NCBI RefSeq assembly: GCF_021352225.1
Contig: NZ_JAAUVI010000001.1
Location: 1,150,191 to 1,214,190, forward strand
From: Methylobacterium sp. C25
GTDB lineage: Bacteria; Pseudomonadota; Alphaproteobacteria; Rhizobiales; Beijerinckiaceae
Length of the DNA: 64,000 nt
Reading direction: 5' to 3'
Within the stretch, counting starts at the first letter, position 1; each line of letters begins with the position of its first letter. Both the position numbers and the translations under genes were made by a program. Shown here piece by piece: positions 1-64,000 of this stretch. Below the pieces are notes generated by a model that worked only from the letters and a program-made list of their open reading frames with translations, was not told the DNA's origin and made no database searches.

Positions 1-1
1 C

Positions 2-607
2 AACAACCGCATCGTGATCGGCGCGCATTACGCCATGGATGTGCTCGGCGGCCGCGCCACGGCGACTCATGCTCTGGCCCACCTTCTGGCGAACGATCCG
101 GCCTATGTCGGGCAGCACCGCAAGAACCCGGCCGTGATCAATGCCATGGGCCAGACCGAGGGCGAGCCCGTCGTCATTACCGACTACCAGGCATCCCTGA
201 AGACCGCGAAAGCCGAGCTGACCACTTTCCTCTCGGCAGCCTGCGGCGGCACCGTTGCATCCTGCGCGACCAAGGACGACGGCCGATTCAAGAACGCGAC
301 CGCCAACAAGGCCTTCTACGACGTCACCCAGACCTATGGCCTGCCGGTGGTCCACAAGGATGCGGCGGGACGCGCGGTGGATGTCGGCAAGGTCGCCCCG
401 GAAGCCGGCTATCTGCTGACGTCAGCTTTCCCGTCGCTCTCGCTTGACGAGGCTAACGCGATCCTCACCGAAACGCTCGGACCAGGCGGCGGCTTCCTCG
501 ATGACGGCTCGGCCTTCGGCGTCTACTCGCGGCTCAACCTCTACGCAGCTGGCGGCAAGGCCGCAGCGCTCTCCGCATCGAAGGGATCGGCGCCTTCGAA
601 CCGCTAA
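2..607 (+). CDS. PAP2-family acid phosphatase, 3' part (5' end outside window)
   Basis: The reading frame is open from base 2, so the gene starts upstream; 201 codons are visible. The first residues, NRIVIGAHYAMDVLGG, fit the third motif of the PAP2 / class A acid phosphatase superfamily (SRxxxGxHxxxD), with the phosphate-binding Arg and the catalytic His and Asp present and Asn in place of Ser. Such enzymes are usually exported phosphomonoesterases. About 185 residues follow the motif, more than in the classical enzymes; this tail has two Cys close together (CGGTVASC), possibly a disulfide. The stop overlaps the end of ung on the other strand. The family call rests on one motif, so the substrate is unknown. 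Confidence 0.7.
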   Translation, partial: NNRIVIGAHYAMDVLGGRATATHALAHLLANDPAYVGQHRKNPAVINAMGQTEGEPVVITDYQASLKTAKAELTTFLSAACGGTVASCATKDDGRFKNATANKAFYDVTQTYGLPVVHKDAAGRAVDVGKVAPEAGYLLTSAFPSLSLDEANAILTETLGPGGGFLDDGSAFGVYSRLNLYAAGGKAAALSASKGSAPSNR

Positions 608-1311
608 TCCAGCCGCCAGGCGATCGGAGCGAGCCCGTGCTCTGTCAGCCAGGCATTAGCTTTGGCGAAGGGCCGCGAGCCCGGGAAATCCCGGGCCCGA
701 TTGAGAGGCGATGGATGGCCGGAGGCGATCACGCCGTGCCGGCGCGTGTCGATCAGCGCTTCGCGAGTCCGTGCCTGTGCTCCCCAGAGCAGGAAGACGG
801 ACGGGCTCTGCCGGGCCGAGACCGCGGCCACCGCCTCGTCGGCGAGGCGTGACCAGCCGAGCCGTAGATGGGCGCCAGCATTGCCGGCTTCTACGGTGAG
901 CGCCGTGTTGAGAAGGAGCACGCCTTGCTCGGCCCAGGGTGTGAGGTCGCCGGAATGGAAGACCGGCTTCTCGCCAGCCGTGGCTTCGACGACCTCGGCG
1001 AGGATGATCTTGAGCGAGGCCGGCAGCCGGCGCGGGCCGACATAAGAGAAGGCGAGCCCGTTGGCATCGCCCGGCGTCGGGTAGGGATCCTGCCCGAGGA
1101 TCACGGCCTTTACCTGGTCGAGAGGCGTCAGGCTCAGGGCCCGGAAGATGTTTTCAGGGGCAGGCAGCACCTGTGCGCCGCCTGCCGCGCAGGCATCGAC
1201 CTTCCCCGCCACCGCATCGGCACTCCCATCGGAGAAGAAGGGCAGCGCAAGCCAGGGCGAAGTGCCTTTGCGGAAAGCCCGGAGCGCGTCGGTAACGGGA
1301 GTGTCGGTCAT
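604..1311 (-). CDS. ung: Uracil-DNA glycosylase (family 1)
   Basis: Removes uracil from DNA as the first step of base excision repair. The catalytic Asp lies in GQDPYPTPGDANGLAFS, where the usual GQDPYH reads GQDPYP. The uracil-binding Asn lies in LLLNTALTVE and the second catalytic motif is SGHPSPLN. The product is about 235 residues, normal for Ung. The start chosen is the ATG giving MTDTPVTDAL; a longer start at 1338 adds nine poorly supported residues. It lies 34 bp behind the 5'-nucleotidase gene on the same strand, so the two are probably co-transcribed. The 3' end overlaps the convergent acid phosphatase by four bases. Confidence 0.9.
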   Translation of the reverse strand: MTDTPVTDALRAFRKGTSPWLALPFFSDGSADAVAGKVDACAAGGAQVLPAPENIFRALSLTPLDQVKAVILGQDPYPTPGDANGLAFSYVGPRRLPASLKIILAEVVEATAGEKPVFHSGDLTPWAEQGVLLLNTALTVEAGNAGAHLRLGWSRLADEAVAAVSARQSPSVFLLWGAQARTREALIDTRRHGVIASGHPSPLNRARDFPGSRPFAKANAWLTEHGLAPIAWRLD

Positions 1312-1345
1312 GCGGCCTTCCGAACGGAGCGGCGGCATGGCCGCA

Positions 1346-2878
1346 CTATGGAGTCGTCACGATCCGGCCGCCGGGTACAGGCGGGAGCGGAGAATGACTG
1401 GCGATATAGTCGATCACCGCATTGGCCAGCAGCATTCCGTCCGTCGTGCCGATCAGGACCCGGCCCTCTCGCAGCATCCCGTAGCCGTTCCCACCATCCA
1501 GCATGAAGTTGTTGGCGGCGACCCTGTAGGAACGAGCATCGTCGAGCGGCTGTCTGCCGACCATCGCCGAGGCAACACGGGCTCCGAGCTGTCGACTCGG
1601 ATCGAGCGTCACGTCGAGACCCGAGACCTGTAGGAAGCGCCCGGCGAGCCGACCGTAATCGGCGAAGCCATTCTCCAGGGCTGCATGAAGAGCACGTCCT
1701 GGGATCTCCACCAGCACCGTCGTGTTGCCGAAGGGAAGTTCGGTGAGGATGTCGCGGCGGGTCAGCGTGGTGCCAGCGGGATAAAGCCGGTTTCCTCGAA
1801 TGCCGCCGCCGTTCATCAGGCCAATCTCGGCGCCGGTCTGCTCACGAACCGCATCGGCGACGAGATCGCCGAAGCTCGCTTCACGGGCGCGGACGGAAGA
1901 GATCCGGCTGTCGAGCGCGCCGGTCGTGACGCCGACCGGCACGTCGAGCTGCCGGGACAGCTCGCCTTCGAGACGGGTTACCAGCGCGAGCGTTTCGGGA
2001 TCGGGGGTCACCGACCTCGTGTCGTGGATGCGAAAACTCGGATGCCAACGCATCCGACGCGAGGCGCCTTCTCCCGTGATGGCGAGGGTGACGTCGATCG
2101 CCGTGACGTAATGCGCATCGTGACTCGATTCCGCGAGCACAGTCTGGCCGTCGTAATGGACCATCAGGTCGTGATCGTGACCCGAGAGTAGGATGTCGAC
2201 GATGCGGCGAGCGACGATCGTGTCGTCCACCGGACGCGCCGTATGCGCGACGCCGACAATCAACTCCGCACCGTTCGCCCGGAGAGCTTTGGCCTCTCGC
2301 TCCAAGGTCTCGATCTCGGGACCGAAGCGGAGATCCTTGGATTGCGATTTTTCCGGCGTCGAGGCGAGCGCGATGCCGACAATGCCGACCTTCACACCGC
2401 CGAGCGTGACGATCTCATGATCCTTGATGCCCGGCAGGGGCCTGTCGTCGTGATCGCGCAGATTGGCGGCAAACCAGGGAAAGCGCGCCTCGCGTAGTCG
2501 CTCGGCGAAGGTATTGGGGCCGAAATCGAACTCGTGATTGCCCGGCACGAAGACGTCAGGCGGCGCGAGATTGTGGAGCGCGATGATGTGGGCACCCTTG
2601 TCGAAGCCCGACATCAGCGAGGGCGAGAGGCAATCGCCGGCATGGCAATAGAGCACTGGTACGCCGCGCGCCCGTTCGGCCTTCACCACGGCATTCAGCC
2701 GGGCAAAGCCGCCGCGGCCCTCGGCCTCGCCCATCAGGTAGATGTCGTTGACGAGGACGAGCGTGAAGGTCGGGCTCCTCGCGTCTGGGCGATCCCCCTG
2801 ACCCGAGGCGGCGCTGGCCCTCAGGGTAACGGCGGCGGCCAGGCCGAGAGTCTCACGGCGATTGGGTGATGGAGCCAT
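1346..2878 (-). CDS. Tat-exported 5'-nucleotidase / metallophosphatase (UshA-like)
   Basis: A 510-residue two-domain enzyme that probably hydrolyses nucleotides in the periplasm. The N-terminus carries a twin-arginine signal (NRRETLGLAAAVTL) expected to end near an Ala-rich site about residue 25. The metallophosphatase domain has GNHEFDFG, CHAGDCLSPS and LSGHDHD metal-binding motifs. The C-terminal 5'-nucleotidase domain has MNGGGIRGN, LPFGNTTV and DGGNGYGML. The first metal motif, usually D-x-H, reads NDIYLM, so a Tyr replaces the His. Twin-arginine export suggests a folded metalloprotein. Likely first gene of an operon with ung. Confidence 0.82.
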   Translation of the reverse strand: MAPSPNRRETLGLAAAVTLRASAASGQGDRPDARSPTFTLVLVNDIYLMGEAEGRGGFARLNAVVKAERARGVPVLYCHAGDCLSPSLMSGFDKGAHIIALHNLAPPDVFVPGNHEFDFGPNTFAERLREARFPWFAANLRDHDDRPLPGIKDHEIVTLGGVKVGIVGIALASTPEKSQSKDLRFGPEIETLEREAKALRANGAELIVGVAHTARPVDDTIVARRIVDILLSGHDHDLMVHYDGQTVLAESSHDAHYVTAIDVTLAITGEGASRRMRWHPSFRIHDTRSVTPDPETLALVTRLEGELSRQLDVPVGVTTGALDSRISSVRAREASFGDLVADAVREQTGAEIGLMNGGGIRGNRLYPAGTTLTRRDILTELPFGNTTVLVEIPGRALHAALENGFADYGRLAGRFLQVSGLDVTLDPSRQLGARVASAMVGRQPLDDARSYRVAANNFMLDGGNGYGMLREGRVLIGTTDGMLLANAVIDYIASHSPLPPVPGGRIVTTP

Positions 2879-3151
2879 GGCTCACCGTTAAGCGGTTCCG
2901 GTAACGCAGGAACGACGGCTGGATCGGCAAGCGGTCTCGTTTCGTGAAACGGTGCGGGGACGGCATGACACGCTGGTCTCCCGGCCGTTTTCGCGCGATG
3001 TCTGCTCGGACCGTGTGAAGCATCATGGTCGAGGCCGGTCCATGCGGCAGGGCGCCCGGCTTGGCGCGAAGCCTGCCTGTCTATAACCGGTCCAGGGTGC
3101 CTCGTGTCGACCTTCACCGTCCGGGGACTGGAAGCCGTGACCGGAACCGTG

Positions 3152-4231
3152 ATGAACGAGCGTGTCGAGCCTGAAAGCCTGCAGCCGAGCAGCCCGGTCT
3201 CCGTGCCGGTCGCTCCGGCGGCCATGCCGCCGGACCATCCGCTGGCAAAGACGGGCCGAGTCGGCGTGCTCCTGATGAATCTCGGCACGCCCGAGGCCAC
3301 CAGCTACTGGCCGATGCGCCGCTACCTCAAGGAGTTTCTGTCGGATCGTCGCGTCATCGAGGTGCCACGACTGATCTGGTGGCCGCTCCTGAACCTCGTC
3401 ATCCTGTCGAAGCGCCCCGGCCCGAAGGGCAAGGACTACGACAGCATCTGGAACAAGGAACTCGACGAAGGCCCGCTCAAGACCATCACCCGAGGCCAAT
3501 GCGAGAAGCTGCAGGCGGCGATGGGCGACAGCGTGCTCATCGACTGGGCGATGCGCTACGGCAAGCCCGAGGTCTCGGTGCGGATCCAGGCCCTGCTCGA
3601 CGAGGGCTGCGACCGCATCCTGCTGGTGCCGCTCTATCCGCAATATGCTGCCGCGACGTCGGCAACGGCCTGCGACCAGGCCTTCAAGGCGCTCATGCAG
3701 ATGCGCTGGCAGCCGACGGTGCGGGTCTCGCCGCCCTATCACGACGACCCGGTCTATATCGGCGCGATGGCCGACTCGATTCGTGAGGGTCTGCAGACCC
3801 TCGATTTCGAGCCCGAGGTCATCCTCACCTCGTTCCACGGGGTGCCCAAAAGTTATCTACTGAAGGGCGATCCCTATCACTGCCAGTGCCTCAAGACCGG
3901 CCGACTGATCCGCGAGCGGCTGGGCTACTCGTCAGAGCAGATGCGGGTGACCTTCCAGTCGCGATTCGGCAACGAGGAGTGGCTGAAGCCCTATACCGAC
4001 GAGACGGTTATCGCCCTGGCCAAGTCAGGCGTGAAGCGCATGGCTATCGTCGCGCCCGGCTTCACCGCGGATTGCCTTGAGACGCTCGAGGAGCTCGACG
4101 GCGAGAACCGCCATTACTTCGAAGAGAATGGCGGTGAGCACTACGCCTTCATCCCCTGCCTCAACGATTCCGATCTCGGCATGCGAGTGATCGAGCATGT
4201 CGTCAGGCGGGAATTACAGGGCTGGATCTGA
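3152..4231 (+). CDS. hemH: Ferrochelatase
   Basis: Inserts ferrous iron into protoporphyrin IX, the last step of heme synthesis. The family N-terminus VGVLLMNLGTPEA, the catalytic His in LTSFHGVPKSYL and the conserved Glu in EELDGENRHYFEE are all present. The 359-residue product from the ATG at 3152 matches the usual 320-370 residues; the GTG at 3104 would add 16 residues and has no clear ribosome site. About 30 residues of Pro/Ala/Val-rich sequence precede the conserved core. The gene is single, with opposite-strand genes upstream and the ATP synthase operon downstream after a 333-bp gap. Confidence 0.95.
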   Translation: MNERVEPESLQPSSPVSVPVAPAAMPPDHPLAKTGRVGVLLMNLGTPEATSYWPMRRYLKEFLSDRRVIEVPRLIWWPLLNLVILSKRPGPKGKDYDSIWNKELDEGPLKTITRGQCEKLQAAMGDSVLIDWAMRYGKPEVSVRIQALLDEGCDRILLVPLYPQYAAATSATACDQAFKALMQMRWQPTVRVSPPYHDDPVYIGAMADSIREGLQTLDFEPEVILTSFHGVPKSYLLKGDPYHCQCLKTGRLIRERLGYSSEQMRVTFQSRFGNEEWLKPYTDETVIALAKSGVKRMAIVAPGFTADCLETLEELDGENRHYFEENGGEHYAFIPCLNDSDLGMRVIEHVVRRELQGWI

Positions 4232-4564
4232 GCGTCCGCATCCAGCAGCGTCAGCGTGTTGGCCCTGAATCGCTTCGCTGCAATCCTGATGATGACGGTC
4301 AAGGCCGCCGATCAGACCCGTTCCAAATACCCGCTAACCCCTTGCTGCGATTCCTTCGCCGGCATTCCGAATCCGCGGAACCGTCGCCTTGCGCAGGCCC
4401 GCAGTGCCATGCTACGGCCACCGCGCGCTGGAGGGGGGGTGTCGTCACTCGCCCGGACTGACGGCGCATCCCCTTTCTCCCTCGGTTCACCGAGCCGCCG
4501 CCTTCCATCGACGGTGGTCACGCTCGGAAGAGACTGAAGGGCACGAAAACGAAGAGAGCGACGG
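4232..4564. other. Intergenic region before the ATP synthase operon
   Basis: A 333-bp gap without a credible gene. It must hold the atp promoter, but I cannot point to a secure -35/-10 pair. A purine-rich stretch (AAGAGAG) about nine bases before the GTG start of atpH is the likely ribosome site. Open frames here have no coding character. Confidence 0.5.
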
Positions 4565-5134
4565 GTGGCGCAGAACGGTTCCGAAGGTGCTCTGGTCTCC
4601 GGTGTGGCAGGCCGCTACGCCCTCGCGCTGTTCGAATTGGCGCGCGACGAGAACCAGGTCGACGACGTCTCTCAGAACCTCGATCGGTTCGAATCCCTCT
4701 ACAATGACAGCGACGATCTGCGTCGGCTCGTGAAGAGCCCCGCGTATTCGGCCGATCAGCAGGAAGCCGCGATCGTGGCCGTCCTGTCCAAGGCCGGTAT
4801 CGGCGGTCTTGCCGCGAACTTCGTCAAGCTGGTCGCTTCCAACCGCCGGCTTTTCGCCCTGCCCGACATGATCCGCGGCTATCGCGAGAAGGTCCGCGAA
4901 TCGAAGGGCATCGTGCGCGCCGAGGTTCGGGTTGCCGAGAAGCCCTCTGAGGCTCTGCTCAAGGACATCGAGCAGACCCTGCGCGAGGTTGCCGGCTCCG
5001 AGATCCAGCTCGATCTCAAGGTCGATCCGAGCCTGATCGGCGGCCTCGTGGTCAAGATCGGCTCGCGCATGGTCGATGCCTCGCTGCGTACCAAGCTCAA
5101 CGGAATCCGCCTCGCCATGCATGCTGCCCACTAG
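4565..5134 (+). CDS. atpH: F1 ATP synthase subunit delta
   Basis: Delta subunit of the peripheral stalk joining F1 to F0; 189 residues, normal for the family. It has the OSCP/delta pattern: N-terminal VSGVAGRYALALFELA and C-terminal DLKVDPSLIGGLVVKIGSRMVDASLRTKL. The start is GTG, supported by the purine-rich AAGAGAGCGAC upstream. First gene of atpHAGDC. As usual in alphaproteobacteria the F0 genes are not adjacent. A 63-bp gap separates it from atpA. Confidence 0.96.
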   Translation: MAQNGSEGALVSGVAGRYALALFELARDENQVDDVSQNLDRFESLYNDSDDLRRLVKSPAYSADQQEAAIVAVLSKAGIGGLAANFVKLVASNRRLFALPDMIRGYREKVRESKGIVRAEVRVAEKPSEALLKDIEQTLREVAGSEIQLDLKVDPSLIGGLVVKIGSRMVDASLRTKLNGIRLAMHAAH

Positions 5135-5197
5135 GGCGTTGCAGGCGGCTCACTGACTTCGCGACAGACGTCCGACACTTTCAAAGAAGGCCCGACG

Positions 5198-6727
<1,530 letters not shown>

Positions 6728-6804
6728 TCCGACTTCGGCCAATGGCGGGCGTGTTCACGCGCCCGCCTTCGACGTGACGCTCGCGAGAGACCGGAAATTT
6801 CCCG

Positions 6805-7695
6805 ATGCCGAGTTTGAAGGATCTGCGGAATCGCATCACTTCGGTGAAGTCGACGCAGAAGATCACCAAGGCCATGCAGATGGTCGCTGCCGCCAAGCTG
6901 CGGCGCGCCCAGAATGCTGCCGAGGCCGGCCGCCCTTACGCTGAAAAGATGGCCGCGACGCTCGGCAATCTCGCCGGCAACCTTGTGGGTGGCGTCGGCG
7001 CGCCGAAGCTGCTCTCGGGCACCGGTGAGGACAAGACGCACCTCCTCGTCGTCTGCACGGCCGATCGCGGCCTGTGCGGCGCCTTCAACTCGTCGATCGC
7101 ACGACTCGCTGCACGGCAGGCCCGCGATCTGCAGAGCCAGGGCAAGACGGTGAAGATCTTCACCGTCGGCAAGAAGGGCTACGACCTGCTTCGCCGCCAG
7201 TTCCGCGCGGAGATCATCGAGAACATCGATATCCGCGGCACCCGCCCGGTCGATTACGAATTCGCCTCCGAGATCGCGGAAAAGATCATCGCGCGTTTCG
7301 AGAATGGCGAGTTCGACGTTGCGACGCTGTTCTATTCCGCCTTCCGGTCGGTGATCTCGCAGATCCCGACGGCGCAGCAGCTGATCCCGGCCGAGCTGCC
7401 CGAATCCGATGGCAAGACCACGACAGGCGCTTCGGCCGATGCGGCTCTGGAATTCGAGCCGAGCGAAGAGGCGATCCTCGAAACGCTGCTGCCGAAGAAC
7501 CTGACCGTGCAGATCTACAAGGCACTCCTCGAGAACGCGGCTTCCGAGCAGGGCTCGCGCATGAGCGCCATGGATTCCGCCACCCGCAACGCGGGCGAGA
7601 TGATCAAGAAGCAGACGCAGATCTACAACCGGACGCGTCAGGCCATGATCACCAAGGAACTCATCGAGATCATTTCGGGCGCGGAAGCGCTCTGA
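6805..7695 (+). CDS. atpG: F1 ATP synthase subunit gamma
   Basis: Central rotor shaft of F1, 296 residues. The N-terminal helix [36 protein letters not shown] and the C-terminal helix ([14 protein letters not shown], then [12 protein letters not shown]) form the coiled coil seen in all gamma subunits; only short parts are quoted here by key residues. The middle holds [12 protein letters not shown] small acidic/Thr-rich insert lies near residues 205-220, as in other alphaproteobacteria. 27 bp before atpD. Confidence 0.97.
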
Positions 7696-9177
<1,482 letters not shown>

Positions 9178-9185
9178 GCGGCTCT

Positions 9186-9268
9186 CCCTCCCGTTCGCGG
9201 GAGGGTCCAGGACGGGGCGGCGCTATCGCCCCACCAACCTCCATCCTCCTCCCCGACCGGGGGAGGAG
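9186..9268. repeat. Three-hairpin intergenic repeat between atpD and atpC
   Basis: Three stem-loops follow one another. The first pairs 9186-9193 with 9198-9205 around a TTCG loop. The second pairs 9214-9219 with 9227-9232. The third pairs 9246-9254 with 9260-9268. Outer arms are rich in CTCC/GGAG. The layout resembles REP/BIME-type mosaics in other genomes. It may stop or slow transcription, or stabilise the upstream mRNA. Confidence 0.65.
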
Positions 9269-9295
9269 CGCTGCGCATCCGGGACCTGAGATCCG

Positions 9296-9697
9296 ATGGC
9301 CACCTTCCACTTCGATTTCGTCGGACCCGAGCGGACCCTGTATTCCGGCGAGGTTCAGGCCGTTCAGCTCCCCGGCACCGAGGGCGAGATGACCGTGCTG
9401 CCGAAGCACGCGCCCGTCCTCACGACGCTGAAGGTCGGCGTGATCACCGTCACCGAGACCTCGGGCCACGGCAAGCGAATCTACGTGCAGGGCGGTTTCG
9501 CCGATATCGGACCTGAGGCCGTCACGGTCTTGGCCGAGCGCGCCGCGCCGATCGAGGAAGTGAACCCGGCCATGCTCGACAAGGAGATCGAGCAGGCCGA
9601 ACTCGAGCGTGACGCCACCACCGATCACGCCAAGCGCGAGCAGATCAACGCGCAGATCGTCCAGCTCCAAGAAGCCAAAAAGGTCCTGGACTTCTAA
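9296..9697 (+). CDS. atpC: F1 ATP synthase subunit epsilon
   Basis: Epsilon subunit that couples and inhibits rotation, 133 residues. The N-terminal beta-sandwich shows FDFVGPERTLYSGEVQAVQ and LPGTEGEMTVLPKHAPVLT, family hallmarks. The C-terminal helical region (HAKREQINAQIVQLQEAKK) is present. It ends 15 bp before the convergent DUF3859 gene. The hairpin repeat upstream means its expression may differ from the rest of the operon. Confidence 0.96.
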   Translation: MATFHFDFVGPERTLYSGEVQAVQLPGTEGEMTVLPKHAPVLTTLKVGVITVTETSGHGKRIYVQGGFADIGPEAVTVLAERAAPIEEVNPAMLDKEIEQAELERDATTDHAKREQINAQIVQLQEAKKVLDF

Positions 9698-9712
9698 GAC
9701 CGCGACAGGGCC

Positions 9713-10240
9713 TCACGCGCCCTTGCCACATTCCGAACCCGCGCCGCCAACCTGCGCGGTGATGGTGAAGGCCTTCGAGGCAATCTCACGGCCTCGCGCC
9801 ATCACGCGGATGGTCCAAGCGCCCTCTGCCAACTCCCACGGCTTCTCGAAGGTGAAGCCGATATGGCTGAGCCCTTCATCCAGCACGTAGCTCGGGAAAG
9901 CGTCGATGCGGCTCGTCGCACCGTCGTCACGGGTGAAGAGCGGGTGCAACGCCTGCACCTCGACCTTGCGCGGCAGCGCTGAATCCCCACTGCGCAACCG
10001 GATGGTCATGCCGAAGCTGCGGCAGAGCCTCGCCTCGATGCGATCCGTACGCTCGCCGTAGCGGACCCCATTCATCGGCTTCGCTGCTTCGAGCCCGCTG
10101 CCCCCGTCTCCCGATATTGCTCGATCCGTGCGTCCGCTGACGACGCCCCAATCGACGATTTCGGCCGTGACCTCGGCCCGCGCCGGGCTGCCTCCGATGA
10201 GCAGGCCGACGAGGCCTGGAAGCCAGGGAAAAAGCCGCAT
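9713..10240 (-). CDS. Secreted DUF3859-like protein
   Basis: A 175-residue protein with a signal peptide (MRLFPWLPGLVGLLIGGSPARA) followed by VTAEIVDWGVVSGRTD. The rest looks beta-rich, with motifs such as FGMTIRLRSG, VEVQALHPLFTRDDG and HIGFTFEKPWELAEGAWTI, matching my recollection of the DUF3859 family. The function is unknown. The start chosen places the hydrophobic signal at residue 1; a longer frame to 10690 lacks coding character and overlaps the cupin gene. The 3' end converges on atpC. Confidence 0.7.
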   Translation of the reverse strand: MRLFPWLPGLVGLLIGGSPARAEVTAEIVDWGVVSGRTDRAISGDGGSGLEAAKPMNGVRYGERTDRIEARLCRSFGMTIRLRSGDSALPRKVEVQALHPLFTRDDGATSRIDAFPSYVLDEGLSHIGFTFEKPWELAEGAWTIRVMARGREIASKAFTITAQVGGAGSECGKGA

Positions 10241-10437
10241 GATCGATCTCCGGCCAGTGTCCGCAGGCTCCTCTCCTGGCATCGGCGGCCGAGCACAGCC
10301 AAGAGCCGGAGCACACCCAAAGAACCATGCCGGGAAAATGAATGCAGAATATCTCGACATTCCTCGGCAAGCGGCGCTGAGTGGCATCCAGCGGCCGTCG
10401 AGCCGCACCGACAAAAAGACTGTTCTTGGAGGTCCAG

Positions 10438-10833
10438 ATGCCGCGACGCCTCGTCCCCTATGCCGCCCTCGTACTCTCAACCGCATTCCTCGCTGGCGCC
10501 GCATCGGCCCAGGAGGTGAAGCGAACCGATCTCGGCCGTTCGCCGCTTGATGGCGACGCGAAAAAGGAGATCGTGGTTCAGCTCGTCGAGATCCCCCCGG
10601 GCGCCACCTCGCGCCGCCACTTCCACAATGGCCAAGAGGCCTTCTACGTGCTGGAAGGCGGCAAGGTGCAGCTCTCCGGCAAGGAGCCAATCGACCGGGC
10701 AGCGGGTGAGCACGGGATCAACCAGCGCGAGGTCCCGCATGCCGGATACACCAATGTCGGAGACAAGCCGCTGAAGATCCTCTCCGTCTACATCGTCGAC
10801 AAGGACAAGCCGCTGCAGGTGCCGGTGCCGTAG
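10438..10833 (+). CDS. Periplasmic cupin-domain protein
   Basis: A 131-residue protein with a cleavable signal peptide (MPRRLVPYAALVLSTAFLAG) and one small beta-barrel cupin domain. Motif 1 is seen in SRRHFHNGQEAFYVLEGG, with two His and a Glu as metal ligands, and the second-motif His in REVPHAGYTNVGDKPLKIL. The ATG follows a strong GGAGG site. Substrate unknown; such proteins often bind metals or small organic molecules. It is transcribed away from the DUF3859 gene and is followed by a 13-bp inverted repeat. Confidence 0.78.
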   Translation: MPRRLVPYAALVLSTAFLAGAASAQEVKRTDLGRSPLDGDAKKEIVVQLVEIPPGATSRRHFHNGQEAFYVLEGGKVQLSGKEPIDRAAGEHGINQREVPHAGYTNVGDKPLKILSVYIVDKDKPLQVPVP

Positions 10834-10858
10834 GCGCCGATCGACGCTCACAGCCACA

Positions 10859-10896
10859 TGTCATTCCGGGTTCGCAGATGGTGACCCGGAATGACA
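10859..10896. repeat. Perfect 13-bp inverted repeat, 3' of cupin gene
   Basis: Arms 10859-10871 and 10884-10896 are exact reverse complements around a 12-base loop. There is no T tract after it. It may act as an mRNA 3'-end stabiliser, or as an intrinsic terminator without a U run, for the cupin gene just before the recA promoter. Confidence 0.55.
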
Positions 10897-10915
10897 GTCC
10901 AACGACGTCTACCGG

Positions 10916-10953
10916 TTGACATGCCTCTTGCGCGATAAGAACAAAAAGGGTAC
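10916..10953 (+). promoter_or_regulatory. Candidate recA promoter with LexA (SOS) box
   Basis: A consensus -35 hexamer TTGACA (10916-10921) is followed 17 bases later by GAAC-N7-GTAC (10939-10953). Alphaproteobacterial LexA binds GTTC-N7-GTTC, whose complement is GAAC-N7-GAAC; the second half differs here by one base. The box overlaps the expected -10 position, where a repressor would block polymerase. It lies 63-77 bp before the recA start. Confidence 0.6.
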
Positions 10954-11015
10954 AAAATCTCCATTCGGCGCTGCATTGAGAACGCCGCCCTCCCCATGCA
11001 TAAGGATGCCGACCG

Positions 11016-12101
<1,086 letters not shown>

Positions 12102-12127
12102 AGGCCGCTTCCAGCCTGAGCGAAATC

Positions 12128-12160
12128 AGCCCTGCTCCGTGCCGCGGAGCGGGGCTTTTT
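12128..12160 (+). terminator. Rho-independent terminator of recA
   Basis: Arms 12128-12139 and 12145-12156 form a 12-bp GC-rich stem with one G-T wobble and a 5-base loop, followed directly by five T. It begins 26 bp after the recA stop and separates recA from addA. Confidence 0.88.
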
Positions 12161-12215
12161 CATTAATGCTATCTCGCGCAACGTCCATTCGCTCCACGTG
12201 GAACGGGAGAATCTC

Positions 12216-15200
12216 GTGAGCGGCCGCTTCGTCGTCGATCCGCTCACTCAGGAAGCCCAACGCCGGGCGGCCGACCCCCGCGTTTCGGCTTGGGTCTCGG
12301 CCAATGCCGGCGCCGGCAAAACCAAAGTGCTCACCGACCGGGTGCTCCGCCTCCTGCTCGATGGCTCACCGCCGGGCCGCATCCTCTGCCTGACCTTCAC
12401 CAAGGCGGCAGCCGCCAACATGTCGATCCGCGTCTTCCAGCGCCTCGGCCGCTGGGTGACGCTCGACGAAAAGGCCCTGTCCGACGAGCTGTTCGACTTA
12501 TCGGGCCGCAAGGCTTCGCGCGGCGAGCTGAGCCGGGCGCGCCGGCTCTTCGCCCGCGCCGTCGAGACGCCGGGCGGCCTCAAGATCGAGACGCTGCACG
12601 CGCTGTGCGAGCGCCTGCTGCACATGTTCCCCTTCGAGGCGAATGTCCCGGCCCGTTTCCAGGTGCTCGACGAAGATCAGACTCGCGAGGCCTTCGCTGC
12701 ACAGACCGACCGCGTGCTCGCCGACGCCATCCTCGGACGCCGACCGGATCTGCGCATGGCGTTCGACGTGGTCGGGCCGGAGGCGAGTGGTGACGCGTTA
12801 CGCGATGCGCTCAGGACCGCGATCCGCAGCCGCGCTTTCTTCGCCGACCAGGGGCACGCGTTGAAAGAAGGCCTCGCCGGTCTCGGCAAGGCCCTCGGCC
12901 TCGCGGACGGAGAGAGCGCCGACGCGATCGAAGAGCAAATCCTGACGGGCGGACCGCTCGGCGATGAGGCCCTCGTTGCCGGCTTGCGCACCGGGAAGGT
13001 CACCGACGAACGGCTGGCCGACGGCCTTGTCGCCGCGGCGCGCGCGAACAGCCGGCAAGAGGCGCTCGACGCCTATCGCGCGATCTTCTTCACCGACGAG
13101 GACAAGCCGCGAAAGGGTCTCGGGACCAAGGGTGTGCCTGAGCAGGTCCGACAACGCCTGGCTGACGAGCAGACGCGCCTCATCCCACTGTTCGACACGC
13201 TGCGCGCTGCGAACGCCCATGCCCGCACCAGTGCCCTCTTCCTGCTCGCATCGGAGATCCATCGCCGTGTCGAGCTCGAGAAAGGCCGCCTCGGCGCCCT
13301 CGATTTCGACGACCTGATTCACAAGACCCTGGACCTCTTGCGCCGAGTCGAGGTGTCCTGGGTTCTGTACAAGCTCGATCGCGGCATAGACCACGTCCTC
13401 GTCGACGAGGCGCAGGACACCAATCCGGCGCAGTGGGAGATCCTGCGCCGCATTACGGAGGAATTCGCGTCGGGCGAAGGGGCACGCGAGACCTTGCGCA
13501 CACGCTTCGCCGTGGGCGATCCAAAGCAGTCGATCTACAGCTTTCAGGGCGCCGAGCCGCGTGAGTTCGAAGAGACGCGGCGCGACTGGCGCAAGGCTTC
13601 CGGCAACGCTGGACTCGACTTCGAGGATGTCGAGCTGAGGCTGTCCTTTCGCTCGACTGCCGGGGTGCTCAGGGCGGTCGACGCCGTCTTCGCGTTGCCG
13701 GAGCATTTTCAGGGTCTCTCGTTTGCCGACACAGCTGTCGGCACGGTTCATGGCTCGGCGCGTGGCCCGGCGCCCGGAGCGGTCGAGCTGTGGCCCATTG
13801 CCGAGCCGGCCGAAGAACCTGATGCCGATGCCTGGACGGCTCCCGTCGACGCGCCCGAGCCGAACGCTCCGCCGATCCTCGTCGCTCGCCGCGTCGCCCG
13901 TGCCGTGCGAGACTGGACGACCACCGGCGACGCCTGCGGCCGTGTCTGGCGGCCGGGCGACGTGCTGATTCTGGTGCGCAAGCGGTCGGCGGCCTTCGAG
14001 GAGGTCATTCGGGCCCTGAAGGCGTTCAACGTCCCGGTCGCGGGACAAGACCGGCTAGAGGTGGCGGGCCATATCGCCGTGCTCGATCTCGTCGCCATCG
14101 GCCGCGCCGGTCTGCTGCCGGCCGACGATCTGACGCTCGCCACGGCCCTCAAGACGCCGCTCGTCGGGCTGACCGACGATGAGCTCGTGCGCATCGCCAG
14201 CCAACGCCCGGCGGAGGAGACCCTGGAGGATGCACTCCTGCGCCACGCGGCGGCCGGGGACGAGGCCGCCCAACGCGGGCACGCGAAACTCGGCGCCTGG
14301 ATCGCATTGGCGGCCGAGCAGGGGCCGTTCGGGTTCTACGCCGCGCTCCTCGGACCACTCGGCGGACGCAAAGCCCTGGTGGGCCGGCTCGGCGGCGAGG
14401 CGGGCGATGCCATCGACGTCTTTCTCGCCGCCGCCCAGGCTTTCGAAGGCGGTAGCGATGCGCCGAGCCTCGGCGCCTTCCTTGCCCGTTACGTGGCGCG
14501 GCCCGGCCGCGGCGAATCGAGCCACACGGTCAAGCGCGACATGGAATCGGGCCGCAACGAAGTTCGCGTCATGACCGTGCACGGTGCCAAGGGCCTGGAG
14601 GCGCCGGTGGTCGTGCTGATCGACGGCTGCGAGCCGCTCGGCCGCAACGATCCGGCCCTGCTGCCCCTTGCCACTACCGCGGTCCCGCCCGTCTGGATCG
14701 CCGGTCGCATCCAGGATTGCGCGGCGACGACAGAGGCACGCGCCACGCTGCATGCCCGCGCTCGCGAGGAGCACAACCGCCTTCTCTACGTCGCCATGAC
14801 TCGCGCGGCCGACCACCTCGTAGTCGCGCCCTATCGCGGCGCGACCCTCGAGACCCCCGCCTCGTGGTGCGAGATGGTGAGGATCGGCCTGGAGCGCGGC
14901 CTTGGGCCGGGCGAGCCGATGGAGACCGGGTACGGCCCGGTCACGTTGTGGCGTGATGGCCTCGCCGGCATCGCTCCTTCCGACGAGGCCAATGCGACGG
15001 TCGAGGCCAATGCCGCGGTGCCTGGCTGGCTGCGTCGTCCGGCTGAGGCGGAGAGCCAACCAGCCCCTCCTGTCAGCCCGTCGGGCGCACTCGCCGCTGC
15101 GGACGGACGTCGCGATCCCGGACGCCGCGAGGCGGCGGCCGAAGCAAGGCGGCGAGGAAAACTGATTCACTCCCTGATGGAGCATCTGCCGCGGCTTGCA

Positions 15201-15665
15201 CCGGAGAAGCGGGCCGAAGCAGCGGCCCGCTTCGTTACGGCGCGCGCGCCGTCGATGCCGTCACCGAAGCGCGGTGCCCTGGTGGCAGCGTGCTTGCAGC
15301 TCCTCGACGAACCCGATCTCGCCCCGCTCTTCGCGTCCGATGCCAGGGCTGAGGTGACGCTTGCTGGCAGCGTCGTGTTCGGAGATCAGGAGCGGCGCGT
15401 CTTCGGCCGCGTCGATCGCCTCGCCTTGGACGGCGATCGTGTGCTGGTCTGTGACTTCAAGACGGGTCGTCCGCCGGCCGAAAACGCCCCGCTGCCAGCC
15501 ACCGAGGCTGCGCAGATCGCGCTCTACGCGGCGCTTCTCGAAAGGATCTATCCGGGGCGCGAGGTTGTTCCGATGCTGGTCTGGACGTCCGGACCCGTCC
15601 TCCGGCGGCTCGACCACTCGGAGATCGTTGCTGCATTGGCGACGGTCGGCTTCGAGACCGCCTGA
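12216..15665 (+). CDS. addA: Double-strand break repair helicase-nuclease AddA
   Basis: UvrD-type helicase fused to a RecB-like nuclease; with AddB it processes double-strand ends for RecA loading. About 1149 residues, typical of alphaproteobacterial AddA. Walker A is NAGAGKTKVLTDR, motif II is LVDEAQDTN, motif III region VGDPKQSIYSFQGAEP, later motif VMTVHGAKGLEAPVV. The C-terminal nuclease has KLIHSLMEHL, GRVDRLAL and VCDFKTGRPP with catalytic Asp and Lys. I chose the GTG at 12216 because GGGAG lies eight bases upstream; a GTG at 12198 adds six residues but has no such site. AddB is not adjacent, unlike the usual addB-addA order. Confidence 0.93.
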   Translation: MSGRFVVDPLTQEAQRRAADPRVSAWVSANAGAGKTKVLTDRVLRLLLDGSPPGRILCLTFTKAAAANMSIRVFQRLGRWVTLDEKALSDELFDLSGRKASRGELSRARRLFARAVETPGGLKIETLHALCERLLHMFPFEANVPARFQVLDEDQTREAFAAQTDRVLADAILGRRPDLRMAFDVVGPEASGDALRDALRTAIRSRAFFADQGHALKEGLAGLGKALGLADGESADAIEEQILTGGPLGDEALVAGLRTGKVTDERLADGLVAAARANSRQEALDAYRAIFFTDEDKPRKGLGTKGVPEQVRQRLADEQTRLIPLFDTLRAANAHARTSALFLLASEIHRRVELEKGRLGALDFDDLIHKTLDLLRRVEVSWVLYKLDRGIDHVLVDEAQDTNPAQWEILRRITEEFASGEGARETLRTRFAVGDPKQSIYSFQGAEPREFEETRRDWRKASGNAGLDFEDVELRLSFRSTAGVLRAVDAVFALPEHFQGLSFADTAVGTVHGSARGPAPGAVELWPIAEPAEEPDADAWTAPVDAPEPNAPPILVARRVARAVRDWTTTGDACGRVWRPGDVLILVRKRSAAFEEVIRALKAFNVPVAGQDRLEVAGHIAVLDLVAIGRAGLLPADDLTLATALKTPLVGLTDDELVRIASQRPAEETLEDALLRHAAAGDEAAQRGHAKLGAWIALAAEQGPFGFYAALLGPLGGRKALVGRLGGEAGDAIDVFLAAAQAFEGGSDAPSLGAFLARYVARPGRGESSHTVKRDMESGRNEVRVMTVHGAKGLEAPVVVLIDGCEPLGRNDPALLPLATTAVPPVWIAGRIQDCAATTEARATLHARAREEHNRLLYVAMTRAADHLVVAPYRGATLETPASWCEMVRIGLERGLGPGEPMETGYGPVTLWRDGLAGIAPSDEANATVEANAAVPGWLRRPAEAESQPAPPVSPSGALAAADGRRDPGRREAAAEARRRGKLIHSLMEHLPRLAPEKRAEAAARFVTARAPSMPSPKRGALVAACLQLLDEPDLAPLFASDARAEVTLAGSVVFGDQERRVFGRVDRLALDGDRVLVCDFKTGRPPAENAPLPATEAAQIALYAALLERIYPGREVVPMLVWTSGPVLRRLDHSEIVAALATVGFETA

Positions 15666-15917
15666 ACGACCGATTGCGTACGGAAGGCTAAATTTTCGCC
15701 TTTGAAGGAAGATTCCCAAACGATTGCTGAGAAAAGACTTTTACTGTCACAATCGGCCCGTGTGCACTTTAAAGATGCTGAGCCGGCTGCGCCTTCTTAT
15801 GGCCAAGCTGTGGCGTCGAATCCTCATTCGCGGTAAAACTGTCTGGCTTGGCGAGTCGGCGCGCAGTCCCGTCAGGCGCCCACCGAAGAGGTTCGTTGCA
15901 AGCCAAGGGGTTGCCCA

Positions 15918-16151
15918 TTGACCACGCAGAACATCACCGTGACGGCACGCGAGCGTGACACGCTGCTGGCAGCGCTACGCTACTACCAGTTCTACCGGAT
16001 GCAGGGGCATCCGTTCGACCCGCAGCAGGACCACCTCATCGACATCATTGCCGCATCCGGGGGCAACGCTCTCGATCTGACGGAGATCGACGATCTCTGT
16101 GCCGGCCTCAACGGCAACAAGCACGCGCTCGGCATTGCAGCCGCAGCCTGA
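15918..16151 (+). CDS. Small conserved-type hypothetical protein
   Basis: A 77-residue protein starting at TTG with AAGGGG about eight bases before it. The sequence (TTQNITVTARERDTLLAALRYYQ, shown in part) looks like two helices, has DPQQDHLIDIIAASGG and ends in an Ala-rich tail. No signal peptide or membrane segment. I do not recognise the family with certainty; coding character and ribosome site support it as real. It is followed by a convergent small gene. Confidence 0.6.
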   Translation: MTTQNITVTARERDTLLAALRYYQFYRMQGHPFDPQQDHLIDIIAASGGNALDLTEIDDLCAGLNGNKHALGIAAAA

Positions 16152-16197
16152 ATTCGACGAATGACGGGGCGGCTCGTGCCGCCCCCGCATCGATCAT

Positions 16198-16428
16198 TCA
16201 GTACCGGGCGAACCACGGCAGCGCGGAACCGGCCGTCGACATCCCATCCATCACGGGTCCGCTCACGACGCTGATGGGCGCCTCATCGGGGACCTGAACG
16301 AGGCGCTGTACGAAGGCCTTGTGCGCACCCGGGGCCGGGCGCTGGACTGCCCCAACGATGGTCGGCGCGAGCAGCGCATAGGCTGTCATCAACGTGCCGG
16401 CGGCGAAGATCGTGATGACGTCGCGCAT
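16198..16428 (-). CDS. Small possible secreted or membrane-anchored hypothetical protein
   Basis: A 76-residue frame with a hydrophobic N-terminus (MRDVITIFAAGTLMTAYALL) that could be a signal peptide or anchor, followed by a polar stretch and no known motif. An ATG five codons upstream (16443) is equally possible. Codon usage is acceptable but not strong evidence. Function unknown. Confidence 0.45.
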   Translation of the reverse strand: MRDVITIFAAGTLMTAYALLAPTIVGAVQRPAPGAHKAFVQRLVQVPDEAPISVVSGPVMDGMSTAGSALPWFARY

Positions 16429-16867
16429 TGTGCCCAATCCCATCGATGCGGCCTCGGCGGCCCCTGGTATGGGTCAGGTGATAAGCGCTGCCATTTACGC
16501 GAAAGTTGCGTCAAAGGCCGGCCACGATGGCGACGTGCTGGAAGGGTTAAGAGGACCTTCCGCTGGTCTGATCGGACCCTGAAACTTTCTCCCCCTCCCT
16601 TCCGTATCCGATCCTCGGCTCTCGTGAAGACGGAAGCCGGTTCCTCGCAGGGCAGCGTCCGTGCCCCCGTACGCTTGCCCTGCGAGGCCCACCTGCCCGA
16701 GGCGGGCGTGGTCCAGACCAACACCGGCCCCCTCTGTGCTGCCAGTGACGCTGCCGTTCCGACACGCGCGTCATCCCTCCGTCACGCCCCCTCGACATCG
16801 TCCTGTGGACGTCTGAGGTTCGCATCCCGGCATCCGGCTTGCGTCCGGTCTGGCAAGGGTGATCAGC
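16429..16867. other. Long intergenic region upstream of zwf
   Basis: About 430 bp between a minus-strand small gene and zwf with no credible reading frame. It holds a large stem-loop (16643-16687) and a second partial one just after it (about 16688-16712), so the zwf transcript could carry a structured leader. No convincing promoter hexamers seen. Confidence 0.5.
16643..16687 (+). repeat. Large stem-loop in the zwf upstream region
   Basis: Arms 16643-16658 and 16671-16687 pair over 16 bp with one bulged T; the outer 12 bp are perfect (CCTCGCAGGGCA with its complement). The loop is 12 bases. No T tract follows. It may be part of a leader of zwf or an inverted-repeat element. Confidence 0.6.
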
Positions 16868-18334
16868 GTGCGCACGATTCCTCTAAGCGTCGGTCCGAAA
16901 TACCCGCAGGTGGTGGTGCTGTTCGGCGCTACCGGCGATCTGTCCCGGCGCAAGCTATTGCCGGGCCTGTTCCATCTCGTCATGGCGGGCTTCATCCCGG
17001 GCTGCCGGATCATTGGCGTATCGCTCGACGAACACGATGTCGAGAGCTTCCGGGCCTTCACCCGCAAGGCCCTCGACGAGTTCGCGGCTCGGTCTATCGG
17101 CGAGGCGGACTGGTCTGCCTTTGCCGAGACGCTCGACTACGTGCCGCTCTCAGCGGGTCCCGAAGTCCTGAAGGCCGCCGTGGCGCGTGCGGAAGCTTCG
17201 CTCGATGGAGAGACCCGTCGCCTCCATTACCTGAGCGTGCCGCCGGCTGCTGCGCTATCGGTCGTGCGTCTGCTCGGCGAGGCCGACCTCGTCGATCGTG
17301 CCCGCATCATCATGGAGAAGCCGTTCGGTACCGACCTCGCCAGTGCGGTTTCCCTGAATGCACGGCTGCACGAGGTTTTCACCGAGGAGCAGATCTTCCG
17401 GATCGACCATTTCCTCGGCAAGGAGGCGGCCCAGAACATCCTGGCCTTCCGTTTCGCCAACGGCCTGTTCGAGCCGATCTGGAACCGTACCTTCATCGAT
17501 CACGTCCAGATCGACGTTCCCGAGACCCTCGGGCTCGGCCAGCGCACCGGCTTCTATGAAGCCACCGGCGCCTTCAAGGACATGGTGGTCACCCACCTCT
17601 TCCAGATCCTCGGCTTCATGGCGATGGAGCCGCCGACCTCGCTCGAATCCGGGCCGATCAGCGAGGAGAAGAACAAGGTCTTTCGCTCGATGCTTCCGAT
17701 CGACCCGAAGGAGGTCGTTCGCGGACAATATGCCGGCTACCGATCGGAACCCGGCGTTGATCCGCTCTCGGAGACCGAGACCTTCATCGCGCTGCAATGC
17801 CGGATCGACAATTGGCGATGGGCCGGCGTGCCGTTCTTCCTGCGTACGGGCAAGCGGCTGGCGGAGGGACAGCGCATCATTTCGATCGCGTTCCGCGAGC
17901 CACCGAAAAGCATGTTCCCAGCGGGTTCGGGGGTCGGCGCGCAGGGACCGGACCATCTCACCTTCGATCTCGCCGACGCCACCAAAATGAGCCTGTCCTT
18001 CTACGGGAAGCGCCCAGGGCCCGGCATGAGGCTCGACAAACTCTCGATGCAGTTCTCCATGAAGGACACCGACCTGATCGGTGAGGTGCTGGAGGCCTAC
18101 GAGCGCCTGATCCTCGACGCCATGCGCGGGGATCACACGCTCTTCAATACGGCCGAGGGTATCGAGCGGCTCTGGGAGGTCTCGCAGCCGCTCCTCGACG
18201 AGCCGCCGCCGGTGAGGCTCTACGCGCCGGGCTCCTGGGGGCCGAAATCGATCCACCAACTCGTGGCACCGCATGCGTGGCGTCTGCCCTTCGAGCGGGT
18301 GTGGCGCGACAACAAGGCGGATGTGGAAGGCTGA
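16868..18334 (+). CDS. zwf: Glucose-6-phosphate 1-dehydrogenase
   Basis: First enzyme of the oxidative pentose phosphate and Entner-Doudoroff routes, 488 residues. The NADP fold is [18 protein letters not shown], the active-site motif is [14 protein letters not shown] and the catalytic/structural region [14 protein letters not shown] is present. The GTG at 16868 is chosen because AAGGG lies eight bases upstream; the in-frame GTG at 16859 would sit on that site. No pgl or edd neighbour, so it is a stand-alone unit, preceded by a structured region. Confidence 0.96.
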
Positions 18335-18418
18335 GAGCTCTCGATAATTCGGATGCCGCTTCGAAACATCGGCGCCGATCCCAGGTTGGCCCCTTCGTGT
18401 GACCAAACAGGATCGACC

Positions 18419-18649
18419 ATGAAGAAGTTGATGATGACCGCTTGTGCGCTCGCTCTCTCGTCCTTGGCGCTGGCGCAGATGACGGATTCCGCCGATGCGC
18501 GCAGCCGGCACAGCAAGGGCATGAGCGCGAAGAGTGCCACCAGCAAGACCGGTGGCCGGATGTCGTCTCCGTCAGCAGCGGGCGGCAACTCGGCCTCACC
18601 GTCGCAACCCGGCGCGCGGGGAAGCGGGGGCGCCAGCGGCTCAAACTGA
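18419..18649 (+). CDS. Small secreted Ser/Gly-rich protein
   Basis: A 76-residue protein with a clear signal peptide (MKKLMMTACALALSSLALAQ) and a low-complexity mature part rich in Ser, Gly, Ala and Lys (GGNSASPSQPGARGSGGASG). No known domain. The start is set by the signal peptide; a longer frame upstream has no coding character. Function unknown; likely periplasmic. Confidence 0.62.
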   Translation: MKKLMMTACALALSSLALAQMTDSADARSRHSKGMSAKSATSKTGGRMSSPSAAGGNSASPSQPGARGSGGASGSN

Positions 18650-18795
18650 GACCCGAAGGCGGGATCGCGATCAGCCCGCCGACAGGAATGCCGGCAGGCT
18701 TTGCGTGCGGAAACACCAAAAGGGCATTCTCCAAGACACCGCGTCCCGTCCAGATTGGCTATGGATCGGTTGAACGACGCCGAGCCAATCCGAAG

Positions 18796-18825
18796 GACCC
18801 CGCAGCCTGTCTGGTTCGCGGGGTC
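18796..18825. terminator. Weak terminator-like hairpin
   Basis: An 8-bp GC-rich stem (18796-18803 with 18818-18825) with a 14-base loop lies between the two convergent small genes. It is flanked by another inverted repeat (GATTGGCT near 18752 with AGCCAATC near 18783). The T run is poor, so termination is only possible. Confidence 0.35.
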
Positions 18826-18863
18826 TCGTTGCCTCTAGGCTGGTGCGCGGCGAAGTGCTGGCC

Positions 18864-19232
18864 TCACCGAGCCGCGTCGAGGCTGTTTTTCGCTCGGCCG
18901 ACCGCGTCCAGGCAGGCCTTCTCGTCGCCCTTGCCGTCAGCGGTGCGGGCTTCGTCGAGCGCGACCTTGGCGGCTTGTGCCTTGTCGGCTCCCTTGCCGG
19001 CATCGGCGGATGTCTCGGGGGACTTCGTGGAGGCTTCCCCAGCGGCGCCGGTCTTACCCTGTCCAGCTCGGGCAGCGGCTTCCGCTTGACCAGCCGACCC
19101 GGCCGCGATCGCCTGCTTGCCTTCCTCGCTCACCTTGCCGGAGAGGGCTTTGATCCCCTCTGCGCAGGGCGAGGCGAACGCCGGAACCGCCAGGGACGTC
19201 AGGAGGACGGCGAGGCACGCGGTACGTGTCAT
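18864..19232 (-). CDS. Small secreted Ala/Lys-rich helical protein
   Basis: A 122-residue protein with a signal peptide (MTRTACLAVLLTSLAVPAFA) and a mature domain rich in Ala, Lys, Gly and Glu, probably helical or disordered. Two Cys (SPCAEGIKAL near the start and EKACLDAVGRAK near the end) could form a disulfide joining the two ends. I do not recognise a family. A long palindrome lies just upstream. Confidence 0.65.
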   Translation of the reverse strand: MTRTACLAVLLTSLAVPAFASPCAEGIKALSGKVSEEGKQAIAAGSAGQAEAAARAGQGKTGAAGEASTKSPETSADAGKGADKAQAAKVALDEARTADGKGDEKACLDAVGRAKNSLDAAR

Positions 19233-19269
19233 CGGAGGCTTTCCTGGTCTCGTGCCATGGAGTTGCCGA

Positions 19270-19303
19270 TACCCCCTCTCCCCGCGGGCGGGGAGAGGGG
19301 GTA
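19270..19303. repeat. Perfect 16-bp inverted repeat (C/G-rich palindrome)
   Basis: Arms 19270-19285 and 19288-19303 are exact reverse complements with only two bases between. The arms are CCCCCTCTCCCCGC-like, similar in style to the CTCC-rich hairpins between atpD and atpC. It lies just after the 3' end of the molybdenum hydroxylase gene and before a small gene on the same strand. Confidence 0.65.
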
Positions 19304-19324
19304 ACCGCGCCGACTCCGAAAGGA

Positions 19325-21670
19325 TCAGCTTGAGAGCTGGTCCTTGATCGGCAGTTGCCGGATGCGGCGGCCGGTGGCGGCGAAGACCGCGTTGGCGATG
19401 GCCGGGGCGACCGGCGGGACGCCGGGTTCGCCGACGCCGCCGAGCGGTCCGTTGAAGTCGCCCGAGCCGAGCAGGTGAACCCGCAGGTCCTTCGGGGCAG
19501 CGTCGATGCGCACCACTTCGTAGCCGTCGAAGTTGTTCTGCTCGGCGCGGCCGTTCTTGAAGGTGATCTGGGAGGAGAGCGCGAGGCCCATTCCCATCAC
19601 CACGGCGCCTTCCATCTGCGAGCGCACCCGCTCCGGATTGACCTGAGCTCCGCTATCGACGGCGATGTCGACGGCGTGCACCTTCACCTCGCCGCGATCG
19701 TCGACTTCCACCTCGGCCGCCACCGCGGTGTAGGTGACGAAGCTGTAGTGGCCGGCGACGCCGAGGCCGCGGCCCTTCGGCAGCTTGCGGCCCCAGCCGG
19801 CGCCCTTCGCCGCCGCCTGGATCACGCCCTTCAGGCGGGCCGTATCGATCGGGTAGCGCGCCGGGTCCTCACCGTAGTTCCAGACATCGCCGATCGTGTT
19901 CGGGTCGATCTTCCGATCGGGCCCGATCAGGGCGAGCAGGTATTCCAACGGCTCCTTGCCTGCAGCATGCGCGAGTTCGGCCACGAAGGACTGGATCGCG
20001 AAGGCGTGCGGGATGTTCGAGACCGAGCGGAACCAGCCGATGCGGACGTGGGCCGAGGCTTCCGGGTTCTCGAGTCGGACGTTCGGCAGGTTCAGAGGCA
20101 GGTTGGTGAGCCCCATGCCGAGCTCGAACGGCAGCTCGTGCTTCGGATCGGGCGCGAAGATCGAGCCGATCGTCGGCGCGGTCGAGCGATGCAGCCAGGC
20201 CACCGGCATGCCCTTGTCGTCGAGGCCAGCCTCCAGGCGCTCCACCGAGATGGTGTGGTAGTAGCCGTGGTGCAAATCGTCCTCGCGGGTCCAGGTGAGC
20301 TTGACCGGAGCACCGCCGACGGCCTGCGAGCAGAGCGCTGCCTCGACCACGTAGTCGGGCTTCGACTTGCGGCCGAAGCCGCCGCCGAGCAGCGTGACGT
20401 TCACCTTCACCTTGTCGTCAGGAAGGTTGAGGCGCTTCATCAGCCGGTCGTTGGCCGCCTGCGGACCCTGCGTGCAGGCCCAGGCCTCGCAGAAGCCGTC
20501 CTTGACCCGCGCCACCGCCGCCGGGGGCTCCATCGGGGCCTGGGCGAGGTGGGGGACGAAGTACTCGGCCTGGAGCTTGGTCTTGGCCTTCGCCATGGCG
20601 GCGTCGACGTCGCCCTGGTTGCGTACGACCTTGCCTGGCTGGCGGGCCGCTGCTTCCAGCTCCTTGCGGAAGGCGGTGGTGTCGTAGTTGGCGTTGGGGC
20701 CGTCATCCCAAACGATCTTGAGGGCCTCGCGGCCCTTCATGGCGGCCCAGGTGTTCTTGGCCACCACCGCGATGCCGCCGAGCGGCATGAACTCGGAGGG
20801 AATCTCGCCGCCCTCGATCTTCACGGTCTTCACGACGCCGGGGATCTTGAGGGTCGCGGAATCGTCGAAGCTCTTCACCTTGCCGCCATAGACGGCGGGG
20901 CGGGCCACCACGGCGTAGAGCATGCCGTCGAGCTTGGTGTCCAAGCCGTAGATCGCGTTGCCGGTGGTGATGTCGTGGTTGTCGATGAGGCCGATCTTAC
21001 CCTTGCCGATGTAACGGAAGGCCTTGGGATCCTTCAGCTTCACGCTCTCGCGGGCAGGCACCGGCAGCTCGGCGGCAGCGGCCGCGAACTCTCCGTAGCC
21101 GGCTTTCTTTCCAGACTTGGCGTGGCTGAGGACGTGGTTCTCGGCCGTGACCTCGCCCTCCGGGACGCCCCACTTCTTGGCGGCGGCCTGGATCAGCATC
21201 AGCCGGGCGGCCGCGCCCGCATGGCGGAAATGCTGGAAGAAGTGGCGCAGCGAGCGCGAGCCGTCGGTGTCCTGGTTGCCGAAGCGGGATTCGTCGCCCC
21301 AGGCCTGGATCACCTTGACCTTCGACCAGTCGGCCTCGAGTTCGTCGGCGACCGTGAAGGCGATCGAGGTGCGCACGCCCGTGCCCATCTCGGAGCGGTG
21401 GTTAGTGACGGTGACCGTGCCGTCGGCGGCGATGGCGACGAAGATCTTGGGATCGTCCTGCCAGCCATGCGGCATGCCATCGGCGCCGTATTTCTTCTCC
21501 TTCTGCTCCTTGGTCTGGCCTTCGTCGGCGCGTGCATCACGCAGCGAGAGCGCGAGCACCAGGGCACCGAGGCCACCGAGCGTCGCGCGTCGGCTGACGT
21601 TATCGAGGAGGGCGGGAGCCTTCGAGGAATTGGCCGCGATGTCGGCCATCATCTTTGCGTCGTGGATCAC
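19325..21670 (-). CDS. Molybdenum hydroxylase large subunit (xanthine dehydrogenase family, IorB-like)
   Basis: Molybdopterin-binding catalytic subunit, 781 residues, of the isoquinoline 1-oxidoreductase / aldehyde oxidase type. It has a twin-arginine signal ([17 protein letters not shown]) near residues 25-45, so the enzyme is probably periplasmic. Cofactor motifs include [15 protein letters not shown] and [16 protein letters not shown] with the catalytic Glu. The GTG start overlaps the stop of the small subunit by four bases (GTGA) and has GGAGG seven bases before it, showing translational coupling. Substrate unknown; purine, aldehyde or N-heterocycle are possible. Partner of the downstream-facing cytochrome c is plausible. 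Confidence 0.88.
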
Positions 21671-22146
21671 AGCTTGCCTCCTTCGTTGGTGGAGGCCGAC
21701 TGGCCGGCAGCCTGATGAATCGCCGCGCGGATGCGCGGGTAGGTGCCACATCGACAGATGTTGCCGCTCATCGCCTCGTCGATATCGGCGTCGGTGGGCT
21801 TCGGGGTGTCCTTGAGAAGGGACGCCGCCTGCATGATCTGCCCGCACTGGCAGTAGCCGCACTGGGCCACGTTGAGATCGCGCCAGGCGACCTGGACCGG
21901 ATGGTTGCCGTCGGGCGAGAGCCCCTCGATGGTGAGCACCTCCTGGCCTTCCGCCGCCGAAATCGGCGTGGTGCAGGCGCGGGTGGCGGAGCCGCCGACA
22001 TGGATCGTGCAGGCCCCGCAGAGCGCCTGGCCGCAGCCGAACTTCACGCCCGTGAAGCCGAGTTCGTCGCGCAGGTACCAGAGCAGCGGCATGTCGGGAT
22101 CGCCGTCGAAGCTTCGCTCCGCGCCGTTCACGGTGAGTTTGATCAT
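21667..22146 (-). CDS. (2Fe-2S) small subunit of molybdenum hydroxylase (IorA-like)
   Basis: Electron-transfer subunit with two [2Fe-2S] clusters, 159 residues. The first cluster motif is [15 protein letters not shown] plus a later Cys; the second is [12 protein letters not shown] with [11 protein letters not shown]. This is the usual layout for the small subunit of this family. It has no signal of its own and would be exported with the Tat-bearing large subunit. Start ATG at 22146 (MIKLTVNG) fits the family N-terminus. First gene of a two-gene operon. Confidence 0.92.
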
Positions 22147-22544
22147 CGCGTCATCCTGTCGTGAGACCGCCACGCGCCGAGCGACGCGCGGGAAGAGCCG
22201 GTGTCAGGGGGCGGGTCGCTTGGCGCGAGAGGCGCGAGCGATCGCCGGATGATGCGGACGAACCCGCCCCGGCCGGGCACTGACCCGGTGGGAGCGCGAA
22301 GGCCCCCGCCTTCGCCGCATCTTGGAATGGGAATAATGTATCCGGCTGCCGGACAATCAAGCAATGCAGCCCACGGCTTGGGTAACGCGACCGGGTTGCG
22401 CTCAGCGAGAGCGGCGTGATGTTTCGCACATGGCACGACTGCGCGGGATTGAAGGTCGCATGCTGGAACCATTCCAGGCACTCGGCGTCGTCCGATCGCA
22501 ACCCTGCGGCACTGTCGTCAGGGACTACGACCGGAGCCGAAACC
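22147..22544. other. Divergent regulatory region between the hydroxylase operon and cytochrome c
   Basis: About 400 bp without a credible gene, serving two divergent transcripts. It holds a large nested inverted repeat (22203-22275). The start of the cytochrome c could lie further upstream than chosen here, since an open frame runs back to 22416, but that part lacks a signal peptide pattern and coding character. Confidence 0.5.
22203..22275. repeat. Large nested inverted repeat
   Basis: GGGGCGGGT at 22208-22216 pairs exactly with 22262-22270. Inside it a second stem (CGCT/GCGC at about 22217-22227 with GCGC/AGCG at about 22231-22240) can fold. The flanking GTCAG (22203-22207) and CTGAC (about 22280) may extend it. 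It resembles a cruciform or bipartite intergenic element, placed about 60 bp upstream of the small-subunit start. Confidence 0.55.
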
Positions 22545-23099
22545 GTGCAGAACCGTCCAGCAGCGCTGCTTCTCGCAGCATCCACGACGCTTGCCTTGAT
22601 GGCATTTCCCGCCTTTGCAGCTCCGAACTCCGCTGATGCGGCGTCGCTGAAGAGCGAAGGCCCGACCCAGCCAGCCAAGGTCGAGGACGGCCGCTACACC
22701 GACAAGGACGGCAACCCAACCTATCACGTCACGGAAGGTGGCAAGAAGGTCGATTGGCCGACTATGTCCGGCTACCTGCGCTACAATTCGAACTGCATCG
22801 TCTGTCACGGTCCGGATGGAGCCGGTTCGACCTATGCGCCCTCGCTCGTGGATGCGCTCAAGACTGACGATTTCTCGACCTTCTCCGGCATCGTCGCGGG
22901 TGGAAAGAAGGACGTCAGCTCGTCGCAGAATCTCGTGATGCCGGCCTTCGCAGACAATAAGAACGTGATGTGCTACCTCACCGACATCTACACCTATCTG
23001 CGTGGTCGTTCGGACGGCGTCATCGGTCGCGGCCGACCGGCTGAGCACGAGCCGAAATCCGAGAGCTTCAAGAAGGCCGAAAACGAGTGCATGGGCTAA
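22545..23099 (+). CDS. Four-cysteine c-type cytochrome, methanol-metabolism type
   Basis: A periplasmic monoheme cytochrome of 184 residues. It starts at GTG with GGAG upstream; the signal peptide is VQNRPAALLLAASTTLALMA then FPAFA. The heme site is NCIVCHGPDGAGS, and LVMPAF may give the axial Met. Two further Cys (NVMCYLTDIYTYLRG and ENECMG) give four cysteines in the mature protein, matching the family I know as 4cys_cytochr, linked to methanol oxidation. It faces away from the hydroxylase operon and could accept its electrons; that link is inferred. A stem-loop follows. Confidence 0.82.
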   Translation: MQNRPAALLLAASTTLALMAFPAFAAPNSADAASLKSEGPTQPAKVEDGRYTDKDGNPTYHVTEGGKKVDWPTMSGYLRYNSNCIVCHGPDGAGSTYAPSLVDALKTDDFSTFSGIVAGGKKDVSSSQNLVMPAFADNKNVMCYLTDIYTYLRGRSDGVIGRGRPAEHEPKSESFKKAENECMG

Positions 23100-23203
23100 G
23101 GTCCGTCGTGGCCCGGGACGATGCCTCCTCCCGAGGGGGGGCGACGTCACCGGCGCCCTCGATTGCGACCAGGCCCTGCTCGTCCAACACAGGACGTGAT
23201 CGA

Positions 23204-23231
23204 CATCGTGATCCCCGAGATCGCGATGCTT
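23204..23231. terminator. Candidate terminator between cytochrome c and sirtuin genes
   Basis: Arms 23204-23213 and 23219-23228 form a 10-bp stem with one wobble and a 5-base loop, followed by CTTT. It sits between two convergent genes and could serve either. The T run is short. Confidence 0.45.
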
Positions 23232-23252
23232 TGCTGAGAAGAGCGCGTTGGC

Positions 23253-23966
23253 TCACGTTTCAAGGAGCCACGCGATGAACTCCGGCACCACCACGCTTGC
23301 CGGCCCATACCGCGCCTCGTCGAAATGCGCGGCGTTGTCGGACGGTTCGAGGTTGAGCTCGCAGGTACGGATACCGAGTGCTCGCGCCTGGGCGACGTAA
23401 CCGGCAGCCGGATAGACGGCACCGGAGGTGCCGATGGCAACGAAGAGATCAGCCTCCCGCAGCGCGGCGCCGATGATGTCGAGATGTTTGGGCATCTCGC
23501 CGAACCAGACGATGTCCGGCCGCAGCCCGCCTGCCTCGCCGCAGGCGGGGCACGGCGTCTCAAGCGACAGGTCTTCGCGCCAGGGCATGACGGCCTCACA
23601 GCCGAGGCAACGTGCCTCGAGGATCTCGCCGTGCATATGGCTGACAGTGCGGCTGCCCGCTCGCTCGTGCAGGTCGTCGACGTTCTGCGTGCAGAGGAAC
23701 AAGCTCGCGCCGCGCTGCTGAAGGCGGCTTTCGAGATGGGCCAGTGCCGTGTGGGCGGCATTAGGAGCGGCTGCGATCACACCCCTGCGGCGCAGGTTGT
23801 AGAACTCGTGAACCAGCACCGGGTCGCGCCCGAACGCTTCGGGCGTCGCGAGCTGCATCGGATCGAACCGGCTCCAGATGCCGCCGCGATCCCGAAAGGT
23901 GCCCAGCCCGCTCTCCGCCGAGACGCCAGCTCCGGTCAGCACGAATACCCGTTGCGGTGAGTTCAT
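23253..23966 (-). CDS. cobB: NAD-dependent protein deacylase (sirtuin)
   Basis: Removes acyl groups from lysines using NAD+, 237 residues. Motifs: FVLTGAGVSAESGLGTFRD for NAD binding, CTQNVDDLHERAG, catalytic His in SHMHGEI, and zinc cysteines in CLGC and CPAC. The HEFYNLRRR segment carries the Tyr-x-x-Arg pair typical of class III sirtuins, which favour succinyl or malonyl groups. It could regulate central metabolism. Divergent from the SPFH/NfeD pair. Confidence 0.9.
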   Translation of the reverse strand: MNSPQRVFVLTGAGVSAESGLGTFRDRGGIWSRFDPMQLATPEAFGRDPVLVHEFYNLRRRGVIAAAPNAAHTALAHLESRLQQRGASLFLCTQNVDDLHERAGSRTVSHMHGEILEARCLGCEAVMPWREDLSLETPCPACGEAGGLRPDIVWFGEMPKHLDIIGAALREADLFVAIGTSGAVYPAAGYVAQARALGIRTCELNLEPSDNAAHFDEARYGPASVVVPEFIAWLLET

Positions 23967-24127
23967 CGCACGCGCCTTTCGTCAGGTCGGAGATCACACC
24001 GCTCTGGCCCGCAATGCCACGATCCTCCCCGTCGAGGGCCGTGCCGCGCTGGTGCGCCAGGTTACTTTCAACTGACACGCGAGGCACCATAAGGTGAAGC
24101 TCGTTCGCGGAATCAGGCGGGGCCTTC

Positions 24128-25129
24128 ATGACAATCTCTATCGGGGTGAGCGCAGTCGCGGTCGCCTTCGCGCTGCTCGTCATCATCACGCTGGCGATCG
24201 GCATCCGCACGATCCCGCAGGGCTACGTCCACACCGTGGAGCGCTTCGGCCGTTACAGCCGCTCGCTACATTCCGGACTCGGGCTGATCATCCCGTATGT
24301 CGAGCGGATCGGCCGCCGGGTGAACGTCATGGAGCAGGTCGTCGAGGTGCCGAGCCAGGAGGCCTTCACCCGGGACAACGCAGCAGTCAGGATCGATGCG
24401 GTGGTGTTCTATCAGGTGCTGGACGCGGCCCGTGCCTCCTACGAGATTTCCAATCTCCAGGTCGCGCTGCTGACCCTGACGATGACCAACATCCGCACTG
24501 TGGTCGGCTCGATGGACCTCGATCAATTGCTCTCGCATCGCGATGAGATCAACGATCGCCTCCTCAAGGTGCTCGATGCGGCCGCCTCGCCCTGGGGCGT
24601 CAAGATGAACCGCGTCGAGATCAAGGACATCCTACCACCGGCCGACCTCGCCGGCTCGATGGCCCGCCAGATGAAGGCCGAGCGTGAAAAGCGCGCCTCG
24701 GTCCTCGAGGCGGAGGGTCAGCGGCAGGCCGAAATTCTTCGCGCCGAAGGGCGCAAGCAGTCGGCGATCCTGGAGGCGGAGGGCCGCCGTGAAGCCGCGT
24801 TTCGCGATGCCGAGGCCCGCGAGCGCTCGGCCGAGGCCGAGGCGAAGGCCACGGGCATGGTAAGTGAGGCCATCGCCAAGGGTGACATCGCCGCAGCGAA
24901 CTTCCTGGTGGCCGAGAAGTATGTCGACGCGGTCAAGGCCATTGCCACCGCGCCGAACCAGCGTGTCGTGGTGGTGCCGATCGAGGCGGCCGCACTTGCG
25001 GGCACGCTCGGCGGCATCGCCGAGATCACCCGCAGTGTGTTCGGTGACGGCGGTAGCCAAGGGGGCCGCGCCGCCGGTCTCCCGCCGCGCGTCGGCAATC
25101 CGGCGCCCAAGCCAGTGACCGCGCCATGA
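24128..25129 (+). CDS. SPFH / band-7 membrane protein (QmcA-type)
   Basis: A 333-residue membrane-anchored scaffold protein. Residues about 8-26 are one transmembrane segment, followed by the band-7 domain starting IRTIPQGYVHTVERFGRYS. The region after residue 175 (MKAEREKRASVLEAEGQRQ and following repeats of EAEGRR/AEGRKQ) is a charged coiled coil. Such proteins form large rings and often act with an NfeD partner, which here overlaps by four bases (ATGA), showing translational coupling. They may control membrane protease or lipid domains. Confidence 0.9.
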   Translation: MTISIGVSAVAVAFALLVIITLAIGIRTIPQGYVHTVERFGRYSRSLHSGLGLIIPYVERIGRRVNVMEQVVEVPSQEAFTRDNAAVRIDAVVFYQVLDAARASYEISNLQVALLTLTMTNIRTVVGSMDLDQLLSHRDEINDRLLKVLDAAASPWGVKMNRVEIKDILPPADLAGSMARQMKAEREKRASVLEAEGQRQAEILRAEGRKQSAILEAEGRREAAFRDAEARERSAEAEAKATGMVSEAIAKGDIAAANFLVAEKYVDAVKAIATAPNQRVVVVPIEAAALAGTLGGIAEITRSVFGDGGSQGGRAAGLPPRVGNPAPKPVTAP

Positions 25130-25554
25130 CTGGCCTCGCCGCTATCGATCCGGCCTGGGGCTGGATCCTCGCCGGGCTCCTGCTGATGGGTGGGGAACTG
25201 CTTATTCCCGGCATCTTCCTGGTCTGGCTCGGGCTCGCCGCTTTCGTCACCGGCTTGGTCGAGGCCGGGGTGGACCTGCCCTGGCAGGCGCAGTTGCCGC
25301 TTTTCGCGGTGCTCTCGGCGATCACGGTGACGATCGCGACGCGGCTCAACCGCGTTGAACTTCCGCTGCTGAACCGCGGCGTGCAGGGGCTGGTCGGCCG
25401 AGAGGTCGTGCTGGAAGCCCCCATTGTCGCGGGGCGCGGCGGCGTGCGTCTCGACGATACGCTCTGGCGCGTCTCCGGACCCGACTTGCCGGCGGGAACG
25501 CGGGTCCGTGTGACGGGCGCCGAAGGCACCGTGCTGACGGTCATGGCGGCATAA
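25126..25554 (+). CDS. NfeD-family membrane protein
   Basis: A 142-residue protein with two or three N-terminal transmembrane segments (WGWILAGLLLMGGELLIPGI and following) and a C-terminal OB-fold (GLVGREVVLEAPIVAGRGG, then DLPAGTRVRVTGAEGTVL). The family pairs with SPFH proteins; the start overlaps the SPFH stop by ATGA. The short form lacks the ClpP-like protease domain of longer NfeD proteins. Role: presumed partner that shapes SPFH assemblies. Confidence 0.9.
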   Translation: MTGLAAIDPAWGWILAGLLLMGGELLIPGIFLVWLGLAAFVTGLVEAGVDLPWQAQLPLFAVLSAITVTIATRLNRVELPLLNRGVQGLVGREVVLEAPIVAGRGGVRLDDTLWRVSGPDLPAGTRVRVTGAEGTVLTVMAA

Positions 25555-25579
25555 CGGCCGCCTCTCTCCCGTCGTGCGT

Positions 25580-26035
25580 TTACCGGGTCTTGGTTTCCAT
25601 GAGCCTCGCCCGCACCGTCTCCAGACCGCGGGAGAGTTCGCCGAGATCGTCGGCCAGCCAATCGTAGATCGCGGCTGCAGCGTCCGGGAATTCCTTCAGC
25701 ACCCGCGTCATGAGCTGCGCACTGATCCGCATGAGCTCGGTGCTGGACGTCGCGACAGCGTCGGTCGGACGTTTACCCTTGGCGAACAAAGCGGTGCGGC
25801 CGATCAGGGCGGAGCTGCCGGCAAGCACCGGCGTGCCGCCCGGACCCTTGAGTTCGACTGTCCCAGACAGGACGACGAATCCACCGTCAGCCTTGTCGCC
25901 GCGCTCGAACAAGCGCTCACCGGGTTCCAGCGAGATCCGCTCGCCGGCAAAGGTCAGCAGTCGAAGCGCGCCGGAATCGAAGAACTCGAAAACGGGTGCG
26001 GCGGCGAGGATCGCGATGTCGTCGTCGAGCCCCAA
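25580..26035 (-). CDS. Cyclic nucleotide-binding (cNMP) domain protein
   Basis: A 151-residue protein made almost entirely of one Crp/Fnr-type sensor fold: PVFEFFDSGALRLLTFAGER, then PGERLFERGDKADGGFVVLSG with the beta-roll, and the long C helix with AAAAIYDWLADDLGELS. There is no helix-turn-helix, kinase or channel domain, so it is a stand-alone sensor or adaptor. The typical RxA phosphate-binding motif is not clear, so cAMP binding is uncertain. It converges on nfeD and lies beside the CenR-like regulator on the same strand. Confidence 0.78.
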   Translation of the reverse strand: MGLDDDIAILAAAPVFEFFDSGALRLLTFAGERISLEPGERLFERGDKADGGFVVLSGTVELKGPGGTPVLAGSSALIGRTALFAKGKRPTDAVATSSTELMRISAQLMTRVLKEFPDAAAAIYDWLADDLGELSRGLETVRARLMETKTR

Positions 26036-26209
26036 TGCGCGCCCATCCCCCGGCCAGTTTCTGCTGCCGAATGTCCCTTAGCCGAAGCGGGCCAAGCCGC
26101 GAAGCGCGGGGTGCCCGCATGTGAGGCCGGCTCGTCTGGCAGGCTCGCCGATGAATATCGCCAAGACCTTAACCCGGCGTTGACCACGCCCTGAGCTGAG
26201 GGGTTCACC

Positions 26210-26896
26210 CTATGGCAGCAGCTTGTAGCCGCCGGCCTCGGTGATCAGGATCGCGGCGGCGGCCGGATTCGGCTCGATTTTCTGGCGCAGCCGGTAGATG
26301 TGGGTCTCGAGCGTGTGCGTCGTGACGTGGGCGTTGTAGCCCCAGACTTCGGCGAGCAGCGTATCGCGGCCTACGACCTCGCGGCCGGCGCGGTAGAGGT
26401 AGCGGAGAATTGCCGTTTCCTTCTCGGTCAGCTTCAGCTTTGAGCCGCGCTCGCCGACCAGGAGCTTCGCGCCTGGCCTGAAGGTGTAGGGGCCGATACG
26501 GAAAATCGCGTCCTCGCTCGCCTGGTGCTGGCGCAGCTGCGCGCGGATGCGGGCGAGCAGCACTGCGAACTTGAAGGGCTTGGTGACGTAGTCGTTGGCG
26601 CCGGCTTCCAGCCCTTCGACAGTGTCGGCCTCGGAATCTTGCGCCGTCAGCATGATGATCGGCCCACGAAACCCCTCGCGCCGCATCACGCGCACGGCCT
26701 CGCGCCCGTCCATGTCGGGCAATCCGACATCCATGACGAGAAGATCGGTCCGATCCTGCGCAACAAGGTCGATCGCGGCTTGCGCGTTCGCAGCGCCGCT
26801 GGCGGCGAACTCCTCGTAGAGGTCGAGTTCTTCGGTGAGTGTTTCTCGCAGCGCATCGTCGTCGTCGCAGACGAGGAGACGGTGGGTATTGGTCAT
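26210..26896 (-). CDS. OmpR-family response regulator, CenR-like
   Basis: A 228-residue transcription regulator. The receiver domain has acidic residues CDDDDALRETL, the phosphoacceptor Asp in LLVMDVGLPDMDG and the Lys in YVTKPFKF. The C-terminal winged helix shows KLTEKETAILRYLYRAGREV and THTLETHIYRLRQKIEPNP. The sequence is close to what I recall of CenR, an essential envelope regulator in alphaproteobacteria; I give no symbol because I cannot compare sequences. No sensor kinase is adjacent. It is divergent from an L,D-transpeptidase, which fits an envelope role. Confidence 0.88.
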   Translation of the reverse strand: MTNTHRLLVCDDDDALRETLTEELDLYEEFAASGAANAQAAIDLVAQDRTDLLVMDVGLPDMDGREAVRVMRREGFRGPIIMLTAQDSEADTVEGLEAGANDYVTKPFKFAVLLARIRAQLRQHQASEDAIFRIGPYTFRPGAKLLVGERGSKLKLTEKETAILRYLYRAGREVVGRDTLLAEVWGYNAHVTTHTLETHIYRLRQKIEPNPAAAAILITEAGGYKLLP

Positions 26897-27238
26897 CGGA
26901 GGCGGAACTCCCGCGCGAAACTCTGCGCGTCGGCTCCCGATCGCTGGACGATCGGGCCCGGGTGCGTCGGACAAGGGGTGCTTGGCGTCGAGACTGCCCC
27001 ATCCGGGCGCCGAGAGCACTGCGAGCCGTCCGGAATGGACGAGCCCGAGCGCCAACCTAATCCGTTTTCTTTATCATGGAATAACAAACGCCCCGGTTTT
27101 GCAGCGATTTCAGGTCATTGTCACCGCATTGCCAAGCTTCTTCGCTGCGATGGCTCCCGGCGTGCGACCGGCCGCTGTAGGACTCTGCCGATAGGGTCTC
27201 GAGACGATTGGTTTTTTTGAGGGGGGACGCCGGGATCG
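26897..27238. other. Divergent intergenic region between response regulator and L,D-transpeptidase
   Basis: About 340 bp with no credible gene. An 8-bp stem (26936-26943 with 26949-26956) lies near the regulator's start. Promoters for both divergent genes must be here; an AT-rich patch around 27060-27090 is the best place for one. Confidence 0.45.
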
Positions 27239-27775
27239 ATGAAGCGGACGACACTTTCCGTCCTGCGCGTCCGCACGCTCGTCGGCGACAGGACCCGCGG
27301 GCATCTCCTCGCGGGGTACACCGTGATTCTCTGCGCACTCGGCCGCTCTGGCGTCGTCCAGGTCAAGCGCGAGGGGGATGGCGGCTCGCCGCGGGGCGCG
27401 TTCCGCCTGCGCGGCGGAGCCTATCGGCCCGACCATCTTCGGGTGCGTCCGCGGACCGCGTTGCCACTGCGTGCGACGCAACGAGGAGATGGCTGGTGCG
27501 ACGACCCACGCGACCGGCGTTACAATCGGCCGGTCCGCCTGCCGTTGCCCGGCGTGAGCGCCGAGGAAATGTGGCGCCAGGACGGTCTCTACGACTTCGT
27601 GATCGACCTCGACTGCAACCGCGGGCCGATCCGTCCGGGTCGCGGTTCGGCGATCTTCATGCATGTGGCGCGGCCGGGTTACCAGCCGACCGAGGGCTGC
27701 GTTGCCCTAGCTCGCACCGACCTCGCGAGACTGCTTCGCCGTCTCGGGCCGCGCACGGTGTTGACCATCACTTGA
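27239..27775 (+). CDS. L,D-transpeptidase (YkuD domain)
   Basis: A 178-residue peptidoglycan cross-linking or protein-anchoring enzyme. The catalytic motif is FMHVARPGYQPTEGCVAL, with His and Cys in the YkuD arrangement; KREGDGGSPRGAFRLRG is the conserved N-terminal part. No signal peptide is visible at the chosen start, although the first residues are Arg-rich; export is expected from its role. Preceded by a GGGGGG stretch near the ATG. Facing a CenR-like regulator suggests joint envelope control. Confidence 0.8.
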   Translation: MKRTTLSVLRVRTLVGDRTRGHLLAGYTVILCALGRSGVVQVKREGDGGSPRGAFRLRGGAYRPDHLRVRPRTALPLRATQRGDGWCDDPRDRRYNRPVRLPLPGVSAEEMWRQDGLYDFVIDLDCNRGPIRPGRGSAIFMHVARPGYQPTEGCVALARTDLARLLRRLGPRTVLTIT

Positions 27776-28006
27776 GGAGCGCGCGCCGCCGCCTGGCGAA
27801 TGAATGCTGAGGTTGTTGATCGTCCAACAAGCAGATCGATCGGTGGACGATCTGATCCCTCGGGCGTTCTGATCGGAGATCAACGACGACGCGCGACGGC
27901 ACTATCCTGCCATCCAAGTGGCGGCCGCCTGTCATAGACTGCGCTCATGTGCTACCGCACCAATGCCTGAGCGGATCGACCTATCCGCGACAGAGGATGG
28001 TCTGCA

Positions 28007-28438
28007 GTGTCGAAGCAAGCTCACACGGCGCCGCCCTGCCATTGCTTGGCGATGCGTCAGGCCTCGCGACAGGTCACCCAACTCTACGATCAGCATTTCG
28101 GGCCGACGGGCTTGCGCATTACCCAGTATTCGGTGCTGCGCGTAATCAAGCGCTGCGAACTGGTCGCCATGCAGCGTCTGGCTGATGAGATGGTCATGGA
28201 CCGCACGACGCTAAGTCGCGCCCTTCGCCCGCTGGAGCGCGACGGCCTCGTCAACGTGGCGCCGGGTCTCGACGCCCGCACGCGGATGCTGTCCCTCACC
28301 CAGGCCGGTCACGATCTGCTCGAAGAGTTGATGCCGATCTGGAACCGAGCCCAGACCGAATTCGAGACGCGATTCGGTTCAGCAGAGACGCAGGACCTGC
28401 GAGGGATGCTCTCGCGTGTTGTCAGCCAGACGGCTTGA
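28007..28438 (+). CDS. MarR-family transcriptional regulator
   Basis: A 143-residue winged-helix regulator. The recognition-helix region is MQRLADEMVMDRTTLSRALRP, followed by the wing LDARTRMLSLTQAG. N-terminal Cys residues (PPCHCLAM) could sense oxidants or metals. The start is GTG. Its neighbours are an L,D-transpeptidase gene upstream and the convergent YggS gene; no obvious target gene adjoins it, so its regulon is unknown. Confidence 0.87.
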   Translation: MSKQAHTAPPCHCLAMRQASRQVTQLYDQHFGPTGLRITQYSVLRVIKRCELVAMQRLADEMVMDRTTLSRALRPLERDGLVNVAPGLDARTRMLSLTQAGHDLLEELMPIWNRAQTEFETRFGSAETQDLRGMLSRVVSQTA

Positions 28439-28448
28439 GGCAAATCTC

Positions 28449-29174
28449 TCAACCCTTTCTCGCTCGCGCTCCGAAGATGGCCGTGCCGACGCGGACATGT
28501 GTCGCACCCATCTGGATCGCGGCCGGGAAGTCCGCGCTCATGCCCATCGACAGGATCGGCAGGCGATGCCGGTCGGCGATGCGGGCTAGCAGCGCGAAGT
28601 GAGGTGAGGGCGGGTCCTCGGCCGGAGGGATGCACATCAGCCCCTGAATCGTCAGGCCGTGAGTGCTGCGGCATTCGGCCAGGAGCGTCTCCACGGCGTC
28701 GGGGGCAACGCCGGCCTTTTGTGCTTCGTCGCCGGTATTGACCTGGATCAGCAGCTTCGGCTGACGACCGACCCGTTCGCTTTCCTTGGCGATCGCCGCG
28801 GCAAGCGACAGGCGATCGAGCGAATGAATCACGTCGAACAGCTCGACGGCCTCACGTGCCTTGTTCGACTGGAGCGGGCCGACGAAATGAAGCTCGACAT
28901 CCGGGAAACGCTCCCTGAGGGCAGGCCACTTGGCCTTGGCCTCCTGAACGTAGTTCTCGCCGAACAGACGCTGCCCAGCCTCGAGCGCCGGCAAGATCAC
29001 TTCGGCCGGGGCGGTTTTGGAGATGGCGACGAGATGGACGCTGGCCGGATCGCGCTCGTTATCCTCGGCGGCACGGCGGATCAGGGCGCGCACGTCTTCG
29101 AGACCCGCTGTGACGTCGGCTTCGCCGATGGGTGGCGTTTCGTCGTGTGTGCCAGTGGCGGGCGTTTCGGTCAT
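28449..29174 (-). CDS. PLP homeostasis protein, YggS/PLPBP family
   Basis: A 241-residue pyridoxal-phosphate-binding protein with no known catalytic activity that balances vitamin B6 and amino-acid pools. The PLP Lys lies in LVAISKTAPAEVI, and FGENYVQEAKAKW, HFVGPLQSNKA, LSMGMSADFPAAI and HVRVGTAIFG are all conserved. An N-terminal tail of about 25 residues precedes the core. It lies 23 bp behind the short-chain dehydrogenase gene, probably in one transcript. Confidence 0.92.
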   Translation of the reverse strand: MTETPATGTHDETPPIGEADVTAGLEDVRALIRRAAEDNERDPASVHLVAISKTAPAEVILPALEAGQRLFGENYVQEAKAKWPALRERFPDVELHFVGPLQSNKAREAVELFDVIHSLDRLSLAAAIAKESERVGRQPKLLIQVNTGDEAQKAGVAPDAVETLLAECRSTHGLTIQGLMCIPPAEDPPSPHFALLARIADRHRLPILSMGMSADFPAAIQMGATHVRVGTAIFGARARKG

Positions 29175-29197
29175 CGATGCTCTCACGCTACGAACGG

Positions 29198-30010
29198 CTA
29201 TCCGGGCTTCAGCGAAAAGGTCCGGTAGCGCTCGGCGGGCTCTCCCTGCCTGAATGTCTGCGCCATGGCGAGACGGGCCTCGCTGAAGCTCTCCCAGAGC
29301 CCAACGTCGAGGAGGGAGGGGATCGTCACGGCCTCGCGCTGGTCGAAGCCGACAAGCGCCGCATCGACCAGGTCGCCGACTTCCATCACCGAGCCGTCGG
29401 GCTGTGAGTCGACGGATTGTCCGGAGCGTTGCCAGATCTCGGTGCGCGTCGCGGCGGGAAGCACGGCCTGCACGTAGAGCCCGCGGGCACCGAACTCGGC
29501 CTGCAGTGATTGCGAGAGGGCCAGGATGAAGGCCTTCGTCGCTGGGTAGATGCCCGGCCGCCGCTCGGGCGCAAGGGCCAGCACCGAGGCGACGTTGACG
29601 ATGGCGCCCTCGCCACGCGCCAGGAAGCGATCGATGCTCGCCCCGGCGAGCCGCATCAACGCCGTGACGTTGAGCTGGACCAAGCGCTCCTGAGCATCGA
29701 GATCCGGATGTTCAAAACCTCCGCGAATGCTCGCGCCGGCGTTGTTGACGAGGATGCCGATGGTCTCGTCGTCCCGTAGCCGCGTCTCGACCGCGCGCAA
29801 CTGGGCGCCATCGGTGAGATCGGCCGGCAAAATGTCGATGGCCACGCCCGTTTCGGCGCGCAGGCGCGCGGCAAGCTCGTCGAGACGACTGCCGTCACGG
29901 GCCACCAGCACGAGATCGTGTCCGCGCTGGGCCAGCCGGTGGGCATAGGTCGCGCCGATCCCCGAAGAGGCGCCCGTGATCAGGGCTGCGTCGATTCCAT
30001 CGCTCGCCAT
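29198..30010 (-). CDS. Short-chain dehydrogenase/reductase
   Basis: A 270-residue SDR enzyme. The cofactor motif is ALITGASSGIGATYA; NNAG is present in GILVNNAGAS; catalytic Ser lies in NVASVLALAPERR and Tyr/Lys in YPATKAF. The sequence resembles the classical DltE-like SDR group. Substrate unknown. First gene of a probable two-gene unit with YggS. Confidence 0.88.
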   Translation of the reverse strand: MASDGIDAALITGASSGIGATYAHRLAQRGHDLVLVARDGSRLDELAARLRAETGVAIDILPADLTDGAQLRAVETRLRDDETIGILVNNAGASIRGGFEHPDLDAQERLVQLNVTALMRLAGASIDRFLARGEGAIVNVASVLALAPERRPGIYPATKAFILALSQSLQAEFGARGLYVQAVLPAATRTEIWQRSGQSVDSQPDGSVMEVGDLVDAALVGFDQREAVTIPSLLDVGLWESFSEARLAMAQTFRQGEPAERYRTFSLKPG

Positions 30011-30138
30011 CGAACCCGTTCCGCTCGCTCCCGCACGGCCGCACGGCCTCCGGGTGGTCAGGGACGGATATGGCTTTCACGCTTGCCTTTCCCATCCCGG
30101 CGGGTTTGCAGGGGGCGGCTCACGACGGAAGGACGCGC

Positions 30139-31194
30139 ATGTTCGACTCGCCCGAGGACGCCTACCGACAACTCGCCAACGCCTTCAGCCGCCCGCAGGC
30201 GGAGATCATCGTGAAGGCACTCGTGCCGACACTGGTCTTCCAGCCGAGGGCAGACGGCGCGCTCGTCCTCGGCGGCACCCGGATCGGCGGAACGCCCGAT
30301 CTGCCGCCCGGCCTCACATGGCCGCGTCGGGCGCTTCCCGCGGATGTCGAAGCCATCGCCCGCCGCGCCAACAACGAGGCGGCCAAGGAAATCCGCGAGC
30401 ATTTCCAGCAGCGGCTGCCCTATGCGTTCTTCGCGCAGATCGACCTCGCGGAGGCCCGGAGCCAGGGCCAGCCGTCGGGAGATCTTCCCGAGACCGGACG
30501 GCTGCTGTTCTTCTATGATCTCGCCGCCGGCCCCTGGGATACTGGAACCGAGGCCGCCCGAGTCATCTGGGATCAGAGTCCGCGAGAGAGCCTTCAGGCG
30601 CAGGCCATGCCGGCGGATCTCGCCGAGGTCGTGAAGGCACAGCGGGCCGAGAGCGCGGCGATCAACGCGAAGTATGACCTTCCCAAGCCAAGGCCTGATG
30701 CGGGAACGAGCTACAACGGTCCGTCCCGTCCGATGATGCTGCGTGCGACCCTGCGCCCGCCGGCCGGCTACAGCGTCGAGATGGAGACGAGCCCGGCGCT
30801 GAAAGCCGCCTACGATCGCGATCCGATGGGCCGGAACTCGTTTCGCCAAGCCTATGATGACCGGCTCTCGCGGGCCTTCGACAAGTTCTACGGGGAGGCC
30901 AATCCAGGCCGGCGCAATCAGCTCCTCGGCTCGCCGCTACCCGAGCAGGACGATCCCCGATACGCCGCCGAGGTCGTGACACGCTTCGGCGTGCAGCATC
31001 TCGACGAGGCGCAGCGCAAGGCACATGGAGACGAGGTCGTGGCCGCCGAGAAGAATTGGCGCCTGCTGCTGCAGATCGACGTCGGCGACTTCATGCGGGA
31101 GGACGGGCAGGGGACCGTCTACTTCCTGATCCGTGCCACGGATCTCGCCGAGCGCCGCTTCGACCGGGTGGTCGCGGTCTACCAGCAGACCTGA
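30139..31194 (+). CDS. DUF1963 (YwqG-like) protein
   Basis: A 351-residue cytoplasmic protein of unknown function. The family signature is [18 protein letters not shown] followed by [13 protein letters not shown]; the C-terminus ends [20 protein letters not shown] with [13 protein letters not shown], as usual for DUF1963. A GGAAGGA site six bases before the ATG at 30139 supports this start. A charged helical region fills the middle. 98 bp before leuS, same strand, with a likely promoter in between. Confidence 0.82.
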
Positions 31195-31221
31195 AGGCCA
31201 GGGCCACAATTGCGCGATCCG

Positions 31222-31250
31222 TTGACCCAGTGCGCTGCGGATATGCTAGT
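31222..31250 (+). promoter_or_regulatory. Possible leuS promoter
   Basis: TTGACC at 31222-31227 is close to the -35 consensus. TATGCT (31242-31247) sits 14 bases on, and GCTAGT (31245-31250) at 17 bases. The match is imperfect but is the only candidate in the 98-bp gap. Confidence 0.35.
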
Positions 31251-31292
31251 GCCGCCGCTTGCTTCCCTGAAGATTTCGCGGCCCTCCAGCCC

Positions 31293-33884
31293 ATGACCAG
31301 CACTTCCGCTCCCGATCGTCACATCGAGCGCTACAACGCCAAGGATTCCGAGCCGCGCTGGCAGCAGGCCTGGAACGAGGCGCATCTCTTCGAGACGAAG
31401 AACGAGGACGGCCGGCCAAAATACTACGTGCTCGAGATGTTCCCCTACCCGTCGGGGCGCATCCATGTCGGCCACGTGCGCAATTACGCGATGGGCGACG
31501 TGGTGGCGCGCTACAAGCGGGCGCGCGGCTTCAACGTGCTGCACCCGATGGGCTGGGACGCCTTCGGCCTGCCGGCCGAGAACGCCGCCATGGAGCGCAA
31601 GGTCAACCCGCGCGAGTGGACCTACGCCAACATCGCCTCGATGCGCACGCAGCTGCAGTCCATGGGCCTGTCGCTCGACTGGAGCCGCGAGATCGCGACC
31701 TGCGATCCGGACTACTACAAGCACCAGCAGCGGCTCTTCCTGGAATTCCTGGACAAGGGCCTCGTCTCGCGCCGCACCGCGAAGGTGAACTGGGACCCGG
31801 TCGACCACACCGTGCTCGCCAACGAGCAGGTCATCGACGGGCGCGGCTGGCGTTCGGGCGCGCTGGTCGAGCAGCGCGAGCTGACGCAGTGGTTCTTCCG
31901 CATTTCCGACTTCGCCGACGAGCTCTTGAGCGGCCTCGACGGACTGGAGCGTTGGCCGGACAAGGTCCGGCTGATGCAGCGCAACTGGATCGGCCGCTCC
32001 GAGGGCCTGGAGCTGCGCTTCGCGCTGGCCAAGCCGCCGGCGGGTGCCGAGGACGGCGTCACCGTGTTCACGACGCGGCCCGACACGCTGTTCGGCGCCC
32101 GCTTCCTCGCCATCGCCGCAGACCATCCGCTGGCCGCGACGGTCGCCGCCACGAATCCGAGCCTGCAGACCTTCATCGAGGAATGCCGGCGCATGGGCAC
32201 GGCTCAGGCCGCGATCGATACGGCCGAGAAGCTCGGTTTCGATACTGGCCTGAAGGTCCGCCACCCCCTCGATCCGTCCTGGGAGCTGCCGGTCTACGTC
32301 GCAAACTTCGTGCTGATGGAGTACGGCACGGGTGCCGTGTTCGGCTGCCCGGCGCACGACCAGCGCGACCTCGACTTCTCGAACAAGTACGAGCTCGGCA
32401 ACACGCCCGTGGTCTGCCCCGAGGGCCAGGATCCCGCGACCTTCACAATCACCGATACCGCCTATGACGGCGATGGCCGGATGATCAACTCGCGCTTCCT
32501 CGACGGGATGACGACGACGGAGGCCTTCAAGGCCACGGCCGATCGCCTCGAAGGCGAGGGCGTCGCGAAGCGCAAGATTCAGTTCCGGCTGCGCGACTGG
32601 GGCGTCTCGCGCCAGCGCTATTGGGGCTGCCCGATCCCGATCATCCATTGCGATGCCTGTGGGCCGGTGCCGGTGCCCGTCGCCGACCTGCCGGTCAAGC
32701 TGCCGCACGAGGTCTCCTTCGACGTGCCCGGCAACCCGCTGGAGCGCGACGCCGCCTGGCGCAACGTGCCGTGTCCCAAATGCGGGGCGGCGGCGCGGCG
32801 CGAGAGCGACACCATGGATACCTTCGTGGATTCGTCCTGGTACTACGCCCGCTTCACCGCGCCCTGGCTGCAGGACGCGCCGACCGATCGCGGTGCCGTC
32901 GACCATTGGCTCGCCGTCGACCAGTATATCGGCGGCATCGAGCACGCGATCCTGCACCTGCTCTATTCGCGCTTCTTCATGCGGGCGATGCGCGAGACCG
33001 GCTGGGCCGGCGTCTCCGAGCCCTTCGCCGGCCTATTCACCCAGGGCATGGTCGTCCACGAGACCTACAAGGATGCAGCCGGCGCCTGGGTGCTGCCGGC
33101 CGACGTGCGACTCGAGAACGAGGGTGGCAACCGCCGGGCCTTCCACATCGGAACGGGCGCCGAGATCACCATCGGCTCCATCGAGAAGATGTCGAAGTCG
33201 AAGAAGAACGTGGTCGACCCCGACGACATCATCGCGAGCTACGGCGCCGACACCGCCCGCTGGTTCGTGCTCTCCGACTCGCCGCCCGAGCGCGACGTGA
33301 TCTGGACGGAGGAGGGCGTGCAGGGCGCGCACCGCTTCGTGCAGCGTGTCTGGCGCCTCGTGAACCTCGCTGCTGCCTCCGACGGCCAGACGCAATCGGC
33401 CGACGCGGCCCTGCGCAAGGCGGCCCACAAGGCGCTGGCCTCGGTGGAGGAGGATGTCGAGCGGCTGCGCTTCAATCGCTGCGTCGCGCATATCTACACG
33501 CTGGCCAACGCCCTCGACGAAGCGCTACGCGCTGGTACGACCCGAGGCGCAGCGGATGAGGCCGCCGGCATCCTGGTGCAGCTCATCGCGCCGATGATGC
33601 CGCATCTCGCTGAGGAGTGTTGGCAGGCGCTGGGCCGCGCAGGGCTGGTGGCCGAGGCGTCGTGGCCGGAGGTCGAGCGGGCGCTGCTCGTCGAAGACGA
33701 GATCACGCTGCCGGTTCAGATCAACGGCAAGAAGCGCGCGGACGTCACCGTGCCGGCGAAAGCCGACAAGGCCGCCGTCGAAGCAGCGACCTTGGCCGAC
33801 GAGGCCGTTCAGAAGGCGCTCGAAGGCCGTGCGCCGAAGAAGGTGATCGTCGTGCCGGGGCGGATCATCAACCTCGTGGTGTGA
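31293..33884 (+). CDS. leuS: Leucyl-tRNA synthetase
   Basis: Charges tRNA-Leu, about 863 residues. The class I HIGH motif reads [13 protein letters not shown] and the KMSKS motif is [13 protein letters not shown]. The CP1 editing domain is present with [20 protein letters not shown] and the conserved [16 protein letters not shown] zinc-like CDACGP/CPKCG pair is seen near residues 455-495. The ATG at 31293 gives the family start; earlier in-frame codons run into the DUF1963 gene in another frame. Followed by lptE, the usual neighbour. Confidence 0.98.
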
Positions 33885-34005
33885 GGCCTTCGCTTCACCC
33901 CACTCTCGCCGCAGACGAAGCGTAAACCATGCTCTGTCAGGCTGATGACCGGGTACGGCCAATGCCGTACAAGCTTAGGCGTAAGAGTCGGGGCAACCAC
34001 TGGCG

Positions 34006-34569
34006 ATGATGCGGTTCGGGACACGAGAGGCGGCCTCCCGTCTTGTGCGGCTCTCCCTGGTGGCTGGCCTCGCGCTGAGCGTCTCCGCTTGCTTCCGTCC
34101 TCTCTACGGGCCGACGGCCTCCGGCGAATCGATGCAAGTGGCGTTGGCTGCCGTGCAGGTCGACGACGTCGTGATGGCGCAGGACCAGGAACGGCTTGGC
34201 CACTACCTGCGCAGCGAACTGATCTTCGCCCTCGACGGATCGGGGCAGAACGCGACTCCGAAGCGCTACAAACTCAAGCTTCAGGGCAGCGAGACGGTGA
34301 CGACGCCGATCGTCTCCTCGACCACGGCCCGCGCCGAGGCCGGCACCCTGATCGGAACGATCAACTTCTCGCTGGAGAGCCTCGACGGCCGCAAGGTCAT
34401 CACCGACGGTGTCGCCACCTCGACCGCGACCTACGATCGCTCGACGCAGCGCTTTGCCTCGCTGCGCGCTGCGCGCGACGCCGAGATCCGGCTCGCCAAG
34501 GTGCTCTCCGACCAGATCAAGACGCGCATCGCCTCGGTGCTCGCGGTGATCAAGCCCTCGGGCTCCTGA
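34006..34569 (+). CDS. lptE: LPS-assembly lipoprotein LptE
   Basis: Outer-membrane plug of the LptD lipopolysaccharide translocon, 187 residues. The lipoprotein signal ends in LSVSACFRPLYGPTASG, with the lipid-bearing Cys at about residue 29; the FRPLYGP start is typical in alphaproteobacteria. The C-terminus ends in a helix (AEIRLAKVLSDQIKTRI). 121 bp after leuS. The usual next gene, holA, is absent; a YaiI-family gene follows after nine bases. Confidence 0.88.
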   Translation: MMRFGTREAASRLVRLSLVAGLALSVSACFRPLYGPTASGESMQVALAAVQVDDVVMAQDQERLGHYLRSELIFALDGSGQNATPKRYKLKLQGSETVTTPIVSSTTARAEAGTLIGTINFSLESLDGRKVITDGVATSTATYDRSTQRFASLRAARDAEIRLAKVLSDQIKTRIASVLAVIKPSGS

Positions 34570-34578
34570 CGCTTCCTC

Positions 34579-35049
34579 ATGACCCTCGCGCCGATCGCGA
34601 TCTACGTCGACGCGGATGCCTGCCCGGTCAAGGACGAGACCTTTCGCGTGGCCGCGCGCTATGGGCTGCACGTCTACGTCGTCTCGAACAGCTTCATGAA
34701 CCTGCCGCGCGAGCCCTGGATCGAGCGCGTCGTGGTGAGCGACGGCTTCGATGCGGCCGACGACTGGATCGCCGAACGGGTCGGTCCTGGCGCGATCGTG
34801 ATCACCGCGGACGTGCCGTTGGCGAGCCGCTGCGTGAAGGCTGGCGCATCGGTGCTGGCACCGACCGGAAAGCCCTTCACGGATTCCTCGGTCGGCATGG
34901 CGCTCGCGACTCGTAACCTCATGCAAGATTTGCGAGAATCTGGCCTGATCACCGGAGGCCCGAAGCCGTTCTCGCGGCAGGACCGCTCGGCCTTCCTCGG
35001 AGCGCTCGACCGCGCCGTGGTCAGGCTGCGCCGCGAGCGGGGCCTCTGA
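34579..35049 (+). CDS. YaiI/YqxD (DUF188) family protein
   Basis: A 156-residue protein of the PIN-like nuclease superfamily. Motifs: [45 protein letters not shown] and [15 protein letters not shown], with the acidic residues conserved. The molecular function is not established. It starts nine bases after lptE, so it is probably in the leuS-lptE transcript. Confidence 0.9.
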
Positions 35050-35116
35050 AAAAGCCCGGAACGCTTCCGCTCGCTGTGCCGTTGCTTGCGCGACCTAGCC
35101 TTCCCTGGAGGAAAGA

Positions 35117-35356
35117 ATGCGCAACCATCTGATCATCGCCGCGTCCGCCCTGACGCTGTTCAGCGCGGCGGCCGTACAGGCGGAGACCACCGTGATCCAT
35201 CGCGATGCGCCCGACACCGTCGTGGTCGACCGCCCCTCGACCGAGTCGAAGTCCGTCACGGTCAAGGATCATGGTGATGGCTGTGTTTCGAAGACTGTGC
35301 GCAAGGAGAACGACGAGGGCGACTCGAAGACCGTCCATAAGGAAAAGTGCGACTGA
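35117..35356 (+). CDS. Small secreted protein, charged
   Basis: A 79-residue protein with signal peptide (MRNHLIIAASALTLFSAAAV) and a short mature part rich in Lys, Asp, Glu and Thr, with two Cys (DGCVSKTV and the final KEKCD) that may pair. The ATG follows a strong GGAGGAAAG site. No family recognised. Ends before a strong terminator. Confidence 0.68.
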   Translation: MRNHLIIAASALTLFSAAAVQAETTVIHRDAPDTVVVDRPSTESKSVTVKDHGDGCVSKTVRKENDEGDSKTVHKEKCD

Positions 35357-35382
35357 TCTGTCGCGAATCTGCGCCCAAATGA

Positions 35383-35419
35383 AAAACCCGCCCCGGTGCT
35401 GCCGGGGCGGGTTTTTTTT
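35383..35419. terminator. Strong bidirectional Rho-independent terminator
   Basis: Arms of about 13 bp (AACCCGCCCCGG and its complement) surround a short loop; eight T follow on the plus strand and an A run precedes it, giving a T run on the minus strand. It separates the plus-strand small gene from the convergent hppA. Confidence 0.93.
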
Positions 35420-35440
35420 GTCCGAAGCTTCGTCGTGCGA

Positions 35441-37582
35441 TCAGTGATGCGCCAGGATCGCCAGCAGCAGCAGGGCGATGATGTTGGTGATCTTGATCGC
35501 CGGGTTCACGGCGGGGCCAGCCGTATCCTTGTAGGGGTCGCCGACGGTGTCGCCGGTGACCGAGGCCTTGTGCGCCTCGGAACCCTTCTGGTGGGTGACG
35601 CCCTTGTCGTCGGTGAAGCCATCCTCGAAGGACTTCTTGGCGTTGTCCCAGGCACCGCCGCCCGAGGTCATCGAGATCGCGACGTAGAGTCCGGTGATGA
35701 TCACGCCGAGCAGCATCGCGCCGACGGTCGCGAAGGCCTGGCTCTTTCCGGCGATCGGCTGGATCAGGAAGAACAGCACGATCGGCGAGAGCACCGGCAG
35801 CAGGGACGGGATTACCATCTCCTTGATCGCGGCGCGGGTGAGCATGTCGACCGCGCGGCCGTAATCGGGCCGGTCGCGGCCCTCCATGATACCGGGCTTC
35901 TCCTTGAACTGGCGGCGCACTTCCACGACCACCGAGCCGGCGGCGCGGCCGACCGCGGTCATGGCCATGCCGCCGAACAGGAAGGGGATCAGGCCGCCGA
36001 GAAGAAGGCCGACGACGACGTAGGGGTTGGAGAGCGAGAAATCGACGCTGACGCCCTTGAAGAAGGTGTACTTGTCGGAATTCGCGATGAAGTAGTTCAG
36101 GTCCGAGGTGTAGGCGGCGAACAGCACCAGGGCGCCGAGGCCGGCGGAGCCGATCGCGTAGCCCTTGGTGACGGCCTTGGTGGTGTTGCCGACGGCGTCG
36201 AGAGCATCGGTGGCCTTGCGCACCTCGGAGGGCAGACCTGCCATCTCGGCGATGCCACCGGCATTGTCGGTGACCGGGCCAAAGGCGTCGAGCGCCACGA
36301 TGAATCCGGCGAGCGCCAGCATCGCGGTGACGGCGATGGCGATGCCGAACAGGCCGCCGAGCGCGTAGGTCGAGATGATGCCCGCCACGATGACGATCGC
36401 CGGCAGCGCCGTCGATTCCAGCGAGACGGCCAGGCCCTGGATCACGTTGGTACCGTGGCCGGTAACCGAAGCATTCGCGATCGACTTCACCGGCCGGAAG
36501 TTGGTGCCGGTGTAGTACTCGGTGATCACCACGATCAGAGCCGTGATGGCGAGCCCGATCACCGCGCAGCCGAACAGGCCGCCGGAGGTCAGTGTCTGGC
36601 CCGTGCCGGTGGTGACCGCCGTGCCGAAGCCGCCGAACATGGCGAAGTTCACGATGGCGATGGCGACGACCGAAAGCAGGCCAGAGGCGATCAGGCCCTT
36701 GTAGAGAGCGCCCATGATCGACTGGTTGGCGCCGAGCTTCACCGCGTAGGTACCGGCGATCGAGGTGATGATGCAGGCCGCACCGATGGCGAGGGGGTAG
36801 AGCATCATGGTTTCGAGCACCGGCTGGCCGGCGAAGAAGATCGCGGCGAGCACCATGGTGGCGACCACGGTGACGGCGTAGGTCTCGAACAGGTCGGCTG
36901 CCATGCCGGCGCAGTCACCGACGTTGTCGCCTACGTTGTCGGCGATGGTGGCGGGGTTGCGCGGATCATCCTCCGGGATGCCGGCCTCGACCTTGCCGAC
37001 GAGATCGCCGCCGACGTCGGCACCCTTGGTGAAGATACCGCCGCCGAGGCGGGCGAAGATCGAGATCAGCGAGGCGCCGAAGCCAAGCGCCACGAGGGCG
37101 TCGATGACCTCACGGCTGGCGGGCTCCAGGCCGGCACCGCGGGTGAGATAGGTGTAGTAGATCGCGACGCCGAGGAGCGCGAGGCCAGCCACCAGCATGC
37201 CGGTGACGGCGCCCGACTTGAAGGCCACGTCGAGGCCGCCGCCGAGCGAAGTCGTCGCGGCCTGGGCGGTGCGGACGTTGGCACGGACCGAGACGTTCAT
37301 GCCGATGAAGCCGGCCGCTCCCGAGAGCACCGCGCCGATCAGGAAGCCGACGGCGACCTTGATGCCGAGGAAGTAAGCGAGACCTGCGAAGAGAACGATG
37401 CCGACGATGCCGATCGTGGCGTATTGGCGCTTGAGGTAGGCCTGGGCGCCTTCGGCGATGGCGCCTGCAATTTCCTGCATGCGAGCGGTGCCGGCGTCGC
37501 GTTTCATCACGTCTTGGATCGTGACGATGCCATAGGCGACGGCGCAAAGCCCGCCTAGGATGATCAGCAGCAATGCGGTCAT
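35441..37582 (-). CDS. hppA: K+-insensitive proton-translocating pyrophosphatase
   Basis: Membrane pump that uses pyrophosphate hydrolysis to export protons, 713 residues with about 16 transmembrane segments. The PPi site is [20 protein letters not shown] then [18 protein letters not shown]. The motif [10 protein letters not shown] has Lys where K+-dependent enzymes have Ala, which marks the K+-insensitive class. The ATG at 37582 ([11 protein letters not shown]) fits the first helix; the longer frame upstream is not hydrophobic. A 580-bp gene-free region lies upstream. Confidence 0.96.
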
Positions 37583-38166
37583 TCTGTCGTCCTTGAGCTT
37601 TTCGTTCGTAGTTTCCGAGCCTGGCCAGAACGGCCAAGGGACGTTGCTCGGTGCAGGACGCTCCTCCCCGGAAGAGCAGGAATTGATTGCCAAACTTCAG
37701 CGTGAAGCGCAAACGCTCAGAGCCCATTCGCAGCACTTATTTTTGCGCTGCGCAAATCGTCAGCAACGTTGCCGCAGAATGAATTCAATTGTGCGACGCA
37801 TCATTGATGTTCGCGATTGCAAAAACTGGAAACGATCTTGTTATCGTTCAAGGATTTCTGGATTTATAGCCAAGCTACATCGACCCGTTTCCGTGTTGAT
37901 CGATTGAGCCTTTTCGTCGGCAATCAGACGTGCCTCACCTGCTTCGGCGGCTTGGCTGGTCACGCCAATGAACGATATTTCCGCGGTGATGGCTTCTTCC
38001 AACGTTCAAGGCGAAGGAGTGGCAGGTTCGACCTGCGAGGCAGCCCAGCTTAAGGGAGAAAGGGTCGCGATCTGCCAGGGAGACGGTCGCACGTCTCCTA
38101 GGCCGGCCCCACCGTCATGGCAGAGCCGCCGGCTCAGGGCGGCGGCTAAGACGGGGTATCGAGAAT
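37583..38166. other. Long gene-free region upstream of hppA
   Basis: About 580 bp, with the part from 37680 to 37990 richer in A/T than its surroundings. The reading frames here are short and lack coding bias. It must hold the hppA promoter. Between about 38030 and 38150 several short GC-rich hairpins (for example GCAGG-ttcga-CCTGC near 38023-38037) are visible, so a non-coding RNA is possible but unproven. Confidence 0.45.
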
Positions 38167-38523
38167 TCAGTGCAGCGGCGCGCGAAGGGCCGGTGCGAGG
38201 ATCTGCTCGTTGACGTGGCGGCGCCGACCGAGGCCACCCTCGGACGCTGAGTCGTTGTAGTAATCGACGCCCGTGAGGCCGAAGCCGCCGCCATTCATCA
38301 CGTGCGGCACGGGCACGGCGTTGACGATCCGCTCGCCTGGACCCGGCACCACCGCCCCAAGGGGGCGGCCGACGAACTGGGCGCGGCCTGGGTCGACCTC
38401 CAGCACTACCGGGCCGGCCGCGGCGGCGCGGTTCGCCCGATCGACTAAGGTCTCGGCCCGGACCGGGCTGGCAAGCGACAGGCCGATCAGGGCAGCGGCG
38501 GCGAAGAGGCTGGAATGCGACAC
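38167..38523 (-). CDS. Small secreted hypothetical protein
   Basis: A 118-residue protein with a signal peptide (MSHSSLFAAAALIGLSLASP, cleavage near VRAE). The mature part has PGRAQFVGRPLGAVVPGPGE and NGGGFGLTGVDYYNDSAS and ends in a His/Arg-rich tail. No family recognised. Second of two small envelope proteins on the minus strand here. Confidence 0.62.
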   Translation of the reverse strand: MSHSSLFAAAALIGLSLASPVRAETLVDRANRAAAAGPVVLEVDPGRAQFVGRPLGAVVPGPGERIVNAVPVPHVMNGGGFGLTGVDYYNDSASEGGLGRRRHVNEQILAPALRAPLH

Positions 38524-38608
38524 GGGCTCGAGTCTCCGTCAGGCTGCATGCGAGTGAGAAGCGGAAACGCTCACCGCGGGTAAACGCTGCGAGCTCCGCT
38601 TCACCTTG

Positions 38609-38824
38609 TCAGCCCCGCGAATGCAGGACCACCGGCGCGTCGCGGTAGCGGGGCGCACAGTTCGACATGGCGGCATTGAGCGGCAGCCGTGTCGTCCCGC
38701 AATCGTAAGCCTCGGCGGGGGAGGGCGGCGGCACCGGATCGCGAGCGACGATTGGATGCGGCGCACAGGCCGTGACGGCGGCGCCCGCGAGGACGAGAGC
38801 GGCGGCCTGCATCAGACGACGCAT
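38609..38824 (-). CDS. Small predicted lipoprotein
   Basis: A 71-residue protein with a lipoprotein signal: MRRLMQAAALVLAGAAVTAC, the Cys at residue 20 being the lipid site. The short mature part has two more Cys (EAYDCGTTRLPLN and MSNCAPRYRDAP) that may form a disulfide. Function unknown. The frame continues upstream to 39208, but only the part from 38824 makes biological sense. Confidence 0.6.
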   Translation of the reverse strand: MRRLMQAAALVLAGAAVTACAPHPIVARDPVPPPSPAEAYDCGTTRLPLNAAMSNCAPRYRDAPVVLHSRG

Positions 38825-38985
38825 GGTGACCTCGAATACCGGAATCGAGACCGACGGCATGCGCCGACGGCCGGAGATGGAGTGTAACCCTGCGAGCCAT
38901 GGCTTCTGCTGACAAGCTTCGGCGTCGTCATAGCTACGCTTTAGGGGACCATGTCGCCCCTCGGCCACATGGTCGGCCGGATGCG

Positions 38986-39651
38986 TCAGGACGAGTACGC
39001 CGACAGAAAGACGCGCACAGCTTCTGCGATCTGATGCTTCATCTGGTCCTCCGTCGGCGGGTCGCCGGCGGCGAAAAGCAGCCGTGTGAGGAGGCCCGCC
39101 TGACACAGATGTAGGAAATGCTTCGCGGCGAGTTCGGTGTCGGCCGCCCGCAACCGGCCGGCTGCGACCTGCGCGTCGAGATAGGCGGTGAGCCGGTCGA
39201 TCCCGCAAGCCGGACCGGCCTCGTAGAACGACCGGCCGAGATGCGGAAACTTCTCGGTGGCGCCGATCACCATCCGGATGGCCGAGACGTGGTTCGGTTT
39301 CGACATCTCGGTCAGATAGGTCAGGCCGAGTTGCGTCAGCACGCCGCCGACATCCGAGGTCTCGGAGTCGAGCTTGAACAAGGCCTCGGCGAGCCAGCGC
39401 TTCTCCTGGGTCGTGAGCGCTTCGAACAACGCGTCCTTGCTGTCGAAATAGACGTAGAGCGTCCCCTTGGAGACGCCGGCCGCCTTCGCGATCTCGCCCA
39501 TGCTCGCGCCGTCGAAGCCCGAGGCGAGGAAGACGTCGCGCGCGCCATCGAGGATCTGGCGTCGCTTGTCCGTATCGGCCGGCGACGAAGCCGGGCCCGG
39601 CTGCGTCTTCGGATTCGCGAGACTGGTCGCCGAGGCGGTCATGTCACCCAA
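38986..39651 (-). CDS. TetR-family repressor of the adjacent efflux pump
   Basis: A 221-residue regulator. The DNA-binding domain is KRRQILDGARDVFLASGF then MGEIAKAAGVSKGTLYVYF; the C-terminal ligand domain fits the AcrR/TetR_C type. The N-terminal 25 residues are a flexible tail; an ATG three codons in is an alternative start. Two identical 19-bp palindromes lie between it and the pump genes, one 12 bp from its own start, so it probably controls both itself and the pump. Confidence 0.9.
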   Translation of the reverse strand: MGDMTASATSLANPKTQPGPASSPADTDKRRQILDGARDVFLASGFDGASMGEIAKAAGVSKGTLYVYFDSKDALFEALTTQEKRWLAEALFKLDSETSDVGGVLTQLGLTYLTEMSKPNHVSAIRMVIGATEKFPHLGRSFYEAGPACGIDRLTAYLDAQVAAGRLRAADTELAAKHFLHLCQAGLLTRLLFAAGDPPTEDQMKHQIAEAVRVFLSAYSS

Positions 39652-39662
39652 CTCAATGCCAT

Positions 39663-39681
39663 TGACCGAACGGTTCGGTCA
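39663..39681. promoter_or_regulatory. Palindromic operator, copy 1
   Basis: A perfect 9-1-9 palindrome, TGACCGAACGGTTCGGTCA, just upstream of the TetR start. An identical copy lies 67 bp away, center to center. It is a strong candidate TetR binding site. Confidence 0.85.
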
Positions 39682-39729
39682 TCGTATTTATGGAGCCGGA
39701 GCGGTCGGGCGTCAACCTGTTCCGCGCGT

Positions 39730-39748
39730 TGACCGAACGGTTCGGTCA
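39730..39748. promoter_or_regulatory. Palindromic operator, copy 2
   Basis: Exact repeat of the 19-bp palindrome at 39663-39681, placed 20 bp before the chosen start of the membrane-fusion protein. Its position indicates the gene starts at 39768, not at the earlier ATG 39690, which would place the operator inside the coding region. Confidence 0.85.
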
Positions 39749-39767
39749 GTACAAGTCGGAGCCCGCG

Positions 39768-41003
39768 ATGTCCCTTCGCGAAGACACCAACCGCCGGGAT
39801 GACACCCGGGCCGACCCGGCGGACGAACTCGCATCGCCGATCGCGGCTGACGCTCAGCAACCGCCTGCTGTTTCGGCTTCGACCCTGCCGGCGACCTCGC
39901 CTGCCGCTGCACAGGCTCCCGTGACGCCACGCAAATCCCGCAAGAAGCTCGTGCTGCTGGCCATTCTCGCCGCAGCACTCGGCGGAGGCGGTTACGAAGG
40001 CTGGCAATGGTGGACCCTGGGACGGTTCTTCGTCTCGACGGACGATGCCTATGTCCAGGCCGATATCTCGGTGCTCGCTGCCAAGGTCTCCGGCTATCTC
40101 GATGCCGCGCCGATCGTGAACGGCCAGTCGGTGAAGAAGGGCGACGTGATCGCCCGCCTCGACGACGGTGACTACCGGCTCGCCCTCCAGGCGGCCAAGG
40201 ACAAGCTCGCCACGCAAGAGAGCACCATCGCCCGCATTGGCCGTCAGGCCGAAGCCGCCCAGGCGCAGGTCGCGCAGAGCGTGGCTCAGGTCGAGGCCTC
40301 CAAGGCCGATGCGGTGCGCGCGGCGGCCGATTACCTCCGCTCGACCCAGATGCAGGCCGACTACGTCGCCAAGTCCAAGCTCGACCAGACCAAAGCCGAC
40401 CGGGATCGCACGGAGGCCGCCGTGAAGGGCGCGCAGGCGGCCGTGATCGCGGCCAAGGCCAATGTCGACGTGCTGACCGCCCAGAAGCGCGAGGCCGAAA
40501 GCCTTGCCGGCGAGCTGCGCACGGCCGTCGACCGCGCTCAGCGCGACCTCGACTTCACTGTGATCCGCGCGCCCTTCGATGGCGTCGTCGGCAACAAGGC
40601 CGTGGAGGCTGGCGCCTATGTGCAGCCGGGCTCGCGTGTCGCCGCCCTGGTGCCGCTGCAGAGCGTGCGCGTCGATGCGAACTTCAAGGAGACGCAACTC
40701 GCCCATATGAAGCCGGGCCAGCCCGTCACGATCAGCGTCGATGCCTTCCCCGATCGCAAGATCACCGGCGAGGTCGAGTCCTTCTCGCCGGCCTCCGGCA
40801 CGCTGTTCAGCCTGCTGCCCACCGACAACGCCACCGGCAACTTCACCAAGATCGTGCAGCGCCTGCCCGTCCGCATCCGCGTGCCGGCCGACGTGGCGCG
40901 CGAGGGGCTGCTGCGGCCGGGCCTGTCGGTGGTGGTGAAGGTCGATACCCGAGGACCGGACCAGACCCAGCCCGTCCGCACCGCCGAAGCCAAGCCCGAG
41001 TAA
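39768..41003 (+). CDS. Membrane-fusion protein of a drug efflux pump (EmrA/HlyD-type)
   Basis: A 411-residue periplasmic adaptor linking an MFS pump to an outer-membrane channel. An N-terminal Pro/Ala-rich tail precedes one transmembrane segment (KLVLLAILAAALGGGGYEGW). Then come STDDAYVQADISVLAAKVSG of the biotinyl-lipoyl domain, a long helical hairpin (about residues 130-235) and VIRAPFDGVVGNKAVEAGAY. The ATG follows GGAG. Five bases before emrB, so one operon, probably repressed by the divergent TetR. Confidence 0.9.
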   Translation: MSLREDTNRRDDTRADPADELASPIAADAQQPPAVSASTLPATSPAAAQAPVTPRKSRKKLVLLAILAAALGGGGYEGWQWWTLGRFFVSTDDAYVQADISVLAAKVSGYLDAAPIVNGQSVKKGDVIARLDDGDYRLALQAAKDKLATQESTIARIGRQAEAAQAQVAQSVAQVEASKADAVRAAADYLRSTQMQADYVAKSKLDQTKADRDRTEAAVKGAQAAVIAAKANVDVLTAQKREAESLAGELRTAVDRAQRDLDFTVIRAPFDGVVGNKAVEAGAYVQPGSRVAALVPLQSVRVDANFKETQLAHMKPGQPVTISVDAFPDRKITGEVESFSPASGTLFSLLPTDNATGNFTKIVQRLPVRIRVPADVAREGLLRPGLSVVVKVDTRGPDQTQPVRTAEAKPE

Positions 41004-41008
41004 GCGCC

Positions 41009-42610
41009 ATGGCCGCTACGGCCGCGATCTCTCCCTCGGCTCCGGGCCGGCCTGCTGCGCCGGCTCGCCCTGCCGACCCGCCCATCGACAAGCGCCGCAT
41101 GGTGGCGTTCCTGTGCATGGTGTTCGGGATGTTCATGGCGATCCTGGACATCCAGATCGTCTCGGCCTCGCTCAACGAGATCCAGGCCGGCCTCGCCGCT
41201 TCCGGCGACGAGATCCCCTGGGTCCAGACCAGCTACCTCATCGCCGAGGTCATCTCGATCCCGCTCTCGGGCACGCTGTCGCGCGTGCTCTCGACGCGCT
41301 GGATGTTCGTGATCTCGGCCGCTGGCTTCACGCTGATGAGCCTGATGTGCTCCACCGCGACCTCGATCAACGAGATGATCGTCTGGCGCGCGCTGCAGGG
41401 CTTCATCGGCGGCGGCATGATTCCCACCGTCTTCGCCTCGGCCTTCACGATCTTCCCGCCCTCCAAGCGCGGCATTGTCTCGCCGATGATCGGCCTCGTC
41501 GCGACCTTGGCGCCGACCATCGGCCCGACGGTCGGCGGCTATCTCACCGACCTGTTCTCCTGGCACTGGCTGTTCCTGATCAACATCGTGCCGGGCATCT
41601 TCGTCACGGTGACGACTTGGCTGCTCGTCGATTTCGACGAGCCGAATCTGGGTCTGCTCGACAATTTCGACTGGTCCGGCCTCGCCTTCATGGCGGGATT
41701 CCTCGGCTGCCTCGAATACGTGCTCGAGGAAGGCCCCAACCACGATTGGCTTCAGGACGAGGCAGTCTTCATCTGCGCCGTGGTCTGCGGCGTCTCGGCC
41801 CTGCTGTTCTTCGCCCGCGTCTTCACCGCGCGCCAGCCGATCGTCGACCTGCGCGCATTCTCGGACCGCAACTTCGCTACTGGCTGCGTGGCGAGTTTCG
41901 TGCTCGGCATTGGCCTCTACGGGCTCACCTACCTCTATCCGGTGTTTCTGGCGCGGGTGCGCGGCTACTCGGCCTTGCAGATCGGCGAGACGATGTTCGT
42001 CTCGGGGCTGTGCATGTTCGCCACCGCGCCGATCGCCGGCCGCCTGATGGGTAAGCTCGATCCGCGGGTGATGATGGCGCTCGGCTTCTCGGGCTTCGCC
42101 CTCGGCACCTGGATCGTCACCGGGATGACCAAGGACTGGGATTTCTGGGAGTTGCTCTGGCCACAGGTTCTGCGCGGCTGCTCCCTCATGCTGTGCATGA
42201 TCCCGATCAACAACGTGGCCCTGGGCACGCTGCCGCCTGACCGCATGAAGAACGCCTCGGGCCTGTTCAACCTGACGCGCAACCTCGGGGGCGCCGTCGG
42301 CCTCGCGCTGATCAATACGGTGCTCAACGATCGTTGGGACCTGCACCTCGCCCGGCTGCACGAGCGCGTGACCTGGGCCAACGCCGCCGCGGTCGAGCGG
42401 ATGGCCTCGCTCCGGCAGAGCTTTTCCAGCTTCGGCAGCGCGGCGGACTCGATGGCGATCTCGTCGATGAACGCGCAAGTGCGCATCCAGGGCATCGTCA
42501 TGGCGTTCGAGGACGTGTTCCTCGTGCTCACGGTCCTTTTCTTGGCGATGGCCTGCGCCACCTTCCTGATCCGCAAGCCGCGGGCCGGGGCAGGCGCCGG
42601 CGGTCACTGA
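41009..42610 (+). CDS. DHA2-family MFS drug:proton antiporter (EmrB-type)
   Basis: A 533-residue inner-membrane transporter with 14 transmembrane segments. Family motifs: FLCMVFGMFMAILDIQIVSAS for the first segment, PWVQTSYLIAEVISIPLSG and RALQGFIGGGMIPTVF. The N-terminal 25 residues are Pro/Ala-rich and cytoplasmic. Together with the adaptor it would expel hydrophobic compounds. Substrates unknown. Downstream gene is convergent. Confidence 0.92.
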   Translation: MAATAAISPSAPGRPAAPARPADPPIDKRRMVAFLCMVFGMFMAILDIQIVSASLNEIQAGLAASGDEIPWVQTSYLIAEVISIPLSGTLSRVLSTRWMFVISAAGFTLMSLMCSTATSINEMIVWRALQGFIGGGMIPTVFASAFTIFPPSKRGIVSPMIGLVATLAPTIGPTVGGYLTDLFSWHWLFLINIVPGIFVTVTTWLLVDFDEPNLGLLDNFDWSGLAFMAGFLGCLEYVLEEGPNHDWLQDEAVFICAVVCGVSALLFFARVFTARQPIVDLRAFSDRNFATGCVASFVLGIGLYGLTYLYPVFLARVRGYSALQIGETMFVSGLCMFATAPIAGRLMGKLDPRVMMALGFSGFALGTWIVTGMTKDWDFWELLWPQVLRGCSLMLCMIPINNVALGTLPPDRMKNASGLFNLTRNLGGAVGLALINTVLNDRWDLHLARLHERVTWANAAAVERMASLRQSFSSFGSAADSMAISSMNAQVRIQGIVMAFEDVFLVLTVLFLAMACATFLIRKPRAGAGAGGH

Positions 42611-42623
42611 GGGAAACGGGATC

Positions 42624-43103
42624 TCAGGCGGGTCGCCGGCTGAGCCGCGGCCGCCAGATCCCGAGCACGACGTTGACCGTCGCGATGGCGAGCAGCACCC
42701 AGAGGGTGTTGCGCTCCGGGCCGAGGGTTTGGGCGAGCATCGCTGGATCGACCTTGCCCACGAGCGCTCCAGCGCTGAGGTCCGCCTCCTGCTGCATCGG
42801 CCCGAGCACGCCGACGAAGCCGCTTTCGAAGACCAGGATGCCGGTGGCGGCCTTCAGCCAGGCCCAGCCGGCATTGTGAAAGCCGCGATTCAGCGCAATC
42901 GCGAGGAGGCCCGCGATCAGCGTCAGTCCGAGCGAGGGGAAGAAGATCCAGGTGGCAATGGCGCCCATGGCACCACGCATCGCGGCATAGGCGGTGAGAT
43001 CGCTCACCGGCGGCATGGCGTTCAGCATGACGAGCAGGGACGCCATCGCCCCCATCAGCCCGATCGCCCCCATCGTGTGGAGGAATTTCAGTGAGCGCCG
43101 CAC
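42624..43103 (-). CDS. Four-helix membrane protein (DUF2269-like)
   Basis: A 159-residue protein with four hydrophobic segments: KFLHTMGAIGLMGAMASLLV, WIFFPSLGLTLIAGLLAIAL, ATGILVFESGFVG and WVLLAIATVNVVLGIWRP. The first includes KFLHTMGAIG, reminiscent of the DUF2269 family. Function unknown. It ends 14 bp from the emrB stop on the other strand; a divergent gene starts about 150 bp beyond its start. Confidence 0.7.
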   Translation of the reverse strand: MRRSLKFLHTMGAIGLMGAMASLLVMLNAMPPVSDLTAYAAMRGAMGAIATWIFFPSLGLTLIAGLLAIALNRGFHNAGWAWLKAATGILVFESGFVGVLGPMQQEADLSAGALVGKVDPAMLAQTLGPERNTLWVLLAIATVNVVLGIWRPRLSRRPA

Positions 43104-43250
43104 TGCGCCTCGCCAACCGGCCCGGAACGGGCGGGTCGTAGCTTAGCGCATCGCTCGCGACCGAGGTAGCCGACGGCCGCGCGTAACCATTTCGCAGGTG
43201 CAGCGTAAACCATGCTGCCGACGCGAATGCCGGCGCATTGGAGATGTGTG

Positions 43251-44018
43251 ATGGATCGCCGGGACTTCCTTGGATTGCTGGCCGCAGCTGGTGCTGCCGG
43301 CTCATTCGGTATCGAGCCCGCATGGGCAGCCTCGCCTCCGACCGCACGCAATGTCGTGCTGGTTCACGGGCTTTTCGCGGATGGTTCTTGCTGGACCGAC
43401 GTCATCGCCCGGCTCCAGGGCAATGGACTCAACGTCACCGCGGTTCAGAACCCGCTGACGACGCTCGAGGAATCGGTGGCTGCAGTGCAGCGCGTTCTGG
43501 CGCAGCAGGACGGTCCGACGGTGCTGGTCGGTCATTCCTTCGCTGGCATGATCGTCTCGGAAGCCGGTGTCGATCCGAAGGTCTCGGCCGTGGTCTACGT
43601 CGCAGCCCGTGCGCCGGATGCCGGTGAGGACTACCCGGCGCTCGCCAAAACGTATCCGACCCCGCCGGCTTCAGCAGGCATCGTTTTCGACGGGGAGTAT
43701 GGCCGCCTGACCCAAGAGGCCTTCCTGCGCGACTTCGCAGGCGATGTGCCCGAAGCGCGGGCGAGAGTGCTCTATGCGGTGCAGGAACCGTTCCGGAAGA
43801 GCCTGATCGCAGGCAAGACGACCCAGGCGGCCTGGCGCTCCAAGCCGAGCTACTACGCCGTTTCGACCGAAGACCGGACCATCAATCCCGATCTGCAGCG
43901 CTTCATGGCCAAGCGCATGAACGCCACGACCATCGAAGTGAAGGCGAGCCACGTCTCGCTGATCTCGCAGCCCGATACGATCGCGGCGCTCATCCTGAAA
44001 GCGACGGGTCGGGGATGA
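43251..44018 (+). CDS. Tat-exported alpha/beta hydrolase
   Basis: A 255-residue esterase-like enzyme. The signal MDRRDFLGLLAAAGAAGSFG has the twin-arginine pattern. The hydrolase core shows NVVLVHGLFADGSCW for the oxyanion hole, the nucleophile Ser in VLVGHSFAGMIVSEAG, and His in KASHVSLISQP. The ATG follows GGAG. It resembles the salicylate esterase / EstC-like group common in Hyphomicrobiales. Substrate unknown. A broken DoxX-family gene follows after four bases. Confidence 0.88.
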   Translation: MDRRDFLGLLAAAGAAGSFGIEPAWAASPPTARNVVLVHGLFADGSCWTDVIARLQGNGLNVTAVQNPLTTLEESVAAVQRVLAQQDGPTVLVGHSFAGMIVSEAGVDPKVSAVVYVAARAPDAGEDYPALAKTYPTPPASAGIVFDGEYGRLTQEAFLRDFAGDVPEARARVLYAVQEPFRKSLIAGKTTQAAWRSKPSYYAVSTEDRTINPDLQRFMAKRMNATTIEVKASHVSLISQPDTIAALILKATGRG

Positions 44019-44022
44019 CGGC

Positions 44023-44469
44023 ATGACGAGCCTGCTCGCGATCCGCTCCATCTTGATGCGCTGGGCACCCGTGCCGGTACGGCTGATCGTCGGATACGGC
44101 TTCCTGGCGCATGGCGTTGCCAAGGCGGCTCGCGGCTAAGATGCCTTTCCGGCTCTCGTCGGTGCGATGGGATTGCCGTTCCCGCACGTGCTCGGCTGGA
44201 TGACCATCCTCGTCGAAATCGTCGGCGGCTTGGCGATCCTGGCCAGTGCGTTGGTGCCGCTGGCCAGCTTACCGATGGCTGTCGCGCTCGCGGTGGCCAT
44301 CGTTACCGTGCACCTTCCCTACGGCTTCAGCTCGATCAAGCTGCAGGCGGTGACGGCGAACGGGGCGAGCTTCGGCCAGCCGGGCTACGAGACCGACCTG
44401 CTCTACCTCGCCGGGCTGGCCACGCTCGTGCTGGGTGGTGCGGGCCTTTTTCGGTCGATGGTTGGTTGA
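44023..44469 (+). pseudogene. DoxX-family membrane protein interrupted by in-frame stop
   Basis: From the ATG at 44023 one frame reads MRWAPVPVRLIVGYGFLAHG then VAKAARG, a TAA stop at 44137-44139, and then continues DAFPALVGAMGLPFPHVLGW and three more hydrophobic segments to 44469. Both halves match the DoxX family and are in the same frame, so a single nonsense change (for example TCA to TAA) splits it. A restart at ATG 44167 could make a shorter protein lacking the first segment. A sequencing error is not excluded. It sits four bases after the hydrolase. Confidence 0.82.
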
Positions 44470-44506
44470 GCAGGCGCCTCGGCCCGTCCCATCGCGGCGT
44501 GGTGGC

Positions 44507-45892
44507 CTAGCCCACGCCCACCGGATGCTTCGTCACCGCGGGCGTCCGCATCGTCACCAGCTCCTCGCCGGCTGTGGGGTGCACGGCGATGGTGCGGTCG
44601 AAATCAGCCTTCGTCGCGCCCATGGTGACCGCGATGCCGACGGCCTGAATGATCTCGCCGGCATCGTGGCCGAGGACGTGCACACCGACGACGCGGTCGC
44701 TAGCCTTGTCCACTAGCATTTTCATCAGCATGCGCTCGTCGCGGCCCGACAGCGTCGCCTTCATCGGGCGGAAGCTGGAGCGGTAGACGTCGATCTCGCC
44801 GAAGCACTTACGTGCCACGTCCTCGTTGTGGCCGACCACGCCGATCTCGGGTGTCGAGAATACCGCCGTCGGGATCAAGCGGTGGTCGACGCACCAGGGC
44901 TTGTTGCCGAAAACCGTATCGGCGAAGGCGTGGCCCTCGCGGATGGCGATCGGCGTCAGCGCCGCGCGGCCGGTGACGTCACCCACCGCGTAGATCGAGG
45001 GCACCGAGGTCTGCGAGTACTCGTCGACGGGGATTGCGCCGTTCGGCTTGATCGTGATGCCGACCTTTTCCAGGCCGAGGCCGTCGACGTTCGGACGCCG
45101 CCCGGTCGCCGCGAGGACGCAATCGACCGTCAGGATCTCGCCGTCACTCAGTGTCGCGCGGATCGCGCCGCCGTCACGTTCGAGCCGATCGACGGTGCGC
45201 CCGAGCCGCAGATCCATCCGTTTGGCATAGGCTTCGCCCAGCGCGTCGCGGATCTCGTCATCGAAACCGCGCAGCAGCTTGTCGCCCCGGTGGAGCAGTG
45301 TAGTCTTGCTGCCGAGTCCAGCGAAGACGCCGGCAAATTCGACTGCAATGTAGCCGCCGCCGATGACCAGGATGCGATCGGGCCGCCGTTCCAGCTCGAA
45401 GACACCGTTGGAATCGATGCCGAGCTCACCGCCGGGAATCATCGGCTCGTTCGACGGCGCGGCGCCCACAGCGATCAGGATCTTTCGAGCACGGATCAGT
45501 CGGCCCGAATGGCAGAGCCGCACTGTGTGCGGGTCTTCGATCGCCGCGCGCTCGGCCACCACCTCCACGCCGCTGCCGGCGAGGGTGCGGCCGTAGACGC
45601 CTTCGAGCCGGGTCACCTCGGCATCACGGCGCTGCTTCAGCTTGGCCCAGTCGAAGCTCGGATGGCCGACCTCCCAGCCGAAGCCTGCAGCGTCCTCGAA
45701 CTCCTCCGAAAAGCGGCTGGCATAAACCATGAGCTTTTTGGGCACGCAGCCCCGGATCACGCAGGTGCCGCCGAGGCGGTATTCTTCCGCCAGCATCACC
45801 CGGGCGCCGTGGGTGGCTGCGATCCGTGCCGCACGCACGCCGCCGGAGCCGCCGCCGATGACGAAGAGATCCGTGTCGAAGGTCTCGCTCAT
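44507..45892 (-). CDS. gor: Glutathione-disulfide reductase
   Basis: NADPH-dependent flavoenzyme that keeps glutathione reduced, 461 residues. The redox Cys pair is GGTCVIRGCVPKKLMVY; FAD site GGGSGGVRAARIAATHGA; NADPH site VIGGGYIAVEFAGVFAGLG; C-terminal catalytic His/Glu in AVHPTAGEELVTM. Last gene of the minus-strand rpiA-DUF2059-gor set, 31 bp after DUF2059, an order I know from other Hyphomicrobiales. Confidence 0.95.
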   Translation of the reverse strand: MSETFDTDLFVIGGGSGGVRAARIAATHGARVMLAEEYRLGGTCVIRGCVPKKLMVYASRFSEEFEDAAGFGWEVGHPSFDWAKLKQRRDAEVTRLEGVYGRTLAGSGVEVVAERAAIEDPHTVRLCHSGRLIRARKILIAVGAAPSNEPMIPGGELGIDSNGVFELERRPDRILVIGGGYIAVEFAGVFAGLGSKTTLLHRGDKLLRGFDDEIRDALGEAYAKRMDLRLGRTVDRLERDGGAIRATLSDGEILTVDCVLAATGRRPNVDGLGLEKVGITIKPNGAIPVDEYSQTSVPSIYAVGDVTGRAALTPIAIREGHAFADTVFGNKPWCVDHRLIPTAVFSTPEIGVVGHNEDVARKCFGEIDVYRSSFRPMKATLSGRDERMLMKMLVDKASDRVVGVHVLGHDAGEIIQAVGIAVTMGATKADFDRTIAVHPTAGEELVTMRTPAVTKHPVGVG

Positions 45893-45923
45893 GCTGATCC
45901 GCTTTGAAGGAGGGAGACACTGA

Positions 45924-46499
45924 CTACTGGAGCTGGTGGCCGCGCTTGCCCATCTCCGCGCGCACGCGGATCATCATGTATTCCGAAACTTCCTGGGTCC
46001 AATCCTGCATGGCGCCCACCAACTCGTCGAGCACCTGCGGCTGCGTCTCGACGTAACGCTTGCCCGACGGCGAGCGGAAGAAGGTCACGATGTCTTGCAG
46101 CTCCGGCTCGCTCAGGCGGCGCGCATAGATCTGCGCCGCGACGTTGATCATGCGCTGCTTCTGCAGTTCCATTTCGGGTTGCAGGCCCTTGATGACCTCG
46201 TCGAGATCCTTGCTCAGCTCGGGCCGGGTCACGGAGTTCTTCTTGATCTGCTCGGCGAGCGCCGGGATGATCGAGTCGAACGAACGCGCGATGCCGGAAT
46301 TGAACATGACCTCGCGGGCGAGCGCGATGTGGTTGTCGCTGGCCGCAGGCTGGTTCTGAGCTGCCGGAGGCGCCGCCGGCTTCGCGGCCGGGGGTTTTGT
46401 GGCAGGCTGCTCGGCGAGCGCGGCCGGCGCGAGCAGCGTGGCGCCGACGAGCGCCGCTCCGAGCAGACGGGCGGCCAGGGCGTCGAGGCGGCGGGACAT
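45924..46499 (-). CDS. Secreted DUF2059 protein
   Basis: A 191-residue protein with a signal peptide (ALAARLLGAALVGATLLAPA), a Pro/Ala-rich linker (KPPAAKPAAPPAAQNQPAAS) and an all-helical DUF2059 domain ending RLSEPELQDIVTFFRSPSG. The start is the ATG at 46499; a longer frame would overlap rpiA. Likely periplasmic, function unknown. Sits between rpiA and gor. Confidence 0.85.
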   Translation of the reverse strand: MSRRLDALAARLLGAALVGATLLAPAALAEQPATKPPAAKPAAPPAAQNQPAASDNHIALAREVMFNSGIARSFDSIIPALAEQIKKNSVTRPELSKDLDEVIKGLQPEMELQKQRMINVAAQIYARRLSEPELQDIVTFFRSPSGKRYVETQPQVLDELVGAMQDWTQEVSEYMMIRVRAEMGKRGHQLQ

Positions 46500-46546
46500 G
46501 GACAGCGCTCCGGAGGCTTGTCGGAAATCGGATCGTTGAAGATGAA

Positions 46547-47257
46547 TCACGGGTTACCGAGCACCGTCACTACGGCTTCGTCGCCGCAGGCTTCGGCGAG
46601 GATCGCGCCGCTGGCGAGGCCGATAAACAGGCCATGCTCGACGACGCCGGGCACCGCCCAGAGCGCCGCGGACAGCCGCTCGGGATCGGGGATCGCTTCG
46701 AGTCTCGCATCGACGATGGCGTGGCCGCCATCGGTGACGAAGGGCTGCCCGCCCGAGGCTTTTCTCAGTGTCAGCTCACCCGCGCAGCCGGCAGCCTCGA
46801 TTGCCTTCTGAACCGCCTTGAAGGTGGCGCCGAAGCCAAACAGGTTCACCTCGACCGGCAGCGGGAAGGCGCCGAGCGTCGCAACGTGCTTGGCGGAATC
46901 CGCAATCACGACCATGCGACGGCTGGCATACGCGACGATCTTTTCGCGGAGCAGTGCGCCGCCGCCACCCTTGATCAAGCGGAGATTGCCGTCGAGTTCG
47001 TCGGCGCCGTCGATGGTGAGGTCGAGCTCCGGGCATTCCTCCAGGCTGGTCAGCCGGATCCCTTCAGCTTCGCAGGCCGCGCGCGTCGCCTCCGAGGTCG
47101 GTACGCCGATCACGTCGAGGCCGGCGCGGACCCGCTCGCCGAGAAGCAGGATGAAGGCGTTGGCGGTGGTGCCGGTGCCGATCCCGAGTCGCATCCCGTC
47201 CGTGACGAGATCGACGGCGCGGGCCGCGGCCGCGCGGCGCAGATCAGGGCCGCTCAC
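46547..47257 (-). CDS. rpiA: Ribose-5-phosphate isomerase A
   Basis: Interconverts ribose-5-phosphate and ribulose-5-phosphate in the pentose phosphate pathway, 236 residues from the GTG at 47257. Motifs: [14 protein letters not shown], catalytic Asp/Glu in [12 protein letters not shown], and [17 protein letters not shown]. The earlier in-frame ATG adds 28 Arg-rich residues that do not fit the family. First of the three-gene set rpiA-DUF2059-gor; with zwf at 17 kb it would supply NADPH and pentoses. Confidence 0.94.
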
Positions 47258-47414
47258 GCGGCCGTCCGGGGAATCGCGGAGAAAGAAAGGGCGTGCATGC
47301 GCGTGCTCACGAACTCGGCGCGAGCCCCTAGCACGCCTCACGGTCCTCGCAAACGCGGCCCGTTACGCGGATCGGCCGTTCTAACGAGAGAACGTCGATC
47401 GGTGGCGTCCGGCA

Positions 47415-47885
47415 TCAGGGGCGGCCGCCCTGTGGTGGCGTCACGCTCGGTGCGGTGCGTGCGGCAGGCGCGGCAGGCACGGGATTGGTGGAGCCGGCCG
47501 GCGGCGGGTTGGTCTGCGGCGTGCAGACCACGAGTTCTTCCCGCACCTGAACGTAACAGATGCTCATCTCGCCGGTGCGGTAGTTGACCCGGAAGACACC
47601 GGCCTCGCGGGTGTGCCGCGAGGCAATCAGGCCATACTCGGCCGGGGCCTGGGCGCCCGCACCCTCGCCAGCGGGAAAGCACAGGGTGACGCCGACATTG
47701 TCGTCGCGCAGGCCGTACTGGCAGGAGGTGACCTCGCCGGTGGAGCGGTCGACGCGATAGACCCGATTCAGGTCGATCTGCGGCGCGGGCACAAATTCGT
47801 AGGGACCGGCGGCAAGGGCAGGCAGGCCAGCGTTGCAAAAGATGAGAGCGGCGAGCGCGGTTCGAGGCGAGAGGCAGGCTGGCAT
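47415..47885 (-). CDS. Small secreted Pro-rich hypothetical protein
   Basis: A 156-residue protein with a signal peptide (LSPRTALAALIFCNAGLPAL). The mature domain has Cys-containing repeats: TGEVTSCQYGLRDDNVGVTL and TGEMSICYVQVREELVVC, each after a basic Val-rich stretch, suggesting two similar beta units with disulfides. The tail is Pro/Ala-rich. Function unknown. 157 bp upstream of rpiA on the same strand, so possibly co-transcribed. Confidence 0.65.
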   Translation of the reverse strand: MPACLSPRTALAALIFCNAGLPALAAGPYEFVPAPQIDLNRVYRVDRSTGEVTSCQYGLRDDNVGVTLCFPAGEGAGAQAPAEYGLIASRHTREAGVFRVNYRTGEMSICYVQVREELVVCTPQTNPPPAGSTNPVPAAPAARTAPSVTPPQGGRP

Positions 47886-48175
47886 GGCCGGTGACCCTGT
47901 CACGGGAAAAGCATCCCTGGAACAGGACCCGATTATGGTTAACGAAATCCTGCGAAGCGCGGGCGAACGAAAGGTACGGATCGCCGTTCGTGAGGGAAAG
48001 CGGCTGAGTCCGGCGGGAGGAGCAAAATGGGGGCAAATTGCCGCCATCCTTCTGTCTCAGTACTCGAATGATAGGGCCAACGCGGCCTTGGCCCTTCATT
48101 CGTGTGGGTGGCCAGGTCGACAGCGCGCAACGTCACAGCGTGGCCGAAGTTTATCCGGACCGACCGTCACCGATC

Positions 48176-51100
48176 ATGCAACCGACATCCCGGATGGACC
48201 GCTCCACGGCCGCGCGTCTCGCGGCCCTGGAACGATACGACATCCTCGACACACCGGCGGAGCCCGGTTTCGACGACATCGTCGGATTGGCGGCTGAAAT
48301 CTGCAAGACGCCGGTGGCCTTGGTCAGCCTCGTCGCGGACGACCGACAATGGTTCAAGGCCCGGATCGGCTTCGACGCCTGTGAGACGCCCATCGGGCAA
48401 TCGGTCTGCGCCCATGCCCTGGCCCAGCCGGGGCTGCTCGTCATCCCCGACCTGACCCAGGACCCTCGCACCCGCGACAACACGCTGGTGACGGGCGAGC
48501 CGCATATCCGGTTCTATGCCGGCGCCCGGCTCGAGACGCCCGAGGGAGAGGCGATCGGCACGCTCTGCGTCATCGACGGGCAGGCCCGGCCGGCCGGGCT
48601 CACCACGCGGCAGGCACTCGCTTTGGAACGCCTCGCCCGTCAGGTGATGACGCAGATGGAGCTGGGCCGGGTAGCCGCTGAACGCGATGCCGCTGCGCGG
48701 CGCGCGCGAGAGGCGGCCATCCGCCATCGGCAGATCCTCGACAGTGCCCTCGACTATGCCATCGTCACGATGGATCTCGATGGAAGGGTGACGAGCTGGA
48801 ACGCGGGCGCGGAGCGCATGCTCGGCTGGTCGGAGGCCGAGACGGCCGGCCGAACGACCGAGATGTTCTTCACGCCCGAGGAAGTGGCGGCCGGCAAGCC
48901 CGAACGCGAGATGCGGGTGGCGCGCGAGCAGGGACGCGACAGCGCCGAGCAGTGGTACGGTTGCAAGGACGGATCGCGCGTCTTCGCCCTCGGCGAGATC
49001 ATGCCACTCACGGCAGCCGACGGCAGTCATGTCGGCTACCTGAAGATCCTGCGCGATCGTACGGAGCAGCGCAGCCTCGACGAACGGTCTCGGCTTGCCG
49101 AAGACGCGCTGGCGGAGTCAGAGGAGCGCATGCGGCTCGCCGTCGACGCCACCGGCATCGGCATCTTCGACTACGCGCCGGAGAAGGACGATCTGCGCTG
49201 GGATGCGCGCGTTCGCGAGATCTTCGGAATCGGCCCCGACGATCCCGTGACCTACGAGGGCAGCTACCTCGCCGGACTTCATCCCGACGATCGCGATGCC
49301 GCCGATGCGGCGGTCCGGGCGGCTACAGATCCGGCAGGCTCGGGCCTTTTCGACATCGAATACCGCGTCCGTGGCATCCGCACCGGCATCGAACGCTGGA
49401 TCGCTGCGCGCGGCAAGTCTACCTTCGAGGACGGCCGACAGATCCGCTTCGTCGGCACGGTGCGCGACGTGACGATCCGCAAAGCCGCCGAGTTCGCCGT
49501 GCGCGCCACCGAGGAGCGCTACCGCCTGGTGACGCGGGCGACGAACGACGCGATCTGGGACTGGGACCTCGTAGCGGACCACGTCCTCTGGAACGAGGCC
49601 CTTGGCACCACCTATGGATACGACCTCGCCACGGTGGGGACCACCGGCGAGTGGTGGCTCGATCACGTCCACCCGGAAGATCGTGCCCGGGTCGAGGAGG
49701 ATATCCGCTCCGCCATCGCCGGGACAGGCAGCGAGTGGAGCCACGAATATCGCTTCCGCCGCGCGGACGGCAGCTACGCCGACGTGCTCGATCGCGGCTA
49801 CATGGTGCGTGGCAAGCGCGGCGAGCCGCTGCGCATGATCGGCGCGATGCTCGATTTGTCCGAGCGCAAGCGCGACGAGCGGCGCCTGCGCGAGATGAAC
49901 GCCATGCTGGAGGAGCGGGTCGAGGAGCGTACCCGCGAGCGCGACCGCACTTGGAGCGTCTCGCAGGACCTGATGGTCGTCATCGACACCAAGGGTATCT
50001 TCCGGGCGATCAGCCCGGCCGCGGTGGGGATCCTGGGCTGGCAGCCAGAGGACATGCTCGGCTGCTCGGTCTTCGACTTCATACATCCCGAGGACCAGGC
50101 CCGGACGCTCGACGCATTGCGCTTCGCTTCCGAGCACGCCCTGCCGCCCTTCGAGAACCGATATCGGCACAAGGACGATACCTATCGCTGGATGTCGTGG
50201 ATCGCCGCGCCGGAAGGCGACCTGATCTACGCCACCGGCCGTCACGTCACCGCGGAGAAGGAGCAGGCCGAGGCGCTGGCCAAGACCGAGGAGGCCCTGC
50301 GCCAGTCTCAGAAGATGGAAGCGGTCGGCCAGCTCACCGGCGGCATCGCGCACGATTTCAACAACCTGCTCACCGGCATCTCGGGAAGCCTGGAGCTGCT
50401 GCAGAGCCGCGTGAGCCAGGGGCGGCTCGCCGATGTCGACCGCTACGTCAATGCTGCGATGGGCGCCTCGAAGCGCGCCGCCGCTCTGACGCATCGCCTG
50501 CTCGCCTTCTCGCGCCGCCAGACGCTCGATCCGAAGCCCACAGACGTGAATCGCCTCGTCGCGGGAATGGAGGAGATGATCCGCCGCACGATCGGCCCGG
50601 AGATCGCCCTGGAGACCGTCGCCGCCGCGGGCCTCTGGTCGGTGATGGTTGATCCCTCGCAGCTCGAGAATGCGTTGCTCAACCTCTGCATCAACGCCCG
50701 TGACGCCATGCCGGATGGCGGCCGCATCACCATCGAGACCGCCAACAAGTGGATGGACGAGCGCGCGGCCAGGGATCGGGACCTTGAGCCCGGCCAGTAC
50801 CTCTCGCTCTGCGTCACCGATACCGGCACGGGCATGGAGCCGGACGTCATCGCCAAGGCCTTCGAGCCGTTCTTCACCACGAAGCCGATCGGTCAGGGCA
50901 CGGGACTCGGGCTCTCGATGATCTACGGCTTCGTGCGCCAGTCGGGCGGCCAGGTGCGGATCTATTCGGAGGTTGGCGAAGGCACCACGATGTGCCTCTA
51001 CCTGCCCCGCCACTACGGCGCGGCCGAGGAGGGCGAGGTGGCCCCCGATCTCGCGAACGCTCCGCGCGCCGAGCAGGGCCAGACCGTGCTCATCGTCGAC

Positions 51101-51445
51101 GACGAGCCGACGGTGCGCATGCTGGTGGCGGAGGTGCTGGAAGACCTCGGCTACACCGCAATCGAGGCGGCGGACGGCTCGGCCGGCCTGAAGATGCTGC
51201 GTTCCGATGCGCGCATCGACCTGCTGGTGACCGATGTCGGATTGCCCGGAGGAATGAACGGCCGTCAGATGGCCGACGCCGCCCGCGTGACGCGGCCGGA
51301 TCTCAAGGTCCTGTTCATCACCGGCTATGCCGAGAACGCAGTTGTCGGGAACGGGCATCTCGAACCGGGCATGCAGGTCCTGACCAAGCCCTTCGTGATG
51401 GAAGCTCTGGCAAGCCGGATCAGGGATCTGATCGCCAAGCCGTGA
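48176..51445 (+). CDS. Soluble hybrid sensor histidine kinase (GAF-4xPAS-HK-REC)
   Basis: A 1089-residue cytoplasmic sensor without membrane segments. Order: GAF (about 20-150, DRQWFKARIGFDACETPIGQ); PAS domains near 175, 300, 430 and 580 (for example AIVTMDLDGRVTSWNAGAER); HisKA with phospho-His in TGGIAHDFNNLLTGISGSL; HATPase with NARDAMPDGG and GTGLGLSMIYGFVRQSGG; receiver with Asp in LLVTDVGLPGG and Lys in VLTKPF. Such kinases often answer to light, redox or small ligands. The start could be a few codons later (48194). It ends directly before the GGDEF-EAL gene. Confidence 0.9.
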   Translation: MQPTSRMDRSTAARLAALERYDILDTPAEPGFDDIVGLAAEICKTPVALVSLVADDRQWFKARIGFDACETPIGQSVCAHALAQPGLLVIPDLTQDPRTRDNTLVTGEPHIRFYAGARLETPEGEAIGTLCVIDGQARPAGLTTRQALALERLARQVMTQMELGRVAAERDAAARRAREAAIRHRQILDSALDYAIVTMDLDGRVTSWNAGAERMLGWSEAETAGRTTEMFFTPEEVAAGKPEREMRVAREQGRDSAEQWYGCKDGSRVFALGEIMPLTAADGSHVGYLKILRDRTEQRSLDERSRLAEDALAESEERMRLAVDATGIGIFDYAPEKDDLRWDARVREIFGIGPDDPVTYEGSYLAGLHPDDRDAADAAVRAATDPAGSGLFDIEYRVRGIRTGIERWIAARGKSTFEDGRQIRFVGTVRDVTIRKAAEFAVRATEERYRLVTRATNDAIWDWDLVADHVLWNEALGTTYGYDLATVGTTGEWWLDHVHPEDRARVEEDIRSAIAGTGSEWSHEYRFRRADGSYADVLDRGYMVRGKRGEPLRMIGAMLDLSERKRDERRLREMNAMLEERVEERTRERDRTWSVSQDLMVVIDTKGIFRAISPAAVGILGWQPEDMLGCSVFDFIHPEDQARTLDALRFASEHALPPFENRYRHKDDTYRWMSWIAAPEGDLIYATGRHVTAEKEQAEALAKTEEALRQSQKMEAVGQLTGGIAHDFNNLLTGISGSLELLQSRVSQGRLADVDRYVNAAMGASKRAAALTHRLLAFSRRQTLDPKPTDVNRLVAGMEEMIRRTIGPEIALETVAAAGLWSVMVDPSQLENALLNLCINARDAMPDGGRITIETANKWMDERAARDRDLEPGQYLSLCVTDTGTGMEPDVIAKAFEPFFTTKPIGQGTGLGLSMIYGFVRQSGGQVRIYSEVGEGTTMCLYLPRHYGAAEEGEVAPDLANAPRAEQGQTVLIVDDEPTVRMLVAEVLEDLGYTAIEAADGSAGLKMLRSDARIDLLVTDVGLPGGMNGRQMADAARVTRPDLKVLFITGYAENAVVGNGHLEPGMQVLTKPFVMEALASRIRDLIAKP

Positions 51446-51541
51446 GTGCCGATCTCGGTGGAGGACCCGCTGGTCAGGGCCTCTACTTCACGGTTTCGAA
51501 ACCCGGAGGCTGCTTTTATCCGCAGACGTCCGGATAGGCTC

Positions 51542-53545
51542 ATGGCACCTGGTCTTGCAGGAAACATAGACGCGGAGCTCGGCAAGCGTTGGCAATCCCG
51601 GCGCTCGCCGGCCTTGGCGGAGCTTTACGAGGCGCGCAGCGAGTCGACGCACTGGCAGGATGCGCGCATCTCGTCGCGGCTCGCTGGCATCGTCTACATT
51701 GCGTTCTTCTTCACGGATCTGATCATGATCCGCGACGTGGCGCTCTATAACATCGCCGCGCGCCTCATTATCGGCCTGCTGTTCATCTTCGACATCGAGG
51801 CGCAGATCCGGCGTGGTGTCCGCTCGCGTTGGGTCGATTACCAATGCGCTTTCGGGATCGTCGCCGCCTACGCGACCTGGATGTGGTTCTCGAGCTGCAG
51901 CGTCTATCAGGTCAGTGCCTCATACTACCTGACCTACGGAATCATCTTCATCATCGGTCAGAACGTCTTCTTCAACTTCCGGTTCGGTCTGGCGGTTGTA
52001 TCGTCGAGCGTGATGCTCGGCATCTTCACCCTGTTCTTGTTCTCGAGTTTCTTCAGTTCCACCGAGTACGTGGTCGGAATCGGCACGCTCTACTTCTCGA
52101 CGTATACTCTCACGCTGTTTGTGAACTGGAAGTTGAATGAAGAACGCTACCGCGTCTTCCTGAACTCGCTGCGGGCCGAGATCCGGGAGGATGAGGCGAC
52201 GGAGCGGGGCGCTGCGCTGCTGCGGCTTTCGACGACCGACGCGCTGACGGGTCTCGCCAACCGCCGGGCTATCGACGAGGAGCTGCGTGCCTATTGGGGT
52301 AATTGGCAGTCGGCGGAGAAGAGCTTCGCGGTCATCCTGATCGATGTCGACTACTTCAAGCGCTACAACGATCAGTACGGCCACCAGCGTGGGGACCGCT
52401 GCCTGATCGCTGTGGCCGACGCCATGAAGGCTGCAGCCACTCAGAGTAAGTATGCGCTCGGCCGCTTCGGCGGCGAGGAGTTCATCCTTCTGGTGCGCTG
52501 CCAGACGCGGGAGCACATGGCGCTCGTCGCCGAGGGCGTGCGCCGGGCCGTCGAGGACCTCGCGATTCCGCACGAGCAGCGGCCCGACCCCTGCTTCGTC
52601 GTCACCGTTAGCATCGGGGCCGCCTTCAGCCGGGACATCACCAGCACGAAGGTCGAGCGGCTGGTCACCGAGGCCGACCGTGCGCTCTATGCGGCGAAGA
52701 AGACCGGCCGAAACTGCGTCAAGCTCTTCGACCGGGACGACCCGCTGGAGGTGAACCTCGACGACAGCGTCACGGATCTCCTCCGTGGCGCTATCGCAGG
52801 GGGCCATGTCGCGATGGTCTACCAGCCCATCCGCGACGCGGTCTCCGGCGAGATCGCGGGCGCCGAGGCGCTGATGCGCCTGACCGGACCGAATGGCGAA
52901 TCCATCTCGCCGGCTGTGTTCATCCCGATCGCTGAACGCACCGGGATGATCGTCGAGCTTGGACGGTGGGCGATCCGCACCGCGTGCCGGGAGCTGATCG
53001 CCGAAGACCGCGTCGCGATGGTCAGCGTCAACGTCTCGGCCGTCCAGCTGAGCACCGCGAGTTTTGCGCTGTCCGTGGCCACGATCCTCAAAGAAACCGG
53101 CGTTGCGCCGCACCGCCTGATCGTGGAGGTGACGGAAGGCCTGCAGATCGAGGGCAATCCCGACATCCTCCAAAGCCTGCGGGAGCTTCGTACGCTCGGC
53201 GTGAAGATTTGGCTGGACGATTTCGGCACCGGCTTCGCCGGTCTGTCCTGCGTGCGGGAGGTCGCCTTCGACGCCGTCAAGATCGACCGCTCCTTCCTCC
53301 AGGCCACCGAGACGAAGCGGGGCGCGGAGATGTTCCGCAACATCGTCGGCCTCGTCCGCAATGTCGGCTGCCAGACTGTGGTCGAAGGCATCGAGACCCA
53401 CGCTCAGCAGCAGCTCTCCGCGGAGCTGCAGGTGGACCTGCTTCAGGGCTACCACCTCGGCAAGCCGATGACGGCTGAAGCCCTGCGCTTGCTGGTCGGC
53501 TCGGAGATGGTGGTCTCGCGCGAGAGCGTGCCCGCGTCGGCCTGA
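51542..53545 (+). CDS. Membrane GGDEF-EAL protein (c-di-GMP cyclase/phosphodiesterase)
   Basis: A 667-residue protein with five or six N-terminal transmembrane segments (residues about 45-185, e.g. IVYIAFFFTDLIMIRDVALY), then GGDEF (LGRFGGEEFILLVR) and EAL domains. The GGEEF motif is intact; the usual RxxD inhibitory site before it is absent. The EAL domain keeps AGAEALMRL, VSVNVSAVQL, IVEVTEG, LDDFGTGFAGL, VKIDRSF, TVVEGIE and LLQGYHLGKP, so both activities may work. I chose ATG 51542; an in-frame GTG directly after the kinase stop adds 32 atypical residues. Confidence 0.9.
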   Translation: MAPGLAGNIDAELGKRWQSRRSPALAELYEARSESTHWQDARISSRLAGIVYIAFFFTDLIMIRDVALYNIAARLIIGLLFIFDIEAQIRRGVRSRWVDYQCAFGIVAAYATWMWFSSCSVYQVSASYYLTYGIIFIIGQNVFFNFRFGLAVVSSSVMLGIFTLFLFSSFFSSTEYVVGIGTLYFSTYTLTLFVNWKLNEERYRVFLNSLRAEIREDEATERGAALLRLSTTDALTGLANRRAIDEELRAYWGNWQSAEKSFAVILIDVDYFKRYNDQYGHQRGDRCLIAVADAMKAAATQSKYALGRFGGEEFILLVRCQTREHMALVAEGVRRAVEDLAIPHEQRPDPCFVVTVSIGAAFSRDITSTKVERLVTEADRALYAAKKTGRNCVKLFDRDDPLEVNLDDSVTDLLRGAIAGGHVAMVYQPIRDAVSGEIAGAEALMRLTGPNGESISPAVFIPIAERTGMIVELGRWAIRTACRELIAEDRVAMVSVNVSAVQLSTASFALSVATILKETGVAPHRLIVEVTEGLQIEGNPDILQSLRELRTLGVKIWLDDFGTGFAGLSCVREVAFDAVKIDRSFLQATETKRGAEMFRNIVGLVRNVGCQTVVEGIETHAQQQLSAELQVDLLQGYHLGKPMTAEALRLLVGSEMVVSRESVPASA

Positions 53546-53857
53546 CGCTCTCCAGACGGCTCCCCCATCGACGTCCTTCCTTGTCCTGCGCTTTCCGCGG
53601 CGCGGCGGGCGTCGCACGGTCGTCTGGATACAAAATCCGAAGGCATCGACAATAGAGCGCCGTTAACCTTAAGATGAGGATTTCAAGACGGCGTTTAGCC
53701 TGCTTTCTGGCAAACAGATTTTCCTTGGCTGTGGGTAAGTCGTGCCAAAAGGTTGATAACCCCAGGGCCGGATGCCTGGCATCGGATGTTTTTTGTTTAG
53801 GAGTTGTTAATCTCTCCCTCACTGGAGCGATGTGGCGCGGTCACGTGGTTACCCAGG
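53546..53857. other. Intergenic region before the methyltransferase gene
   Basis: About 310 bp with no credible gene. A weak stem (CCGgATG with CATCGG, about 53768-53785) is followed by six T (53789-53794), which could terminate the GGDEF-EAL transcript. The region is richer in A/T than its surroundings and probably holds the promoter of the methyltransferase. Confidence 0.45.
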
Positions 53858-54778
53858 ATGACCCCGAGTTCTTTCATGGAACATCTTCAGTCGGTTTTGT
53901 CCGAGGCTCAGTCCCGGCTGATCGCCAATCCAAGCCCGGACATCATCGATTGGTTGGCGAAAGAGCTGGGGGCGACCTACGATGAGGCGTCGTCGACCGG
54001 ACAGCTTTCCGAGTTTCGGGCGTCTTGCCGCTCCCACCCGCTGTCCGAAGTCTTCCTGCTCGATCCTTATTCCCGGCGCGCGCACGACAAACCGCGCGGC
54101 TATGCCGGCGACGCGGTCATGCTCGACTACATTTATCGGCCGACGCATGGTCAGCTCGACGGTATGGCCTCGGTGGTCCACCGCGCGACGACTTCGCTGC
54201 CGAATGCGAAGAGCATTCTTTGGCGCCGCGATTACTTGGCGGGCCTGATCCACGACTACATGGGTTCCCGCGAATGCGCCGAGGTGCTCTCGGTGGCTTC
54301 GGGCCACATGCGTGAGCTCGACGCCCTTCGCGAGGCGACAACCGACACCAACGTTCGGTTCGCAGTGCTCGACCAGGACGAGACCTCGATTGCCGAAGCG
54401 AAGGGCGAGTACAGCGAGTTTACTATCGAGGGCCGCGTGGCGAGCTTCGCCGCTCTAATCAAGGAGCGGCGGCCGGTCGCGAGCTACGACCTGATCTACT
54501 CGGCCGGCTTGTTCGACTACCTGCCGAAGGCTCCTGCGGTGGCTTTGATCAAGGCGATGTTCGCCCGGCTCAAGTCCGGCGGGATGCTGTCAGTCGGCAA
54601 TTTCACCCGCGACAGCCACGGCCGTGGCTTCATGGCCGGCTTCATGGACTGGTGTCTGATCTACCGCGACGAAGACGAGATGCGCGCGCTTGCCGAAGCG
54701 GCTTGCCCGAAGGCCTCCTACAAGATCTTCCGAGATCAGCCGCGCAACGTGGTCTACCTCGAGATCTACGCCGAATGA
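53858..54778 (+). CDS. SAM methyltransferase, PhcB-like (fatty-acid methyl ester signal type)
   Basis: A 306-residue enzyme. The SAM fold is CAEVLSVASGHMRELDALRE, with VLDQDETSIAEAK after it, and DLIYSAGLFDYLPKAPAVAL. The upstream block PLSEVFLLDPYSRRAHDKPR then GYAGDAVMLDYIY strongly resembles the family annotated as extracellular-factor 3-hydroxypalmitate methyl ester synthesis proteins (PhcB of Ralstonia). That would make a methyl-ester signal; this is inference from motif memory. ATG 53858 is chosen; 53876 is an alternative. Neighbours are c-di-GMP and histidine kinase genes. Confidence 0.78.
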   Translation: MTPSSFMEHLQSVLSEAQSRLIANPSPDIIDWLAKELGATYDEASSTGQLSEFRASCRSHPLSEVFLLDPYSRRAHDKPRGYAGDAVMLDYIYRPTHGQLDGMASVVHRATTSLPNAKSILWRRDYLAGLIHDYMGSRECAEVLSVASGHMRELDALREATTDTNVRFAVLDQDETSIAEAKGEYSEFTIEGRVASFAALIKERRPVASYDLIYSAGLFDYLPKAPAVALIKAMFARLKSGGMLSVGNFTRDSHGRGFMAGFMDWCLIYRDEDEMRALAEAACPKASYKIFRDQPRNVVYLEIYAE

Positions 54779-54907
54779 GGCAATCTGGCTGAGGCTGCTC
54801 ACGCCGCCAGGCAGGCGCGAGCGGCCTAGCTCAAGATCGATTGTGCCCTAGCTTGTTCAACGACCCATACAGGGTCGCCAAAAACAATCGACCCGAGGGA
54901 ACGTTCA

Positions 54908-55381
54908 ATGCTGAAGATCGCTGTATCGGCCGTGGCTCTGGCCGCGATCGCCGTTGCTCCAGCCATGGCCCTGGAGGTTACCAAGACTGCCAGTATCGCA
55001 GCTCCTCCCGCCGCCGTGTGGAAGACCATCGGCGGCTTCTGCGGCATCGGCGACTGGCATCCCGTCGTCGAGAAATGCATGCTCTCGAAGCAGGGCGCCA
55101 AGCAGCAGCGCATGCTGAGCCTCAAGGGAGGCGGCACGATCCAGGAGGAGGAGCAGGCCCGCGACGACGCCGGCATGAGCTATACTTACACGATCCTCGA
55201 GAGCCCACTGCCCGTTTCCGACTACAAGTCCACGATCTCCGTGGCGAAGGATGGCAGCGGCTCGAAGGTGACTTGGACGGGCAGCTTCAAGGCCAAGGGC
55301 GCGCCCGACGCCAAGGCCCAGGAGGTGATCGGCGGCGTCTACGATGCCGGTCTGAAGGGGCTCTCTGACAAGGCGAAGTAA
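54908..55381 (+). CDS. Periplasmic SRPBCC (START-like) protein, MxaD-like
   Basis: A 157-residue secreted protein with a signal peptide (MLKIAVSAVALAAIAVAPAM). The START-like fold shows ASIAAPPAAVWKTIGGFCGI, GDWHPVVEKCML and FKAKGAPDAKAQEVIGGVY. Two Cys may pair. It resembles MxaD, a periplasmic protein tied to methanol dehydrogenase electron transfer, but it is not in a mxa cluster here. A small hairpin (GACCC with GGGTC) precedes the start. Confidence 0.82.
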   Translation: MLKIAVSAVALAAIAVAPAMALEVTKTASIAAPPAAVWKTIGGFCGIGDWHPVVEKCMLSKQGAKQQRMLSLKGGGTIQEEEQARDDAGMSYTYTILESPLPVSDYKSTISVAKDGSGSKVTWTGSFKAKGAPDAKAQEVIGGVYDAGLKGLSDKAK

Positions 55382-55476
55382 GCCAAGCTCAAGATGGGGG
55401 CAGCTGGCTCAGGCTTGATCGCCCCCTGCATTCGGTCCATCCCGCTCGCGTCACTGCTCCGCTCGCGCGAGACCCG

Positions 55477-56154
55477 ATGTCCGATCTGCCTCCCATCGCC
55501 GTGTTCGACCTCGATGGCACTCTCGCCGACACTGCGGGAGATCTCATCGGCACGCTGAACGTTATCCTCGAGCGGGAGGGGCTCGCGGCCCTGCCGCTGG
55601 ACCAGGCACGCGATCTCCTGGGAGCTGGCGCCAGGGCACTGATCACGCGGGGCTTCTCGGCGGCCGGTCAGACATTGGAGCCGGAGCGGCTCGAGCGTCT
55701 GTTCGAAGCCTTCTTGGACTATTACGGCGCCCACCTCACCGACCACTCGCAGCTCTATCCGGGCGTGGTCGCGGCGCTCGATGACTTGGAGGCGAAGGGC
55801 TTTCGGCTGGCCGTCTGCACCAACAAGGTCGAGGGGCACGCCGTCGACCTCCTGAAGGCCCTTGGCCTCGCGCCGCGCTTCGCGGCGATCGTCGGCAAGG
55901 ACACCTTCGCTTGGTCGAAGCCCGACCCGCGACACATCACGCTCACCGTCGAGCGGGCCGGGGGCGATCCACACCGGGCGGTGATGGTCGGCGATTCCCG
56001 CGCCGACGTGGATGCAGCCAAGGCGGCCGGCATCCCCGTGGTCGGCGTGAGCTTCGGGTATACGGCGGTGCCGATGCGCGAACTCGCCCCGAACAAACTG
56101 ATCGACCATTTCGACGAACTGCCGTCGGCCGTCTCGGCCCTCGTGCCTGTCTGA
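55477..56154 (+). CDS. gph: Phosphoglycolate phosphatase (HAD superfamily)
   Basis: A 225-residue HAD hydrolase that clears 2-phosphoglycolate from DNA repair or photorespiration-like reactions. Motif I is AVFDLDGTLADTAGDL, motif II LAVCTNKVEGHAVDL, motif III SKPDPRHI and motif IV AVMVGDSRADVDAAKAAGIP. Cap type C1 is likely. Other HAD phosphatases share these motifs, so the substrate is likely, not certain. Flanked by the SRPBCC gene and a small ORF. Confidence 0.88.
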   Translation: MSDLPPIAVFDLDGTLADTAGDLIGTLNVILEREGLAALPLDQARDLLGAGARALITRGFSAAGQTLEPERLERLFEAFLDYYGAHLTDHSQLYPGVVAALDDLEAKGFRLAVCTNKVEGHAVDLLKALGLAPRFAAIVGKDTFAWSKPDPRHITLTVERAGGDPHRAVMVGDSRADVDAAKAAGIPVVGVSFGYTAVPMRELAPNKLIDHFDELPSAVSALVPV

Positions 56155-56244
56155 CCGACCGCATTCGGCCGGTTTCCTTGGCGATCCGGTAACGGTTCGA
56201 ATCGCTGCACTGCAACCATCGTGGCGCTAACCCGTTGAGCCACC

Positions 56245-56403
56245 ATGAAATCGGAACAAATGGTCGAGTCCTGTCGGCGTCGCGCCGACCATTGGCGGCG
56301 TGCCGAACGGCTCTGGAACAAGGCGGGCAACAAGGTCGCCGCAAAGGAATGCGCCAGGGAAGCCGAGCGCTGCGATCGAGAAGCGGAAGCGTTGGCGGCT
56401 TGA
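56245..56403 (+). CDS. Very small Arg/Ala/Glu-rich protein
   Basis: A 52-residue frame (MKSEQMVESCRRRADHWRRA at the start) that reads as one long amphipathic helix with two further Cys (AAKECAREAERCDREAEALA, in part). Good coding bias but no family known and no strong ribosome site. It lies between gph and the tRNA-Val gene on the opposite strand. It could be a real microprotein or a chance frame. Confidence 0.42.
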   Translation: MKSEQMVESCRRRADHWRRAERLWNKAGNKVAAKECAREAERCDREAEALAA

Positions 56404-56412
56404 GCGGCGGAC

Positions 56413-56487
56413 TGGTGGACGGTGCAGGGATCGAACCTGCGACCTCTCCCGTGTGAAGGGAACGCACTACCGCTGTGCTAACCGTCC
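56413..56487 (-). tRNA. tRNA-Val (anticodon CAC)
   Basis: Read on the minus strand, the acceptor stem GGACGGT pairs with ACCGTCC. The D arm is GCAC-AGCGGTA-GTGC, the anticodon loop TTCACAC carries CAC at 34-36, and the T arm is GCAGG-TTCGATC-CCTGC. The discriminator is A and the CCA end is encoded. The 75-base cloverleaf has no mismatched stem except one wobble. It reads the GUG codon. It lies between two plus-strand genes. Confidence 0.95.
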
Positions 56488-56607
56488 ATGCCGGTCGTGG
56501 GGCAGCCGATGCCGGCACCCCGCGGAGCCGCGCTTCTAGGGCGGGAGCGCGATCCCCGTCAAGGCAGGCTCTTCGCAGCCGCTGACAAAGCGGCTAGGCG
56601 TGCGCGC

Positions 56608-57954
56608 ATGACAACGCCTCTCGTCCGCTTCGCACCCTCGCCGACGGGTTTCCTGCATATCGGCAATGCCCGGCCAGCTCTGCTGAACTACCTGTTTGCG
56701 CGACGGGAGGGCGGCCGCTTTCTGCTCCGCCTCGACGATACCGACCGCGAGCGTTCGACGGAGGAATTCGCGGGTGCGATCCGCGAGGATCTCGTTTGGC
56801 TCGGCATTGAGCCCGACCTGTTCGCGCGGCAGAGCGAGCGCAATGCGAGCCATCAGGCCGCGAAGGAGACGCTGATCGCGCAGGGCAGGCTTTACCCCTG
56901 CTACGAGACGGCGGAAGAACTCGACCGCCGCCGTAAGCGGCAGCTCGGCCGCGGACTGCCGCCCATCTACGACCGCGCCGCGCTCAGCCTGACGGGCGAG
57001 GAGAGGGCGGCCTTGGAGGCTCAGGGCCGGCGCCCACATTGGCGGTTCAAGCTCGACCACAAGGTCGTCGCCTGGAATGATCTGGTGCGTGGCGAGAGCC
57101 ATGTTGACTGCGCTTCGCTCTCGGACCCAGTTCTGATCCGCGAGGACGGCACGGCGCTGTACACCTTGCCTTCTGTCGTGGACGACGCGGAGATGGGCGT
57201 GACCCACATCATCCGCGGCGAGGACCACGTTACCAATACCGGTGTGCAGGTGCAGATCTTTGAGGCGCTGGGCTATCCGGTGCCGGTATTCGCGCACCAC
57301 AACCTGCTGACCACGTCAGATGGAGAGGGTCTGTCGAAGCGACTTGGGCACCTGTCTCTGCGCAGCCTTCGCGAAGCGGGCTATGAGGCTGCCGCGGTGA
57401 ACTCGCTGGCGGTGCTGACGGGGACCGCCGAGGCGGTTCGGGCAGTCGGCTCGCTCGATGATTTGGCGGGCCTGGTCGATCTCGGCCGAATCTCGCGGGC
57501 ACCGGCCCGGTTCGACCCATCGGAACTCGACGTCATCAACGCGCAACTCGTCCACGCGATGCCTTTCGACGAGGCTCGCGAGCGCCTGCTGGCGCTAGGC
57601 ATCCACGAGGAGACGGCAGAAGCGTTCTGGAACGTGGTGCGGGCCAATCTCGGCAAAGTCGACGAGGCGGCGGAGTGGTGGCGTGTGGTGGCCGGCCCGG
57701 TGAGCCCGGTGATCCAGAATGCGGGCTTTCTGGAAAAGGCGCTCGCCCTGCTGCCGGATGGCCCCTTCGATGCCACAACCTGGAAGAGCTGGACCGAGGC
57801 GGTGAAGCAGGCGACGGGGGCCAAAGGCCGCGTGCTGTTCATGCCGCTCCGTCTAGCGCTGACTGGGCTCGACCATGGTCCGGATCTGGCTGGCCTGCTG
57901 CCGTTGATCGGCCGCGAGCGGACGGCCCAGCGCTTGGCCGGGGAATCGGCTTGA
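56608..57954 (+). CDS. gltX: Glutamyl-tRNA synthetase
   Basis: Charges tRNA-Glu, 448 residues. The HIGH motif is [20 protein letters not shown] and the KMSKS motif is [14 protein letters not shown]. The catalytic core [16 protein letters not shown] and [12 protein letters not shown] are intact. Among alphaproteobacteria two GluRS types occur; the [10 protein letters not shown] form matches the second type that often also charges tRNA-Gln for amidation. The start at 56608 is set by the conserved N-terminus; the longer frame to 56488 overlaps the tRNA strand region. Confidence 0.93.
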
Positions 57955-58123
57955 GCGCCAGAGAAGATCGTTCGTTATAAGAAACGGAATGACGGAAGAT
58001 CTTTCCGACGCCGGTGTCTTCTGGAGCAGAACAAGCCGGGGAATTGAAAATTCAGAACATCGCTTGAGCGGAATTTTTGGGCCACACTTCTGAATGAGCG
58101 AAGTGATGGATGAGACCCTTTAC

Positions 58124-58190
58124 GGATCAGCATTTTGTTCGATATAAAGAACGGGCTGCCTATGCTGTCGAGCAAGCAGCATTCTGATCC
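58124..58190 (+). promoter_or_regulatory. Inverted-repeat region upstream of the FAD/NAD(P) gene
   Basis: GGATCAG at 58124-58130 is the exact reverse complement of CTGATCC at 58184-58190. Inside, GTTC-N8-GAAC (58137-58152) forms a palindrome over GATATAAA, which resembles a -10 element. This may be an operator for a repressor of the downstream gene. No protein is known for it. Confidence 0.4.
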
Positions 58191-58208
58191 CTTTTGGAGC
58201 ATCGCATC

Positions 58209-59591
58209 ATGAGCGCTCATTCCGCGCTCCCCATTGCTGTCATCGGCGCCGGCTTCAGCGGCACGATGGCGGCGATCCAGTTGTTGGACTCGCTGCCGAG
58301 CGATCGGCCGGTGCTGCTCTGCGAGCGTTCCGCGAGCTTCGGACGCGGCCTTGCCTATGGCACCGACGATTTCGGGCATTTCCTGAACTTGCGCGCTTCG
58401 AACATGAGCGCGTTTCCGGACTGCCCAAGGCATTTCGAGCAATGGCTGGCGCACAACGCGGCCGATCTGCCTCCAGACGAGGCGCCCGGCATCCGGGTGA
58501 CGCCGGTCGGCACCTTCGCGTCGAGGGCACTTTACGGACGCTATCTCTCCGAGATCCTGACCGAAGCCGTCACCGGCTCTAATCTGCCGCGCCTCCGCCT
58601 CGTCAATGATGGCATTTCCGACCTCATGCCTGGCCCGGGGGGCTTTGCGGTGCGCACGGAGGGAGGTCTGAGCCTGCCGGTGGCAGGTGCGGTGCTCGCC
58701 ATGGGCAACCTCGCCGGCGCAGGCGAGCCTTACAGCCGGCACCGGGCCGACCTCTGGTCGCCGGAGACGATCGGCCGGCTGCAGCCGGAATTACCCGTTC
58801 TGATCGTAGGCACTGGGCTGAGCATGATTGATGCGGTCATCAGCCTGCGCCGCAGCGGCTTCTCCGGGCCCATCGTGGCCCTGTCACGCCGAGGCCTGCT
58901 GCCGAACGCCCATGCGCCGACCGAGGCGCTCCCCGTCCCCAATCTCACGGCAGCTGATCTTCGCTCGCTCACGACCTTGACCCGGCGCATCCGTGCGATG
59001 GCGGTTGCAGCCGACGGTGATTGGCGAAGCGTGATCGACGCGCTGCGCCCAATTGTCGATTTCATCTGGCGCAGCCTGCCCGCGCCGGAACGTGGCCGCT
59101 TCCTCCGCCATCTGCGGCCCTTCTGGGACGTGCATCGCCATCGATCCGCTCCCCCAGCCGCGTCTACGATCGAGGACGATATCGCCGCAGGCAGCCTGAT
59201 CGTGCGGGCAGGACGCATTCTGTCGATCGAGGACGAGCCGAGCCGCGCCGTGGTGACGCTCAGGCCGCGCGGTGCGATCGAGCCGGAGCGCCTCACGGTC
59301 CAGTGCATCCTGGACGCCACCGGCATCGGCCGCGTCAGTGAGACATCGGACCCGCTGCTGCGGCGGCTGATCGGCCGGGGCTTGGTGCGGCCAGGCCCCT
59401 TCGGACTCGGGCTTGACGTCGATTCTGATTTCCGTGCGCGCGGGCTGCCGCTGGGCGGACCGCTCTGGACGATCGGTCCGCTGATGCGGGGCGCGCTCTG
59501 GGAGTGCATTGCCGTGCCCGACATCCGCAATCAGGCGGCCGACCTCGCTGCCGGCATCGCCGCGGAGTTGGCGCGGGCGGAGGCGGCTTAG
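58209..59591 (+). CDS. FAD/NAD(P)-binding protein (COG4529-like)
   Basis: A 460-residue flavoprotein of the NAD_binding_9 type. The Rossmann start is IAVIGAGFSGTMAAIQLLDS; FGRGLAYGTDDFGHFLNLRA and NMSAFPDCPRHFEQWLA are characteristic. A second nucleotide site is VLIVGTGLSMIDAVISLRRS. Late motif ILDATGIGRVSET is conserved. The reaction is unknown; the family includes putative hydroxylases. ATG 58209 follows GGAG at nine bases. It overlaps the convergent kinase-like gene by four bases. Confidence 0.85.
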   Translation: MSAHSALPIAVIGAGFSGTMAAIQLLDSLPSDRPVLLCERSASFGRGLAYGTDDFGHFLNLRASNMSAFPDCPRHFEQWLAHNAADLPPDEAPGIRVTPVGTFASRALYGRYLSEILTEAVTGSNLPRLRLVNDGISDLMPGPGGFAVRTEGGLSLPVAGAVLAMGNLAGAGEPYSRHRADLWSPETIGRLQPELPVLIVGTGLSMIDAVISLRRSGFSGPIVALSRRGLLPNAHAPTEALPVPNLTAADLRSLTTLTRRIRAMAVAADGDWRSVIDALRPIVDFIWRSLPAPERGRFLRHLRPFWDVHRHRSAPPAASTIEDDIAAGSLIVRAGRILSIEDEPSRAVVTLRPRGAIEPERLTVQCILDATGIGRVSETSDPLLRRLIGRGLVRPGPFGLGLDVDSDFRARGLPLGGPLWTIGPLMRGALWECIAVPDIRNQAADLAAGIAAELARAEAA

Positions 59592-60127
59592 GGATCGCTA
59601 TCTAGAATGCGCGACAGGTCGCGTATCGGCCGCCAGCTGCGCAGCACGATCCCACGCCTCGCGAAGCCCTCCGCGATAGCGAGGCTCCGCGCCCGCCGTG
59701 TTCGGTTCCAGGAGAGCGCGAAACGCAGGAATTCCGGCTCGAACCGCTCGGGGCAGCCGGCAGCCATCTCCGGCCGCTCGTGTCCATAGCTCGCGATGGT
59801 GCGCCTTGCGATACGGGCCATCGCCAGCCAGGTCGGCACGTCGAGGTAGATCACCGTATCCGCCGTCGCGAGCCGCGGTGCGATCGTCGCGGTGTAGTTT
59901 CCGTCGATCACCCAGGCTGAGAGTGCCGCAATCCGTTCGACCTCGGCACGAAAGGCGTCCGGTTCCACCGGCACCCACCCGGGCCCAAAATACAGCTGGT
60001 CGAGATGGAAGACGGGCAGTCCGTAGCGTTCGCCGAGCTGGCGGGCGAGAGTGGATTTACCGCTCCCGGGCGGCCCGAGGACGGCGACGCGTTGGAGCGC
60101 CGGCGCAGACGAGCCGTTTGCGCTCAC
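59588..60127 (-). CDS. P-loop nucleotide kinase-like protein (FlaR-type)
   Basis: A 179-residue NTPase related to adenylate kinases. Walker A is VLGPPGSGKSTLARQLGER, with HLDQLYFGPGWVPVE and VIDGNYTATIAPRLA as the substrate side, and DTVIYLDVPTWLAMARI as the Walker B region. The substrate is unknown; annotations vary from DNA-topology modulator FlaR to shikimate-kinase-like. It follows metW by seven bases, so it belongs to the metX-metW operon. Confidence 0.82.
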   Translation of the reverse strand: MSANGSSAPALQRVAVLGPPGSGKSTLARQLGERYGLPVFHLDQLYFGPGWVPVEPDAFRAEVERIAALSAWVIDGNYTATIAPRLATADTVIYLDVPTWLAMARIARRTIASYGHERPEMAAGCPERFEPEFLRFALSWNRTRRARSLAIAEGFARRGIVLRSWRPIRDLSRILDSDP

Positions 60128-60134
60128 GCTGCTC

Positions 60135-60812
60135 TCAGCCGCCCCGCCGCAGCAGGAACACCCCCTGCGCGCCGACGAGGTTCCAGAACCACCACGGCAT
60201 CGAGTAGCGCATCGGCTTGCCGCGTCCGTCCAGCGCGGTGGCCTTCTCGATGCTGGCGCCGACAGTGCGGCACAGGCCGACGAAGTCTCGGATCGTGCAG
60301 TGGTGGATGTTCGGGGTCTCGTACCAGGTTTCGGGCATGATCTCCGTCACCGGCATGCGGCCGCGGAAGGCGAGTTCGGCCCGCACGCGCCAATGCCCGA
60401 AATTCGGGAAGGAGATGATGACCTGCTTGCCGATGCGCAGCAGGTGCTCGAGCACGATGCGCGGATTGCGCGTCGCCTGGATGGTCTGGGAGAGCACCAC
60501 GACGTCGAAGGCATCGTCCGGGTAGTTGGCGAGGTCGGTGTCGGCGTCCCCCTGGATCACCGGCAGGCCGCGGGCGAGGCAGGCGTTCACGCCCTCGCGC
60601 GACAGCTCGATGCCGCGACCATCGATGTTGCGCCGGTCGCGCAGCAACGCCAGCAGCGAACCGTCGCCGCAGCCGATGTCGAGCACGCGCACGCCATCGG
60701 GCACGAGGCCGAGCACGACGAGGTGGTCGACGCGGTCCTCCGCGCCCCGCGGCAATTGCTCTGCTGCGTCCCAGGGGGGCGCCGAGGCAGCATCGGTGAC
60801 GGTGTTGCTCAT
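60135..60812 (-). CDS. metW: Methionine biosynthesis protein MetW
   Basis: A 225-residue SAM-fold protein required with MetX for methionine synthesis. The SAM motif is VRVLDIGCGDGSLLALL; later VVVLSQTIQATRNPRIVLEH and PETWYETPNIHHCTIRDF are typical of MetW. It probably activates MetX rather than working as a free methyltransferase. The start ATG is at 60812, 22 bp after the metX stop. Operon metX-metW-kinase. Confidence 0.95.
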   Translation of the reverse strand: MSNTVTDAASAPPWDAAEQLPRGAEDRVDHLVVLGLVPDGVRVLDIGCGDGSLLALLRDRRNIDGRGIELSREGVNACLARGLPVIQGDADTDLANYPDDAFDVVVLSQTIQATRNPRIVLEHLLRIGKQVIISFPNFGHWRVRAELAFRGRMPVTEIMPETWYETPNIHHCTIRDFVGLCRTVGASIEKATALDGRGKPMRYSMPWWFWNLVGAQGVFLLRRGG

Positions 60813-60834
60813 GGAGTTCCGAAACGCATTCCCG

Positions 60835-62046
60835 TCACAGCCCACGCGCCCGCGCCGCTGCGTCGATGAAGCCCCGCGCGGCCGAAAACAGCGCCGGCTC
60901 GTCGAGCAGGAAGGCGTCGTGGCCCTTGTCGCTCTCAACCTCGACGAAGGCCACGGGTGCCGCGACCGCATTCAGCGCGTGGACGATCGCCCGGGAATCT
61001 GCCGTCGGAAACAGCCAGTCCGAGGTGAAGGAGATCACGCAGAACCGGGTCTTCGATCCGCGGAAGGCATTGGCGAGCACGCCGCCATGGTCCTCGGCGA
61101 GGTCGAAATAGTCCATGGCCCGGGTGAGGTAGAGATAGGCATTGGCGTCGAATCGCTCGACGAAGGACAGCCCCTGGTGGCGCAGGTAACTCTCGATCTG
61201 GAAGTCGGCGTTGAACGAGAAGGTCGGTGCCGCCCGGTTCTGCAGGCGGCGACCGAACTTTCGGTGTAGCGCAGGCTCGGACAGGTACGTGATGTGCGCG
61301 CCCATGCGTGCGACGCCGAGGCCCTTGGCCGGCCGCGTACCCTCTTCGAGATAGCGCCCATCCGCCCATGCTGGATCGGCCATGATCGCCTGCCGGCCAA
61401 CCTCGTGGAAGGCGATGTTCTGGGCCGAGTGGCGGGCGCCCGTGGCAATCGGCATCGCCGCGAAGACGCGCTCGGGGAAGAGCGAGGCCCATTGCAGGAC
61501 CTGCATCCCGCCCATCGAGCCGCCGATGCAGAGGAAGAGGTCGCGGATGCCGAGGCGGTCGAGCAGCATCGCCTGGGCGCGGACCATGTCGCGGATGGTC
61601 ACGAGCGGGAAGTCGAGCCCGTAGGGTCGGCCCGTCGCCGGATCGAGCGAGGCCGGGCCGGTCGAGCCCATGCAGCTGCCGATCACGTTCGAGCAGATGA
61701 CGAAATAGCGGTCGGTATCGATCGGCTTGCCGGGGCCGACCAGGGTCTCCCACCAGCCCGGCTTCTTGGTCACCGGATGGGTATGGGCGAAATGCTGGTC
61801 GCCGGTCAGGGCATGACAGATCAGCACCGCGTTGGAGTGCTCGGCATTGAGCGTCCCCACGGTCTGGTAGGCGACCTGGAACGGCGCCAGCGTGACGCCG
61901 GAATCCATCGCCAGCGGCTCGTCGGTGCCGAACAGCGCGACGGGGCTCTTCGGGTCGGAGGCCGGAAGGGCGTCGTAGTCGCGGCGCGCCGGCCTTTCCT
62001 CGTCGCGGAGGCCGGTCTGCGCATCTGGCGTCAAGCTGGTGTCCAT
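60835..62046 (-). CDS. metX: Homoserine O-acetyltransferase (MetX)
   Basis: Acylates homoserine in methionine synthesis, 403 residues. The nucleophile Ser is in [16 protein letters not shown]; the catalytic Asp is near [15 protein letters not shown]; the catalytic His is in [32 protein letters not shown] is typical. Acetyl versus succinyl use cannot be decided here. The upstream region has hairpins but no clear SAM riboswitch. First gene of the operon with metW. Confidence 0.96.
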
Positions 62047-62289
62047 CGCGCGCTCGGGTGCTGCCCCCCGGGCCGTTCACCCCGGCCATCGGTCGAAGCT
62101 CTCGCGTTGTCATGCGGCGACGCGGGGGCCGGCCTGTCGAGACTTGGCAGGGCCGACTGGAGGTAATGTGCCCTTCCCCATGCGTCAACGAAAGGAGGAA
62201 GCGACTGTTTGCGGGGAGTTATCGCCAGCTCTGCAACGAATCCGCTCGCCTTGGTTTATGAGTGCGCCGCAATAAGCGAAGGAGCGGGA

Positions 62290-63600
62290 ATGACGGGCGA
62301 GATCGCTGACGCACAGGGCCATCCCGGGCTGGACCGCAAAGCCGTTGGGGCCGTGGTGCTCGGCAACGCCCTCGAATTCTACGATTTCACCATCTACGCC
62401 TTCTTCGCCGTGCCGATCGGCGCCGCCTTCTTCCCGTCGAAGAACGCTACCGACAGTCTGCTCGCCTCGCTGGCCCTGTTCGGCATCGGCTACGTGATGC
62501 GGCCGATCGGCGGCATCGTGATTGGGGCCTTCGCCGACCGGGCCGGGCGCAAGCCCGCCATGCTCATCACCATCGCGCTCATGGCGGTCGGCATGCTGAT
62601 GCTGGCGCTCACGCCGGGCTACGACGTCCTCGGCGGCTGGGCGCAGGCCATCGTCATCGTCGGGCGGCTGATCCAGGGGCTGGCGCTTGGTGGTGAGGTC
62701 GGCCCCTCCACCGCCTACCTGCTGGAGGCGGCGCCGCCCGATCATCGCGGTTTCGTGGCGAGCTGGCAGATCGCGAGCCAGGGCTGCGCCGCGCTGATCG
62801 CCGGCATCGTCGCCTCCGTGCTGACGCTGGCCGTCGGCGATCACGCCATGGCGGAATGGGGCTGGCGCGGCATGTTTCTGCTCGGCCTCACCGTGGTGCC
62901 GGTCGGCCTCGTCATCCGCAGCCACCTGCCCGAGACGGCTGGCGAAGAGAAGGACCCGGCGGCAGCGGATTCGACCTTCGCCGTCGTCTCACGACTGGTG
63001 CGCGAGCACGGAAAGCTGCTGCTCCTCACCTTCCTGATCATCGCGGCCTCGACCGTCTCGAACTCCATCGGCACCAACATGCCGGTCTATGCCCAGGCGA
63101 CGTTGGGGCTCACCGAGCAGGTCTCGACGGCGGTGCCGATCGCGTTGGGGCTCGCCTCGATCGCGTTTCCGCTCCTCGGCGGCTGGATCGCAGACCGGAC
63201 GGGGCGCAAGCCGATCATGATCTGGCCGCGCGCCGTCATCGTTCTGCTGGCGATCCCGGCCTTCGCCTGGCTGGCGCAGAAGCCCACGGCGCTCTCGGTC
63301 TATGCCGTTACCTTCCTGATGTCGGCGCTCTCCTCGATCAACGCGGCGGCGATCATCGTCGGCATCCCGGAATCGCTGCCGCGGGCGGTGCGCAGCGCCG
63401 GGCTGTCCATCGTCTACGCCTTCTCGGTCTCGATCTTCGGCGGCAGCACCAACTGGGTGGTGAACAAGCTGATCGCGGTCAGCGGCGACCGGCTGGCGCC
63501 GGCCTATTACCTTGTCGCCTTCAGCATCATCGGCACCATCGCGGCGATGCTCATGCCCGAGACGAAGGGGCGGGACCTCGACGCGAACGCGGAGGCGTGA
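62290..63600 (+). CDS. MFS transporter, MHS (metabolite:H+ symporter) type
   Basis: A 436-residue transporter with 12 transmembrane segments. Family signs: NALEFYDFTIYAFFAVPIGA at the first segment, FADRAGRKPAMLITIAL between segments 2 and 3, GRLIQGLALGGEVGPSTAYL and LPETAGEE in the middle loop. Substrate likely an organic acid or sugar-like metabolite, unknown. ATG 62290 follows GGAG. Divergent from metX and directly before hisC. Confidence 0.9.
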   Translation: MTGEIADAQGHPGLDRKAVGAVVLGNALEFYDFTIYAFFAVPIGAAFFPSKNATDSLLASLALFGIGYVMRPIGGIVIGAFADRAGRKPAMLITIALMAVGMLMLALTPGYDVLGGWAQAIVIVGRLIQGLALGGEVGPSTAYLLEAAPPDHRGFVASWQIASQGCAALIAGIVASVLTLAVGDHAMAEWGWRGMFLLGLTVVPVGLVIRSHLPETAGEEKDPAAADSTFAVVSRLVREHGKLLLLTFLIIAASTVSNSIGTNMPVYAQATLGLTEQVSTAVPIALGLASIAFPLLGGWIADRTGRKPIMIWPRAVIVLLAIPAFAWLAQKPTALSVYAVTFLMSALSSINAAAIIVGIPESLPRAVRSAGLSIVYAFSVSIFGGSTNWVVNKLIAVSGDRLAPAYYLVAFSIIGTIAAMLMPETKGRDLDANAEA

Positions 63601-63675
63601 CCCTGCGGACTCCACGGCGGCGCGAAATGCTGTAGACGAACCGGATTCGATCGCATCCGACAGTTGTCCGAAGCC

Positions 63676-64000
63676 ATGTCCGCCGCCGCCTCGACCCCTC
63701 TTCGCCCGGTGCCCAAGCCCGGCGTGCTCGCCATCGACGCCTATGTGCCCGGCAAGAGCACGGCGCCGGGCGTCGCCAAGGTGCACAAGCTCTCCTCGAA
63801 CGAGACGCCGCTGGGCCCGAGCCCGCATGCCGTGGCGGCCCTCCGAGAAGCATCGGCCAAGCTCGCAGCCTATCCGGATGGCACCGCATCGAAGCTGCGC
63901 ACCGCCATCGCGGCCCGCTTCGGGCTCGACCCGGCCCGCATCGTCTGCGGCGCGGGCTCGGACGAGCTGCTGTTCCTGCTCTCGCACGCCTTCGTCGGCC
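63676..64000 (+). CDS. hisC: Histidinol-phosphate aminotransferase, 5' part (runs off window)
   Basis: The first 108 codons of a class I/II aminotransferase. The start is [60 protein letters not shown] and [20 protein letters not shown] match HisC. It acts in histidine synthesis and in many alphaproteobacteria also in Tyr/Phe transamination. The gene continues beyond base 64000. Downstream of the MHS transporter. Confidence 0.9.

What the first reader, a model, noticed from the sequence alone, without database searches (positions are those of the whole stretch)
48176..55381. Possible fatty-ester / c-di-GMP signalling block
A soluble four-PAS hybrid histidine kinase, a membrane GGDEF-EAL protein with both active sites intact and no RxxD inhibitory site, and a PhcB-like methyltransferase follow each other on one strand. 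In Ralstonia PhcB makes a fatty-acid methyl ester signal sensed by a histidine kinase. Here sensor, c-di-GMP enzyme and possible signal synthase lie together, with a periplasmic START-like lipid-binding-fold protein after them. This may be a cell-density or envelope-state pathway not described in this group. The kinase has a GAF domain and no membrane segment, so the ligand would be cytosolic.
Basis: partly seen in the sequence, partly recalled or inferred. Interest (0 to 1): 0.6.

Follow-up and report, generated by a model that had tools for sequence, protein, structure and literature searches.

The report
PhcB-like methyltransferase paired with c-di-GMP receptor
Methylobacterium and rhizobia repeatedly carry a pair of genes, one related to a bacterial fatty-ester signal maker and the other a membrane enzyme predicted to make and break c-di-GMP behind a six-helix receptor-like domain, which suggests an undescribed way for cells to turn a self-made lipid signal directly into c-di-GMP.

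Summary
The four genes are present as described but are not one block. The conserved unit is two genes: the membrane GGDEF-EAL protein (51446-53545) and the methyltransferase (53804-54778). In 111 genus genomes the same 23 carry both; the other 88 have no methyltransferase and at most weak hits to the membrane domain. 25 of 29 methyltransferase places have the partner within 2.6 kb, in varied orientation. Rhizobial genomes carry the pair too. Kinase relatives occur in 103 of 111 genomes; the START-like gene is missing beside the pair in a near relative.

The methyltransferase is a true but distant PhcB homologue (hhalign 99.9%). The GGDEF-EAL N-terminus is modelled as the six-helix domain of membrane adenylyl cyclases and ImcA (Z 17), and is weakly related, through bridging kinases, to the PhcS sensor. 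Trees suggest that the methyltransferase was exchanged for a distant relative while the receptor enzyme stayed.

Best reading: synthase and receptor, a methyl-ester signal acting directly on a c-di-GMP enzyme. Pairing shown; chemistry, ligand and sign inferred. Nearest analogue: RpfF/RpfR.

The parts
51446..53545 (+). 6TM-GGDEF-EAL protein (P0002, 699 aa from GTG 51446; probable start ATG 51542): proposed receptor and c-di-GMP enzyme
   Evidence: Pfam GGDEF E 1.7e-43, EAL E 2e-63; conserved partner of the methyltransferase
51608..52141 (+). six transmembrane helices (P0002 residues about 55-232), the last running on as a long helix into GGDEF
   Evidence: AF2 model, 9 sequences, pLDDT 79; Z 17.0 to human AC5 and to P. 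aeruginosa ImcA
52232..52714 (+). GGDEF domain (residues 263-423), GGEEF at 342, no RxxD inhibitory site
52781..53467 (+). EAL domain (residues 446-674), catalytic motifs intact
53804..54778 (+). PhcB-like class I methyltransferase (P0003; probable start 53858 or 53876): proposed signal synthase
   Evidence: BLASTP E 4e-17 to a PhcB-like protein; hhalign 99.9%, E 1.2e-35; AF2 pLDDT 96.5
48038..51445 (+). PAS hybrid histidine kinase: neighbour, judged NOT part of the unit
   Evidence: relatives in 103 of 111 genus genomes at E<=1e-200, with or without the pair
54908..55381 (+). START-like (Polyketide_cyc2) protein with apparent signal peptide: neighbour, judged NOT part of the unit
   Evidence: beside the pair only in G049 among the 20 loci compared

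Best explanation
The two genes are a signal synthase and its receptor. The PhcB-like methyltransferase puts a methyl group on a carboxylic acid, most likely a fatty or 3-hydroxy-fatty acid, giving a hydrophobic methyl ester. That ester partitions into the membrane, of the maker and possibly of its neighbours, and binds the six-helix domain of the GGDEF-EAL protein. The long sixth helix passes the change to the GGDEF and EAL domains and shifts the balance between making and breaking c-di-GMP, probably towards breakdown as signal builds up (low confidence on sign). Shown here: the pair is conserved and co-occurs, the methyltransferase is a PhcB homologue, the membrane domain resembles the cyclase 6TM fold in a model, and both catalytic domains keep their motifs. 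Inferred: substrate, product, binding and direction.
For: Co-occurrence: the 23 of 111 genus genomes with the methyltransferase are exactly the 23 with a strong 6TM hit; 12 of 12 strong-6TM genomes in a phylum sample of 398 and 10 of 10 in an order sample of 284 also have it (the samples share genomes; 33 distinct genomes in all). Adjacency: 41 of 58 methyltransferase rows in 62 loci (29 divergent, 9 convergent, 3 tandem; some loci are near-copies). Partner exchange: GGDEF-EAL partners of the two Methylobacterium types stand together (98*) while holding their methyltransferases as one clade is rejected (p-AU 7.0e-4; with the rhizobial ones 6.6e-4). Homology to PhcB-like proteins. The 6TM relation to PhcS runs through kinases that sit beside or near other PhcB-like methyltransferases (L154, L218, L284). 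6TM domains of mammalian adenylyl cyclases respond to lipids (PMC11606603, abstract) and a 6TM quorum receptor can drive a cyclase (PMC4821796, passages).
Against: No substrate, product or ligand is known. The methyltransferase subfamily has GHxRE where PhcB-like proteins have GCGPA, and lacks some 130-150 N-terminal residues of PhcB-like proteins, so the substrate may differ. Most PhcB-like methyltransferases have no recognised 6TM partner: of 74 named loci L154-L227 two have the 6TM-GGDEF-EAL, two a 6TM kinase and 70 neither within the fetched stretch; of 17 unpaired rows five are phc-type loci with a 6TM kinase and 12 have none; of 9 unpaired order-sample genomes one (G793) has a 6TM kinase and 8 none recognised, two of them on short contigs. 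Direct similarity of this 6TM domain to PhcS is weak: P 0.023 without bridging sequences; a PhcS-type profile run on whole genomes hit the 6TM domain in 5 of 10 rhizobial genomes (E 6e-4 to 0.5) and 0 of 10 methylobacterial ones. Z 17 is only somewhat above the best Z of about 14 that the tool quotes for helical models without a clear match, and Foldseek had no match at E<=0.001. ImcA, a close fold match, is controlled through a protein partner, not a known lipid (PMC10904736, passages).
Confidence: 0.5

Rival explanations
1. The flow runs the other way: the GGDEF-EAL protein senses something else through its membrane domain and c-di-GMP, or direct contact, controls the methyltransferase, which makes a product used elsewhere (an envelope lipid or a secreted ester).
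For: Pair conservation and partner exchange say that they work together, not in which direction. In RpfR/RpfF the receptor also restrains the synthase (PMC6361424, passages).
Against: Pfam finds no c-di-GMP-binding domain in the methyltransferase. PhcB homologues with 6TM kinases as neighbours point to a shared synthase-receptor logic.
Confidence: 0.19
2. The methyltransferase modifies a protein, possibly the GGDEF-EAL partner itself, in the manner of a CheR-type adaptation enzyme.
For: Close pairing in every orientation; one Deinococcus homologue is annotated 'chemotaxis protein CheR' (annotation only).
Against: Full-length homology is to PhcB-like proteins, including the KPxGYxGD motif before the core. 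The same 6TM enzyme family works with two far-apart methyltransferase lineages, which is easier for a small-molecule maker than for a site-specific protein modifier (inference).
Confidence: 0.12
3. One reading: one four-gene pathway with the soluble hybrid kinase as sensor of a cytosolic fatty ester and the START-like protein as lipid carrier.
For: All four genes follow each other on one strand here and in G049; a 53% kinase relative lies near the pair in G182.
Against: Kinase relatives in 103 of 111 genomes with or without the pair, and none at that threshold in G166, which has the pair; START-like gene beside the pair only in G049 among 20 loci.
Confidence: 0.04
4. The two genes travel together only because they share mobile DNA (rhizobial plasmids), without a shared function.
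For: The pair is patchy and often on rhizobial plasmids.
Against: Adjacency survives changes of orientation and exchange of the methyltransferase for a distant relative.
Confidence: 0.03

Closest known systems
RpfF/RpfR (BDSF) of Burkholderia (PMC6361424)
   Same: Fatty-acid-type signal synthase encoded next to a GGDEF-EAL protein that is itself the receptor; the ligand controls c-di-GMP (passages read).
   Different: RpfF makes an unsaturated fatty acid, and RpfR senses it with a PAS domain behind an FI domain; here a PhcB-like methyltransferase and a 6TM membrane domain. RpfF and RpfR sequences were not compared here.
PhcB/PhcS (phcBSRQ) of Ralstonia and relatives (PMC10653808)
   Same: Homologous methyltransferase; a 6TM sensor as partner, distantly related to this one.
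   Different: PhcS is a histidine kinase working with PhcR and PhcQ; here the 6TM domain is joined to GGDEF-EAL. The methyltransferase is a separate group and lacks PhcB's N-terminal part. No Ralstonia sequence was at hand; PhcB-like means proteins of phc-type operons.
Membrane adenylyl cyclases, Rv1625c/Cya, and ImcA of Pseudomonas (PDB 8sl4, 7yzk, 8wcn)
   Same: Same six-helix membrane fold with a long helix into a nucleotide cyclase in the model (Z 17.0, 9.0 and 17.0; the first 12 rows are all such cyclases).
   Different: I know of no dedicated ligand synthase beside them (recalled); ImcA has GGDEF only and is regulated by IsmP.
CqsA/CqsS and LqsA/LqsS
   Same: Dedicated lipid-like signal synthase and a 6TM receptor (partly recalled; PMC4821796 passages).
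   Different: Hydroxyketone signals made by an unrelated enzyme; kinase output. CqsS and LqsS sequences were not compared here.

Membership tests
PhcB (3-hydroxy fatty acid methyl ester synthase) | Homologous methyltransferase over its whole length, including the motif HPL...P...KPxGYxGD before the core | tested here: met
   BLASTP E 4e-17, 26% over 267 aa; hhalign Prob 99.9, E 1.2e-35 over 251 columns
PhcB (3-hydroxy fatty acid methyl ester synthase) | Falls in the PhcB-like group of the tree | tested here: not met
   The 6 PhcB-like rows form their own group (97*) away from the window's; so it is not filed as PhcB
PhcB (3-hydroxy fatty acid methyl ester synthase) | Encoded with PhcS-type kinase and PhcR | tested here: not met
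   Partner is the 6TM-GGDEF-EAL protein
PhcB (3-hydroxy fatty acid methyl ester synthase) | Makes 3-OH PAME or 3-OH MAME | not testable with these tools
   needs lipid chemistry
6TM cyclase/quorum receptor membrane domain | Six transmembrane helices with helix six running into the output domain, cyclase-type fold | tested here: met
   AF2 model pLDDT 79 from 9 sequences; Z 17.0 over 211-222 residues to AC5 and ImcA, first 12 rows all membrane cyclases; Foldseek alone was weak (best E 5.5e-3)
6TM cyclase/quorum receptor membrane domain | Sequence homology to the PhcS sensor domain | tested here: inconclusive
   Weak directly (P 0.023), better through bridging kinases that were chosen because they hit (P 1.6e-5); PhcS-type profiles hit only 6TM proteins next to or near PhcB-like methyltransferases among 10,419 frames, none among the same frames reversed; 5 of 10 rhizobial and 0 of 10 methylobacterial genomes in a whole-genome run
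6TM cyclase/quorum receptor membrane domain | Binds a lipid-like ligand | not testable with these tools
   needs binding or activity assay
Bifunctional GGDEF-EAL enzyme | Intact GGDEF and EAL catalytic motifs | tested here: met
   Window: GGEEF and EAL-domain motifs intact; family of 42: GGEEF 40, GGEDF 2; EAL 39, ETL 3; one member lacks one of the later EAL-domain glutamates
Bifunctional GGDEF-EAL enzyme | RxxD product-inhibition site | tested here: not met
   0 of 42; an optional feature of the family (recalled)
RpfF/RpfR | PAS-GGDEF-EAL receptor and crotonase-type synthase | tested here: not met
   No PAS hit in P0002; methyltransferase rather than crotonase Pfam hits in P0003

The most novel reading that the evidence does not exclude
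A one-component lipid signalling system: a methyl ester made by a PhcB-family enzyme binds the adenylyl-cyclase-type six-helix domain of a c-di-GMP cyclase/phosphodiesterase and controls it directly, with no kinase between. The same 6TM receptor stock serves PhcB-family synthases with either a kinase or a c-di-GMP enzyme as output, and the synthase can be exchanged for a distant one to change the signal. This would give a cyclase-type 6TM membrane domain a natural ligand made by the gene next door.
Probability: 0.43. Interest if true: 0.87.

Novelty: new variant of a known kind. Interest (0 to 1): 0.7.

Why it matters
What the six-helix membrane domains of nucleotide cyclases sense is a long-standing question (PMC4821796 and PMC12414865, passages; PMC11606603, abstract). 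Here nature seems to have placed a likely lipid-ester synthase beside such a domain, so the ligand can be sought by deleting or adding one gene. It would also extend PhcB-type signalling, which a 2023 genome survey describes as restricted to Betaproteobacteria (PMC10653808, passages), to Methylobacterium and rhizobia, and would join it to c-di-GMP, which sets attachment and motility in many bacteria (general knowledge).

Tried and rejected
PDB sequence searches with the 6TM profile, with P0003 and with PhcB-like proteins gave nothing useful; the methyltransferase profile gave only remote class I methyltransferases, and no Pfam or NCBIfam model names the methyltransferase. Pfam names no family for the 6TM domain: MASE8 is hit by one PhcS-like kinase below its cut-off (E 6.6e-4) but by 0 of 9 members of the 6TM alignment. 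In one search I read open frames around weak 6TM hits assuming that loci were turned to the match; most came out on the wrong strand and were not used (L252, L257 and L273 alone gave sensible 6TM-GGDEF proteins). A rough look at neighbours of other methyltransferases (10 proteins put to Pfam) showed no common partner.

The first tests of one clade (p 5.9e-6 and 1.5e-5) were badly set up: they left out unpaired rows (L039_9562, L051, L139) that lie inside the groups and so forced these apart. Repeated with those rows held in, p is 7.0e-4 and 6.6e-4; only these are used. The groups were named after seeing the tree, and trees are quick searches with long branches. Co-occurrence odds (1 in 10^23.6 for the genus) assume independent genomes and are not corrected for kinship; no species tree was at hand. 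Rows dropped: L148-L153 from trees and counts (same genomes as six of L033-L038), methyltransferase frames with E>1e-9 or under 240 aa from the tree, E>1e-10 (so L129 is not in its 58). The named scan kept the best 80 of 548 relatives.

Literature: ten searches of a CC-licensed library listed no paper that by title or abstract start deals with a PhcB-like methyltransferase paired with a GGDEF-EAL protein; most subscription papers are not held, and one search listed 15 of 1,017 and 20 of 74.
Full report
Observation. The four genes are there as described. The window lies in a Methylobacterium-type genome: its nearest named relatives are M. brachythecii and M. gnaphalii (95% and 92% identity in the methyltransferase). 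The GGDEF-EAL protein has GGEEF, the EAL catalytic motifs and no RxxD site.

What is conserved. I searched all 111 held genomes of the genus for the methyltransferase (profile A1) and separately for the membrane domain of the GGDEF-EAL protein (profile A2). The methyltransferase is in 23 of 111 genomes, 29 places. Strong membrane-domain hits (E 2e-58 or better, 26 places) are in 23 of 111; weak hits (E 3e-10 to 7e-6, 10 places) bring in 9 further genomes and are counted apart. The two sets of 23 are identical. Of the 29 methyltransferase places (the window included), 25 have the partner within 2.6 kb; exceptions are both copies at L039 (G174), L051 (G168) and L139 (G215, where the partner is 18 kb away).

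Beyond the genus. In a phylum sample of 398 genomes 27 have the methyltransferase family and 12 a strong membrane domain, all 12 among the 27. The 10 genomes of group f3 that have the methyltransferase (unnamed; rhizobial by their closeness to named Rhizobium loci) have the partner side by side. Six further genomes of that sample have only weak membrane-domain hits (E 6e-13 to 2e-7); four of these also have a methyltransferase, but on another contig or 0.85 Mb or more away. In an order sample of 284 the numbers are 19 and 10, the 10 again inside the 19; the samples overlap. Over all three, 33 distinct genomes have the strong membrane domain and 33 of 33 have the methyltransferase. I opened 5 loci out of 144 plasmid records with a match: 4 (Rhizobium, Nitratireductor) show the pair, divergently arranged, and 1 (Pantoea) does not. 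In one search, 58 methyltransferase rows from 62 loci gave 41 adjacent pairs: 29 divergent, 9 convergent, 3 tandem; 17 rows had none. In the family search of 149 genomes, G037 has the pair (L146) and G002, a 79% complete genome, does not show it on its 16.8-kb contig (L147).

Farther off the pairing fades. Of the 74 named loci L154-L227, two (Rhizobium sp. L51/94, Aureimonas sp. ME7) have the 6TM-GGDEF-EAL protein, two a 6TM kinase, and 70 neither. So the pair is a feature of part of the family, not of all PhcB-like methyltransferases.

What is not conserved. The hybrid kinase has relatives at E<=1e-200 in 103 of 111 genomes, in most of them at more than one place, and none at that threshold in G166, which has the pair. 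A kinase core close to the window's lies near the pair in G182 (L044). The START-like gene was beside the pair only in G049 among the 20 loci compared.

The methyltransferase. No Ralstonia sequence was at hand; the name PhcB for these rests on operon make-up as described in PMC10653808 (passages). The AF2 model (76 sequences, pLDDT 96.5) is a class I methyltransferase; 3ocj of Bordetella parapertussis is the best match (Foldseek E 2e-11; Z 20.9 against 17.4 for the next, 245 residues between model residues 4 and 304).

The membrane domain. The AF2 model (9 sequences, pLDDT 79) has six helices, the last running into the GGDEF domain. Foldseek ranks ImcA first but only at E 5.5e-3. VIA-align gives Z 17.0 to human adenylyl cyclase 5 (211 residues, 3.1 A) and to ImcA (222 residues, 3.3 A), 14.7 to AC9 and 10.9 to AC8; the first 12 rows are all membrane cyclases; designed helical proteins follow at 10.3, and Rv1625c at 9.0 is no better than those. 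The tool's own note puts the best Z of helical models without a clear match at about 14, so the fold claim rests on the consistency of the top rows.

Relation to PhcS. The profile of this domain also hits the N-terminus of a histidine kinase (P0011) next to a PhcB-like methyltransferase in a Micropepsaceae genome (E 3e-5). The PhcS-type profile, once extended by a kinase 2.4 kb from a methyltransferase in L218, hits the same protein (E 2e-6) and several rhizobial GGDEF-EAL partners (E 8e-4 and weaker; E 1.8e-4 and weaker with L284 added). Among 10,419 frames, 114 of them with five or more hydrophobic segments, only 6TM proteins next to or near methyltransferases were hit, and none of the reversed frames; but those frames all come from methyltransferase neighbourhoods. 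A whole-genome run was weaker: 5 of 10 rhizobial genomes gave the right protein (E 6e-4 to 0.5), 0 of 10 methylobacterial ones, 1 unrelated hit at E 0.63, and none in 5 genomes without the pair. An alphaproteobacterial locus of the window's order (L284) has the methyltransferase directly before a PhcS-type 6TM hybrid kinase (E 2e-37) and a receiver protein. Aligned, the domains share an aspartate, an arginine and a tyrosine pair (YY or YF); in the 42 GGDEF-EAL proteins D91 and R106 are invariant and Y160 and Y161 are kept in 40 and 41.

Partner exchange. In the methyltransferase tree (129 rows) the window's group sits with Micropepsaceae and Bradyrhizobium proteins, away from the other Methylobacterium and rhizobial ones. 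Holding the two Methylobacterium groups together is rejected (28 rows, p-AU 7.0e-4), and so is holding them with the rhizobial ones (45 rows, p 6.6e-4). In the tree of their GGDEF-EAL partners the two Methylobacterium types stand together (98*, 25 rows) with the rhizobial ones outside. The simplest reading is that one lineage of receptor enzyme has worked with two distant PhcB-like methyltransferases. The 6TM part differs more between the types (37% identity) than GGDEF (58%) or EAL (53%), as expected if ligands differ, though the 6TM part also varies faster within types.

Mechanism and novelty. I read the pair as synthase and receptor: a hydrophobic methyl ester, sensed in the membrane, changes c-di-GMP directly. 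Support from outside: lipids act on adenylyl cyclase 6TM domains (PMC11606603, abstract; PMC12414865, passages) and a 6TM quorum receptor can be grafted on a cyclase (PMC4821796, passages). A caution: ImcA is governed by the membrane protein IsmP (PMC10904736, passages). A fatty signal synthase next to a GGDEF-EAL receptor is known from RpfF/RpfR (PMC6361424, passages); both parts are of other families here. Hence a new variant of a known kind, with no paper on it in the searches named under Tried and rejected.

Noticed in passing
L039 (G174) 5365-10482: Two PhcB-like methyltransferase genes in tandem, the first distant (33% to the window's), beside an MHYT-PAS-GGDEF-EAL protein instead of the 6TM one.
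   Followed up: partly
L120, L121, L122 (G310, G307, G393): A further PhcB-like methyltransferase group lies within about 0.3-1.5 kb of a GGDEF-EAL protein of another kind (PAS type in L120), so linkage to c-di-GMP enzymes may have arisen more than once.
   Followed up: partly
L178, L180, L186, L188, L194, L208, L209, L216: Planctomycete and myxobacterial PhcB-like methyltransferases sit near very long frames (1,668-1,983 aa) with a kinase-like core near residues 1,400-1,460; identity not worked out.
   Followed up: no
L284 3234-8514: A genome of the window's order with a phcBS-like set: methyltransferase, PhcS-type 6TM hybrid kinase and a receiver protein.
   Followed up: partly
L126, L128 (PhcB-like P0009, P0007): PhcB-like proteins carry some 130-150 extra N-terminal residues without a Pfam match that the window's methyltransferase lacks.
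   Followed up: no
L125 4236-7700: The PhcB-like gene of G607 lies at the end of a 1,155-residue open frame; fusion or chance open frame not decided.
   Followed up: no
window 56413-56487: tRNA-Val (cac) on the minus strand, the only tRNA found in the window.
   Followed up: no
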